Notes under the pieces: generated by a model
Told to the model about the DNA's origin: nothing
Database searches by the model: none
What the model saw: only the letters and a program-made list of their open reading frames with translations
Part shown: piece by piece, positions 1 through 48,525 of the stretch
How positions within the stretch are numbered: the stretch's first letter is position 1
How the letters are laid out: each line of letters begins with the position of its first letter
From: Candidatus Coproplasma excrementigallinarum
GTDB taxonomy: Bacteria; Bacillota; Clostridia; Christensenellales; Borkfalkiaceae
Reading direction: 5' to 3'
NCBI GenBank assembly: GCA_018714625.1
Contig: DVNE01000037.1
Span: 1-48,525 of the forward strand
Length of the DNA stretch: 48,525 bases
Made by a program: the position numbers and the translations under genes

Positions 1-414
1 TGCACCGCCGCCGCTAAAATATTGCCGCATAAAAATATGCACCTTGAAAAGTCGAAAAGACTTTTCAAGGTGCATACGGGTTTGCGCGCAGTACATTTAG
101 ATATACGTGCGGTCTGTTTTTCAGCTGTACGCCGCAAGAATTTGAAAGCCGCGCATGCCGAATGATATTCAATTCTTGAGCTGCACGCAATTTATAGAAG
201 AACGCGGCGCAAAAATTTTCAAATTTCTGCGCCGAATTGTTTGTGCGAAGCTTTATGGCGCATATAAATTCATTATTATATTTAATGGCGGGTATAATTT
301 TAACTTATGCGCAAGGTCAAAATTTACAGCCACAAAACACAAAATATTACATTTTGCCGTTAAAATGCGGTTAAAACAGGGCGGCAAGGGCAAAAACTTA
401 CACGGAGGTTTATT

Positions 415-1665
415 ATGAATCCTTTTAAAGAGAGATGCAGATCGCTCGAAAACAACTTTTTACCGCTGAAAAAAATGTACCCGAAGAGCTACAACAAGGA
501 GCGCACCTCGCCATACACAAAGACGCGCGTTATACTTATGAACGGCACTGAGTTTGAATCGGCGTGGTTTATGCACCAGTTTGCAAGACACTGCGACATA
601 CCCGAGATAAAGACGGCGCTTGCCGTTGTGCGGAGGCAGGAACAGCAACAGCAAAAGCGCATAAGCTGTCTGAAACCGCTGAACGAGAGCATTCTGGAAA
701 CTACCATAGGTTACGAACAGCTCGCCGTGGACCTGACCGCCGCCCTTGCCATACACGAAAAGGACGAGAACAATATAAAGGCGCTGAACTTTGCGCTTTT
801 GGAGGACTTTGACCACCTCTACCGCTACGCAAACCTTTTGAAGATGGACAAGGGCATAGACGCGGATATGCTGGTCGGCAAGTTTACCGAGATTATGCCC
901 GGCCGCCCCACCATTGCCGAGCACCGCTTCCCCGCGGACGAGGTAAAGCCGCATATAGACTGCAAGACGGCAGACCTTTACAGCAAGCTTGTGGTAAACA
1001 CCATAACAGCCGCAGAACAGCAGACCATGAACTACTATATGAACATTGCGCAGTGGTACAAAAACGACCTGGGGCGCAGGCTGTACGCCGAGATAGCAAT
1101 GATTGAAGAGGCGCACGTAACTCAGTACGAAAGTCTGAAAGACCCCAACCCCACCTGGCTGGAGATGTGGGTAATGCACGAATACACCGAGTGCTGGCTT
1201 TACTACTCTATGTACGAGGATGAGACCGACGAAAACATCAAACGCATATGGCTGGAACACTTCAAGATGGAGATAAGCCACCTTAAGACGGCGGCTGCAA
1301 TGCTTAAAAAGTACGAAAAGAAGAGCTATGAAGAGGTAATCGGCGGCGACGGAGAGTTCCCCGAACTGCTTAAACTCGGCTCGAACAAGGAATATATACG
1401 AAAGGTGCTCAAGGAAACAATCACCCTTACAATGAAGGACGAAGGATATTCCGAGCTCGCCAGACTGCCCGATAATTTCCGTTATTTCACATTCCAGCAA
1501 AAATTTTTATCGGACGGGACAAAGACGCCTTCGCACCTTGTGATAGAGAAGGCGATAAAGACGATGGGCAAGGACTACCGTTATCAGGACGGCGAGCACC
1601 CCGTAAAATCGCTGCGCGACCGCGCAAAGGACAACGTGAACGTTGCGCGCGTAAAGGGCAACTGA
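415..1665 (+). CDS. Ferritin-like (putative diiron) protein, 416 aa
   Basis: Long ORF preceded by an SD-like acggagg. Helical protein with repeated ExxH-type motifs (IEEAHVTQYE, MEISHL) and EDFDHLYRYA, as in rubrerythrin/ferritin-like bundles. Confidence 0.65.
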   Translation: MNPFKERCRSLENNFLPLKKMYPKSYNKERTSPYTKTRVILMNGTEFESAWFMHQFARHCDIPEIKTALAVVRRQEQQQQKRISCLKPLNESILETTIGYEQLAVDLTAALAIHEKDENNIKALNFALLEDFDHLYRYANLLKMDKGIDADMLVGKFTEIMPGRPTIAEHRFPADEVKPHIDCKTADLYSKLVVNTITAAEQQTMNYYMNIAQWYKNDLGRRLYAEIAMIEEAHVTQYESLKDPNPTWLEMWVMHEYTECWLYYSMYEDETDENIKRIWLEHFKMEISHLKTAAAMLKKYEKKSYEEVIGGDGEFPELLKLGSNKEYIRKVLKETITLTMKDEGYSELARLPDNFRYFTFQQKFLSDGTKTPSHLVIEKAIKTMGKDYRYQDGEHPVKSLRDRAKDNVNVARVKGN

Positions 1666-2110
1666 TTGTTATCTGAACTATAAACCTTTAGTTTTTTATT
1701 TTTATACCGCCACAAAGCGGCAGGTTGATTTACCTGTACGGCAATACAAATCAAGGCTGTTGCGCCGCGCGCCAAAATTGGCGCGCGGCGCAACATAGTT
1801 TAACGGTGTACTATACAGATTAAAGAGCGGTGCAAAAATATTTAAATGGCGCGGGCGGATGGCTCGCAATGTAATTTTAAGCGTAAGGCAGTATACAACA
1901 ACAGCGTGACTATAAACAATGTCCCCATGCGCTTAAATTTAAAAAGAGCGGCACATATGCCGCAGATAACGCGTTTTATGCGGCGCGGGCTTGCAGCCCC
2001 CGCCGCAGTTTTAAATTTGATTTACAGTTGACGAAAGCTTATGGACAGTGTTATACTGTATATACCTTATACGATATTGTTTAAGCTCAGCTTTTAAAGA
2101 GGAGAACGAT

Positions 2111-2614
2111 ATGGAAGTTTATTTGCGTGAATGGATGACGAGCGATGCGTTCGCCCTTTCAGAGATATTAAACGAAAAGGATATGCACAAGTTCATGCGC
2201 GACCTGCCCTTCCCCTACTCCGTGACGGACGCCTCGTGGTACATAAACCAGTGCCTCAATGCCGACAAAAACAGGCTATATGCCTTTGCCATTGTTGCAG
2301 ACGGAAAACTTGCGGGGTGCATTTCGGCCTTGCGCGGCGAGAACATCAAAAGAATGAGCGCCGAAGTGGGCTACTATGTAAAGAGAGAGCTGTGGGGCAG
2401 AGGCGTTGCCACCGCCGCCCTCAAACAGCTCGTGCGCTATATAATGGAAAACACCGACATTGTCAGGTTGTATTCAACGGCATTTTCTGAAAACATTGCC
2501 TCGTGCAAGGTACTGAAAAACTGCGGTTTTGAGTACGAAGGTACGCTTGTCAAGGCCGTAGTAAAGTATGGAAAACTGCACGACGAAAAGGTTTATGCGC
2601 TGATAAGGCAGTAA
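2111..2614 (+). CDS. GNAT family N-acetyltransferase
   Basis: MEVYLREWMTSDAFALSEIL...VGYYVKRELWGRGVATAALKQLV...SENIASCKVLKNCGFEYEGTL is the RimJ/RimL-type GNAT pattern. Start trimmed from 2048 to the ATG after aaagaggagaa. Confidence 0.9.
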   Translation: MEVYLREWMTSDAFALSEILNEKDMHKFMRDLPFPYSVTDASWYINQCLNADKNRLYAFAIVADGKLAGCISALRGENIKRMSAEVGYYVKRELWGRGVATAALKQLVRYIMENTDIVRLYSTAFSENIASCKVLKNCGFEYEGTLVKAVVKYGKLHDEKVYALIRQ

Positions 2615-2636
2615 ACGGCCATAAGGGGGAATTTAT

Positions 2637-2975
2637 ATGAACGACAAAAAGCACAACAAAATCAAACGTGTGCTCAAAATTATAGGGCCGATAGTTTTAG
2701 TGTGCGGGCTTGCGCTTGCCATAACCGGCATTGTCGACTTCGGAACTTCAGCAGGCAGGGGCGAGAGCCCTACGCTGTTCTGGCTCACCTTTATAGGCCT
2801 GCCAATGACAGCGGCGGGTGCAATAAGCACAGCTTATACCTCCTCCACCCGATTGCCCTATATAACAAGCATACAAAACATACAAAAAATGCGCTGCTTA
2901 TGCAACGCATTTTTATTTTTACTTTTAAAATTTTATCGGCTTTTTATGTGGCTTAAAATTCAAAACCGCAAATAA
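2637..2975 (+). pseudogene. Short membrane protein, probably 3'-truncated or decayed
   Basis: N-terminal two-TM region (IIGPIVLVCGLALAITGIVDF...LFWLTFIGLPMTAAGAI) is followed by low-quality sequence. A stem-loop plus T-tract (2885-2914) lies inside the ORF. Confidence 0.4.
2885..2919 (+). terminator. Rho-independent terminator-like hairpin
   Basis: AAAAATGCG-ctgcttatgcaa-CGCATTTTT followed by atttttact. Confidence 0.5.
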
Positions 2976-2984
2976 AGCTATATA

Positions 2985-4442
2985 TCAGCTGTAAGTACGG
3001 AAGTAATTTGCGCTGTCAAATGTGATATAGGCATACATCGTCTGGCCGTTGCGCTCTATTACAATCTCGACAGTGTCGCCCTGACGGACGGCAAACATTG
3101 CGTCCGTAACGGTATAGCTGCGCTCGACATCCAACGAAAAATAGTGGCGCGCAACCCTGAAGCCTGTATCCTCGGGTACGCTAAACGCAGAATTTTTCTG
3201 GGTGTATGCACCGTCTGCAATGGCTGTCTGCACGATGCCAACGGAAAAGCCCTTGAGAATGTCGCCGCCGCGGAGCACTCCCATCGCAGGCTGTGCACTT
3301 ACGCTGTCTACCGCGACAGTCTGCTCTATCACCGTTTCGCCAAGCTCGCCATCGTAGCGGGCATAGGAATCGGCAACGACAGAGGTAACGCCGAGCGTGG
3401 CCTTGCGGACGTCGTAGAAGGTGCGGTTATTTTCTTCGTAGCGGTCAATCATAGACTGAACCACTCTGCGCGCGTAGGTTGCGGGAAGGGCATAGCTCAT
3501 ATTATCTATATCGTTTATGGTGACGCCGTCCTCTTCAATAACGCTGGCCGCGCCCGAATTGACTATGCCGACAAGCTCGCCGCGCATATTGAACAGTCCG
3601 CCGCCCGAGTTGCCGCCGTTTATGGCCGCGTCCGTACGCATTACTCTGAATGCGGTTGTAGCTATGTCGAGATGGATGTTCTGCGATTCGCGGCTGATTA
3701 TGCCGCGCGTGGCGGAGAGGCCCTCCCACTGGGGATTGCCTATTGCATATACTCTTTCGCCCACGGCAAAAACTTCGTCCTCTGAAAAGCTTGCCGCAAC
3801 GGCGTTGCTGCGCGCAAGCACCTCGCTGCCCTCTACCCTGAGAACGGCAAGGTCGTAAGTGAGGGATACGCCCACAATCTCTATATCAGAGGCATCTATT
3901 CCGTTTATGTTCTGGACGCCTACATTGTTATATACAAAGTAGTCCACATCCATTACGTCGCTGCCATAGAGATAGGCGTAAATGCTGTTGCAGTATTCAG
4001 TCTGAGAGCCTTCGGTGTTGCATACGACGTGGGCATTTGTTACAATGTACGCGTCGCCGTTCTGTCTGTCTATGTCGACAATCACGCCCGAGCCGGTAAA
4101 TACCGAATAAGTCTGCTCGAACAGCGACCCTGAAGAAAACTCAGAGACGATTGCCACCGAGCTGAGAAGAGAATAGTTAATTATGCTCTTTTCGGAGACG
4201 GCCTCCTGAGCCTCGTCAGAGACATACCCGAAGTAGTCCTCGACAAAGTCGAGTATGCTGGTGTAGGGCTGTTTGCCCTGGGCGATGAGCTCCTCGTTCA
4301 CCTCTTCCATCATACTCATAAGCGTAAGGTCTTCGCCGTCGCGGCCGTCGCGCGCAAAAGAGCAGGCAGAGAGAAACAAGCAGGCAATAAGCGCGATGCA
4401 CGCCGCAATTGCGGCAAAAATACGCATTGATTTTTTAACCAT
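2985..4442 (-). CDS. Trypsin-like serine protease, HtrA/DegP-type, predicted lipoprotein
   Basis: Lipobox CLFLSAC after a signal peptide; triad contexts VTNAHVV, TYDLAVLRV, GGNSGGGLFN; PDZ-like C-terminal part (AMGVLRGGDIL). Confidence 0.85.
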   Translation of the reverse strand: MVKKSMRIFAAIAACIALIACLFLSACSFARDGRDGEDLTLMSMMEEVNEELIAQGKQPYTSILDFVEDYFGYVSDEAQEAVSEKSIINYSLLSSVAIVSEFSSGSLFEQTYSVFTGSGVIVDIDRQNGDAYIVTNAHVVCNTEGSQTEYCNSIYAYLYGSDVMDVDYFVYNNVGVQNINGIDASDIEIVGVSLTYDLAVLRVEGSEVLARSNAVAASFSEDEVFAVGERVYAIGNPQWEGLSATRGIISRESQNIHLDIATTAFRVMRTDAAINGGNSGGGLFNMRGELVGIVNSGAASVIEEDGVTINDIDNMSYALPATYARRVVQSMIDRYEENNRTFYDVRKATLGVTSVVADSYARYDGELGETVIEQTVAVDSVSAQPAMGVLRGGDILKGFSVGIVQTAIADGAYTQKNSAFSVPEDTGFRVARHYFSLDVERSYTVTDAMFAVRQGDTVEIVIERNGQTMYAYITFDSANYFRTYS

Positions 4443-4471
4443 ATAAAATTACTTTCCTTAAGATATGATTT

Positions 4472-4491
4472 GCGCGCCGCGCGCGGCGCGC
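4472..4491. terminator. GC-rich inverted repeat between two minus-strand genes
   Basis: GCGCGCCGC-GC-GCGGCGCGC. Confidence 0.4.
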
Positions 4492-4552
4492 CGTTTTAAC
4501 AATTTATACAGGGCAGAGAGCCGTTTATAATCGGCTGAACCTTTGAAGAGTT

Positions 4553-5773
4553 TTAAAGCGTTACGCCGTTGAGCTTTAATAGCTCGCGGGCAGATTCCAC
4601 ACTGTCTGTACCCGTCTTGTTTTTTACGGGCGCAAACTCTTTTTCGCGCACAACCTCTACGGCGAGGCAGCTGCCCATAAGTCTTATCATATCGAGAACG
4701 AGCATTTCGAACTTGTAGCCGTTGGGCTGTTCGGGGAATACCTTTACGCCGTTTTCGATGTGCGGTATTTTTTTGAACGAGAGGTGCATAGGCAGTTTTT
4801 CGTGCACGGTTTTATCGAGCAAATCCACCCTGAACAGATAGTTGAGTATAACTCCGTAGGGCAGAAGAAGTTCACCGTCGGGACGGCGCTTTGCTGCCAG
4901 CTCGGGAGGCATCTCGTAATACTCAACAATATTGGGCGCGCCGTTTTCCATGCAGAGAACGCCCACTTTTTCTTCGGGAGAGGCCTTTTTTACTACCTTT
5001 GCGCCGCAGCCGCAGCCGCTTTCTATGGTCGCGCCGATAAATACGGGGTCGCATATGCGCTGCAGGACGTTATCCACGCTGTACACATTGAGCCACTCTA
5101 TCCCCTCTTCCTTGAGGATATGGCCTTCGCCGTTTTTGATGAGCGAGGAGTACCAGCCGCCGTTTCCGTTGGGAGAGCAGGCAACCTTCCACTTTTCTTC
5201 CAAAAAGATTTTGCCGTCTGCATCGCACGAAGGCGCCATATCCTGCACAAAGAAGTGTATCTTTTCTTCAGGATAGCCGAAATAGCCATTATCTTTGAAG
5301 AACTGCCTTGTGGCGGCGTCGTTGACTTCGCTCGTCATTACAAAGATATGGAAATACGCGCCTGCCTTGTCTGTAACCTCTTTGATGTTGTTGAACTGGC
5401 AGGCGAATATGGAGAGCTCGCGCGTGATGCCTACATTGTACGCGCCCTTGGGTCCGTCGCTGCCGAGGCGCGTACCCTGGCCGCCCGCAAGCAGTACAGC
5501 CGCCGCCTTGCCCTGCCTTATGGCGGCAAGTCCCAGAGCTTCAAACTCCTCCCTCCGCGCCTCCGTTTCGCGTACAGAGAGTGCGGGCACGGGCGAAAGG
5601 TTGCCTATGTGCCTGGCTCCGCCCAAATCGAGCGCGTGGTAGGGCGTAAAGTTGATTTTAGCTATCTGACCGAGCAGATATTCGCGCTGCTTTTCGGTAA
5701 GTTCTTCAAAATATGCAAGAAGTTGCTGCTGACCGTGTTCCGCAAGAAGGGCGGATGCCTCGTTGTATGTCAT
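4553..5773 (-). CDS. UDPGP-family UDP-sugar (UDP-GlcNAc type) pyrophosphorylase
   Basis: LLAGGQGTRLGSDGPKGAYNVG nucleotide-binding motif, PNGNGGWYSSL, YSVDNVLQRICDPVFIG. Start trimmed to MTYNEASALL. Confidence 0.85.
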   Translation of the reverse strand: MTYNEASALLAEHGQQQLLAYFEELTEKQREYLLGQIAKINFTPYHALDLGGARHIGNLSPVPALSVRETEARREEFEALGLAAIRQGKAAAVLLAGGQGTRLGSDGPKGAYNVGITRELSIFACQFNNIKEVTDKAGAYFHIFVMTSEVNDAATRQFFKDNGYFGYPEEKIHFFVQDMAPSCDADGKIFLEEKWKVACSPNGNGGWYSSLIKNGEGHILKEEGIEWLNVYSVDNVLQRICDPVFIGATIESGCGCGAKVVKKASPEEKVGVLCMENGAPNIVEYYEMPPELAAKRRPDGELLLPYGVILNYLFRVDLLDKTVHEKLPMHLSFKKIPHIENGVKVFPEQPNGYKFEMLVLDMIRLMGSCLAVEVVREKEFAPVKNKTGTDSVESARELLKLNGVTL

Positions 5774-5965
5774 TATTTTATCCCCCATTTGAATACATTT
5801 TACTGCATAAATTATATCGTATTGTAAAAAATATGTCAAGTTGCTGTGAAATTTACTCTATTTAATTGAAAATCCTAAAAAAATGTTTTATAATGATAAT
5901 CGTTTAATAAAATTCAGATATAAATGCGCACGGAAGGCGCAAATAAAATTAAGGAGGATAATATT

Positions 5966-6463
5966 ATGTATTGCATGGAATGCGGCGAAAAGCTGACGCT
6001 TGTATTCAACCACAGGGAAGGACTTGTACCCTTTTGCAAAAAGTGCAACGAATACCGCTTCCCTCAGTTTGCCACCGCGGTCAGCATGGTAGTTACCAAC
6101 AGAGAAAAAGATAAGGTTTTGCTCGCAAAGCATAAGGACCAGAGCGATTACATTCTTTTTGCAGGATACATCAAGAAGGGCGAGACGGCAGAAAAGGCCG
6201 TAACGCGCGAATTCAAAGAGGAAACCAAACTCAATACCGTCAAGTTCAAATTTATGAGCTCGCGCTATCACGAACCGAGAAACGTGCTCATGCTCAACTT
6301 TTTGAGTATGGCCGAAAACGGCGAGCCCGAAATTGACGCGGAGGAGATTGACGAGGTGCGCTGGTTCACTTTTGACGAGGCGCTCGGCGCTGTGCGCAAG
6401 GAAAGTACGGCTGAATACTTCCTTAAAAGCGCCATTGCCGAACTTAAAAAGAACAACTTTTAA
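5966..6463 (+). CDS. Zinc-ribbon Nudix hydrolase, NudC-like
   Basis: CxxC...CxxC zinc ribbon (MYCMECGEKL...FCKKCNEYRFP), Nudix box GYIKKGETAEKAVTREFKEETKL, SD aaggagg upstream. Confidence 0.9.
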   Translation: MYCMECGEKLTLVFNHREGLVPFCKKCNEYRFPQFATAVSMVVTNREKDKVLLAKHKDQSDYILFAGYIKKGETAEKAVTREFKEETKLNTVKFKFMSSRYHEPRNVLMLNFLSMAENGEPEIDAEEIDEVRWFTFDEALGAVRKESTAEYFLKSAIAELKKNNF

Positions 6464-6477
6464 TTACAATTTATCTT

Positions 6478-6519
6478 AAAAAATGCCGCGGCGCTAAATT
6501 GCGCCGCGGCATTTTTTTT
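6478..6519. terminator. Bidirectional intrinsic terminator
   Basis: Perfect hairpin AAAAAATGCCGCGGCGC-taaatt-GCGCCGCGGCATTTTTT. Confidence 0.85.
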
Positions 6520-6613
6520 GCGCGGCGACGTGTGCGCGGCGGTTTTATTGTGTGGTGCTTCGGCCGAGGCGCAATTGTTCGAGGCTTTTTTGCGCGGCGA
6601 CGTGTGCGCGGCG
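6514..6613. repeat. 28-bp direct repeat, two copies 72 bp apart
   Basis: TTTTTTGCGCGGCGACGTGTGCGCGGCG at 6514-6541 and 6586-6613. Confidence 0.9.
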
Positions 6614-6761
6614 CAAGCACCCCCCGCTTTAATAGGCGCGGAGTTAAGGCCGAGGCGCAAAGTGCAAAGTAGCACCAGAGCCCCACTCAGCTTAAAGCTG
6701 CGTTTTATGCTGCTGCGGTTAATATGTGCGATTTTGCCCATAATAATTAAAAGGTATTTGA

Positions 6762-7781
6762 ATGGGTAATTGCGATATTACATTTATTATGCCCTGCTAC
6801 AACAGCGGGCAACATGCGGCACGGTGCGCAGAGAGCATTTTGAAACAGCGCACAGACTTAAAGTGCGACATAATATGCGTGGACGACGGCAGCGATGAAC
6901 AGTCGCTTGACGTTCTGTGCGGACTTGAAAAGAAATACGGCATAACGGTTATAAGTTGTCCGCACGGCGGCACATCCGTGGCGCGGAACGAGGGTCTTAA
7001 ACGGGCGCGCGGGCGGTATGTGTGGTTTGTAGACTCCGACGACCAGCTCCCCGAAGGCGCTCTTGAATATATTGCCGAAGCGGGGGCAATTAGGCCGCAC
7101 GGCAGAGCGGCATACGACGCGGTCTACTTCGGCGCGTATATAAACAACGGTACGGACAGATACACGCTTGCCGACATAGCGCCCGACGAACGGCTGTATG
7201 GCGAGAAATCGGGGGAGCAGGAATTTAATCCGCCCAGCCCCTGTCTGCCCGCCTTCTTTGAAGAGCGCGCCTGCACCCCGTATGTGTGGAACACTCTGTT
7301 CAGAAGGCAGTTTTTGAAGGAGCATAAAATAAGGTTCATGAACGGAATGACCATAGGCGAGGACATGGTATTCCAGACAGAGGTGCTTATGCGTGCCAAA
7401 AAAATTAAGATTTGCGGCGGCAAGGTGTACATCTACAACTACCTTTCACGCGAAAATTCGGCAATGAAGCTGGCGCTTACTTCGGGCAGCAACTTTTTAA
7501 GACGTCAGACGGAGATTGCCGCCGAGGTTGTGGAGCGCTTTTACAGACAGAACCTTGCGGGCGACTATTCAAAGGAGCTTGGCTCCTGGCTGTATTCCTT
7601 CTGTCTTAAAGATATTCTGCGCGAGGGGCGCAGGGAACGGCTTAAGCTGTTCGACGGCGCATACGGCGGAATAATACAGAGATACGGAATAGATACGGGC
7701 GCACTGCCCGTCAAGGCAAGGGTAAAGATAGCGCTGCTGCGCACGCCGCTTTTAAGGGGCATAGCAAACGCCTTTATCTGA
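6762..7781 (+). CDS. Glycosyltransferase family 2
   Basis: ITFIMPCYNSGQHAARCAESIL...DIICVDDGSDE...SVARNEGLKRARGRYVWFVDSDDQL. Confidence 0.93.
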   Translation: MGNCDITFIMPCYNSGQHAARCAESILKQRTDLKCDIICVDDGSDEQSLDVLCGLEKKYGITVISCPHGGTSVARNEGLKRARGRYVWFVDSDDQLPEGALEYIAEAGAIRPHGRAAYDAVYFGAYINNGTDRYTLADIAPDERLYGEKSGEQEFNPPSPCLPAFFEERACTPYVWNTLFRRQFLKEHKIRFMNGMTIGEDMVFQTEVLMRAKKIKICGGKVYIYNYLSRENSAMKLALTSGSNFLRRQTEIAAEVVERFYRQNLAGDYSKELGSWLYSFCLKDILREGRRERLKLFDGAYGGIIQRYGIDTGALPVKARVKIALLRTPLLRGIANAFI

Positions 7782-7945
7782 CCTGCCATCAAGCCATAAA
7801 AGTACGGCGGAAAAGCGAGCTTTTCCGCCGTACCAGACCGCGTAATGCCGCGATGTTTTTAGCGATAAAACTGCGTTATTTGCGGCATATGTGCGCACCA
7901 ATTTACTTTGAGCGCGACGGGAGCGCGCACTTTTAAGGAAAGAAT

Positions 7946-10648
7946 ATGAACGAAAGCAATTCACACACGCAAAAGGAAGATATATTTGAAAGGCTTGCCA
8001 AAATTGCGCCCGAACCCGCCTTTGAAGGGGGCGTGCCCGTGGTGTTTGCCAGCGACGGCAGGTATGTGCCATACCTTGCGGTGGCGCTTACATCGCTTGT
8101 GGCAAACTCTTCAAAGGAGCGTTGCTACGATATACTCATACTCGAAAACGGTATAGGTGAAAACGCGCGCAACAATCTTAAAAAAATCTTTGCAGGCAGA
8201 AAGAACTTTTGCCTGCGCTTTATAAGTCTGTTCGAAGAGATTAAAGCCTTCAGCTTCAACATTATAAACTACTATTCTGAGGCCATCTACTTCCGCCTGT
8301 TTATGCCGTGGTTCATGAAGGATTACGAGCGGGCGGTGTACCTTGACTGCGACCTTATTGTGCTCGGCGACGCGGCAATGCTTTTTGACTGTCCGCTTGA
8401 GGATAACCTGCTGGCCGCCGTGCCCGACATAGGCATGGCTATGCACTTTTACACGAGCGGCAGGGAGTACGTTCCCAAGAGCTATTTCAGCGATAAACTT
8501 AAGGGTGTGCGTGCCGAGGAGTACTTCAATTCGGGCGTGCTGGTGTTCAACCTTAAAAAGTTCAGAGAGAGCGTAGACCTCTTCAGAATGATAGACGAAG
8601 TCAATGTTGAGGGACTGTATTACCCAGACCAGGACGGGCTTAATATACTCTGCCGCGGTAAGGTTAAATTTTTGCCTTTTGAGTGGAACTGCGTGCCGCA
8701 GAACCTGGGCAACCGCACTCTTGAAAATATGCAGGGCGACCTGCCGCAGGAGATATTTACAGCGTATATGCACGCGCGGAGCAGTCCTGCCATCATACAC
8801 TACGCAATGAAGGAAAAGCCGTGGAACTACTCCCCCTCGCTAGACTTTCCGCTGTTTATAAAATTCTGGAAATATGCGCTAGCCTCCCCCTACCGTTCAG
8901 ACATACTTCTGAATACCCGAATGAGAATAAGCGCAGGCGAGCTTGCGCACATACTGCAACTTTACGGCGAGGGCGAGATACAAAAGCTTAAAACCTGGGG
9001 CAACATAGTTTACGCCTGCGGCGGCTGGTGCGTGGGCAGACTTTCTGCAATGCCCGTAAAAATGCAGACCTGCGACGTCAGCAAACAGGGCGCGGTAATT
9101 GACTTTACCACCTACTGCTTTGACGCAGAAACCGCGGACGACATTAAATTCTGGTTTTCGGGCGGCGGACAGAAATTTTACTGCGAAAAGCTGCCAAGGC
9201 AGCAGGGAATAACCTTCGGGGACGAGGAAATTTCGCCTGAGATTGTGCTGAGGTGCAGCGTTGAAGTGCGCGAAGAGCCGCTTGAACTTACCTTATTCTG
9301 CACCTACCGCGGCATAAATGTAAAATGCGGCAGAATAAACTTTTCAAAGCTGTTCCCAGTGGATAAAATAATAAAGCACCAGTACTTTTACAAGGACGGC
9401 ATAATGCTCACCGCGCCGCGCGGACGACTGAGATTGGAGCGCGCAGGCAGGGCGCGTGCGGCATTGCAGGAGCTGAAATTTTTGCGCGTGCTGTGGAAAA
9501 CCGGACGGAAGGACTACCGCAAGGCCTGCCTTGCAAGGCTGTACGCCGCAGGTGTAAACGCCGTGCGCAAAAAGCCCGTATGGCTTATTGTAGACAACTT
9601 CCTTTCAGACGACAACGGCTACGCCTTTTTCCGATATGCGCACGCCCGCAGGCGGGAGGTAAAGACATACTTTGTATGCACGGAAAAATCGCAGAACCTA
9701 GGGCGAATAAAATCGCTCGGCGGGAAGATTGTCAACATTGATTCGCGCAAGTTCAAGCGGCTGTTCCTTACGAGCGACTTTTCCATAGGCAGCGTGGTAT
9801 ATAAAAAAATGAAGAACCCGTTTTACGGCGAGAACGACGCCTACCGCGACTTCTGCGCGCGCAGGGGGTTTGTATTTTTGCAACACGGTGTTATAAACCA
9901 GGACCTTTCGCGCGAGCACAACAAGTTTGAATACGACCCCGCAGGCTTTATCGTTTCCGCCTGGCCTGAGTACCGCTCGCTTACGCACGGAAATTACTTC
10001 TATTCAAAGGACGAGGTGTGGCTGACAGGGCTGCCGAGGTTCGACCTTTTATACCGCGACGAAAAAAAGATTATCACCTTTATGCCCACCTGGCGGAGAT
10101 ATATAGGTTCGGAGCTGAAAAAAGACAGCGAATTTTTTATGTTTTACTACGGGGTACTGCACGATAAAAGGTTACAGAGGGCGAGAAAGAAGTACGGCTA
10201 TACCCTTGACCTGCGCCTGCATCCGCTTATGCAGCAATTCGGCCAACAGTTTTATGACGGCGAAGAGGACGACTGCTTTGAAATTTCTGAAGGAAGTTAC
10301 AGAAAATTATTTGCGCGGAGCGACCTTGTGATAACAGACTATTCCTCTGCCGTGTTCGACTTCATATATATGAAAAAGCCGATAATATACGCACACTTCG
10401 ACAGAGAAAAGTTCTTTTCGGGGCACGTTTATCAGCGCGGATACCTAGACTACGAAAAAGGCGGCTTCGGGCCGGTCACGCGCACCGTCGACGAGCTTGT
10501 TGACAAAATTATATTATATATGAAGCGCGGCTGCGCCGCGGAAAGCATTTATCTTGAAAGAATGGACGGCTTTTTTGCACACGAGGACAAGGAAAACTGC
10601 GCAAGAGTTTATAAAAAGATACTGCTTTCGCCGCACGGCTTTAAATAA
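7946..10648 (+). CDS. Fusion protein: GT8 glycosyltransferase plus CDP-glycerol glycerophosphotransferase (TagB/TagF-like)
   Basis: N-terminus VVFASDGRYVPYLAVALTSL...AVYLDCDLIVLGD (GT8 DxD), NSGVLVFNLKKF. C-terminus FMPTWRRYIGSEL...DLRLHPLM...DLVITDYSSAVFDFIYMKKPIIYAHFD (TagF). Confidence 0.9.
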   Translation: MNESNSHTQKEDIFERLAKIAPEPAFEGGVPVVFASDGRYVPYLAVALTSLVANSSKERCYDILILENGIGENARNNLKKIFAGRKNFCLRFISLFEEIKAFSFNIINYYSEAIYFRLFMPWFMKDYERAVYLDCDLIVLGDAAMLFDCPLEDNLLAAVPDIGMAMHFYTSGREYVPKSYFSDKLKGVRAEEYFNSGVLVFNLKKFRESVDLFRMIDEVNVEGLYYPDQDGLNILCRGKVKFLPFEWNCVPQNLGNRTLENMQGDLPQEIFTAYMHARSSPAIIHYAMKEKPWNYSPSLDFPLFIKFWKYALASPYRSDILLNTRMRISAGELAHILQLYGEGEIQKLKTWGNIVYACGGWCVGRLSAMPVKMQTCDVSKQGAVIDFTTYCFDAETADDIKFWFSGGGQKFYCEKLPRQQGITFGDEEISPEIVLRCSVEVREEPLELTLFCTYRGINVKCGRINFSKLFPVDKIIKHQYFYKDGIMLTAPRGRLRLERAGRARAALQELKFLRVLWKTGRKDYRKACLARLYAAGVNAVRKKPVWLIVDNFLSDDNGYAFFRYAHARRREVKTYFVCTEKSQNLGRIKSLGGKIVNIDSRKFKRLFLTSDFSIGSVVYKKMKNPFYGENDAYRDFCARRGFVFLQHGVINQDLSREHNKFEYDPAGFIVSAWPEYRSLTHGNYFYSKDEVWLTGLPRFDLLYRDEKKIITFMPTWRRYIGSELKKDSEFFMFYYGVLHDKRLQRARKKYGYTLDLRLHPLMQQFGQQFYDGEEDDCFEISEGSYRKLFARSDLVITDYSSAVFDFIYMKKPIIYAHFDREKFFSGHVYQRGYLDYEKGGFGPVTRTVDELVDKIILYMKRGCAAESIYLERMDGFFAHEDKENCARVYKKILLSPHGFK

Positions 10649-10706
10649 TTAGATTAAAGCTGACTTGCGCGGCTGAAAAGCTTTATAAAAACAAAAAATA
10701 TGCGCA

Positions 10707-10735
10707 GGGCGCCGCGGCAGAATGCCGCGGCGCCC
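10707..10735. terminator. GC-rich hairpin between convergent genes
   Basis: GGGCGCCGCGGCA-gaa-TGCCGCGGCGCCC followed by gttaattttt. Confidence 0.7.
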
Positions 10736-10757
10736 GTTAATTTTTAAATTAAGATTT

Positions 10758-11114
10758 TTACCTGGCGGGACTATCAAACCCAAGGCTTATCAGAATGGCT
10801 TTATCCACTCTGTTCATCATATTTTCGTTGAGTTCGCCTATGCGCTCTTTAAGCCTGCGCTTATCGAGCGTGCGTATCTGTTCCAATAAAATTACGGAAT
10901 CTTTTACCAGCCCGTAGGCACTTTTAGGCAGCTCGATATGCGTCGGCAGTTTGGCCTTGTTTATCTTGCTTGTCACGGCCGCCGCGATTATCGTGGGGGA
11001 ATACTTGTTGCCCACATCGTTCTGCACAATCAATACGGGGCGCACTCCCCCCTGCTCGCTGCCGACTACGGGCGAAAGATCGGCGTAGTAAAGTTCACCG
11101 CGCTTAACATTCAT
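10758..11114 (-). CDS. mazF: MazF/PemK-type mRNA interferase
   Basis: [50 protein letters not shown]...[14 protein letters not shown] matches the MazF/NdoA core. Start trimmed from 11147. Confidence 0.93.
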
Positions 11115-11428
11115 ATCAACCTCATAGTGTCTGCACCAGGCAGGCACAGGCAGCCTTTAATTTATTATATGTAACCGCCTTTATTTATTGTTGACAAAAC
11201 GCCGCGTTTTATACTCCCTTTACTGCCCCTCAACAAATTTTCCGCCATTAACCCAAAACAAAACTTTTGTCGGCGGCGGGCACTTGACGGCAAATTGCAT
11301 TCAGCTACAGATTTACACATAGGCTTTTCTGTATTTGCCGCAGCTGCCTTTTATTTGCCTTTTTGAAAAGGTTCTACCTTTATTTTCAAGTCAGGAGCTA
11401 TAAAATTTATAAATTTATGCAACGCATT

Positions 11429-12868
11429 TTAAAAGGCGCTGCCCGATAATATTATATCTTTTACCGCGTACGGTATCTTTGCAAGCACATCTGCGGCCGT
11501 CACGCAGTATTCGGTGAGTTCGCCTGCGGCAAGTTCGGCCGCCGCGCCGAGAGTATATGCCGCGCACACGGCGCCATCGAATGGTGAAAGTCCGCGCGCA
11601 ACGCTGCCGCACATATAGCCAGAGAGCATATCGCCGCTGCCCGCCTTTGCCTGCGCCGAACAGCCGCGGGTATTTATCGCCGTCCGCGCGCCGTCCGTTA
11701 TTATTGTACCCGAACCCTTGAGCACGAGCGTTACGCCGTACTCCGACGCAAACTCCTTTGAAAGTCCGAGCGGATTTTGCAGTATTTGCGCCATACTATG
11801 GCCCGAAATACGGGAAAATTCCTTTACATGGGGCGTTAAAATTACGCTGCAGACAGCAGTTTTAAGCGGCTTTAAGCCGTATTCTGCAAGGCAGTTGAGG
11901 CCGTCGGCATCTATTATAAGCGTGCCGCCATAATCTTTGAGAAGCGTACAGAGCGAGCCGTACACCTCCTCCGAGACGCCGCAACCCATACCGAAGGCTA
12001 TCGCGCTGGAAGTGAGGTCAAACCCGCTCTGAAGAACGGCCTGCGGACAGGAAGAGGCTATTGCGGGGCGCACCTCCTCAGGGCAGACGGCCTTTACATA
12101 GCCGCATCCCGAGCGCAGTGCGGCCGCGACCGACATTATTGCCGCGCCGATGTAGTTGCCGCTTCCACACGCAAGCGTTGCCGTGCCGAAAGTGCCCTTG
12201 TGCGAATTGCGCAAGCGGGAAGGATAAAAGAGGGCTATATCTTCGTCGGTATATACCTGCGCCGCTGCGCCATCCGCGACTATGCCTATATCGCGCCTTA
12301 CCACCGTGCCGCACATATCATAGCCCGAACCCAGCACAAAGCCGGCCTTCAGTTCACCAATGGCCACAGTCTTGTCTGCCCTTACCGCCGCACCGTGTAT
12401 AAGACCGCTGTCGCCTGAGAGCCCGCTTGGAATATCTGCCGAAACAACATACGCGCCGCTTGAATTTATGACATTTATTACATCGGCATACACTCCCTCT
12501 GCGGGGCGGGACAGCCCCGTGCCGAAGATGCAGTCCACAATAATATCACCCTCAATAGTTGAGGCATATGTGCCGCTGAATTTGTTTTTTTCGCGCTCGC
12601 AATCGGGCGAAAGTCTGCCGCCGAAGGCGTACACCTTTACCCTGAACCCGCGCGATAAAAGCTCGCGTGCGCACACATATCCGTCGCCGCCGTTGTTGCC
12701 CGTGCCGCAGACTACGAGTATGCAATCTTCGACGTCAGCTACGGATGCAACCTCCTCCGCTATGGCAAAGCCCGCCCTGCGCATAAGCTCTTCCGAGGAA
12801 ATGCCCAGCTCTTTTATTGTATATTCGTCGGCCGCGCGCATCATTTCTGCCGTAAACACTTTGTACAT
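11429..12868 (-). CDS. nnr: Bifunctional NAD(P)HX epimerase/dehydratase
   Basis: YjeF_N part (CGTGNNGGDGYVCARELLSRGF) and kinase-like dehydratase part (LTPHVKEFSRI, GSGDMLSGY). Confidence 0.93.
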   Translation of the reverse strand: MYKVFTAEMMRAADEYTIKELGISSEELMRRAGFAIAEEVASVADVEDCILVVCGTGNNGGDGYVCARELLSRGFRVKVYAFGGRLSPDCEREKNKFSGTYASTIEGDIIVDCIFGTGLSRPAEGVYADVINVINSSGAYVVSADIPSGLSGDSGLIHGAAVRADKTVAIGELKAGFVLGSGYDMCGTVVRRDIGIVADGAAAQVYTDEDIALFYPSRLRNSHKGTFGTATLACGSGNYIGAAIMSVAAALRSGCGYVKAVCPEEVRPAIASSCPQAVLQSGFDLTSSAIAFGMGCGVSEEVYGSLCTLLKDYGGTLIIDADGLNCLAEYGLKPLKTAVCSVILTPHVKEFSRISGHSMAQILQNPLGLSKEFASEYGVTLVLKGSGTIITDGARTAINTRGCSAQAKAGSGDMLSGYMCGSVARGLSPFDGAVCAAYTLGAAAELAAGELTEYCVTAADVLAKIPYAVKDIILSGSAF

Positions 12869-12982
12869 ACTTCACCTCCGCATTGTCTGCGCCCTGAATG
12901 GCGGCAACGCCGCATTGTTTTTTATATATGCACTGATAGTTTGCGCATATATATGCCCGTTATAAATTCCCGCCCAGACAAC

Positions 12983-13585
12983 TCAGTCGTCGTCAAAGTC
13001 GAGGGCGGCCTTGGCTGTATCGTAGCTGAACCCGCGTGAGAGAAGGTATTTATACGCCTTGCTTAAGTTTTCACGCGAGCGCTCTTTGCCGCGCAAATAC
13101 TTTTCGGCCACGGCGCGCGCCGCGTCCCCGTCCTCCTCCGTCTCTGACAGTGCCCTGTCTATTGCACTGCGCGAAGCTCCGCGCTTTATCAGGTCGGCCT
13201 CAATAAGCCTTTTGCCTCGCCCGCTGCAACCTGATATGTATGCCTTGCAGTAGGCGTAGTCGTCAAGAAAGCCGTAGTAATTCATTTTTTCTATAACGTA
13301 TTCACACACCGCCTCGGTATATCCCTTTTTATCGAGAAAATCGCGTATCTGCCGCTCGGTCTTCATAGTTGCGGAAATGTGCGTAAGCGCCTTGTCAAGC
13401 GCGGTATTTTTTTCTGTTTCGAGCTGAATTTCGTCAAGGAATGGCTTTTCAACGTGCATTCCCACTTTAAGATGGTACTTTATGGCCGCCTGGAGCGTGA
13501 GGCCGCAGTAAAATCTGCCGTCTATATACACGCTGCAACGGTTTTTATCCTTTTTTTGCGGCTCTATGGAAGTAATCTCTGCCAC
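12983..13585 (-). CDS. recX: RecX family regulatory protein
   Basis: ITSIEPQKKDKNRCSVYIDG...RQIRDFLDKKGYTEAVCEYVIEKMNYYGFLDDYAYCKAYI...LIKRGASRSAIDRAL. Confidence 0.88.
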   Translation of the reverse strand: MAEITSIEPQKKDKNRCSVYIDGRFYCGLTLQAAIKYHLKVGMHVEKPFLDEIQLETEKNTALDKALTHISATMKTERQIRDFLDKKGYTEAVCEYVIEKMNYYGFLDDYAYCKAYISGCSGRGKRLIEADLIKRGASRSAIDRALSETEEDGDAARAVAEKYLRGKERSRENLSKAYKYLLSRGFSYDTAKAALDFDDD

Positions 13586-13652
13586 AATCTGCCCCTCTCT
13601 GCATCTTTTTTTATAATTTTACCACACATGGCAATTTATTGTCAATCGGCAT

Positions 13653-13682
13653 TTGACAAAGCGCGCTGTACGGTTGTATAAT
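13653..13682 (+). promoter_or_regulatory. Sigma-A-type promoter upstream of ilvE
   Basis: TTGACA (13653-13658), 18 bp spacer, TATAAT (13677-13682). Confidence 0.75.
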
Positions 13683-13818
13683 TATTATATATATTATATA
13701 TTGTTACCGTCCGGGCGGCGGCTCAGAGCATTATAAACACAATATAAAATATACGTATAAAATCTGAGCAGCGCGGCGAGATATCGCCGCACCTTAAAAT
13801 AAAAAGAGGTATAGTAAA

Positions 13819-14841
13819 ATGAGTGCAAATCTTGATTGGGGAAGCCTGGGATTCGGCTACATCAAAACGCCCTGGCGCTATGTCAGCCAGTACAAAGACG
13901 GCGCGTGGGACGAAGGTAAACTTACAGAGGACGATAAGATAACTCTTTCGGAGTGCGCAGGCGTGTTCCAGTACGCACAGACCTGTTTTGAAGGACTCAA
14001 GGCTTACACCACCGCCGACGGACGCGTGGTGACTTTCCGCCCAGACCTCAACGCCGAGAGAATGGAGGATTCGGCAAAGCGGCTTGAAATGCCGGTATTC
14101 CCCAAGGAGAGGTTTCTGGACGCCGTGGACAAGGTAGTTGCCGCCAACCGCGACTATGTTCCTCCCTACGGCAGCGGCGCGACCCTTTACATAAGACCGT
14201 TTATGATAGGCTCTTCTGAGGTTATAGGCGTTAAACCTGCAAAGGACTATCAGTTCAGAATGTTTGCAACGCCCGTGGGCCCCTACTTTAAGGAGGGAAT
14301 TAAGCCCATAGTTATACGCGTTTCCGACTTCGACCGCGCTGCTCCCCGCGGCACGGGACACATCAAGGCTGGCCTGAACTACGCAATGAGCCTGCATGCC
14401 ATTGTAGACGCGCACAACAACGGCTTTGAAGAGAATATGTACCTCGACCCCGCCACCCGCACATACGTCGAGGAGACGGGCGGCGCAAACTTTATATTCA
14501 TAACCAAAGACGGCGCGCTTGTTACGCCGCTTTCAGATTCCATTCTGCCCTCGATAACCAGACGTTCAATCTGCTATGTTTCCGAGCACTACCTTGGAAT
14601 GAAGGTTGAGCACAGAAAGGTTCGCCTTGACGAGGTGAAGGACTTTGCCGAATGCGGCCTGTGCGGCACAGCGGCGGTAATTTCGCCCGTGGGCAAGATT
14701 TTTGACCACGGCAAGGAGATAGACATCCCCTCCGGCATGGAGCAGATGGGAAAGGTTACAAAGAAGCTTTACGATACGCTCACCGGTATTCAGATGGGCA
14801 GGATTGAAGCGCCCAAAGGCTGGATAAGAGAGATAAAGTAA
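13819..14841 (+). CDS. ilvE: Branched-chain amino acid aminotransferase
   Basis: CFEGLKAY, FRPDLNAERM, GLNYAMSL, EETGGANFIF, LPSITRRS, ECGLCGTAAVISPV. Confidence 0.95.
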   Translation: MSANLDWGSLGFGYIKTPWRYVSQYKDGAWDEGKLTEDDKITLSECAGVFQYAQTCFEGLKAYTTADGRVVTFRPDLNAERMEDSAKRLEMPVFPKERFLDAVDKVVAANRDYVPPYGSGATLYIRPFMIGSSEVIGVKPAKDYQFRMFATPVGPYFKEGIKPIVIRVSDFDRAAPRGTGHIKAGLNYAMSLHAIVDAHNNGFEENMYLDPATRTYVEETGGANFIFITKDGALVTPLSDSILPSITRRSICYVSEHYLGMKVEHRKVRLDEVKDFAECGLCGTAAVISPVGKIFDHGKEIDIPSGMEQMGKVTKKLYDTLTGIQMGRIEAPKGWIREIK

Positions 14842-14914
14842 GTTTTTTAACTCTGACTGTTCTTGTTTGGTCTTAAAGCTGTTTTTCTTATAATTTTTTA
14901 AAGCAATAAGTTTA

Positions 14915-14949
14915 AAAGGCGGCTGCCGCAGATTGCGGCAGCCGCCTTT
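14915..14949 (+). terminator. Intrinsic terminator after ilvE
   Basis: AAAGGCGGCTGCCGCA-gat-TGCGGCAGCCGCCTTT. Confidence 0.8.
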
Positions 14950-15110
14950 AAGCTTTTAATTTTACAGATTGACAAGCATATATGAAGTCTTTAAATTTTC
15001 AATTTTATAAATTGACCCGCATATATGCCGCAAATAACGCAAAAATACGCGCTGTATAGACCTGGTATATTGGCGCGTTCATTAAATACAGGCACTTTTA
15101 AAGCCGCTGC

Positions 15111-15737
15111 TTAAAGTTTAAACCCACACTCAAATTCGCGCAGTTTTTCTGTTTTCAGTCGGCCGCCGAGCAGGTCGGTCAGGGCATAATTGAAGTCGGG
15201 GGCAAGCTCCTTTTTTACCGCAACGGTAAAAGTAACATCAGAAAGATACTCCACTCCCTTCAGTTCGCAGTCGCGCTTTTCAAAAAGGCGATTGCACAAA
15301 TCTATGCTGTCATAGCCGACGGTATAGCGGTACTCCTCGCACGGCATATAAATAAGTTTTACCGCGCCGTCCAGGTTTTCAGCCGTGCAGCCCGAATACG
15401 CGCGCACAAGTCCGCCCGCACCCAGCTTTATGCCGCCAAAATAGCGCGTCACCACCACCGCCGTGCAAAAAATCTTTTTGTTTTTTATTACCTCAAGAAT
15501 GGGCATGCCTGCCGTTCCCGAAGGCTCGCCGTCGTCTGAAAATCGGGGCGCGTTGCCCGTTGCATCGGCTATATATGCGTAGCAATTATGGGTTGCGTCT
15601 TTAAATTCCGCATTGATGCGCGCAATGAATGCGCGCGCCTCCTCCTCGCCCTCTACGTGCAGCGAAGTCGTTATGAAGCGTGAGCGCTCTATCACCTTTT
15701 CAGAGCGGTACTCGCCGCTCACAGAGATATACGGCAT
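15111..15737 (-). CDS. YigZ/IMPACT family protein
   Basis: SDDGEPSGTAGMPILEVIKNKKIFCTAVVVTRYFGGIKLGAGGLVRAYS. Confidence 0.93.
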   Translation of the reverse strand: MPYISVSGEYRSEKVIERSRFITTSLHVEGEEEARAFIARINAEFKDATHNCYAYIADATGNAPRFSDDGEPSGTAGMPILEVIKNKKIFCTAVVVTRYFGGIKLGAGGLVRAYSGCTAENLDGAVKLIYMPCEEYRYTVGYDSIDLCNRLFEKRDCELKGVEYLSDVTFTVAVKKELAPDFNYALTDLLGGRLKTEKLREFECGFKL

Positions 15738-16921
15738 TATTTGAGTATTACCTTTATGTGCTGCTTTTTGCCCTTGTGAATGACGTCGCCGCTGTTTACG
15801 GGTGCGTTTATGTCCGTCACCTTATTTTCGCCTATGGACACGCCGCCCTGCTGAATGAGCCTGCGCGCCTCGCCGTTGGATGCGCACAGCTTTGCTGCTA
15901 CAAGCACGGGTATTATTGTGGGCGTTTCTACCGAAACCTCAACTTCGGGCAGCTCTCCGCCGCCTCCGAAGGCTGCCTTTGCCTGCGCCATTGCCTTTTC
16001 GGCCTTCTCCTCGCCGTGTACAAGCTTTGTAAGCTCAAAGGCGAGCAGCTCCTTCTTTTCGTTTATGCGCGAGGCGTCCCAGCCCTCCATCTCGTGGATT
16101 TTTTCAAGCGGAATGAAGGTGAGCATCTTTATGCACTTCATAACGTCGGCGTCGTCTATGTTGCGCCAGTACTGATAGAATTCGTAAGGCGTGGTCTTGT
16201 TTTCGTCCAGCCATACCGCACCCTTGGCCGTCTTGCCCATCTTTTTGCCCTCGCTGTTCAAAAGCAGGGTTATGGTCATTGCGTATGCGTCTTTTCCGCT
16301 CTTTTTCCTGATAAGCTCGGTGCCTGCAAGCATATTGCTCCACTGGTCGTCGCCGCCGAACTGCATATTGCAGCCGTAATGGGTATTCAGGTGCCAGAAG
16401 TCGTACGCCTGCATTATCATATAGTTGAATTCAAGGAAGGAAAGGCCCTTTTCCATGCGCTGTTTATAGCACTCGGCGCGCAGCATATTGTTTACAGTAA
16501 AGCAGGCGCCCACTTCGCGCAGCAGCTCAACATAGTTGAGCTTTAAAAGCCAGTCGGCATTGTTTACCATTATGGCCTTGTCCTCGCCGAACTCTATAAA
16601 GCGTTCCATCTGCTTTTTGAAACACTCGCAGTTGTGGTTTATGACCTCGTCAGTCATCATTGTGCGCATATCCGAACGGCCTGAAGGGTCGCCTATGTGA
16701 CCTGTGCCGCCGCCTACGAGCACTATGGGCTTGTTGCCAGCCATCTGTAACCTCTTCATAAGGCAGAGCGCCATAAAGTGGCCGACGTGCAGACTGTCGG
16801 CAGTGGGGTCGAAACCTATATAAAAACGTGCGCCGCCTCCGTTGATAAGCTCCCTTATCTCCTCCTCGTCGGTGACCTGAGCTATAAGACCGCGCTCTTT
16901 GAGTTCTTCATAAATACCCAT
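15737..16921 (-). CDS. tyrS: Tyrosyl-tRNA synthetase
   Basis: FYIGFDPTADSLHVGHFMALCLMKRLQMAGNKPIVLVGGGTGHIGDPSGRSDMR, FGGDDQWSNMLAG, GKKMGKTAKGAVWLD. Confidence 0.97.
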   Translation of the reverse strand: MGIYEELKERGLIAQVTDEEEIRELINGGGARFYIGFDPTADSLHVGHFMALCLMKRLQMAGNKPIVLVGGGTGHIGDPSGRSDMRTMMTDEVINHNCECFKKQMERFIEFGEDKAIMVNNADWLLKLNYVELLREVGACFTVNNMLRAECYKQRMEKGLSFLEFNYMIMQAYDFWHLNTHYGCNMQFGGDDQWSNMLAGTELIRKKSGKDAYAMTITLLLNSEGKKMGKTAKGAVWLDENKTTPYEFYQYWRNIDDADVMKCIKMLTFIPLEKIHEMEGWDASRINEKKELLAFELTKLVHGEEKAEKAMAQAKAAFGGGGELPEVEVSVETPTIIPVLVAAKLCASNGEARRLIQQGGVSIGENKVTDINAPVNSGDVIHKGKKQHIKVILK

Positions 16922-16983
16922 AACATTTTTCCTTTTTATAATATTTCCCCTTTATTTTAGCATTGAATGCAAAAAAATGCAAT

Positions 16984-17013
16984 AAAAAAGCGGCCCGCCT
17001 GCAGGCAAACCGC
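16984..17013 (-). terminator. Intrinsic terminator downstream of the sigK-like gene
   Basis: On the minus strand, GCGGTTTGCC-tgca-GGCGGGCCGC then TTTTTT. Confidence 0.6.
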
Positions 17014-17120
17014 AAATTTGTACATATAAAAGCGCCCGAAACAAGCTTACCGTACGCCCTGGCGGCAGCTTAAAAAACAAAGATAAGTGCGCCGATATGC
17101 GTAAAATGGCAAAATGACGT

Positions 17121-17825
17121 TCAGTCGGTAAAGAAGTCGTCGCGGCAGAGCTTTTTGCGTGCCTTTTCTATGGCGCGCTTTTCTATGCGCGATATGTACG
17201 AACGTGAGATGCCGAGCTTTTTTGCCACCTCGCGCTGTGGATGAGGACAGCCGTCTTTGAGGCCGTAGCGCATACATATAATTTCAAACTCCCTCTCCGC
17301 GAGAATTTCGCCGAGCAGTTTTACAAACTTTTCGCGCTGAATTTGCCTCTCCACGCGCGCAAAAACGTTTTCTTCCCGCTCAGGAAGAAGGTCAATAAGA
17401 GTGAGCTCGTTGCCGTCTTTATCGACGCCGACGGGCTCTGTGAGCGACACGGTGTTTTTATGTTTTTTGCCCGTGCGTATGAGCATGAGAATTTCGTTCT
17501 CTATGCAGCGGGCGGTGTATGTGGCAAGTTGAGTGCCCTTGCCCTCGCGATAGGTATTGATGGCCTTGATAAGGCCTATTGAACCCACCGAAAGCAGGTC
17601 GTCTGTCTCCGCCGCGCCCGAGTACTTTTTGGCAATATGGGCGACGAGGCGCATATTGTGCTTTATGAGTATATTTTTTGCCTCTTTATCGCCCTCGTGA
17701 GCAAGCTGAAGGTAGCGTTTTTCCTCTTCGGGCGACAGGGGCTTGGGAAAAGAGCCTTTGCCCTGCACCGCGCCCGTGAATAAGAATATTTTGCCGATAA
17801 GTAAGCTTAAAAAATCGAAAAACAT
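17121..17825 (-). CDS. sigK: Sporulation sigma factor SigK
   Basis: Hydrophobic pro-sequence MFFDFLSLLIGKIFLFTG, then FPKPLSPEEEKRYLQLAHEGDKEAKNILIKHNMRLVAHIAKKY, LATYTARCIENEILM, ISRSYISRIEKRAI. Start trimmed from 17852. Confidence 0.92.
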   Translation of the reverse strand: MFFDFLSLLIGKIFLFTGAVQGKGSFPKPLSPEEEKRYLQLAHEGDKEAKNILIKHNMRLVAHIAKKYSGAAETDDLLSVGSIGLIKAINTYREGKGTQLATYTARCIENEILMLIRTGKKHKNTVSLTEPVGVDKDGNELTLIDLLPEREENVFARVERQIQREKFVKLLGEILAEREFEIICMRYGLKDGCPHPQREVAKKLGISRSYISRIEKRAIEKARKKLCRDDFFTD

Positions 17826-17960
17826 AGGCCCCCTTTGTGCACGGCCTTGCAATCCCCTCAGCCGTCACAAAAATAGCTTATGTTTTATACGGTTTGTACT
17901 ATTCGGTTTTTTATTTAAACTGAACGGCTTTATGCAATGTGCGCGCCTCTGTGTTTTTTT

Positions 17961-18045
17961 GTAGGCACTTAATTATCGCGGCAAGAGGGGCTGGCACCTC
18001 CACTCACGAAAAATGCCGCGCTCGGCCAGCGCGGCATTTTTGTGA
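17961..18045 (+). repeat. 85-bp element copy 1 (contains a terminator-like hairpin)
   Basis: About 80/85 identical by eye to 18240-18324. Hairpin AAAAATGCCGCGCT-cggcc-AGCGCGGCATTTTT at 18009-18041. Confidence 0.9.
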
Positions 18046-18239
18046 CCCACAGTCAAAACCCCGCAGATACGAGCAAGACAAGGAGCGTGCGGAACGGTGC
18101 GTGGGAGTTTTAAATAATTACAACGAAAGTTATTCTATTTTAAATATTTACGGGCGCAAGGAAGGTTTCCTTCCGCCAGCGCGACACAATTTGCGCATAC
18201 CTGCGCCTCAGCAGGGTGAATTGCCGCGATTATATTTTC

Positions 18240-18324
18240 GTGGGCGCTTAAATATCGCGGCAAGAGGGGCTGGCCACTCCACTCACGAAAAATGCCGCGC
18301 TCGGCCAGCGCGGCATTTTTGTGA
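18240..18324 (+). repeat. 85-bp element copy 2 (contains a terminator-like hairpin)
   Basis: Hairpin at 18288-18320, immediately downstream of the minus-strand ABC transporter stop. See copy 1. Confidence 0.9.
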
Positions 18325-18326
18325 AC

Positions 18327-20330
18327 TTACTCTAACTCAAATGCGCCCGTATAGAGCTGATAATACACTCCCTTCTGCGCAATAAGCTGGTCGTGCGTGC
18401 CGCGCTCTATAATGCGGCCGTGGTCGAGCACCATTATTGCCTGACTGTTGCGCACTGTTGAAAGGCGGTGCGCTATTACAAATACCGTGCGCCCCTCCAT
18501 CAGTTTATCCATACCTTGCTCTATAAGCTTTTCGGTACGCGTATCTATTGAAGAGGTCGCCTCGTCGAGAATGAGCACGGGACACTCGGAGACCATTGCG
18601 CGCGATATTGCAAGCAACTGACGCTGTCCCTGCGAAAGGTTGCCGCCATCGCCCTTTATCATTGTGTTGTAACCTTCGGGCAGGTGCCTTATAAAGTAGT
18701 CGGCATTGGCAAGCTTTGCGGCAGATATGCACTCCTCGTCGGTGGCGTTGAGCCTGCCGTAGCGTATATTGTTCATTACCGTACCCGTAAACAGATGCGT
18801 ATCCTGCAGGACTATGCCCAGCGAACGACGCAAATCGTCCTTATTTATGCTCTTTATATCCAGGCCGTCGTATGTTATCGAGCCGGACTGTATATCGTAA
18901 AACCTGTTTATGAGGTTGGTTATGGTGGTCTTGCCCGCGCCCGTAGCACCAACAAATGCTATCTTCTGGCCGGGCTTGGCATAGAGTGAGATATCCTTTA
19001 AAATAATCTTTTCGGGAGTATATCCGAATATTACGTCCTTGAAACGAATGTCGCCGCGGAGAGGGATATAGCTGAATGTGCCGTCCTTTTCGGGCTTTTT
19101 CCAGCTCCACTTTTCTACGCCGCCCTCGCCGTAGACCAAAGTTACGTCGCCACCCTTGTCTTCGTGCGGGGTATCGAAAATATCGAATATGCGCTCTGCA
19201 CCCGCAAGTCCCATGACGATTGCGTTGAACTGCATTGTCACCTGCTGTACAGGCTGGTTGAAGGAGCGTATGAGCGTAAGGAATGCTATAAGCACGCTTA
19301 CATCGCCTACGGTAAATGCGCCTGTGCCGTCACCGAAGGCTACACTGTAAAGCGAAAGCGCGCCTACGCTGTGCGTGGCAAAGAATATCGCGCCCACTAT
19401 TGCAACCACAACATACTGGAAATAGCTTAATATGTTGGACATGGGGCCGAGCATATTGGTGAGCTGGTTGGCCCTTGTTCCGCTTACTCGCAGCTCCTCA
19501 TTTATCTGGTGAAACCTCTCCCTCGCCTTATCCTCGTGGCAGAACACCTTTACGACCTTCTGACCCTCCATCATCTCTTCGACATAGCCGTTGACCTTGC
19601 CGATTGAAATCTGCTGTTTTAAGAACTGGCGGGAGGACTCGGCGCCGATAAACTTTATGCAAACTATATTTACGCTGAGAATTACAAGCATTACAAGCGT
19701 GAGCGTAAAACTCATGAATACCATGCAGAGGAACACCACCACTATTGTCACGACCGCGGAAATCATCTGCGGAACGGACTGCGAAAGCATCTGGCGGAGA
19801 GTATCGACATCGTTTGTGTAGCGGCTCATAAGTTCGCCGTGGGTGTGCGTATCAAAGTACCTTAAGGGCAGGTACTGCATGTTTATGAACATTTCGTCGC
19901 GCATTCTTTTTAAAGCGCCCTGCGCAATGAACACCATAAGTCTGTTGTACGAGAAAGTACTTAAGACGCCTACCACATACACGCATATGAGGGCTATTGT
20001 CCAGCTTAAAAGTTCCTGCTGCGCGCCCTGGACGCCGTTTACCATATCCTCTATTGCGCCTATGACGAAAGTGAGCATGAACGAACCCACTGCGCCAGCC
20101 GCCGAGGAGAGCACTATAAGTATGACGAGCAGCGCGGCGGCAATTTTGTTGCGGAAGGCGTAGTTGAGTACGCGCTTTAAAACCTTTATGGGGTTTTCAG
20201 GGCCGCTTCCCCTTATTTTTGCAACGCGGTGGCCGTTCTCGGTGCCGTGCTGCTGAATACGCCTCTTCTGGTCGGCGTTGAGGTTTTCGTACTGTTCGTG
20301 AACAGAAGGCTGTTTTATCTTTTTAGTCAT
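18327..20330 (-). CDS. ABC exporter, fused permease/ATPase (canonical NBD)
   Basis: Walker A GATGAGKTT, LSQGQRQLLAISRA, Walker B VLILDEATSSID, H-loop VIAHRLS. Confidence 0.95.
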   Translation of the reverse strand: MTKKIKQPSVHEQYENLNADQKRRIQQHGTENGHRVAKIRGSGPENPIKVLKRVLNYAFRNKIAAALLVILIVLSSAAGAVGSFMLTFVIGAIEDMVNGVQGAQQELLSWTIALICVYVVGVLSTFSYNRLMVFIAQGALKRMRDEMFINMQYLPLRYFDTHTHGELMSRYTNDVDTLRQMLSQSVPQMISAVVTIVVVFLCMVFMSFTLTLVMLVILSVNIVCIKFIGAESSRQFLKQQISIGKVNGYVEEMMEGQKVVKVFCHEDKARERFHQINEELRVSGTRANQLTNMLGPMSNILSYFQYVVVAIVGAIFFATHSVGALSLYSVAFGDGTGAFTVGDVSVLIAFLTLIRSFNQPVQQVTMQFNAIVMGLAGAERIFDIFDTPHEDKGGDVTLVYGEGGVEKWSWKKPEKDGTFSYIPLRGDIRFKDVIFGYTPEKIILKDISLYAKPGQKIAFVGATGAGKTTITNLINRFYDIQSGSITYDGLDIKSINKDDLRRSLGIVLQDTHLFTGTVMNNIRYGRLNATDEECISAAKLANADYFIRHLPEGYNTMIKGDGGNLSQGQRQLLAISRAMVSECPVLILDEATSSIDTRTEKLIEQGMDKLMEGRTVFVIAHRLSTVRNSQAIMVLDHGRIIERGTHDQLIAQKGVYYQLYTGAFELE

Positions 20331-22095
20331 TTATGTCACCTCCGTCCTCTTCGTCTGCCTTGCCCTTTACCTGAGAAAGGTAAACTTCCTGGTAAATCGC
20401 ATTATTTTTGAGCAGCTCTTCGTGAGTGCCTATGCCCGAAATTTTGCCCTCGTCGAGCACGACTATTCTGTCGGCGTCCTCAACCGAGGCCACGCGCTGG
20501 GCTATTATAATTTTGGTGACGTCGGGCGCGTGCGTGCGCAGAGAGTGCCTTATCATTGCGTCTGTCTTGGTATCTACGGCCGAAGTGGAGTCGTCGAAGA
20601 TTATTACCTTGGGCTTTCTGAGCAGGGCGCGCGCTATGCACAGCCTCTGCTTCTGTCCGCCCGATACATTTACGCCGCCCTGGCCTAAGTCGTACTGATA
20701 TTTGCCGGGCAGCTGCTGTATAAATTCGTCGGCGCAGGCCTGACGACACGCCTCCTCTATCTGCTCCTGCGTGGCGTTTTCGTCGCCCCACCTTAGGTTT
20801 TCGGCAATAGAGCCCGAGAACAGCACGTTCTTCTGAAGCACCATTGCCACCTTGGAGCGCAGGGTGTCGAGGTCGTAGTTACGGACGTCCACGCCGCCCA
20901 CCTTTACGCTGCCCGAAGATACGTCGTACAGCCTGGGAATGAGCGACACGAGCGAGGACTTGCCCGAACCGGTTGCGCCTATTATGCCTATCGTTTCGCC
21001 AGACTTTATGTGCAGGTCTATATCCTTGAGCACGGTTACGTCGGCCTTCTGGATATAGGACATAAACACGTCGTTGAAATCTATGCTGCCGTCCTTTACC
21101 TCGGTTATGGCATTTTCGGGCTTGGGCAGAGTGGTCTTTTCTTCAAGCACGGCGGCTATTCGGTCCATAGAGCCCTTTGAAAGCGATATGTACTGCAGGC
21201 ACATCGCAACCAGCATTACCGCCGTAAGAATTTGCGTCATATACTGCAACAGTGAAGTGAGGTTGCCCATGGTAAAATCCGTGTATTCAGATATTATCAT
21301 ATTGCCGCCCATAATAAGCAAAAGTATCATGGCGACATATATTACACACTGAACAACGGGCATGAGGTAGTTGAGCAGCTTTTCCGCCTTGACGGAGTAG
21401 TTGTATACGTCCTGAGTGGCGGCGCGCATCTTTTCCATCTCGTGCTCCTCGCGCACATAGGATTTGACTACCCTTATTGCGGTGAGGTCCTCCTGCACAA
21501 CGCGGTTGAGGTTATCGTACTTTTTGAACATTATGCGGAAGGGCGTGGAAACGCGCACCATAATAATACCGACTATAATGGCGAGCACTACGGCGGCGGC
21601 AATGAATATACCGCCCATTGTGGGGGATATTATGAACGTCATCACCGACGCGAATATAAAGAGTATGGGTGCGCGCACGAGCATTCTTATACACATCTGG
21701 AATGCAAGCTGCACGTTGCTGACGTCGGTTGTTATTCGCGTTATAAGGCTTGCCGTAGAAAAGTTATCTATGTTGGCAAAGGAATAGGTCTGGATATTGT
21801 CGTACATATCGTAGCGCAGGTTGGCTGCAAAGCCGGCAGACGCCTTTGACGCGAGGCGACCGCCCATAATTCCGCAGAACAGCGCGAACGCTGCGCAGGC
21901 AATCATTGCAAGACCGTACCAGACAATATTCATGCTGAAAGTAGTCGTCTCTGCCATCGCCGTAATTTCGTCGATAAGAAAGCCCATAAGGAAGGGGATT
22001 ATTATCTCCATCGAGGCTTCACCTATCATGACGAGCGGCGTGAGAATGGATACAGTTTTATACTGCTTTACGCTCTTTAAAAGTGTTCTTACCAT
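20323..22095 (-). CDS. ABC exporter, fused permease/ATPase (degenerate NBD partner)
   Basis: Walker A GATGSGKSS, VSGGQKQRLCIARALL, Walker B VIIFDDSTSAVD, IIIAQRVASV. 8-bp overlap with the upstream-named partner. Confidence 0.95.
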   Translation of the reverse strand: MVRTLLKSVKQYKTVSILTPLVMIGEASMEIIIPFLMGFLIDEITAMAETTTFSMNIVWYGLAMIACAAFALFCGIMGGRLASKASAGFAANLRYDMYDNIQTYSFANIDNFSTASLITRITTDVSNVQLAFQMCIRMLVRAPILFIFASVMTFIISPTMGGIFIAAAVVLAIIVGIIMVRVSTPFRIMFKKYDNLNRVVQEDLTAIRVVKSYVREEHEMEKMRAATQDVYNYSVKAEKLLNYLMPVVQCVIYVAMILLLIMGGNMIISEYTDFTMGNLTSLLQYMTQILTAVMLVAMCLQYISLSKGSMDRIAAVLEEKTTLPKPENAITEVKDGSIDFNDVFMSYIQKADVTVLKDIDLHIKSGETIGIIGATGSGKSSLVSLIPRLYDVSSGSVKVGGVDVRNYDLDTLRSKVAMVLQKNVLFSGSIAENLRWGDENATQEQIEEACRQACADEFIQQLPGKYQYDLGQGGVNVSGGQKQRLCIARALLRKPKVIIFDDSTSAVDTKTDAMIRHSLRTHAPDVTKIIIAQRVASVEDADRIVVLDEGKISGIGTHEELLKNNAIYQEVYLSQVKGKADEEDGGDIND

Positions 22096-22355
22096 TAATC
22101 GTCTCCTGTTAGGTCAAAAATAAAAGCTGTAAAAAGACTGCTTAAGTTTGGTGGTTTTTGTTTGCGCACAGCCGATTGAGGCCCTGATATGCCCGATTGA
22201 CTGTGAATGTACCGCGTGCGGGTTACGGGCGGCGCGGAGTGCAGCGGTTAGTCGGCCCGCGTGCGGGTTACGACGGGCGGCACGGGGCGCGGCGGATTTG
22301 CAACGGTTGCACTTTGATATAAATAACGCAAACGATTGTAATCTGCAAACGCCAT

Positions 22356-22391
22356 GAATTTAAATTGAGCCGCGAATTTAAATTGAGCCGC
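22356..22391. repeat. 18-bp tandem duplication
   Basis: GAATTTAAATTGAGCCGC twice in tandem, just downstream of the marR stop. Confidence 0.9.
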
Positions 22392-22397
22392 GTGCGG

Positions 22398-22829
22398 TTA
22401 CTCGTTGATATGGTTGAAAATTTTTATGAGCAGAACTTTAAGCTGTTCCTGCTCCTCCTCCGTGAGTGCGTCCTGAATGATGGCATCACATTTATCCATC
22501 AGCTCGCGCTGTTCAAGGCACAATTTTTCACCCTTTTCAGTGAGCTCTATAAACTTTGTGCGTGCGTCTCCCTCTGCAAATGTACGCGTGACATACCCGC
22601 AGGATGTGAGGTTTGCAAGCAGGGTAGACACCGACGACGCGCGCAGGTTGAGCTGTTTTTCCACATCGCGCTGGCATACTTTTTTGCCCTGAAGGGCGCT
22701 TTTGTGGACAAATACAAGCGTCTGGAGCTGCGCTCCCGTTATGCCGAAGGAAGATAAATTTTCGCTGTTGCGCCTTTCTATCTCCCTGTTCACATAGCAC
22801 ATTAAACCAAAAAGTCTTCTGTTTTCCAA
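22398..22829 (-). CDS. MarR family transcriptional regulator
   Basis: GITGAQLQTLVFVHKSALQGKKVCQRDVEKQLNLRASSVSTLLANLTSCGYVTRTFAEGDARTKFIELTEKGEKL. Confidence 0.92.
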   Translation of the reverse strand: MENRRLFGLMCYVNREIERRNSENLSSFGITGAQLQTLVFVHKSALQGKKVCQRDVEKQLNLRASSVSTLLANLTSCGYVTRTFAEGDARTKFIELTEKGEKLCLEQRELMDKCDAIIQDALTEEEQEQLKVLLIKIFNHINE

Positions 22830-22891
22830 AATGCTTTACCTCTTTTATGCCCTGAAAAAGTGCATTTTTAAATCTTCCAAGGCTGCGATAA

Positions 22892-22905
22892 GTTAGATAA
22901 CTAAC
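22892..22905. promoter_or_regulatory. Candidate MarR operator
   Basis: GTTAG-ataa-CTAAC inverted repeat, just downstream of the predicted -10 box of the marR-ABC operon. Confidence 0.5.
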
Positions 22906-22924
22906 AGTTTGAAACCGAAATTAT

Positions 22925-22952
22925 TTTATATTATTTATCTCATATTTGTCAA
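22925..22952 (-). promoter_or_regulatory. Promoter of the marR-ABC operon
   Basis: Minus strand TTGACA, 16 bp spacer, TATAAA. Confidence 0.6.
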
Positions 22953-23196
22953 GCAAAAAAATATTTTTAATGTCGACGGCGCAAAATGTTACTACATTAA
23001 AAAACAATTATATATTTTAACATTCATAAACACGCACAAACGGCAAAATAATGGCGGTAAAAATACCGCCATACACAGGCTGTACGCCCGCAACTCGTTA
23101 TTGCGGGCAAACGCGCGCCAAACAAAAAAATGGCAGAAAAAAGGCAACCTTACATCAAAATAGCGGGCAAATTGCCCGCCGTAAACAATAAAAAAA

Positions 23197-23215
23197 GGCA
23201 GACAAATTGCCTGCC
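23197..23215 (-). terminator. Intrinsic terminator after dnaJ
   Basis: Minus strand GGCAGGCAA-t-TTGTCTGCC followed by TTTTTTT. Confidence 0.75.
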
Positions 23216-23267
23216 CGAATATTAATACTTAATGCAAACTTATTAAAGTGCGCAATTAAGCTTTATT

Positions 23268-24428
23268 TTACTGCTTGCCGATGTCCTTGCCGTAGACCGC
23301 TGTAACGGTGCTTGCAAACTTAGACATTTTATCGTAAGACTTGAGCGTAAGACTGTCTTCGAAGTCCGAAAGCGTCTTGGCCTGGTCGCGGGTTACGCGC
23401 GAAGGTACCTCTATCTCTACCGTTACATAGAGGTTGCCAGTGCCGTTGACAGTTTTTACGCCCTTGCCCTTAAGACAGAAGCGCGTGCCGGACGCCGTGC
23501 CCTCGGGAATGGGATATTCTATCATATCGTCTATGCCGGGGACGAGTATCTTGCCGCCGCATACCGCCGTCTTGTACGAGATGGGCACGGTGACAAACAA
23601 ATCCTTATCTTCCCTGCGCAGCAGCTTGTGCGGCTCTATCTGGAAATAGATGTACAGGTCGCCGGGCTCGCCGCCGTTGGGCGCTGCCTGACCAAATCCG
23701 CGCTTGCGGAGAGAACTATCCTTATCTACGCCCGCGGGAATGTTTACGGTAAAGCGCGTCTGAACGCGGTTTGAGCCTTTACCCTTGCAGTCGGGGCATT
23801 TTTCGGTAATCTTCCTGCCCGTGCCGCCGCAATCGGGGCATGCGCCCACCTGAATGGTGCGGCCGAAGATGGTATCCTGCTGGAACTTTACCCTGCCCGT
23901 GCCGCCGCAGCGCGTACACTTCTGGTATGCCGTGCCGCCGCGCGCGCCCGTTCCGTTGCAGGAATGGCAGGGCTCGTTGCGGAAGTAGCTTATCTCTTTG
24001 GTGCAGCCCTTTATGGCGTCGAGGAAGGAAAGGCGCACAGTCTGCTCTATATCGGCGCCGCGTTCAGGACGCGCCTGGCGCGCCGAACCGCCGAAGCCGC
24101 CGCCGAACATCGAGCTGATTATGTCCTCAAATCCGCCGAAACCGCCCTGCGAAAAGCCCGAAAAGCCCGAAAAACCGTTGCCTCCGCCCATTCCGCCCAT
24201 ATTGGGATGGTCGAGCTCGAAATCGTACTGCTTCCTCTTCTGCTCGTCAGAGAGTACGGCGTTTGCCTCGTTTACCTCTTTGAACTTATCGGCCGCCTCT
24301 TTATCGCCGGGGTGAAAGTCGGGGTGATACTGCTTTGCAAGCTTGCGGTAAGCCGACTTTATTTCGTCCTGAGTGGCATTGCGCCCCACTCCTAAAATTT
24401 CGTAATAGTTCTTTTTATTTTCTGCCAT
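23268..24428 (-). CDS. dnaJ: Chaperone DnaJ
   Basis: J-domain [31 protein letters not shown] region, four CxxCxGxG zinc motifs. Confidence 0.97.
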
Positions 24429-24736
24429 TGGTTTACCTTAAAATCGGGCGCAGGAGCGCGCCTTTTAAAAATTGACCGCCATATATGCCGCAACTATTGG
24501 CTTTTTTGCGCCATATATGCCGCGCGCGGCACACAAGCGGCGTGTTAACATCGCACGGCGCACGGAGAATTTTCCCTCCCCGTGCGCCCGATTGATTTAA
24601 ATTAATTTGCACTTCCGAAAGCCCGCTGCAAGCGGCTGTGCGTTGGCATTTTGCCGCCGCAAGGTTGCCCCTTGAAACACGCCTGCAACAGTCTGTTTTT
24701 ACAGAAACTATGCTGCAAAAAGCTCAGAAGTTTTTA

Positions 24737-26539
24737 TCAGTTATGCTGGTTGAACTCGGTGTCGTCACCGTTGCCGCCGTTTGCGCCGTTGCCGGGGTTG
24801 CTGCCCTGAGCCTGCTGATATATCTTTGCAATGACGGGCTGGATTTCACGCGTGAGCGTTTCGCTTGCCGCCTTAATCCTTTCGTCGTCGCCCGAATCAA
24901 GCTCGGTCTTTGCCTTTGCTATGGCGTCATCAACCGTCTTCTTATCCTCTTCAGAGAGCTTGTCGCCGGCCTCTTTTACAGTCTTTTCAAGGCTGTCTAT
25001 CATGGCCTCGAGGTTGTTCTTGTTATCGACAGCCTCTTTACGCTTCTTATCCTCTTCAGCGTAGCGCTCTGCATCCTTTACGGCCTTATCGATATCCTCT
25101 TCGGAAAGGTTGGTAGAGGCCGTTATGGTTATATTGGTGCTCTTGCCCGTGCCGAGGTCTTTGGCCGTTACGTTTACTATGCCGTTGGCATCGACATCGA
25201 AGGTTACCTCTATCTGAGGTACGCCACGGGGTGCGGGAGGAATATCGGTAAGCATGAACCTGCCGAGCGACTTGTTATCCTTTGCGAACTTCCTTTCGCC
25301 CTGAAGCACGTTAATTTCAACGCCGGGCTGGTTATCTGCCGCGGTAGAGAATACCTGGCTCTTCTTTACAGGGATAGTGGTGTTACGCTCGATAAGGGGC
25401 GTGGATACGCCGCCGAGCGTTTCGATGCCCAGCGTAAGGGGCATTACATCGAGCAGAAGCACGTCTTTTACTTCGCCCGAAAGCACGCCGCCCTGAATAG
25501 CCGCGCCGATGGCAACGCATTCATCGGGGTTGATGCCCTTGAAGGGCTCTTTGCCGGTGATCTGCTTTACTTTATCGAATACGGCGGGAATACGCGTAGA
25601 GCCGCCCACCATTATTACCTTGGAAATATCGTTGTACGTAAGTCCGGCATCTGCCATGGCCTTGCGCATGGGTTCTACCGTGCGGTCTACAAGGTCTGAA
25701 GTGAGACTGTCGAACTTCTGCCTTGAAAGGTCGTAGTCAAGGTGCTGAGGAGCGCCGTCTACCACCGTTATGAAGGGCAGGTTGATGTTGGTGTTGGTCA
25801 TGCCCGAAAGCTCTATCTTTGCCTTTTCGGCTGCTTCCTTGAGCCTCTGCATAGCCATTCTGTCTTTTGAAAGATCTACGCCGGTATCCTTCTTGAAGTT
25901 TTCTACCAGCCAATCTATAATCTTGTTATCGAAGTCATCGCCGCCGAGGTGAGTATCGCCGTTGGTGGCAAGTACTTCAAACACGCCGTCGCCTATTTCA
26001 AGTATAGATACATCGAACGTGCCGCCGCCGAGGTCGTAAATCATGACCTTCTGGCTGCCTTCCTGCTTATCGAGGCCGTAGGCGAGCGCTGCCGCGGTAG
26101 GTTCGTTTATTATACGGAGTACGTTAAGACCTGCGATTTTGCCCGCATCCTTGGTCGCCTGACGCTGCGAATCGTTGAAGTATGCAGGGCAGGTGATTAC
26201 GGCGTCGGTTACCTTGCCGCCGAGGTAGCTTTCGGCATCAGCCTTGAGCTTTGACAAAATCATTGCAGAGATTTCCTGAGGAGAATATCCCTTATCTATA
26301 TTTACTTTATATGCCTCGCCCATATGCCTCTTTATAGAGATGACAGTTTTATCGGGCTGGGCAACGGCAAGACGCTTTGCCGCCTGGCCTACAATCCTGC
26401 TGCCGTCGGCTTTGAAAGATACGACTGAAGGAGTTGTTCTGCTACCTTCGCTGTTGGGTATTACGACGGGTTCACCGCCTTCCATAACCGCCACGCACGA
26501 GTTGGTCGTGCCGAGGTCGATACCAATTACTTTTCCCAT
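24737..26539 (-). CDS. dnaK: Chaperone DnaK
   Basis: [65 protein letters not shown]. Confidence 0.98.
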
Positions 26540-26827
26540 AATCATTACTCCTTATTAGATGTATTTCACATTTTATCCGCTTTACCGACCTGTAAGCCGT
26601 GTTTTGCGGGATTTGAGGAATGCTCCTCCGGCGGTTAATTCTTCACACCTTAACGCCGCCGTCGCATCGGGTGCGCTCGCTTTCGCGATATATAGGTAGC
26701 GCTCAAGCGGCCGAACCGCCTTGCGCAGGTTTTTATCTTTGTGCAGCTTTAAAAACTTTTAAATTCATTCAGCTTTGTGCGTGCGTCTTATTTATCCAGA
26801 TGTGCGGCGCTTGCAGCTTATATGAAT

Positions 26828-27484
26828 TTAAACGGTGACTGAAACCTGGGCAAACCTTATTACCTTTCCCCCCTGCTTATACCCTTTTTTGAGTACGAGC
26901 TTTACGGTGTTGGGCTGTTCGCCCTCGCCGCAGGGAACATTCATAACGGCTTCGGCAAGTTTTTCGTCGAACTTGTCGCCCGAGGCAATAGCTATTTCTT
27001 CTACGCCGAGCGATGCAAGAATGTTTTTGAAGTTCTTTATTATTTTATCTATGCCGGCCTTTGTGGCCTCATCTTTTGCCGAATCAATCGCATAACCGAA
27101 AGTGTCTGCAACGGGCAGAAGTTTGAGTATTGCCTCTGCCTTGCCGTCTTCATAGGCCTGCGAGGCCTTTGCGGCGGTGCGCTTGCGGTAGTTATCGTAT
27201 TCGGCTGAAACCGAATACCACTTACGCTTGTAATCTTCGGCAAGTGCCTGAGCTTTTTCAAGCTCAGAAGGTTCTTTTTTCTTGCTTTCGGCCTCGGGAA
27301 GTTCCTTTTCAAGGTCCTCCGTTTCGGGAAGCTCCTTTTCAAGGTCCTCCGTCTCGGGAAGGTCTTTTTCAAGATCCTCCGTCTCGGGAAGCTCCTTTTC
27401 GGGGTCCTCCACTTCGGGGAGTTCCTCTTCGGCCGAGGCTTTTTTATTATTCTTTTTCTTTATATTTTCCTCGTCGTTAAACAT
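26828..27484 (-). CDS. grpE: Nucleotide exchange factor GrpE with repeat-expanded acidic N-terminus
   Basis: AEYDNYRKRTAAKASQAYEDGKAEAILKLLPVADTFGYAI...GVEEIAIASGDKFDEKLAEAVMNVPC. Start trimmed to MFNDEENIKKK. Confidence 0.93.
   Translation of the reverse strand: MFNDEENIKKKNNKKASAEEELPEVEDPEKELPETEDLEKDLPETEDLEKELPETEDLEKELPEAESKKKEPSELEKAQALAEDYKRKWYSVSAEYDNYRKRTAAKASQAYEDGKAEAILKLLPVADTFGYAIDSAKDEATKAGIDKIIKNFKNILASLGVEEIAIASGDKFDEKLAEAVMNVPCGEGEQPNTVKLVLKKGYKQGGKVIRFAQVSVTV
27294..27430. repeat. 30-bp tandem repeat (about 4.5 units) inside grpE
   Basis: Unit tcgggaagctccttttcaaggtcctccgtc, encoding the decapeptide (E)DLEKELPET. Confidence 0.92.
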
Positions 27485-27577
27485 AAGCTCAATCTCGCTT
27501 TTCGTTTTACAGTAATAATATAAACAAAGGCGCCCGCCTTTAACCAAAAATACGCAAAATTTTTTTGATTTTGCAAC

Positions 27578-27597
27578 CATTTTACTATGGTAAAATG
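27578..27597. promoter_or_regulatory. 20-bp near-palindrome upstream of grpE
   Basis: CATTTTAC-tatg-GTAAAATG. Confidence 0.45.
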
Positions 27598-27861
27598 CAC
27601 CTGCCGTTTTATAGCGCCAAACGCGCCTCTTCAGCGGCTTTAAGTGCAGAAAATGTGCGCGCAATTTTAAGCGGGGCAAAATTGCAAGCCGTAAGAAATT
27701 TACATTGAGCACGGCAATATAAAACAGCGCAGACATGAAAATCAGCACGGCGGCATAAAAAAATTCCGCGCAGGCATTGCACGGAATTTATTGTTTTAAA
27801 TTTTTGAAAAGAGCGAATAACTTCTGCGGCACAAAATTTTACTGCCGCCTCCGCACTTATG

Positions 27862-30348
27862 CTACATACGCATCTGCACGTTGCCGCCCTCGTAGTCTGA
27901 CTTCTGCTTGAGGGCAACTACCTTTACGGGGCTCAAAGGCGGGTTGCGCTTTAGCACCTTTCCCTTGGTAACTCTGTTTTCTATGGACAGCTCCTCGGTG
28001 TTGAGTTCGGCAACCGTGCCGTCCTTGTTTATGACCGCAATGGTGTACGGGATTGTTACATAGTCGGCAAAGAGCAGTTTTTTGCAGTCCTTTACGTCGG
28101 CTATGATTACGCCCTTGCAGGCGCGGCCTATGGGGTCTATCAGCGAGGATATTACGCGCTTAAAACCGCCCGCCGCCGTTACGACGACTATTTCGCCCTC
28201 GCCGTTTATCTGCGAAGCGAAGATGCACTCGTCATTTTCTCCGAGCGCAATGCCGCGCACGCCGCCTGCCACCCTGCCCTGAACGGGCAGATTATCCTTT
28301 ACGGCGTTGAGGGCAAAACCCGCGTTATTTACAAAGAACATTGTGGAAAATTCGTCGGTATCGTACGTCTCCACATTGATTACCGCGTCGCCGTCCTTCA
28401 GCTTTATGGCCTGGTAATAGCCCTTGTTCAGGCTGTATTCCGACCACGGCGTGCGCTTTACCATGCCGAGCTTGGTAAAGAATAGCACATCGCCGCGCAT
28501 CTCTTCCTTGGTAAACAGCGTAACCGCCTTTTCGCCCTCGAAGGCGTCGGGGCACAGCTCGTGCACGGTGAGGCCTGCGGCCTTGTAGTCGGTGGGGTCT
28601 ACGTTGTCGAGGTCGATATAGACGCAGTTGCCCATATCGGTAAAGCATATAAGGCGCGCGTCCGAGCCTGTAAACACAATCTGCGTATGCATTGAAGAGA
28701 GCTTGGCATTTGCAGAAAGCGGCTTTTTGAATTTTGAGACAAATTCCGATTTTTCTGTAAACTTGACCCTGCCGTCGGCCGTGAGCGATACCGCCCACTC
28801 CGTAACGGCGCGCTTTATGTCCTCGCGGCGGACATATATGTCCTCAAGCGCGCCCTTTATTTCTGAGCGGCGCGGGCAGGGATACTTCTTTTTGATTTCG
28901 AGTATCTCTTTTTTTACTATGTCCATCTGCATGGACTTGTCGCCTATCACCTTGGTGAGGTAGGCTATCTTCTTTTTAAGTTCTTCGAGTTCCTGCTCGA
29001 GCTTGTAGACTTCCAGCTTGGCGAGGCGGGCGAGCCTTAAATCGAGTATGGCCTGCGCCTGGCGCTCTGAAAGGCTGAAGGTGTCCATCAACTTTTTGCG
29101 CGCGTCGGGCGTGCTTTCGGCATTCTTTATTATGCGCACGACTTTGTCTATGTTGTGTACGCCGATTATCAGACCCTCGAGAATGTGCTGGCGCGCCTGA
29201 GCCTCCTTCAGCTCGTACTTGGCCCTTCTCAGCACAACGAGGCGCTGGTAGCTTACATAATACCTTATTATATCCAGAAGGCCGAGCTGCTGGGGCTTGC
29301 CGCCCGCGATTGCAACCATGTTTATGCCGAAGGTACACTCCAGGTCGGTGTACTTTAAAAGCACGGACAGAATGGCGTCTATGTCCGCTTCCTTCTTGCA
29401 GGTTATAACGGCGCGCATGCCCGTTCTGTCTGACTCATCCACTATGTCCGTTATGTCGGAGAGGACGTCCTTGCGCTGCTCCTTGAGCAGCATTATCTTA
29501 CGCAGCAGTTCTGCCTTGTTGGTCTGGTAGGGAAGTTCGGTTATAACTATCAGCTTTTTGCCGCCCTTGTCCGTCTCCACCGAATACTTTGCGCGCAGCG
29601 TTATCTTGCCCTTGCCCGTCTCGTATGCCTGCACCAGCTCGTTGGCAATTATATACCCACCCGTTGAAAAGTCGGGGCCGGGGATTATCTTCATCATATC
29701 CTTTAAGGATATGCGTGGATTATCTATATAGGCGCACACGCCGTCTATCACCTCGCCGAGGTTGTGCGTGGGGATATTGGTGGCAAGTCCCACAGCTATG
29801 CCGTTTGCGCCGTTTACGAGCAGGTTGGGAAATCTGCCAGGCAGAATGTCGGGCTCGAGCAGACTGTCGTCAAAGTTGAATGAAAAGGGCACGGTCTCCT
29901 TGTCGAGGTCGCGCAAAAGCTCCATTGCCAGCGGCTCGAGCCTGGCCTCGGTGTATCTCATAGCCGCGGCCGGGTCGCCGTCTACCGAACCGAAGTTGCC
30001 GTGTCCGTTCACAAGCGTCATGCGCATATTGAAGTCCTGCGCCATGCGCACCATTGCGTCGTAGACCGAGCTGTCGCCGTGAGGGTGGTACTTGCCCATG
30101 CAGTCGCCCACTATCCTCGCCGACTTTTTGTGCGGCTTGTCGGGCGTGAGACCCATCTCCAACATTGTATATAAAATACGCCTCTGGACGGGTTTGAGGC
30201 CATCCTCCACGCGCGGGAGAGCCCTGTCGAGAATGACAAATTCCGCATACGGGAGCATGGACTGGGGCATTACCTCCTCTATGGGCGTTATGAAAACATT
30301 GCCCTGCGGAATGGATGTCTGAAAATTTCCGTCGTTCTTCTTTGCCAT
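27862..30348 (-). CDS. parC: Type IIA topoisomerase A subunit, topoisomerase IV-like
   Basis: [47 protein letters not shown]. The GyrA-box QRRGGKG is absent at the expected place ([20 protein letters not shown]), favouring ParC over GyrA. Confidence 0.82.
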
Positions 30349-30360
30349 AGTCCTCTTACC

Positions 30361-32445
30361 TTAATCGTAGTAATCGCCTGCGGAGGGCTTGCCCTCTTCC
30401 TTGAAATGCACCTTCTCTATAAAGCCGTCAACCTTGTTGAAGTTGGCGTTTTCGTTAAGAAATTCCTTTCTGCCGTCAACCTTGTCGCCCATGAGCATAT
30501 CTATCACTCTGCCCGCCTCGGCAATGTCCTCTATGGTGACCTGTATGAGGTTGCGCGTTGCGGGGTCCATTGTCGTCTCCCAGAGCTGGTCGGCAGACAT
30601 TTCGCCGAGACCCTTATATCGCTGTATCTGGTAGCCCTTGCCCACCTTTTTAATCTTTTCGTCGAGCTCCTTGTCGTCGTAGGCGTACTCGGCGACGTCC
30701 TTTTTGTAGACCTTATAGAGGGGCGGCATGCCTATATACACGCAGCCCGCCTTGATGAGGTCGCACATATATTTGAAAAAGAAGGTGAGCAGAATGCAGC
30801 GTATGTGCATTCCGTCCTGGTCTGCATCGGAGAGGATTATAACCTTTTTATACCTCGTCTTTTCCACGTCGAACGACTTGCCGAACCCCGCGCCGATGGC
30901 CGAGATAAGCGTTTTGAGCTCCTCGTTCTGAAGCGCCTGCAGGGCGCTCTTTTTCTGTACGTTGAGCGGCTTGCCGCGCAGGGGAAGTATGGACTGGAAC
31001 TGGCGTATGCGCGCCTGCTTTGCAGTGCCGCCTGCCGAGTCGCCCTCCACTATGAACAGCTCGTTCTTTTCGGGGTCTCTGCCAGAGCACGCGGCGAGCT
31101 TGCCCACAAGATTGAGACCGTCGTTTTCAGAGGCGGCCTTGGCTACGTCCCTCTCGTGTCTGTGCTTGATTCTGTCGTCGGCGGCAAACTTGGCCTTGCG
31201 CGCTATTTCGTCAAACACGGGCTTGTTGCCGCGCGTTTCCATCAGCTTTTTAAGCCCCTCGAGCACTACCTGCTCGACTACGGGCTTTACTTCGGGGTTG
31301 CCGAGCTTGGTCTTTGTCTGACCTTCAAACTCAACGTTGTTCATCTGAACGGTGAGCACAGCCGTAAGCCCCTCCTTTATGTCGTCTACAATGAAGGGCG
31401 CGTCCTTGGCCTTTAAAACGCCGTTCTGGCGGGCGTACTCGTTTACCGCCTTCAGAAGGCCGTTTCTGAAGCCCGTTTCGTGATAGCCGCCCTCCACCGT
31501 GGAGATGTTATTTACAAATGAATATAGATTTTCCGTATCCTCCTTGGTGTGCAGAACGGCAAATTCCACCTTTATTTTGGAGGGCGCAAAGCCCTTTATG
31601 GTAATATCCTTTACAGCCGAATAGTAGAGCGGCGTAGAATACGCCTTGGCAGAGTCTGCGCTGAGGTAGTTTACAAAGTCCACAAGTCCGCCGTCGTAGC
31701 GGAAACTTACGCGCTCCTTGGGCGGCAGTTTTTCCTTTATCTCCTCGCCGTCGTCGCCCGTGCGGGTGCGGTACAGGGTGCGCTCGTCCTCAAAGTTTAT
31801 GGTTACGCCCTTATTTAAAAAGGCCAGCTCTTTGAGGCGCTTGTATATCGTTTCGTAGTTCCACTCTATCGTTTCAAAGACGCGGTCGTCGGGCATAAAG
31901 CGCACAAAAGTGCCGCGCACTCCCGCCTTTGCGCCCGTGTCCTTGAGCGGGCCGTCGGGCACGCCGCACAGCCATTTTTTGTTCTTTGAGTCGTAGGTCG
32001 AGGTAAAGCGCATAGCGTACGTCTTGCCGCGGCAGACTTCCACCTCCAGCCAGCGCGAAAGGGCGTTTGTGACCGAAGCGCCCACGCCGTGCAGTCCGCC
32101 AGAAAAGGCGTAGTTGCCCGAATCAAACTTGCCGCCCGCGTGCAGTTTGGTAAATATCAGCTCGACGCCGGAAATCCCGGCCTTTTTATTTATATCGGTG
32201 GGCATACCGCGCCCGTTGTCCTGAACGGAGGCAGAGCCGTCCTTCCACAGTTTAACCGTAATTTCGTCGGCATAGCCGTTGGCTGCCTCGTCTATGGCGT
32301 TATCTACTATTTCCCAAAGAATGTGGTGCAGTCCGCGCACGCCCGTAGAGCCGATATACATGCCGGGGCGAATGCGTACTGCCTCCAGTCCCTCTAAAAT
32401 TTTAAGGTCGTCGGCGACGTAAGAGCCGTCTTTTTTTACAGCCAT
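30361..32445 (-). CDS. parE: Type IIA topoisomerase B subunit, topoisomerase IV-like
   Basis: LEAVRIRPGMYIGSTGVRGLHHILWEIVDNAIDEA, EGDSAGGTAKQARIRQFQSILPLRGKPLNV, adjacent to the ParC-like gene. Confidence 0.85.
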   Translation of the reverse strand: MAVKKDGSYVADDLKILEGLEAVRIRPGMYIGSTGVRGLHHILWEIVDNAIDEAANGYADEITVKLWKDGSASVQDNGRGMPTDINKKAGISGVELIFTKLHAGGKFDSGNYAFSGGLHGVGASVTNALSRWLEVEVCRGKTYAMRFTSTYDSKNKKWLCGVPDGPLKDTGAKAGVRGTFVRFMPDDRVFETIEWNYETIYKRLKELAFLNKGVTINFEDERTLYRTRTGDDGEEIKEKLPPKERVSFRYDGGLVDFVNYLSADSAKAYSTPLYYSAVKDITIKGFAPSKIKVEFAVLHTKEDTENLYSFVNNISTVEGGYHETGFRNGLLKAVNEYARQNGVLKAKDAPFIVDDIKEGLTAVLTVQMNNVEFEGQTKTKLGNPEVKPVVEQVVLEGLKKLMETRGNKPVFDEIARKAKFAADDRIKHRHERDVAKAASENDGLNLVGKLAACSGRDPEKNELFIVEGDSAGGTAKQARIRQFQSILPLRGKPLNVQKKSALQALQNEELKTLISAIGAGFGKSFDVEKTRYKKVIILSDADQDGMHIRCILLTFFFKYMCDLIKAGCVYIGMPPLYKVYKKDVAEYAYDDKELDEKIKKVGKGYQIQRYKGLGEMSADQLWETTMDPATRNLIQVTIEDIAEAGRVIDMLMGDKVDGRKEFLNENANFNKVDGFIEKVHFKEEGKPSAGDYYD

Positions 32446-32696
32446 CCTAAAACTTTCTCCAATAAACTAAGTAAAAATGCCGTATTGCAAAAATGTTTCC
32501 GCAAAAACGCAAATTGTTGATATTATCTATGCTATTATACCACATTTTGTGTTTTTTTGCAAGACATAGAACAATATTTTCAAATTAGTATGCGCAATTA
32601 TCAGCAATAATGTTAAACGGCCTTATCCTGAATATTCCATAAAACTAATTTATTACGGCTCAATACAACCTGAGATTTCACACTCTGAATAGGAAA

Positions 32697-32738
32697 AAAA
32701 TGCTGCGGCGCAGGCTTTTGCCTGCGCCGCAGCATTTT
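32697..32738. terminator. Long perfect hairpin terminator
   Basis: AAAATGCTGCGGCGCAGGC-tttt-GCCTGCGCCGCAGCATTTT (19-bp arms). Confidence 0.8.
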
Positions 32739-32895
32739 AATTGGAATTATCGGCTGCACCTGAAGGTGCATATATTATTTTTTTAAGTTGTCGGCAAAAT
32801 GCTTCGTTTTGCAAACTGTAAGTTTTCTTCTTGCTCAACCTCTGCTCTCAGGGCTGAAACCCGTTCAGCGGACAAAGCGTTGAGTTGAAACAGCA

Positions 32896-35349
32896 TTACT
32901 TGGAAACCTTTTTCCTTGCGGATACGCGCTTTACCTCGGCCTCGTCTATCACGTCTATATCACCTTTTTCCTTGGGTTTGATAACGATTAAGAGCACTAT
33001 ACCGATGAGTGCAACGCCCGCAATGCTGAGGAGCACTATCGAGGCAACGTTGTCCTGTACCCAGGTGTCTTCGCCATAGACGGGGTCAGCCGCGGCAGAT
33101 ACGCTTATTGCCATATAGCTTACTATGGGGTCGGTGAGGTAGGTGCTGTCCTCCGCCTCGAGCCTTATTACATAGAAGGAGTTGGCGTCGGCTTCCTGAG
33201 GAATAAACGTAAGCGCACTGGAATCCCATTCGTATGCGGAATACAAATCATAGTCTTCCTCTGTTTCGTCAAGGTCGTCGAGCGCAGGTATAAGCGTGAA
33301 GTACTGCCTGTATGCGCGGAAGAAATTTTCATCCTCGGCAAGGCTGGAGGAAAGACCTTTTATAAGCTGTGCATATGATATGGTCTTGCCGGTATCTTCG
33401 GTATAGGCACGCCTGTCGAACACATAGAGCGAATAGTTTGTGCTGTAATTGGAAGAGAGGCCGGTGATATCGAAACTGTCAGCAGAATACTTCGTTCCTA
33501 CAAAGCCTATGTCCTGACCTTCGGGGTCGGTGACGGTAAGGCCGCCGTAGTTTACAGTAAATTCAAACACAGGAACGTAGTCTACAAGCTTGCTCTTTGC
33601 AGGGTCTTCAAGCAGGGAGGCAAGGTCGCTTGCCGCAAATTTTACTATGACGGGCTCGCCGTTCTCGTCCATCACTTCATTGCCGTCTTCGTCGCGCTCA
33701 ATGTAATACATCTGGTTTTCTGCGGCGTCGGTGGCATAGATGGCAAATCTGTAAAGACCGTCGTCCTCTATCTCTATCGAAAGCTCGTTATATGCAAGCG
33801 AGGTGGACGAACCGGAATCGCTGCCTATATAATATATGGAGAAAGAGAGGTCGCGGTAGGACGTGACATTGTCGCGGATATACTCTTCAAAAGAGGGAAG
33901 ATAGAAATAGTTACCGTCGCCCGCGGAGGCCTTCTGCTCTGCAAGCGCCTCTTCTACGAGCTGCTGATAACCTTCAAAGCCGTTCTCTCCCTCTGCTGCG
34001 TCTGCCGCGGGGCTGTAAGTTGCGCCGAGGTTATCGGCTGTTGCCCTTATGAACTTATACTCTTCGTCGTTGGCAGCGCCTGCCGTTACCGTGCTGAGGT
34101 ATTCAGAAGGGATATACCACTCGAGGAACACGTCATCGGAATTGCCGTTTGAAGCAGTGCTGTCTTTTATGGTGAAGTAAACTTTTACAAGGCACTGCGT
34201 GGTGTAGTCGGGGCCGTTGTCAGCCGCGCCGGGCTTATAGGTATCCGCACCCTTGATTACGGGTGCATCATCGCCGGAAGCAACCTCTATAAAGTTGTTG
34301 GTAGCGTCCGTGCCGTCCTCTTCGCCGTCACCCGTGTAGTTGAGGTTGCCAAGCTCGCGCTGGGCGTTGGTGAGTACGTAGTAGTTGAGCGTGGAGCGGG
34401 GCGAAGTTGCAAGCATATCGATTACCGTGTAATCAATATCTATCGTGCGGCCGTAGTCGAGCGTAGTTATATCTTCGTCGAGGCAGAGCACGGGAGGAGT
34501 ATTGTCGTTTATCCTGCGCGCGTCGCTGCCTTCGGTGGTAACGAGCTCGAAGCTCTGATTGTTGAAGGAATAAAGAACCATCGTAACGGGCTCTTCGGCG
34601 CCCTCTGCAAACTGCGCACTGTAAGTCAAAGGAGTTACAGATGTGCTGCTTGTGGAGGAAACATAACTTGCATAACTGCCGCCCACGTTTTCAAATTTGC
34701 CGTAAACGGTGTTTGCCGAAGTCATGCTCTCCGTATCGTTGGTGACTGCCACAGAGTAAACGCCGCCTGCATAATCAGTAAATGAAATTGTTATGCTCTC
34801 GGGCGAAAGGGCAACCGCGTCCTGAGCGGAAACGACTTCCTCTATCGCGTCGGCGCGCTCGGTGGCGTCTTCGGGAAGAGCCTCGCCTATCTTTACATAC
34901 ACGCTCTCGCCGCGGGCGATGAAGGTGACGTAATTATCGGTTACATCGTCCTTGGTCTGGGTGTACTGCTGGCTCTGGAACTTTATGGTGAACGTTTCAA
35001 AGTTGAGCTCGGGGAAGCCTATCTCGGTAGAGAGGAAACCCTCTTCGGGCACGCCCGTGGGGTTACCGTCTTCACGCGCAGAGGCGAACCAGTGATACGC
35101 AAGGTTTTTGCGGTAGGTCACGGTGCTACTGTCGCTGGCGAACTGGAAGGCCGTATAGTAATTTTCGCCTACGGTCTCCTCCTCTATGGAGGCCTGTCCT
35201 GCCGTATAGAAATAGTTGCTGCCCGTCAGGGTGACAGTTCTGTCTGCCTCGGCGGTGAGCGCCCCGCCCGTGATTGCGGCCGCCGCAGCGAGCGATGCAG
35301 CCGAAATGAGCGCAAGCGATGTTATAGAAATTTTCCTGTTTTTGGTCAT
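32896..35349 (-). CDS. Large exported protein with C-terminal TM anchor, function unknown
   Basis: Signal peptide MTKNRKISITSLALISAASLAAAAAITGGALTAEA; C-terminal SIVLLSIAGVALIGIVLLIVIKPKEKG followed by a basic tail. Confidence 0.75.
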   Translation of the reverse strand: MTKNRKISITSLALISAASLAAAAAITGGALTAEADRTVTLTGSNYFYTAGQASIEEETVGENYYTAFQFASDSSTVTYRKNLAYHWFASAREDGNPTGVPEEGFLSTEIGFPELNFETFTIKFQSQQYTQTKDDVTDNYVTFIARGESVYVKIGEALPEDATERADAIEEVVSAQDAVALSPESITISFTDYAGGVYSVAVTNDTESMTSANTVYGKFENVGGSYASYVSSTSSTSVTPLTYSAQFAEGAEEPVTMVLYSFNNQSFELVTTEGSDARRINDNTPPVLCLDEDITTLDYGRTIDIDYTVIDMLATSPRSTLNYYVLTNAQRELGNLNYTGDGEEDGTDATNNFIEVASGDDAPVIKGADTYKPGAADNGPDYTTQCLVKVYFTIKDSTASNGNSDDVFLEWYIPSEYLSTVTAGAANDEEYKFIRATADNLGATYSPAADAAEGENGFEGYQQLVEEALAEQKASAGDGNYFYLPSFEEYIRDNVTSYRDLSFSIYYIGSDSGSSTSLAYNELSIEIEDDGLYRFAIYATDAAENQMYYIERDEDGNEVMDENGEPVIVKFAASDLASLLEDPAKSKLVDYVPVFEFTVNYGGLTVTDPEGQDIGFVGTKYSADSFDITGLSSNYSTNYSLYVFDRRAYTEDTGKTISYAQLIKGLSSSLAEDENFFRAYRQYFTLIPALDDLDETEEDYDLYSAYEWDSSALTFIPQEADANSFYVIRLEAEDSTYLTDPIVSYMAISVSAAADPVYGEDTWVQDNVASIVLLSIAGVALIGIVLLIVIKPKEKGDIDVIDEAEVKRVSARKKVSK

Positions 35350-35560
35350 AACCTGCTCCGGAAAGACTTATTGGTCTTTTTTGTATGAACGCGACGTGCG
35401 CGCCACTGATTTCTGCGCCGACATTTAAAACCCGTGCGGGCAAAAATATGGTCACGCATAGTCTTACTTTTTAAGTTTACTATTAAAAAAAGTATTTGTC
35501 AAACGCTTTTGTTTGCGGCCGGCAAATACTTTGCAATTTTTCACATTTTTAAGGAATTTT

Positions 35561-36256
35561 TCACGCTTTAACTTCTATGTGAAACAATTTCCAGGGGTTC
35601 TCTGAGAGGGGCGGCTCGGCAATAAAGCGCATCTTTTCGCCCGTTACGGGATGAGGAAAAGTGAGCGAGTACGCCCAGAGCGCAAGCTTGCCCTTGACGG
35701 CGCGTTCGCCGCCGTAGCGCATATCGCCGTAGACAGGCGCGTTGATTGCCGCCATCTGCACCCTTATCTGGTGCGTCCTGCCGGTGTGCAGCTTTATCTC
35801 CGCAAGGGAGAGCGCGCCCTTTTCTTCGAGCACGTTGTAATCGAGGGAGGCAAATTTTGCGCCCTCCTCCGTCTGTGTGCAGACATATACCATATTATTT
35901 ACAGAGTTCTTCCTGAGGTAGTTTTCCAGCGTGCCACTCTTTTTGGAGAGGTTGCCGCAAAGCACGGCGAGATACTTCTTTTCAAAACCGCCGCTTTTGA
36001 GCTGTTCCGACAGGCGCGCCGCCGCCTTGGACGTCTTTGCGTAGACCATAACGCCGCCCGTAGGCCTGTCCAGTCTGTGCACAAGCCCGAGGAAAACATT
36101 GCCGGGTTTGTTGTACTTCTCCTTGATGTAGCGCGAAGCGCAGTCGAAAAGGTTGTCGTCGCCGCTTGCGTCAGGGCAGCAGGCTATGTTCTGCGGCTTT
36201 AAAAGCACAAGGAGGTGATTATCTTCGTACAATATAACAAGTTCTTCTGTCTGCAT
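35561..36256 (-). CDS. RluA family pseudouridine synthase
   Basis: NVFLGLVHRLDRPTGGVMVYAKTSKAAARLSEQ, LHTGRTHQIRVQMAAINAPVYGDMRYG. Confidence 0.94.
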   Translation of the reverse strand: MQTEELVILYEDNHLLVLLKPQNIACCPDASGDDNLFDCASRYIKEKYNKPGNVFLGLVHRLDRPTGGVMVYAKTSKAAARLSEQLKSGGFEKKYLAVLCGNLSKKSGTLENYLRKNSVNNMVYVCTQTEEGAKFASLDYNVLEEKGALSLAEIKLHTGRTHQIRVQMAAINAPVYGDMRYGGERAVKGKLALWAYSLTFPHPVTGEKMRFIAEPPLSENPWKLFHIEVKA

Positions 36257-36302
36257 TTTGCTCCGTATGCGGCTCTGCCGCAAAATTCTTACTTTGAGTT
36301 TA

Positions 36303-37190
36303 TTATTTAATGTCTTTGATTTGCGATGTGAAAACGCCGCTCGCGCCGCAGGGAAGATATATACCCTCTTCGGTGGGCAGGCAGAGTTCGTATGCCTCAG
36401 TGTCGCCGCTGAAATTTTTTAAGGCGAGCTTTAAAATATTGCTTATTACCGTGGGCTGAAGACCTGTGGTATAGCTGTTTACAAGCACGAAGAGCGGGTC
36501 TTCGGCAAGCACGTCGGCACAGCTTACGACAAAGTCGAAAATGTCGTCCTCTATCTTCCACATCTCGCCGCCCGGGCCGCGCCCGTAACTGGGAGGGTCC
36601 ATTATTATGGCGTCGTAGCGGTTGCCGCGCCTTATCTCCTTTTTAATAAACTTGAAGCAGTCGTCTATTATATAGCGTATTCCGCTCTCTATCCCTGAAA
36701 GGCGGGCGTTGCGCCCCGCCCTCTCTACCATTCCCTTGGCCGCGTCCACGTGCGTGACGAGCGCGCCGCTCTTTGCGCACGCAACCGAAGCGCCGCCCGT
36801 GTAGGCAAAGAGATTGAGCACTTTTACCTGGCGTTCGGGATTTTTCTTAAGACGCCCCTCTATGAGCGAGCGCATCATATCCCAGTTGGCGGCCTGCTCG
36901 GGGAAAAGCCCCGTATGCTTGAAGCCCATGGGCTTTACTATGAAACTGAGGTCGCCGTAGGCTATGTTCCACTCCTCGGGCATAGGTCTGCGGTATTCCC
37001 AACCGCCGCCGCCCTTGCCGCTGCGGTGATAGACGGCGTTTATATCTTTATAGGCGTACAGGTCGCGCGAAGGGCGCCAGATGACCTGCGGGTCGGGTCG
37101 CAACAGAACAACGTCTCCCCAACGCTCCAGCTTCATGCCGTCGCCGGTAGCTATTATTGAATAATCCTTCCACCTGTCAGCAACTTTCAT
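36303..37190 (-). CDS. Class I SAM-dependent methyltransferase (RlmI/RlmK-like)
   Basis: VLNLFAYTGGASVACAKSGALVTHVDAAKGMVERAGRNARLSG...YDAIIMDPPSYGRGPGGEMWKIEDD. Start trimmed to MKVADRWKDY. Confidence 0.85.
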   Translation of the reverse strand: MKVADRWKDYSIIATGDGMKLERWGDVVLLRPDPQVIWRPSRDLYAYKDINAVYHRSGKGGGGWEYRRPMPEEWNIAYGDLSFIVKPMGFKHTGLFPEQAANWDMMRSLIEGRLKKNPERQVKVLNLFAYTGGASVACAKSGALVTHVDAAKGMVERAGRNARLSGIESGIRYIIDDCFKFIKKEIRRGNRYDAIIMDPPSYGRGPGGEMWKIEDDIFDFVVSCADVLAEDPLFVLVNSYTTGLQPTVISNILKLALKNFSGDTEAYELCLPTEEGIYLPCGASGVFTSQIKDIK

Positions 37191-37516
37191 AGGCAGAATT
37201 ATACATTGTTTTGCCGCAAAAGTAAAGCAAAACGCCGCCCGCTCCCGCATTACCGCATATAAAAGTATTATAATAATATTGTAATAGCGGCTGTAACGGC
37301 GGCGCGGCCGAAAAACATTGCCATACAGCTGGCGCAGCCCTATGACGCCTGCTACGGCCTGACAATGCCGTCGGGGGTTTATCAGCATTCGCGGCAGCGG
37401 CTGCACTTTCGGGAGCTTGACTGCTTACGGTGCGGGCTGCACTTTCGGCAGACCGCACTTTTTGCAGGCCTATAGAACTTTCGGCGGGCTGATACAAAAG
37501 TTTACGCAAAAATAAG

Positions 37517-37541
37517 GATTGCCCGGCAATGCCGGGCAATC
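37517..37541 (-). terminator. Hairpin at the 3' end of the phage-like operon
   Basis: GATTGCCCGGC-aat-GCCGGGCAATC. Confidence 0.6.
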
Positions 37542-37576
37542 CGCACCAATTTTTCGGGCAATCCGCCCCCTTTGAA

Positions 37577-38074
37577 TTAAACATACTGTTCAAAGAGATT
37601 TTGCAGAGTATAGTAGTACTGGCCGAGATAGTTCTGCGCTGTTGTATCCGCCATAAACAGGTTGAGCCTTTCGGCCGCGTCGGGTATGGACATATAGTAG
37701 TTGCGCACTATCTGATAGCGGTCGAGATAGGACAGCGAATAGTCTACAATATATCCGGGCTCTTCGTCGCCGCCCCCGCTCGGTTTGTCGTCGTCCGCCG
37801 TGGGCACATTGAGCGAAAGGTTATACACAAGGTTGTCCTTTAAAATTTCAACCTGCTTTTCATACTCCGCGTCCAGCTCGGCGCACTTGTCGGTGTACAG
37901 ACTGGAGTTGAGCATACCTGCCGAAAGCACAATGTTATAAAAGGTCTGTTTGTCCCTTTCAAGCTCGCTTGTAAGCTCGTTCTTGTCCTGCTGGGCGGTG
38001 CGCAGCAACCTCATCTGCACGGTGGAGAGCGCCAGCAACTCCTCCTCGGTCATTTCTATGATATCAAACTCCAA
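37577..38074 (-). CDS. Phage-module terminal gene, unknown function
   Basis: 165 aa ORF, mostly helical with an acidic linker (DDDKPSGGGDEEPG), 4 bp after the preceding gene of the cassette. Confidence 0.6.
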   Translation of the reverse strand: MEFDIIEMTEEELLALSTVQMRLLRTAQQDKNELTSELERDKQTFYNIVLSAGMLNSSLYTDKCAELDAEYEKQVEILKDNLVYNLSLNVPTADDDKPSGGGDEEPGYIVDYSLSYLDRYQIVRNYYMSIPDAAERLNLFMADTTAQNYLGQYYYTLQNLFEQYV

Positions 38075-38078
38075 TAAC

Positions 38079-39302
38079 TCACCCCCTCTTTAAGAATACG
38101 ACTTTTAAGTACTCGGGCAGCTCTGAACACTCCGCCTCGAAAGTGAAGCGTTCGCCCTGCAGATTTACCTCCGCACGGCCGTCTATAACATCGCACACTC
38201 TGACTTTTCCGTCCGTGCGCACGGTGATTTTTTGGCAATTACCCCCTACATATAGTCGTTTCAAATACTTTTTGCCCGCACTGCCGAGGTCGGTGAAGCC
38301 GCTTGCCCATACCCCGCCCGCAGCCTTAGGAACGAGCTCGTAAAGCCCGTCTGAAAAGAAGAAAACTCTGCCGCAGGCGCATATGCAGGACGCCTGTTTT
38401 TTAATGTAGCAGACCGCTCCGCTTTCGCCGTCTATGCAGGCTATGACGCCCTCGCCGTCCAGAGTGCCTGCGGCGTAGTAGGTGTTGCCGCACGCCGCGC
38501 CGCAGGTCGCCGTAAATCCGCGCAGCCCCTCCGCCGCAAACCGTTCGACAGAGGTGCCGCCATAGGCGTACAGCCCGGACTTTGTAAAGAAGAAAAGCTT
38601 GCCCGCGCATACTGCGGCCGTTCCGTCCGTTATCTCGTCGGTAGTGGTATCCGAGAGAGAGACGCGGAAGTCCTCGGCGTCGCCGTAGGCGCGTATTACC
38701 GTAAGCCCGAATTTGCGCACGGCAATCAGCCTCTCTTTAAATACGACTATCGTTAGCACTTCGCCGCGCTCGACATCCAGCCTTACATAACCTGCACCGT
38801 CCAGGCTCTCCGTCCAGTTGCGCGCCCTGCCCGGAACCGACCAGCGGACAACGCGGCCGTCGGCCGTATCGACGCCGAAGACGCGCGAATACATAACCGC
38901 GCCATACTTTACGGGAATGGTTGCCACCGGCGAAACGGAGGTTGCGTCTCCCTTGAACGCCTTGACGCCGTCGGTTACCATGGCGTAGTCCTCGCCGTCC
39001 TCGCACACTTCTATAAAGCAGGGCGAAGAAGAAAAGCCGACGGCGTACTCGAAGAAGTTGTTTACCGCGCGGGTAGAGCGGTAGAGCGTTCCGTCACTGA
39101 GAAGATAGAGGTTGCCGTTTTTTGTGAAGTATATGCCCTGCGCCGAGGCAGGTACATTAGCCTGGGTGAGGGCGACAGCTGAAAACGCGGGGCTTGCGCC
39201 GTCTGCGCCCGCAATACCGAAGAAAGTGCCGTCTGAAAGGTCCGCCTCCCACTCTTTGAAACTGTACTTAGGAAAATCAGTTTTGCGCAGAATGTAGTTC
39301 AT
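38079..39302 (-). CDS. Phage structural protein, beta-propeller-like (possible P22 gp10-type neck/DNA-stabilisation protein)
   Basis: Repeated beta-rich pattern (YFTKNGNLYLLSDGTLYRS, RVFGVDTADGRVVRWSVPGRARNWTES, LTIVVFKERLIAVRKFGLTVIRAYG) typical of phage tail/neck propellers; position after the connector. Confidence 0.55.
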   Translation of the reverse strand: MNYILRKTDFPKYSFKEWEADLSDGTFFGIAGADGASPAFSAVALTQANVPASAQGIYFTKNGNLYLLSDGTLYRSTRAVNNFFEYAVGFSSSPCFIEVCEDGEDYAMVTDGVKAFKGDATSVSPVATIPVKYGAVMYSRVFGVDTADGRVVRWSVPGRARNWTESLDGAGYVRLDVERGEVLTIVVFKERLIAVRKFGLTVIRAYGDAEDFRVSLSDTTTDEITDGTAAVCAGKLFFFTKSGLYAYGGTSVERFAAEGLRGFTATCGAACGNTYYAAGTLDGEGVIACIDGESGAVCYIKKQASCICACGRVFFFSDGLYELVPKAAGGVWASGFTDLGSAGKKYLKRLYVGGNCQKITVRTDGKVRVCDVIDGRAEVNLQGERFTFEAECSELPEYLKVVFLKRG

Positions 39303-39859
39303 ACCCAGCCTCGCGCGGGGATTTGCCCGCCTTTAGTGATGGGGCGCAGCCTTGCAAGCTCCTGCGTGTATCTGCTCTCCCAGCATTCAGAGGCCTCGAT
39401 ATCGCCGCAGATTAAGGAGTACTCCGCCGCAACGCCATACGCCATCAGGCGCTCGCTCACGGGATAACCTGTATAATCCGAGGTGTGATTGAGCTGCTTT
39501 TTAAGCGGCAGATAGGTGTATTTTACAGTTATTGTTTTTGCATCCACCTCCATATATCTTGGTTTGAGCGTGTATTTTAACGCTTTCCCCTCTGAAGTTA
39601 CGCTGAGAATTTTTATGGGCGAGTGGGCAAACACACTGTAATATACAGTGCCTACCGATACGGGAAGCTCCTCCTCGTACTCGAGGGGGAAATACGCGCG
39701 CGCAAGTTCGTCTTCGACGGCGTTGTAACAGTGGACGAGCGCGCCCACTTCCCTCTTCAGATTTTCGTCTTCGGAATAGGAACCGTCGTCCACGGCGTCG
39801 GCCTCCTTATCCATGCCCAGATAGCGCATGGCGGAAACTATTATATCGGAAACAAACAT
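39299..39859 (-). CDS. Phage head-tail connector/adaptor-like protein (possible P22 gp4-type)
   Basis: Short helical protein MFVSDIIVSAMRYLGMDKEAD...HCYNAVEDELARAYFPLEYEEEL, encoded just after the coat gene. 4-bp overlap with the next gene. Confidence 0.55.
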   Translation of the reverse strand: MFVSDIIVSAMRYLGMDKEADAVDDGSYSEDENLKREVGALVHCYNAVEDELARAYFPLEYEEELPVSVGTVYYSVFAHSPIKILSVTSEGKALKYTLKPRYMEVDAKTITVKYTYLPLKKQLNHTSDYTGYPVSERLMAYGVAAEYSLICGDIEASECWESRYTQELARLRPITKGGQIPARGWV

Positions 39860-39891
39860 TTTATTTACCGTCCTCCTGAAAAAAACTTATA

Positions 39892-39919
39892 TCGGCGCGC
39901 GCCGCAGAGCGCGCGCCGA
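39892..39919 (-). terminator. Hairpin with T-tract between coat and connector genes
   Basis: TCGGCGCGCGC-tctgcg-GCGCGCGCCGA then TATAAGTTTTTTT on the minus strand. Confidence 0.65.
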
Positions 39920-40010
39920 AAGCAAATTGTTGCGCCTCATGATGCGCCGAAAACACATTACTTTTACATACAACGCGCCTTAAGCGCATCAGCGCACAGC
40001 GGAACTCAGA

Positions 40011-41153
40011 TTAAAAACCTGTTATTCTGCCCTGGGCGCACGGTCTTTTGCAGATAAGTTCGGCGTACTTTACAAGCGTTGCGCTGTAAGCCGCCTTGCC
40101 GGGAACCTGCTTTAAAATTTTGCCATCCTCGTCCTCGAGCCAGCTCCAGTCGCAGAGCTGAGCTATGCAGAAATCATCGGTATTTATAAGGAAGATTGCG
40201 TCTTCATTGCAGTACCTGTCCGCCACGACGGGTATGCCGTCGAACAGAATGGTGCTGTATCCGCCATTGAGCGTTGCCGTGTTCACCTGCATCCTGCCCG
40301 CGCTGAGAATTTCGGCAATCTTGCTCTTGTTCTTGTAGGAGCAGAGTATCATGTTGGGGCGACGGCCGAAATATTCCTCTATATAGTTTATTCCGTCCAT
40401 TATGGAAGTTTCCGTGAGCGAGGTGACGGAGAATTCAACAGGATTTAAAAAGCTCTCTTCGCTGCGGGTAAGGCCGTAGATGTCATCCGTGCTGAAGAGT
40501 GCAGCGAGACCGGTTATCTCGTTGCCGTAGGCGCCGTGCATGTATATCTTTTTACCTGCAAGCGTGCCCTCTATCTCCTGAGAGAGCGTTATTTTGCCGT
40601 TGCCGTAATCGACCGTTGCAACGGTGACACCCTCGCCGCCCTCGAGTATCAGTGAACCTGACCTTATATCCACCTTCATTCCCTCGAAGAAGCGGCCAAT
40701 CGTATCCACATACAGGCCGGTTGTATCCGTCTTGGATATGTTTCCGAGGAAACCGTTGCCATCGCCGAAGAGCATACGCGAAAAGTTGATTTTTGCGCTG
40801 GCTACAAGGCCCTCCATCTCGGCGTTGAGAAGGTCTACAAACGCTCCGCTCGAATCGGAAGAGGCACGCAGCGCCTTATCGGAAATTTCTATCGTGCCGT
40901 AGATGTTTTTTAGCGTAGATGTAAGATTTATATACCTGTTAGAACCTGCCGTGGGGAGGTCGCCGTCTTCGCTGCCCGCCATAACGCGGTTTATGTCGCC
41001 CCTGACGGCGGCAACCTTTACTTCCTTGCCGAAAACTTCGGCGCTGTTTTTATCTATCGCCGCATAGAAGGGCGAAACGGCGTTGAGCTGGGACGAAACG
41101 GCGTCCAGATAATAGGTCTTAAGAGCTTTGTCTGCATTTGCAACTGTTATCAA
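40011..41153 (-). CDS. Phage major capsid (coat) protein
   Basis: AFYAAIDKNSAEVFGKEVKVAAVRGDINRVMAGSEDGDLPTAGSNRYINLTSTLKNIYGTIEISDKAL...INFSRMLFGDGNGFL. Position after the scaffold-like gene. Confidence 0.8.
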   Translation of the reverse strand: MITVANADKALKTYYLDAVSSQLNAVSPFYAAIDKNSAEVFGKEVKVAAVRGDINRVMAGSEDGDLPTAGSNRYINLTSTLKNIYGTIEISDKALRASSDSSGAFVDLLNAEMEGLVASAKINFSRMLFGDGNGFLGNISKTDTTGLYVDTIGRFFEGMKVDIRSGSLILEGGEGVTVATVDYGNGKITLSQEIEGTLAGKKIYMHGAYGNEITGLAALFSTDDIYGLTRSEESFLNPVEFSVTSLTETSIMDGINYIEEYFGRRPNMILCSYKNKSKIAEILSAGRMQVNTATLNGGYSTILFDGIPVVADRYCNEDAIFLINTDDFCIAQLCDWSWLEDEDGKILKQVPGKAAYSATLVKYAELICKRPCAQGRITGF

Positions 41154-41175
41154 AATTGTTCCTCCTTAAAATAAA

Positions 41176-41616
41176 TCAGTTATTTTTTAAAAATTCTTTT
41201 GCCAGTCTGCCCGCCTCCTTTATGGTTGCAGGCTTGCCGGCAGGCGACGGGACGGAAATCCCGCCTGCGATTATGGGCACGCCCCTGCCGCTTGCCACTT
41301 CGCCGAGGTACTCGGCAATAATTTTGCCGCGCACTTTTTCGTCAGCTTTGGCAAGCTTGTACAGTTCTTCGCCCGAAGTTCGTTCGGGGGAGGGCGCTGC
41401 GCTGTCCGCGTCCGGCGAGCGCTCCGCCTTGTTCCTCCTCTCGAGTTCGGCCAGCCTCTGGCTGCGTCGGGTAAATTCAGCTTCCAGGCCGGCATATGCT
41501 TCCAAAAGGGCCTTTACGTCTTTGAACTTTCCAAGGTCTGCCGCAGCCTGTTTGCCGTTATCTTCCGCCTCCGCGGTATCTGCCGTGCCTTTGAGCTCAT
41601 TTTCAAGGTTATCCAT
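41176..41616 (-). CDS. Phage scaffolding-like protein
   Basis: LGKFKDVKALLEAYAGLEAEFTRRSQRLAELERR is a common scaffold pattern; acidic N-terminus; located between portal and coat. Confidence 0.7.
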   Translation of the reverse strand: MDNLENELKGTADTAEAEDNGKQAAADLGKFKDVKALLEAYAGLEAEFTRRSQRLAELERRNKAERSPDADSAAPSPERTSGEELYKLAKADEKVRGKIIAEYLGEVASGRGVPIIAGGISVPSPAGKPATIKEAGRLAKEFLKNN

Positions 41617-43459
41617 TTGCTTCCTCCTTTAATTTGTTTTTATGTTCTTTTATATGCGCACAGATGCGTTCCTTCACATCCTTGCGCGGCTTTACTGAAA
41701 GTATGTATGCCGTGTGCCGCCTTATGTGTACGGCGTCGTCGTCATACTCGTTGACTTCTGCGGGCATATTCTCCATAGTCCTGTTCTCCTCTTCGGCGCG
41801 CTCCTCCTGCAAGGTTTCAAGGTCGCTGCCCGCAAAACAGCCGTAACCTATGTAGGTCAGCACTCTGTTCTTTGTCTGCGCGCTCATTTTTCCGTCCTCG
41901 CCGAAAAGCAGTCCCTTATCCATCATTTCATATATGACGTTCCTGCGCTCTGCGGGGGTGAGGTTGAGGTCGCTGTCAGACTCCAGTATGACCTCGTCGC
42001 ACAGTACGTCCTCGCCGCGGAACACCGTAGTGCCTGCGCCGCCGCGCACCGCCCTGCCCGCGCCCGAAAACTGTCTGTAAAGACGGAGTATCTGCCTGCC
42101 CGCCTCCTTGAGCGCCGTCTTTATTGACTGGTAGCACACGTTCAGTCGGGCGTCGTCCTGCTCTATGAGCAGCTGAAGTCCCGTAGCCGAGGTCACCGAA
42201 GAGAATGTGTCGCCGTTCTGCGTAAGGTCGCCCGTACCCGAAATGCGTGCAAACTCGTCCTCAAGCGTCTCTTCCTCCCTCTCGAAGGCGTCGGGCAGAG
42301 TGCCTAAAGTGAGCATCTCGGGCGGTTTGCCGCCCTGGCGGTAGACTATTATCTTACCGGGACGCAACCCGTCCTCGGCGAGTTCGTCGGTATCGACCGA
42401 GCCCTCCTCCACGGCAACCGTGCCCATGGAAATTCTGTTGAGAAATTCGTGCTTGCGGTTACGCACCGCGTTGTATGCGCGCTGGACGGGTATCATTCTC
42501 TCGACCACCCCCGCGCCGAAAAAGCTCCCCGCGAGCGGCATGCAGGTCTGCCTTATGAAGGGGTAGGAGCGCGCGCCGTCCTTGCCGTTCATGTAGGGCA
42601 GAGGGCCGTCGAAGAGCAGCTTTCCGCCTGCAACAACGGTAAGTCTGCCCTCGGGCATGGTGTCAGTGGGGCGACAGTAGCGCTCTATGACCACCTCGTA
42701 CCCTCTGCGCAGGGCGCGCACGGGCGACTGTGCGATGTAGCCCGAGGACGAGCAGGGCGAAAGGGCAAACTCGTTTATGTCCCTGCCGGCAAGCTCCACG
42801 CCGTAGGCCGCGCGTATGTCCTGCACGGGTACGGCGCGTGCGTGAATTACCGAGGGCTGACCCTCGAACCCGTCCTCCGAGAGGGAATAGGGATAGATTT
42901 CAAAGGGCGGGACGGCGATTACGCGCACATCGCCCTCGTGTATCTCCCTGCCATCCTCGGTTACGCCTACAACCCCGCCCGCTTCGTTGTCCCACACAAC
43001 CTTGTAGAAGGCCGTGCCGCAGGTCTCCGACCACACTGTGGCCTGCGAGAGGGCGTCCTCCAGTCCGCAGTTCTCCCTTGCCGCACCAAGAAGAGCGGAA
43101 GAGAGCGAAGCCGCGCGCTTGTCCTGCTCGCTCGCGGTGACGGGGCGGACGGAGAGCGCGGGCCGTATGCGCGCAAGTTTTGCACACCTTAGTTCAACCG
43201 TGGGCGCAATGTGGTTGAATACCCTGCGCGGCTGCCAGCCGTACACCTTTTCCTCCTCCTCAACGTCGCCCGCGGCGTTTATGCCGCAGTACTGATTGCC
43301 GCTTACAAAGTTCATGCACAGTTCCCAGCTCCTCTCTGCCAGCCTGCGCTCCCTCTGCCTTGCGGCAAAGTCCTCCTCCACCTCGGCGACAAGCTTCTTT
43401 TCCGCCTCCTGCCGCTGCTTTAACGCCTTTTCGCTTCTGACGTCAGTTTTCTTTGCCAA
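41609..43459 (-). CDS. Phage portal protein (P22-like, 616 aa)
   Basis: Charged N-terminus, RSWELCMNFVSGNQY...RVFNHIAPTVELRCAKLARIRPALSVRPVTAS...GAGVVERMIPVQRAYNAVRNRKHEFLNRIS; adjacent to the terminase. Confidence 0.82.
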   Translation of the reverse strand: MAKKTDVRSEKALKQRQEAEKKLVAEVEEDFAARQRERRLAERSWELCMNFVSGNQYCGINAAGDVEEEEKVYGWQPRRVFNHIAPTVELRCAKLARIRPALSVRPVTASEQDKRAASLSSALLGAARENCGLEDALSQATVWSETCGTAFYKVVWDNEAGGVVGVTEDGREIHEGDVRVIAVPPFEIYPYSLSEDGFEGQPSVIHARAVPVQDIRAAYGVELAGRDINEFALSPCSSSGYIAQSPVRALRRGYEVVIERYCRPTDTMPEGRLTVVAGGKLLFDGPLPYMNGKDGARSYPFIRQTCMPLAGSFFGAGVVERMIPVQRAYNAVRNRKHEFLNRISMGTVAVEEGSVDTDELAEDGLRPGKIIVYRQGGKPPEMLTLGTLPDAFEREEETLEDEFARISGTGDLTQNGDTFSSVTSATGLQLLIEQDDARLNVCYQSIKTALKEAGRQILRLYRQFSGAGRAVRGGAGTTVFRGEDVLCDEVILESDSDLNLTPAERRNVIYEMMDKGLLFGEDGKMSAQTKNRVLTYIGYGCFAGSDLETLQEERAEEENRTMENMPAEVNEYDDDAVHIRRHTAYILSVKPRKDVKERICAHIKEHKNKLKEEANG

Positions 43460-43715
43460 TGTTGTCCTCCTTTAAAAGTTCAATTAATTTTTTTCTGCGC
43501 TCTTCCAGCTCTTCGTCGCTCAGGTTTTCAACGCCCGTGTCGCCGTCGAGCAGCATTTTTACAGCCTTTATATCGGGCGGGACGTCCCGCCTTGTCACTT
43601 TGCGCTTTACAAGCCTGAGTTCCTCGCCGTCCACGGCGTATTCCTCCACGACCTCGCTCGTATCGAACCCAACCGCGCACTTCAAAAGCGCCTTTTTTAT
43701 GCCCTCATCGTTCAA
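43443..43715 (-). CDS. Small protein resembling the C-terminal part of terminase small subunits
   Basis: ALLKCAVGFDTSEVVEEYAVDGEELRLVKRKVTRRDVPPDIKAVKMLL; overlaps the terL 3' end and the portal 5' end. Confidence 0.5.
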   Translation of the reverse strand: MNDEGIKKALLKCAVGFDTSEVVEEYAVDGEELRLVKRKVTRRDVPPDIKAVKMLLDGDTGVENLSDEELEERRKKLIELLKEDNIGKEN

Positions 43716-45150
43716 TTTTTTTGTTCAACCTCCTTATTCTGCGCTCCTTGTCCGCCGCGAGCGGCGCGGGAGCGTATTCCCTCTCCGCAGGGCGCGGCCT
43801 CGTCATTATAAAGTACCTCAGCTCGTCCATGCTGTGGTCGTCGCGCTTTATTGGCGAATCGCCCGCACCCCAGCTGTAACCCTTGAACTCGGCAATCATG
43901 TTTGTGCAGCAGGGGAATATGAACAAATCGGGCGTGCCGTTGCCGCGGGCAAGATAGCTCTTCACGCGCGCTATTCCCGTAAATACGTCCTTATTGACGT
44001 TGGTGTCCACAAGTATTCCCCTCTCGCAGAACAGCTCGGCCACCGATTTTGTCGAGGCGAGCGTGCGCTGATTTGCGGCGCTGTCTATGAGTGCGCGCAA
44101 CCTGCCCTTTGAATCCGTCTTCCAGCCCAGTCTGCGGCTGATTTCGCATATGGCGCGGGCGTGGTAGTCTATATCCCTGCCCTTTTCGTAGTGCTCTGCC
44201 ACGACATACACGTTGCCGTCCCAGTCCACACAGTACCAGTGCGCCGAAAGCGGGTTGTTAAGTCCCGGGTCTATCGAGATTATCTCCTGCCACTCGCGCG
44301 GGACGGTGAACGGCTTTTGCAGGACGTGCACGGCCTCGTCAAACTCGGGATAAACAAGTCCGCACCCCTCTGAAAACCTGCCGTACTTTCTGCTGTCGAG
44401 CGAAGAACCTTCAAGCGCGCCCTCAAGCAGCTTTATTTCGCTGGCTGAAAGAAAGGGATTATCTTCCCAGTTCATAAACTCGTACCAGATTTCGGGATTA
44501 TTTTTTTTGTTCAGGTAAATCTCGGTGTATATAAATGTCCTGCCCTTGAGCGGCGTCATTGTGCCGAAGATGTCGCCCCGCTTATCCATCACCCTCATAA
44601 GGCACTCTTCATAGATGTCCCTGGGCGGCTCTTCGTCGAACCACACAAAGTCGAGCGAAGCGCCCTGGAATTTTTCCCTGCCCTGGTCGCAGCTTTTAAA
44701 ACCTATCGTGGATATGCCGCCGAAGACGTTTTTTATCTTTATCTGGTCGATTATGCCCGAGGCAGGGCTGTCCTTTCGCCCCGAAATCATAACGATATCA
44801 TCTATCCAGCTCCTGGGCAGATATTGCAGTATCTTGCTCTGCGCCACGTCGCGCTGAACCTGCTGCGAGAGCGAAACCACCCAGCCGAACACGTCCTTTC
44901 TGTTCTTTCTGTACGGGTGATTGCCGCGCGCCATCCAGATTGCCTCCACCGCGCCGCACTCCGTCTTGCCAGAGCGGTTGCCCCCGAATACCCATCTGTT
45001 GCGCTTTTTACATTTATGGAAGGCGAGCTGTTTTTTGTGTTTTTTGCGGCCGACATTGTAGGTTAGCAGTCTGTTGCCCTTTTTCCTCCTCTCCAGCTCG
45101 CCCTCCACCTTTAAAAGTTCTTCAAAAAGTTGCTCTTTCTCCATTCTCAA
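43705..45150 (-). CDS. terL: Phage terminase large subunit
   Basis: Walker A FGGNRSGKTECG, Walker B LDFVWFDEEPP, nuclease motifs SIDPG and KRDDHSMDELRYFI. Confidence 0.93.
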   Translation of the reverse strand: MRMEKEQLFEELLKVEGELERRKKGNRLLTYNVGRKKHKKQLAFHKCKKRNRWVFGGNRSGKTECGAVEAIWMARGNHPYRKNRKDVFGWVVSLSQQVQRDVAQSKILQYLPRSWIDDIVMISGRKDSPASGIIDQIKIKNVFGGISTIGFKSCDQGREKFQGASLDFVWFDEEPPRDIYEECLMRVMDKRGDIFGTMTPLKGRTFIYTEIYLNKKNNPEIWYEFMNWEDNPFLSASEIKLLEGALEGSSLDSRKYGRFSEGCGLVYPEFDEAVHVLQKPFTVPREWQEIISIDPGLNNPLSAHWYCVDWDGNVYVVAEHYEKGRDIDYHARAICEISRRLGWKTDSKGRLRALIDSAANQRTLASTKSVAELFCERGILVDTNVNKDVFTGIARVKSYLARGNGTPDLFIFPCCTNMIAEFKGYSWGAGDSPIKRDDHSMDELRYFIMTRPRPAEREYAPAPLAADKERRIRRLNKKIER

Positions 45151-45181
45151 AACTATGCGCGCGGCCGCAATTCCCTCCTTT

Positions 45182-45211
45182 TTGACTTTTTATTACAAAA
45201 TATGCTAATAT
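45182..45211 (+). promoter_or_regulatory. Candidate promoter of the exported 274-aa gene
   Basis: TTGACT, 18 bp spacer, TAATAT. Confidence 0.5.
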
Positions 45212-45243
45212 CTTCACTGCTTACGCCCTTTAAAATATTCGGT

Positions 45244-45954
45244 ATGAAAGGTCTATCGGTCGTATGCGCGCTGCTCGTTGCGGCAATTTTATTGTTTGCG
45301 CCCTGCACGGCATACGCTCAGTCAACCGAATACCAACCGACCGCCCAGACGGTGTATGCGCGCGCGCTTTCACGCGAGGCGTATTTCTGCACGCTGCCCG
45401 ATTTAGCGACGAGCACTTTTGCCGTGCCATATACATACTGCGTGGAAGTGCTGTCCGACGACGGCGAATGGTTCAGAGTGAAGTACGCCGAAGACTACGG
45501 CATATACCGCGCCGTGTACGGATATGTACAAAAGCGCGACTTTGAACTGGTTTCCGAAAGGCCGCAGACCGTCTACCTCTATAAGCCGATATCGGTCACA
45601 TTCTCGCAGGACGCACCTTCGGGCAACCTGCCCGTAATAGGCGACATAACCGTCACAGCGGCGTTTTACGGCTCGTATTACAGCGGCGCGGCAGGGTATT
45701 CCTATGTGCTGTGTGAAGATTCGTTCGGCTATATTGTGGGGGCAAATGAAGATTACCCCCTCATCCTGCCCGAAAATACAGATACGGATAACCCTGCCAA
45801 ACAGCCCGCCTCCAACGGCGGGAAAATTGCCGCAGGCGTGATACTTGGCGTGCTTGCGCTTACAGCCGTTGCCGTTGCAATGCTTTCAGGCAAGAAGGGC
45901 AAACGCAAGAGCTCAAATAAGACCAGCGACCCGTTCGGCCCCAAATACCGCTGA
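45244..45954 (+). CDS. Exported SH3-like protein with C-terminal TM and basic tail
   Basis: Signal peptide MKGLSVVCALLVAAILLFAPCTAYAQ; SH3b-like VYARALSREAYFCTLPD...VEVLSDDGEWFRVKYAE...GYVQKRDFE; TM KIAAGVILGVLALTAVAVAML then KKGKRKSS. Start position uncertain (45130, 45202 or 45244). Confidence 0.65.
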   Translation: MKGLSVVCALLVAAILLFAPCTAYAQSTEYQPTAQTVYARALSREAYFCTLPDLATSTFAVPYTYCVEVLSDDGEWFRVKYAEDYGIYRAVYGYVQKRDFELVSERPQTVYLYKPISVTFSQDAPSGNLPVIGDITVTAAFYGSYYSGAAGYSYVLCEDSFGYIVGANEDYPLILPENTDTDNPAKQPASNGGKIAAGVILGVLALTAVAVAMLSGKKGKRKSSNKTSDPFGPKYR

Positions 45955-46194
45955 TACGCGCAATGCAATCTGCGCCATATAAAAGATTTTTTGTGTGCCG
46001 CTTTGTTACAGCTATCCGCACAAGCTGCCGTCTCGCTGTCTTTCGACGCACACTTTTCAGTGACCGCACCCCTCCGCCCGCCTTAAAGCCGCCGCTTTCA
46101 GTACAAACCGCCCGACATCCGATACACGGTCAGAAGTTTACAATGCCTGCACCGAAGTCCATCTGCCAAAACGAATATTGTACATATTAAATCT

Positions 46195-46569
46195 TCAGTC
46201 GAAGAAGCAGAACTCCTTCATTGCGGCTATGCCCTCGGCGTGCTCCTGCGAATGGCTGCGTATGCGCCTTGCAAACGCCTCTGCCAGTCTGTGCGCCCGC
46301 TTGCCCTCGTCCTCTGTAATGCGCGAAAAGGCGTACCTGTATAAGACCATTCTGTCCTGCGGGGTAAACGTGTTCATTGCCCAGGATAACAGCGAGTTGA
46401 GCTCACGCAGGCGCTGTCTTTTAATGGTCAGGGCTACGACCTCTGCAACGCAGTCCTCTGCACTGCGCGCGTCAAACGCCTTGCACGCCTTTTTGAGTAT
46501 CAGCCTTTCAATCCTCCTCTCCGCCTCTGCGGATAAAAAATAGTACCTGATTATTTGCTTTACCTTCAT
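46195..46569 (-). CDS. Small helical regulator-like protein (sigma/late-activator-like)
   Basis: MKVKQIIRYYFLSAEAERRIERLILKKACK...NTFTPQDRMVLYRYAFSRITEDEGKRAHRLAEAFARRI; SD AGGGG before the trimmed start. Distant size and layout resemblance to phage ArpU/RinA/DUF1492-type proteins only. Confidence 0.5.
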   Translation of the reverse strand: MKVKQIIRYYFLSAEAERRIERLILKKACKAFDARSAEDCVAEVVALTIKRQRLRELNSLLSWAMNTFTPQDRMVLYRYAFSRITEDEGKRAHRLAEAFARRIRSHSQEHAEGIAAMKEFCFFD

Positions 46570-46592
46570 TCTGATGTCCCCTAAACACAAAT

Positions 46593-46608
46593 ACAAACAT
46601 TTGTTTGT
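46593..46608. promoter_or_regulatory. Hyphenated inverted repeat between -10 box and regulator gene
   Basis: ACAAAC-attt-GTTTGT; minus-strand TATAAT at 46622-46627. Confidence 0.4.
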
Positions 46609-46909
46609 TTTTTACAGTTGTATTATAACCGTTAAATATGACAGATTTTTCATATATAAAAAATTTTTTCAACTTTTTTTAAGAAATTTTGTGCGAAAAT
46701 ATTGGCAAGACTGACTTTTTGGCAATAATCTTTAAAAGAGCGCGCCGCCTGCGTCCTGACAGCCTAAAACATTGCAGCGCAGCAGCTTTACAGACGGCAA
46801 CAACGCCCATTACCTTAAAGCATGCCGCAGTATTCAGACTGCATTAACATGAAAAATGTCTGCACGCGCACACGCGTACAAAATAAATAAAAGCAAATTT
46901 TAAAAAATG

Positions 46910-46938
46910 TTTACAACCTTGGCGTTGTGTGATATAAT
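46910..46938 (+). promoter_or_regulatory. Strong sigma-A-type promoter abutting a GTG start
   Basis: TTTACA (46910-46915), 17 bp spacer, TATAAT (46933-46938). Confidence 0.8.
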
Positions 46939-46944
46939 TTAACC

Positions 46945-48408
46945 GTGAGAAAATTTTTTGCAGCAATATCGGCGGTAGCCGTGCTTATTGCGGGTGCACT
47001 GCCCGCGGCTCAGACCGCCCTGGCACAAACTGAATATCCCTCCGCCCGTGCGGATACCGTTTACCCGGATTTTGTTTCCGATTTACCACTCGACGCAATA
47101 GACTGCTACGCCATAAACGGCGACGAATTTGCCTTCTCGCGCGAGGAATTTCTGTATATTTACTCTGGCGGAACGCGCACAAGCTCTCAGGACGAAGAGG
47201 GCAACCCCGCCTATATCTACGAGGGCGGCGTTATGCAGGGCTCTGCGGACGGAGTTATCTATGCCGCTGAACATACGGGCATAATAACCTCGCTCTGGTA
47301 CGACGCATACTCAGATGCGGACGGCGACGAGCAGACGGCACTCTTTTTTGCCGACGAGACGGGCGATGTTTACCGCTTTGACGGTTCGGGTACAGAACCC
47401 GAACAGCAGCCTGGCACAGAGCAACCCGCAGGCGAGCAGATAGTTACTAAAAACGGGCTTGCCTATTCGATTAAAAACGGCAGCCTTTCAGTGACCGATT
47501 TTACAGATTTGCGCGGCGAGGCTGACTTCCCCGCAGGCACATATTCGCACCTTAAAATGCAGGACGGCGACATATATGTTCTTAAAGATAACCTGCTGTG
47601 CATTATAGAGGGTGACACACTGGAAAAGGTGACCGTAAAGGGCATAACTTTCCGCTACACTGATGTAACCCAGGCCTACACAATCTCCGTCGGCAACAGC
47701 GCAACCCTTTTAAAAGAGGGCGGCGAGGTGCAGTTTGCCTACATTCCCGCAGGACAGTACATGACCGAGGTAGACCTCTCTGACCTCTCAGCCGAATATT
47801 TCGCCGTCGGGGAAGAGGGTACATTTGTAACGAGGCAGTCGCAGTATGCGCTGGTGCTCTGCACCACGGGCAACGCCGACATCGTGGCCATAGGCGGGAA
47901 GGCGTATATCACAAAATCGCTGTCAACGCGCATAAACGGACAGGATACCTCCGCGCCTTTTTCAGGCGGACAGCTTGTGTACGCCGCAGGCATATACAGC
48001 TCCCCCTTTATGAACGAAGGTACCAAGCTTGCCACGCTTGACATAGGTTCAAAGGTAAAAATATCGCGCCAGATAACGGCCGCAGGACAGCCCACGGCTT
48101 CTGGCGTGTTGCAGACAGACTTCTGTCTTGCCACATTTGTGGCCGAGGACGGCACGCAGACCACCGGCTACATCGCCACATCATTCCTCACCGCATACGA
48201 TTTTTCCGCCGAGGACGGCGACTTTACAGAGCCTACCCTCCCCGAAGATTACAGCGAACAGAATGTGATTTTAACAGTCGTGCTCATTATTGTTATAGTG
48301 GTGCTTGTTATAGCAGGCGTCGCGTACCTCTCCTACTCGAGCGGAGCAGGCAAGCGCAAAAAACGCGAAGGACGCTCGCGCGACGAAATAAAGACGGACG
48401 AAAAGTAA
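46945..48408 (+). CDS. Exported protein, single C-terminal TM, basic tail; possible beta-propeller plus SH3-like regions
   Basis: GTG start; signal peptide (M/V)RKFFAAISAVAVLIAGALPAAQTALAQ; TM VILTVVLIIVIVVLVIAGVAYL then GKRKKREGRSRDE; FCLATFVAEDGTQTTGYIATSFLTAYDF SH3-like. Confidence 0.75.
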   Translation: MRKFFAAISAVAVLIAGALPAAQTALAQTEYPSARADTVYPDFVSDLPLDAIDCYAINGDEFAFSREEFLYIYSGGTRTSSQDEEGNPAYIYEGGVMQGSADGVIYAAEHTGIITSLWYDAYSDADGDEQTALFFADETGDVYRFDGSGTEPEQQPGTEQPAGEQIVTKNGLAYSIKNGSLSVTDFTDLRGEADFPAGTYSHLKMQDGDIYVLKDNLLCIIEGDTLEKVTVKGITFRYTDVTQAYTISVGNSATLLKEGGEVQFAYIPAGQYMTEVDLSDLSAEYFAVGEEGTFVTRQSQYALVLCTTGNADIVAIGGKAYITKSLSTRINGQDTSAPFSGGQLVYAAGIYSSPFMNEGTKLATLDIGSKVKISRQITAAGQPTASGVLQTDFCLATFVAEDGTQTTGYIATSFLTAYDFSAEDGDFTEPTLPEDYSEQNVILTVVLIIVIVVLVIAGVAYLSYSSGAGKRKKREGRSRDEIKTDEK

Positions 48409-48525
48409 GTTACGGCAGAGTTCAAAAGGATTTTATATTGTCGGGATTGTCGCAGCACATCAGTTTTTGAGTAATTAAATAAATATTAAGTTTATAAGGA
48501 ATTAAGTAAATAAATAGGGGCGGGC

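Follow-up and report, generated by a model that had tools for sequence, protein, structure and literature searches.

To our knowledge, gene transfer agents (GTAs) with known genes are few and come from alphaproteobacteria, Brachyspira and, recently, Faecalibacterium. RcGTA (Rhodogtaviriformidae) is siphovirus-like and possesses tail genes. Six GTA-defining features were published by Kogay et al. in 2022, i.e. Caudoviricete-derived particle proteins, an endogenised genome that often occupies several loci, mostly vertical inheritance, packaging of mostly random host DNA, an own genome that is not fully packageable, and delivery of DNA to other cells (PMC9662315). Loss of the N-terminal DNA-binding part of the small terminase (TerS) was described for RcGTA and proposed as the GTA-defining hallmark (PMC6854486). 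In Faecalibacterium, FpGTA particles were validated in a virome study of 2026. FpGTA I particles contain ~8.5-9 kb of DNA, the TerS is described as lacking a DNA-binding domain, and a second operon encodes a baseplate, fibre, receptor-binding protein, holin and endolysin (PMC12946183). For Christensenellaceae (HGM11616, QANA01), the same study reported that short random pieces of host DNA are packaged in a GTA-like manner, no operon being named (PMC12946183).

The DNA analyzed here (the window, 48,525 nucleotides in full) is part of a 1.43-Mb draft genome of Candidatus Coproplasma excrementigallinarum. Candidatus Coproplasma is placed in the Borkfalkiaceae, order Christensenellales, by GTDB (PMC8035907). 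The minus strand of the window carries, at positions 37577-45150, an intact operon for the large terminase TerL, TerS, portal, scaffold, coat, adaptor, tail nozzle and a 165-aa protein. The unit resembles FpGTA I in comprising about 10 genes in about 10 kb, among them a TerS without a DNA-binding domain, TerL, portal, scaffold and major capsid protein, as well as in its short-tailed-phage parts, its genus-wide presence and its gut Bacillota host; the resemblance is one of gene lists. In contrast to FpGTA I, for which particles have been seen and a second operon is present, the Coproplasma unit is known from genes alone. Furthermore, it occurs in Christensenellales, where sh3 and a sigma-like gene accompany it, and a lysis set was not recognized in Borkfalkiaceae. 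Vertical inheritance with the host, a TerS without the N-terminal DNA-binding domain and the absence of replication and integration genes are shared with RcGTA, and in family f26 the genes are spread over the genome as in RcGTA. The Christensenellales set differs from RcGTA in that portal, coat and nozzle are of the P22/SU10 type and a tail tube is absent. P22/SU10-type podoviruses are similar with respect to portal and coat homology, nozzle fold and head-neck gene order, whereas the Coproplasma unit is devoid of integrase, replication, lysis, tailspike and immunity genes.

Layout of the unit and its chromosomal setting

As originally predicted, the eight minus-strand ORFs are open frames that overlap or are separated by short gaps. 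A terminator-like hairpin with a 12-bp stem (37516-37542, minus strand) follows downstream of the last gene, and the host gene past it, announced as a methyltransferase gene, is rRNA-methyltransferase-like. The statement that integrase, replication and lysis genes are absent held for the operon and the directly flanking genes. The genes directly adjacent to the operon are host genes, identical in congeners, which sets the locus apart from a temperate prophage of the P22 kind. Prophage hallmarks (integrase, att sites, lysis or tail modules outside the operon) were not found, the same host flanks being present in all congeners read.

The conserved unit extends beyond the right edge originally given, to about position 46596, and consists of 10 genes in ~9 kb (~9.0 kb in the window), namely the eight operon genes plus sh3 and p133. 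In the genus, gene order, orientation and flanks were identical in all congeners with enough sequence, the order being parE, m817, RluA, methyltransferase, operon, sh3, p133 and p487. Contigs of named Candidatus Coproplasma MAGs, e.g. C. avistercoris, bear the same locus. Outside the genus, both in the rest of the family and in other families, the operon resides at a different chromosomal place with unchanged internal order.

The sh3 gene (45130-45954, plus strand, likely start ~45244) encodes a putative secreted or membrane-anchored protein, for which an SH3-like part, a signal and a transmembrane helix were judged by eye only; no Pfam match was obtained. It adjoins terL divergently in 44/44 genus loci, in 32/34 further family-level loci (including Gallimonas) and in 15/18 loci of other families, and its orientation is divergent wherever it occurs. 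The candidate regulator gene p133 (46195-46596, minus strand) is likewise present in all 44 genus loci. Its homologues in other families carry a helix-turn-helix domain of the sigma-70 region-4 type (Sigma70_r4_2, 3.2e-10) or match phage late regulators (phrog_36, 4.8e-15), and no domain was detectable in Coproplasma p133 itself. Three neighboring proteins of the window (32896-35349, 46945-48408 and 45130-45954), all without a Pfam match, appear by eye to be built alike, with a signal peptide and an extracellular part, a single membrane helix at the C-terminus and a basic tail.

In several other families, the operon ends with dual holins (BhlA holin and Phage_holin_1). Further genes in other families encode a zinc-ribbon-like protein (by eye), a protein of ~120 aa and full-length DUF7934. 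The original suggestion that lysis loci might merely lie outside the window did not find support: a BhlA match was absent from 36/37 Coproplasma genomes, neither a lysis nor an adhesin gene was identified in Coproplasma, and no holin was found in Borkfalkiaceae.

Motor, head and neck proteins

TerL (43705-45150, minus strand, likely start ATG 45144) matched phrog_2 (E 8.5e-33) and Pfam Terminase_6N. Its motifs had been called intact, and alignment showed that the ATPase motifs FGGNRSGKT and WFDEEPP and the nuclease motifs SIDPG, LIDSAA and DDHxMDE are conserved order-wide. In genome G031, terL is present as two ORFs overlapping by 4 bases (L026, 16919-18348), one for the ATPase half and one for the nuclease half. 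This might be due to a nonsense or frameshift change, a gene fission or an assembly error.

The assignment of the following small gene (43443-43715, minus strand) as terS was borne out by the PHROG TerS family phrog_309, which matched 14/18 family members. The homologues aligned only to positions ~195-246 of the 319 in the profile. The AF2 model comprised elements in the order H-E-E-H-H and did not contain an N-terminal helix-turn-helix; Foldseek with this model gave no meaningful match. The protein thus corresponds to the GTA-type TerS without an N-terminal DNA-binding domain (PMC6854486).

The identities claimed for portal and coat were corroborated by strong matches to phage families. The portal protein (41609-43459, minus strand) is of the P22/SU10 type (phrog_156, 2.2e-40; Pfam P22_portal, 3.7e-18), and the major capsid protein (40011-41153, minus strand) belongs to phrog_14242/SU10_MCP (phrog_14242, 3.4e-44). 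A PDB sequence search with coat and portal yielded nothing significant. For the proposed scaffold (41176-41616, minus strand) and connector (39299-39859, minus strand), position, size and conserved synteny agree with the assignment, whereas a database family match was obtained for neither. The former is small and keeps its place between portal and coat, which points to a scaffold. The latter, a probable head-tail adaptor by its position, was detected by its own profile in most loci across the order, and database search provided no convincing external family. A further terminator-like hairpin with a 12-bp stem (39892-39919, minus strand) resides in the coat-adaptor gap, where it possibly sets, through read-through, the expression of neck genes relative to head genes. 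A conserved post-coat terminator as a general means of stoichiometry control was rejected, as such hairpins were present in 10/40 congeners compared with 5/40 shuffles. The operon of G169 (f26; L257, 8035-10379) contains two different coat genes in tandem.

The 407-aa protein encoded at 38079-39302 (minus strand) is a P22 gp10-like tail nozzle. The beta-propeller that had been anticipated was modeled by AF2 with a pLDDT of 89.5, and Foldseek led to podovirus nozzles, with the Pa223 tail as the best match (1.2e-14) beside P22 gp10, Sf6 gp8 and the T7 tail. A counterpart of gp26 was not recognized in the last gene (37577-38074, minus strand). Instead, its coiled-coil-like 165-aa product aligned only to the C-terminal part of Pfam DUF7934 (PF25588, E 2.6e-4), a protein of ~300 aa in other families, where homologue L035 matched with E 1.7e-121. 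A role as plug or needle is possible.

Prevalence, selection and descent

The coat gene was found in 33/37 genomes of the genus. Only one of the four coat-less genomes represents a proven loss, namely G024, where a clean deletion has removed p133, sh3 and all eight operon genes, so that p487 abuts the methyltransferase gene. Other apparent absences were rejected as losses because the assembly was missing or broken: G001 and G033 do not contain the region, G008 ends in a contig break, and G011 retains a coat fragment at a contig break together with the operon end. Across the order, TerL was detected in 150/247 genomes, nearly always as a single copy (nearly all genomes at least 90% complete; cut-off E<=1e-60; full-length matches of 730-940 bits). 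In most members of f26, which have genomes of 0.8-1.2 Mb, terL, sh3 and p133 are located 40-100 kb from a terS-portal-coat-holin block, and both parts are kept.

Patchy presence and pseudogenes in sister strains had been named as observations that would speak against a retained particle. The former does not apply, since nearly all genomes of the genus and of several other families carry the operon, whose tree follows that of DnaK. The latter are rare, with the clean deletion in G024, a partial replacement in G226 and the split terL of G031. These few losses and disruptions indicate that the operon is dispensable. Among loci L331-L335, that of G226 (L331, C20:26000-39000) has terL interrupted at codon ~281, and everything from there to the end of the coat gene has given way to genes for a C5 methyltransferase and a Thoeris system (two ThsB and a ThsA macro domain). 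In G456 and G466, this codon of terL is followed by the same foreign end sequence, and contigs of G003 break exactly at this point. There seems to be an element with defense genes that targets this terL site.

Median dN/dS over 13 close pairs was 0.088 for TerL, 0.10 for TerS, 0.14 for the portal, 0.11 for the coat and 0.32 for the nozzle, the fastest evolving gene of the operon. The flanking host genes gave medians of 0.12 (methyltransferase) and 0.07 (RluA) at dS values similar to those of the operon genes. Judged by these ratios, purifying selection acts on the operon as on the flanking host genes, TerL being at their level. Allele replacement was evident for the nozzle, which shared 64% identity between L055 and L057 while most other genes shared 96-99%, and for the coat, which shared 54% identity between L094 and L098 with TerL at 96%. 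Therefore, exchange within the lineage occurs. The nozzle is swapped with conserved ends between near-identical strains, as a receptor-facing part might be.

Within the genus, operon and flank trees had 20/35 splits in common (shuffle maximum 2; Mantel 0.81). At the order level, a TerL+portal+coat tree was compared for 26 genomes with that of DnaK, whose gene is unlinked and located elsewhere in the genome. The two shared 14/23 splits, including between-family groupings, at a label-shuffle maximum of 2. A single conflict was strong, and the Mantel r between families was 0.68 (p<0.0005). TerL alone shared 8/23 splits with DnaK.

A probable gene transfer agent and other readings

The original proposal of a retained host-controlled particle rather than a decaying prophage is supported by fixed flanks, prevalence in the genus, the DnaK-like tree and the rarity of pseudogenes. 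A conserved motor, a DNA-binding-deficient TerS, head and nozzle, the lack of replication and integration genes and co-diversification with the host together make a GTA the best explanation, and the truncated TerS and the FpGTA precedent strengthen this reading. We therefore regard the unit with good confidence as a new vertically inherited, podovirus-type GTA family (viriform), known here from its genes alone. Compared with the published features, the particle proteins are Caudoviricete-derived (TerL, portal and coat by PHROG/Pfam, nozzle by structure), the genome is endogenised, with fixed host flanks and split loci in f26, and inheritance is mostly vertical, with 14/23 splits common to DnaK and 20/35 to the flanks in the genus. 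For packaging of random host DNA, the indications are indirect, namely the truncated TerS and the virome data on Christensenellaceae (PMC12946183). With regard to packaging of its own genome, the unit measures ~9.0 kb in the window and is dispersed in f26.

Exaptation of a podovirus head, motor and short nozzle when Christensenellales had not yet diversified, or had only begun to do so, is the best reading of its origin. It is rather likely that the family is ancient, was exapted at or near the root of the order and has co-diversified with at least 12 families of gut bacteria, having been cut down in Borkfalkiaceae to motor, head and nozzle plus a sigma-like switch and the divergent membrane protein, with a release route still to be found. 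The sigma-like p133 and the divergent sh3-terL promoter region would switch the operon on in some cells. Scaffold and coat would assemble on the portal, and TerL, guided by a TerS without a specific DNA-binding part, would cut bulk chromosomal DNA and pump headfuls of it, after which adaptor, nozzle and the DUF7934 protein could close the head. If this is true, with a GTA-like unit inherited vertically throughout an order of common animal-gut bacteria, the exchange of genes through particles built by the host would be a standing trait of much of the gut microbiota. The operon is a candidate for the GTA-like DNA packaging in Christensenellaceae viromes, for which no operon has been named. Control and release can be approached through the conserved auxiliary genes, namely those for the regulator, the membrane protein and, in some families, the holins.

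The same genomic evidence, with motor and capsid under selection, would be expected for a domesticated particle whose packaged DNA serves a purpose other than gene transfer, such as phage interference or decoy, altruistic lysis, or DNA export for biofilm or nutrition, and the diversification of the nozzle would likewise be in keeping with a part exposed to an arms race. Since the shortened TerS and the complete set of packaging genes agree with bulk packaging of DNA, and known domesticated packaging particles of such make-up are GTAs, we consider this unlikely. Repeated entry of a defective or remnant prophage family at the same site is hardly credible: integrase and att sites are absent, the flanks are identical even between well-diverged species, the frames are intact, the operon tree agrees with those of DnaK and the flanks, and dN/dS is far below 1. 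In favor of it, the proteins are of phage origin, and related loci of prophage-like character are present in other Clostridia (L250, L326) and among IMG/VR contigs (L164). L254 is likewise prophage-like.

Contigs that encode this TerL at 55-73% identity are classed as viral in IMG/VR, as might be expected if the unit were a capsid-encoding mobile satellite or an immobilised active prophage that packages itself and keeps its replication and integration genes elsewhere. However, most of these contigs carry the same operon, in many cases flanked by sh3/p133 or by other sequence of non-phage type, and therefore most of the close ones look like misfiled chromosome. A TerS without a specific DNA-binding part and one copy per genome at fixed sites also argue against self-packaging, which we judge improbable. 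The nearest cultured phages share only ~29% identity in TerL and ~26% in the coat. Points against the GTA reading are the few losses described above, the lack of an identified lysis or adhesin gene in Coproplasma, and TerL homologues scoring 640-710 bits in phage or prophage-like loci beyond the set described here. In a quick TerL tree, which had several weak forks and some long branches, f100, f64, the f50 prophage-like locus and two IMG/VR contigs were set apart from most TerLs of the order, and f13 fell with this group.

A related scaffold-coat-130aa-adaptor-nozzle block was observed in f64, from another order of the class (L251, L252, L330, L311-L313). It resides beside serC in three species of one genus, with leucine-biosynthesis genes on the other side in two, and the f64 TerL is encoded on another contig. 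Apparently, this is a second, split, domesticated particle. Loci L321-L325 of f39, in which genes for TerL and a portal lie near yqgF together with a fibre-like gene, were rejected as members of the same system. In three genera these genes, with no capsid gene nearby, surround an XRE regulator, often beside yqgF, and they possibly constitute another dispersed domesticated system.
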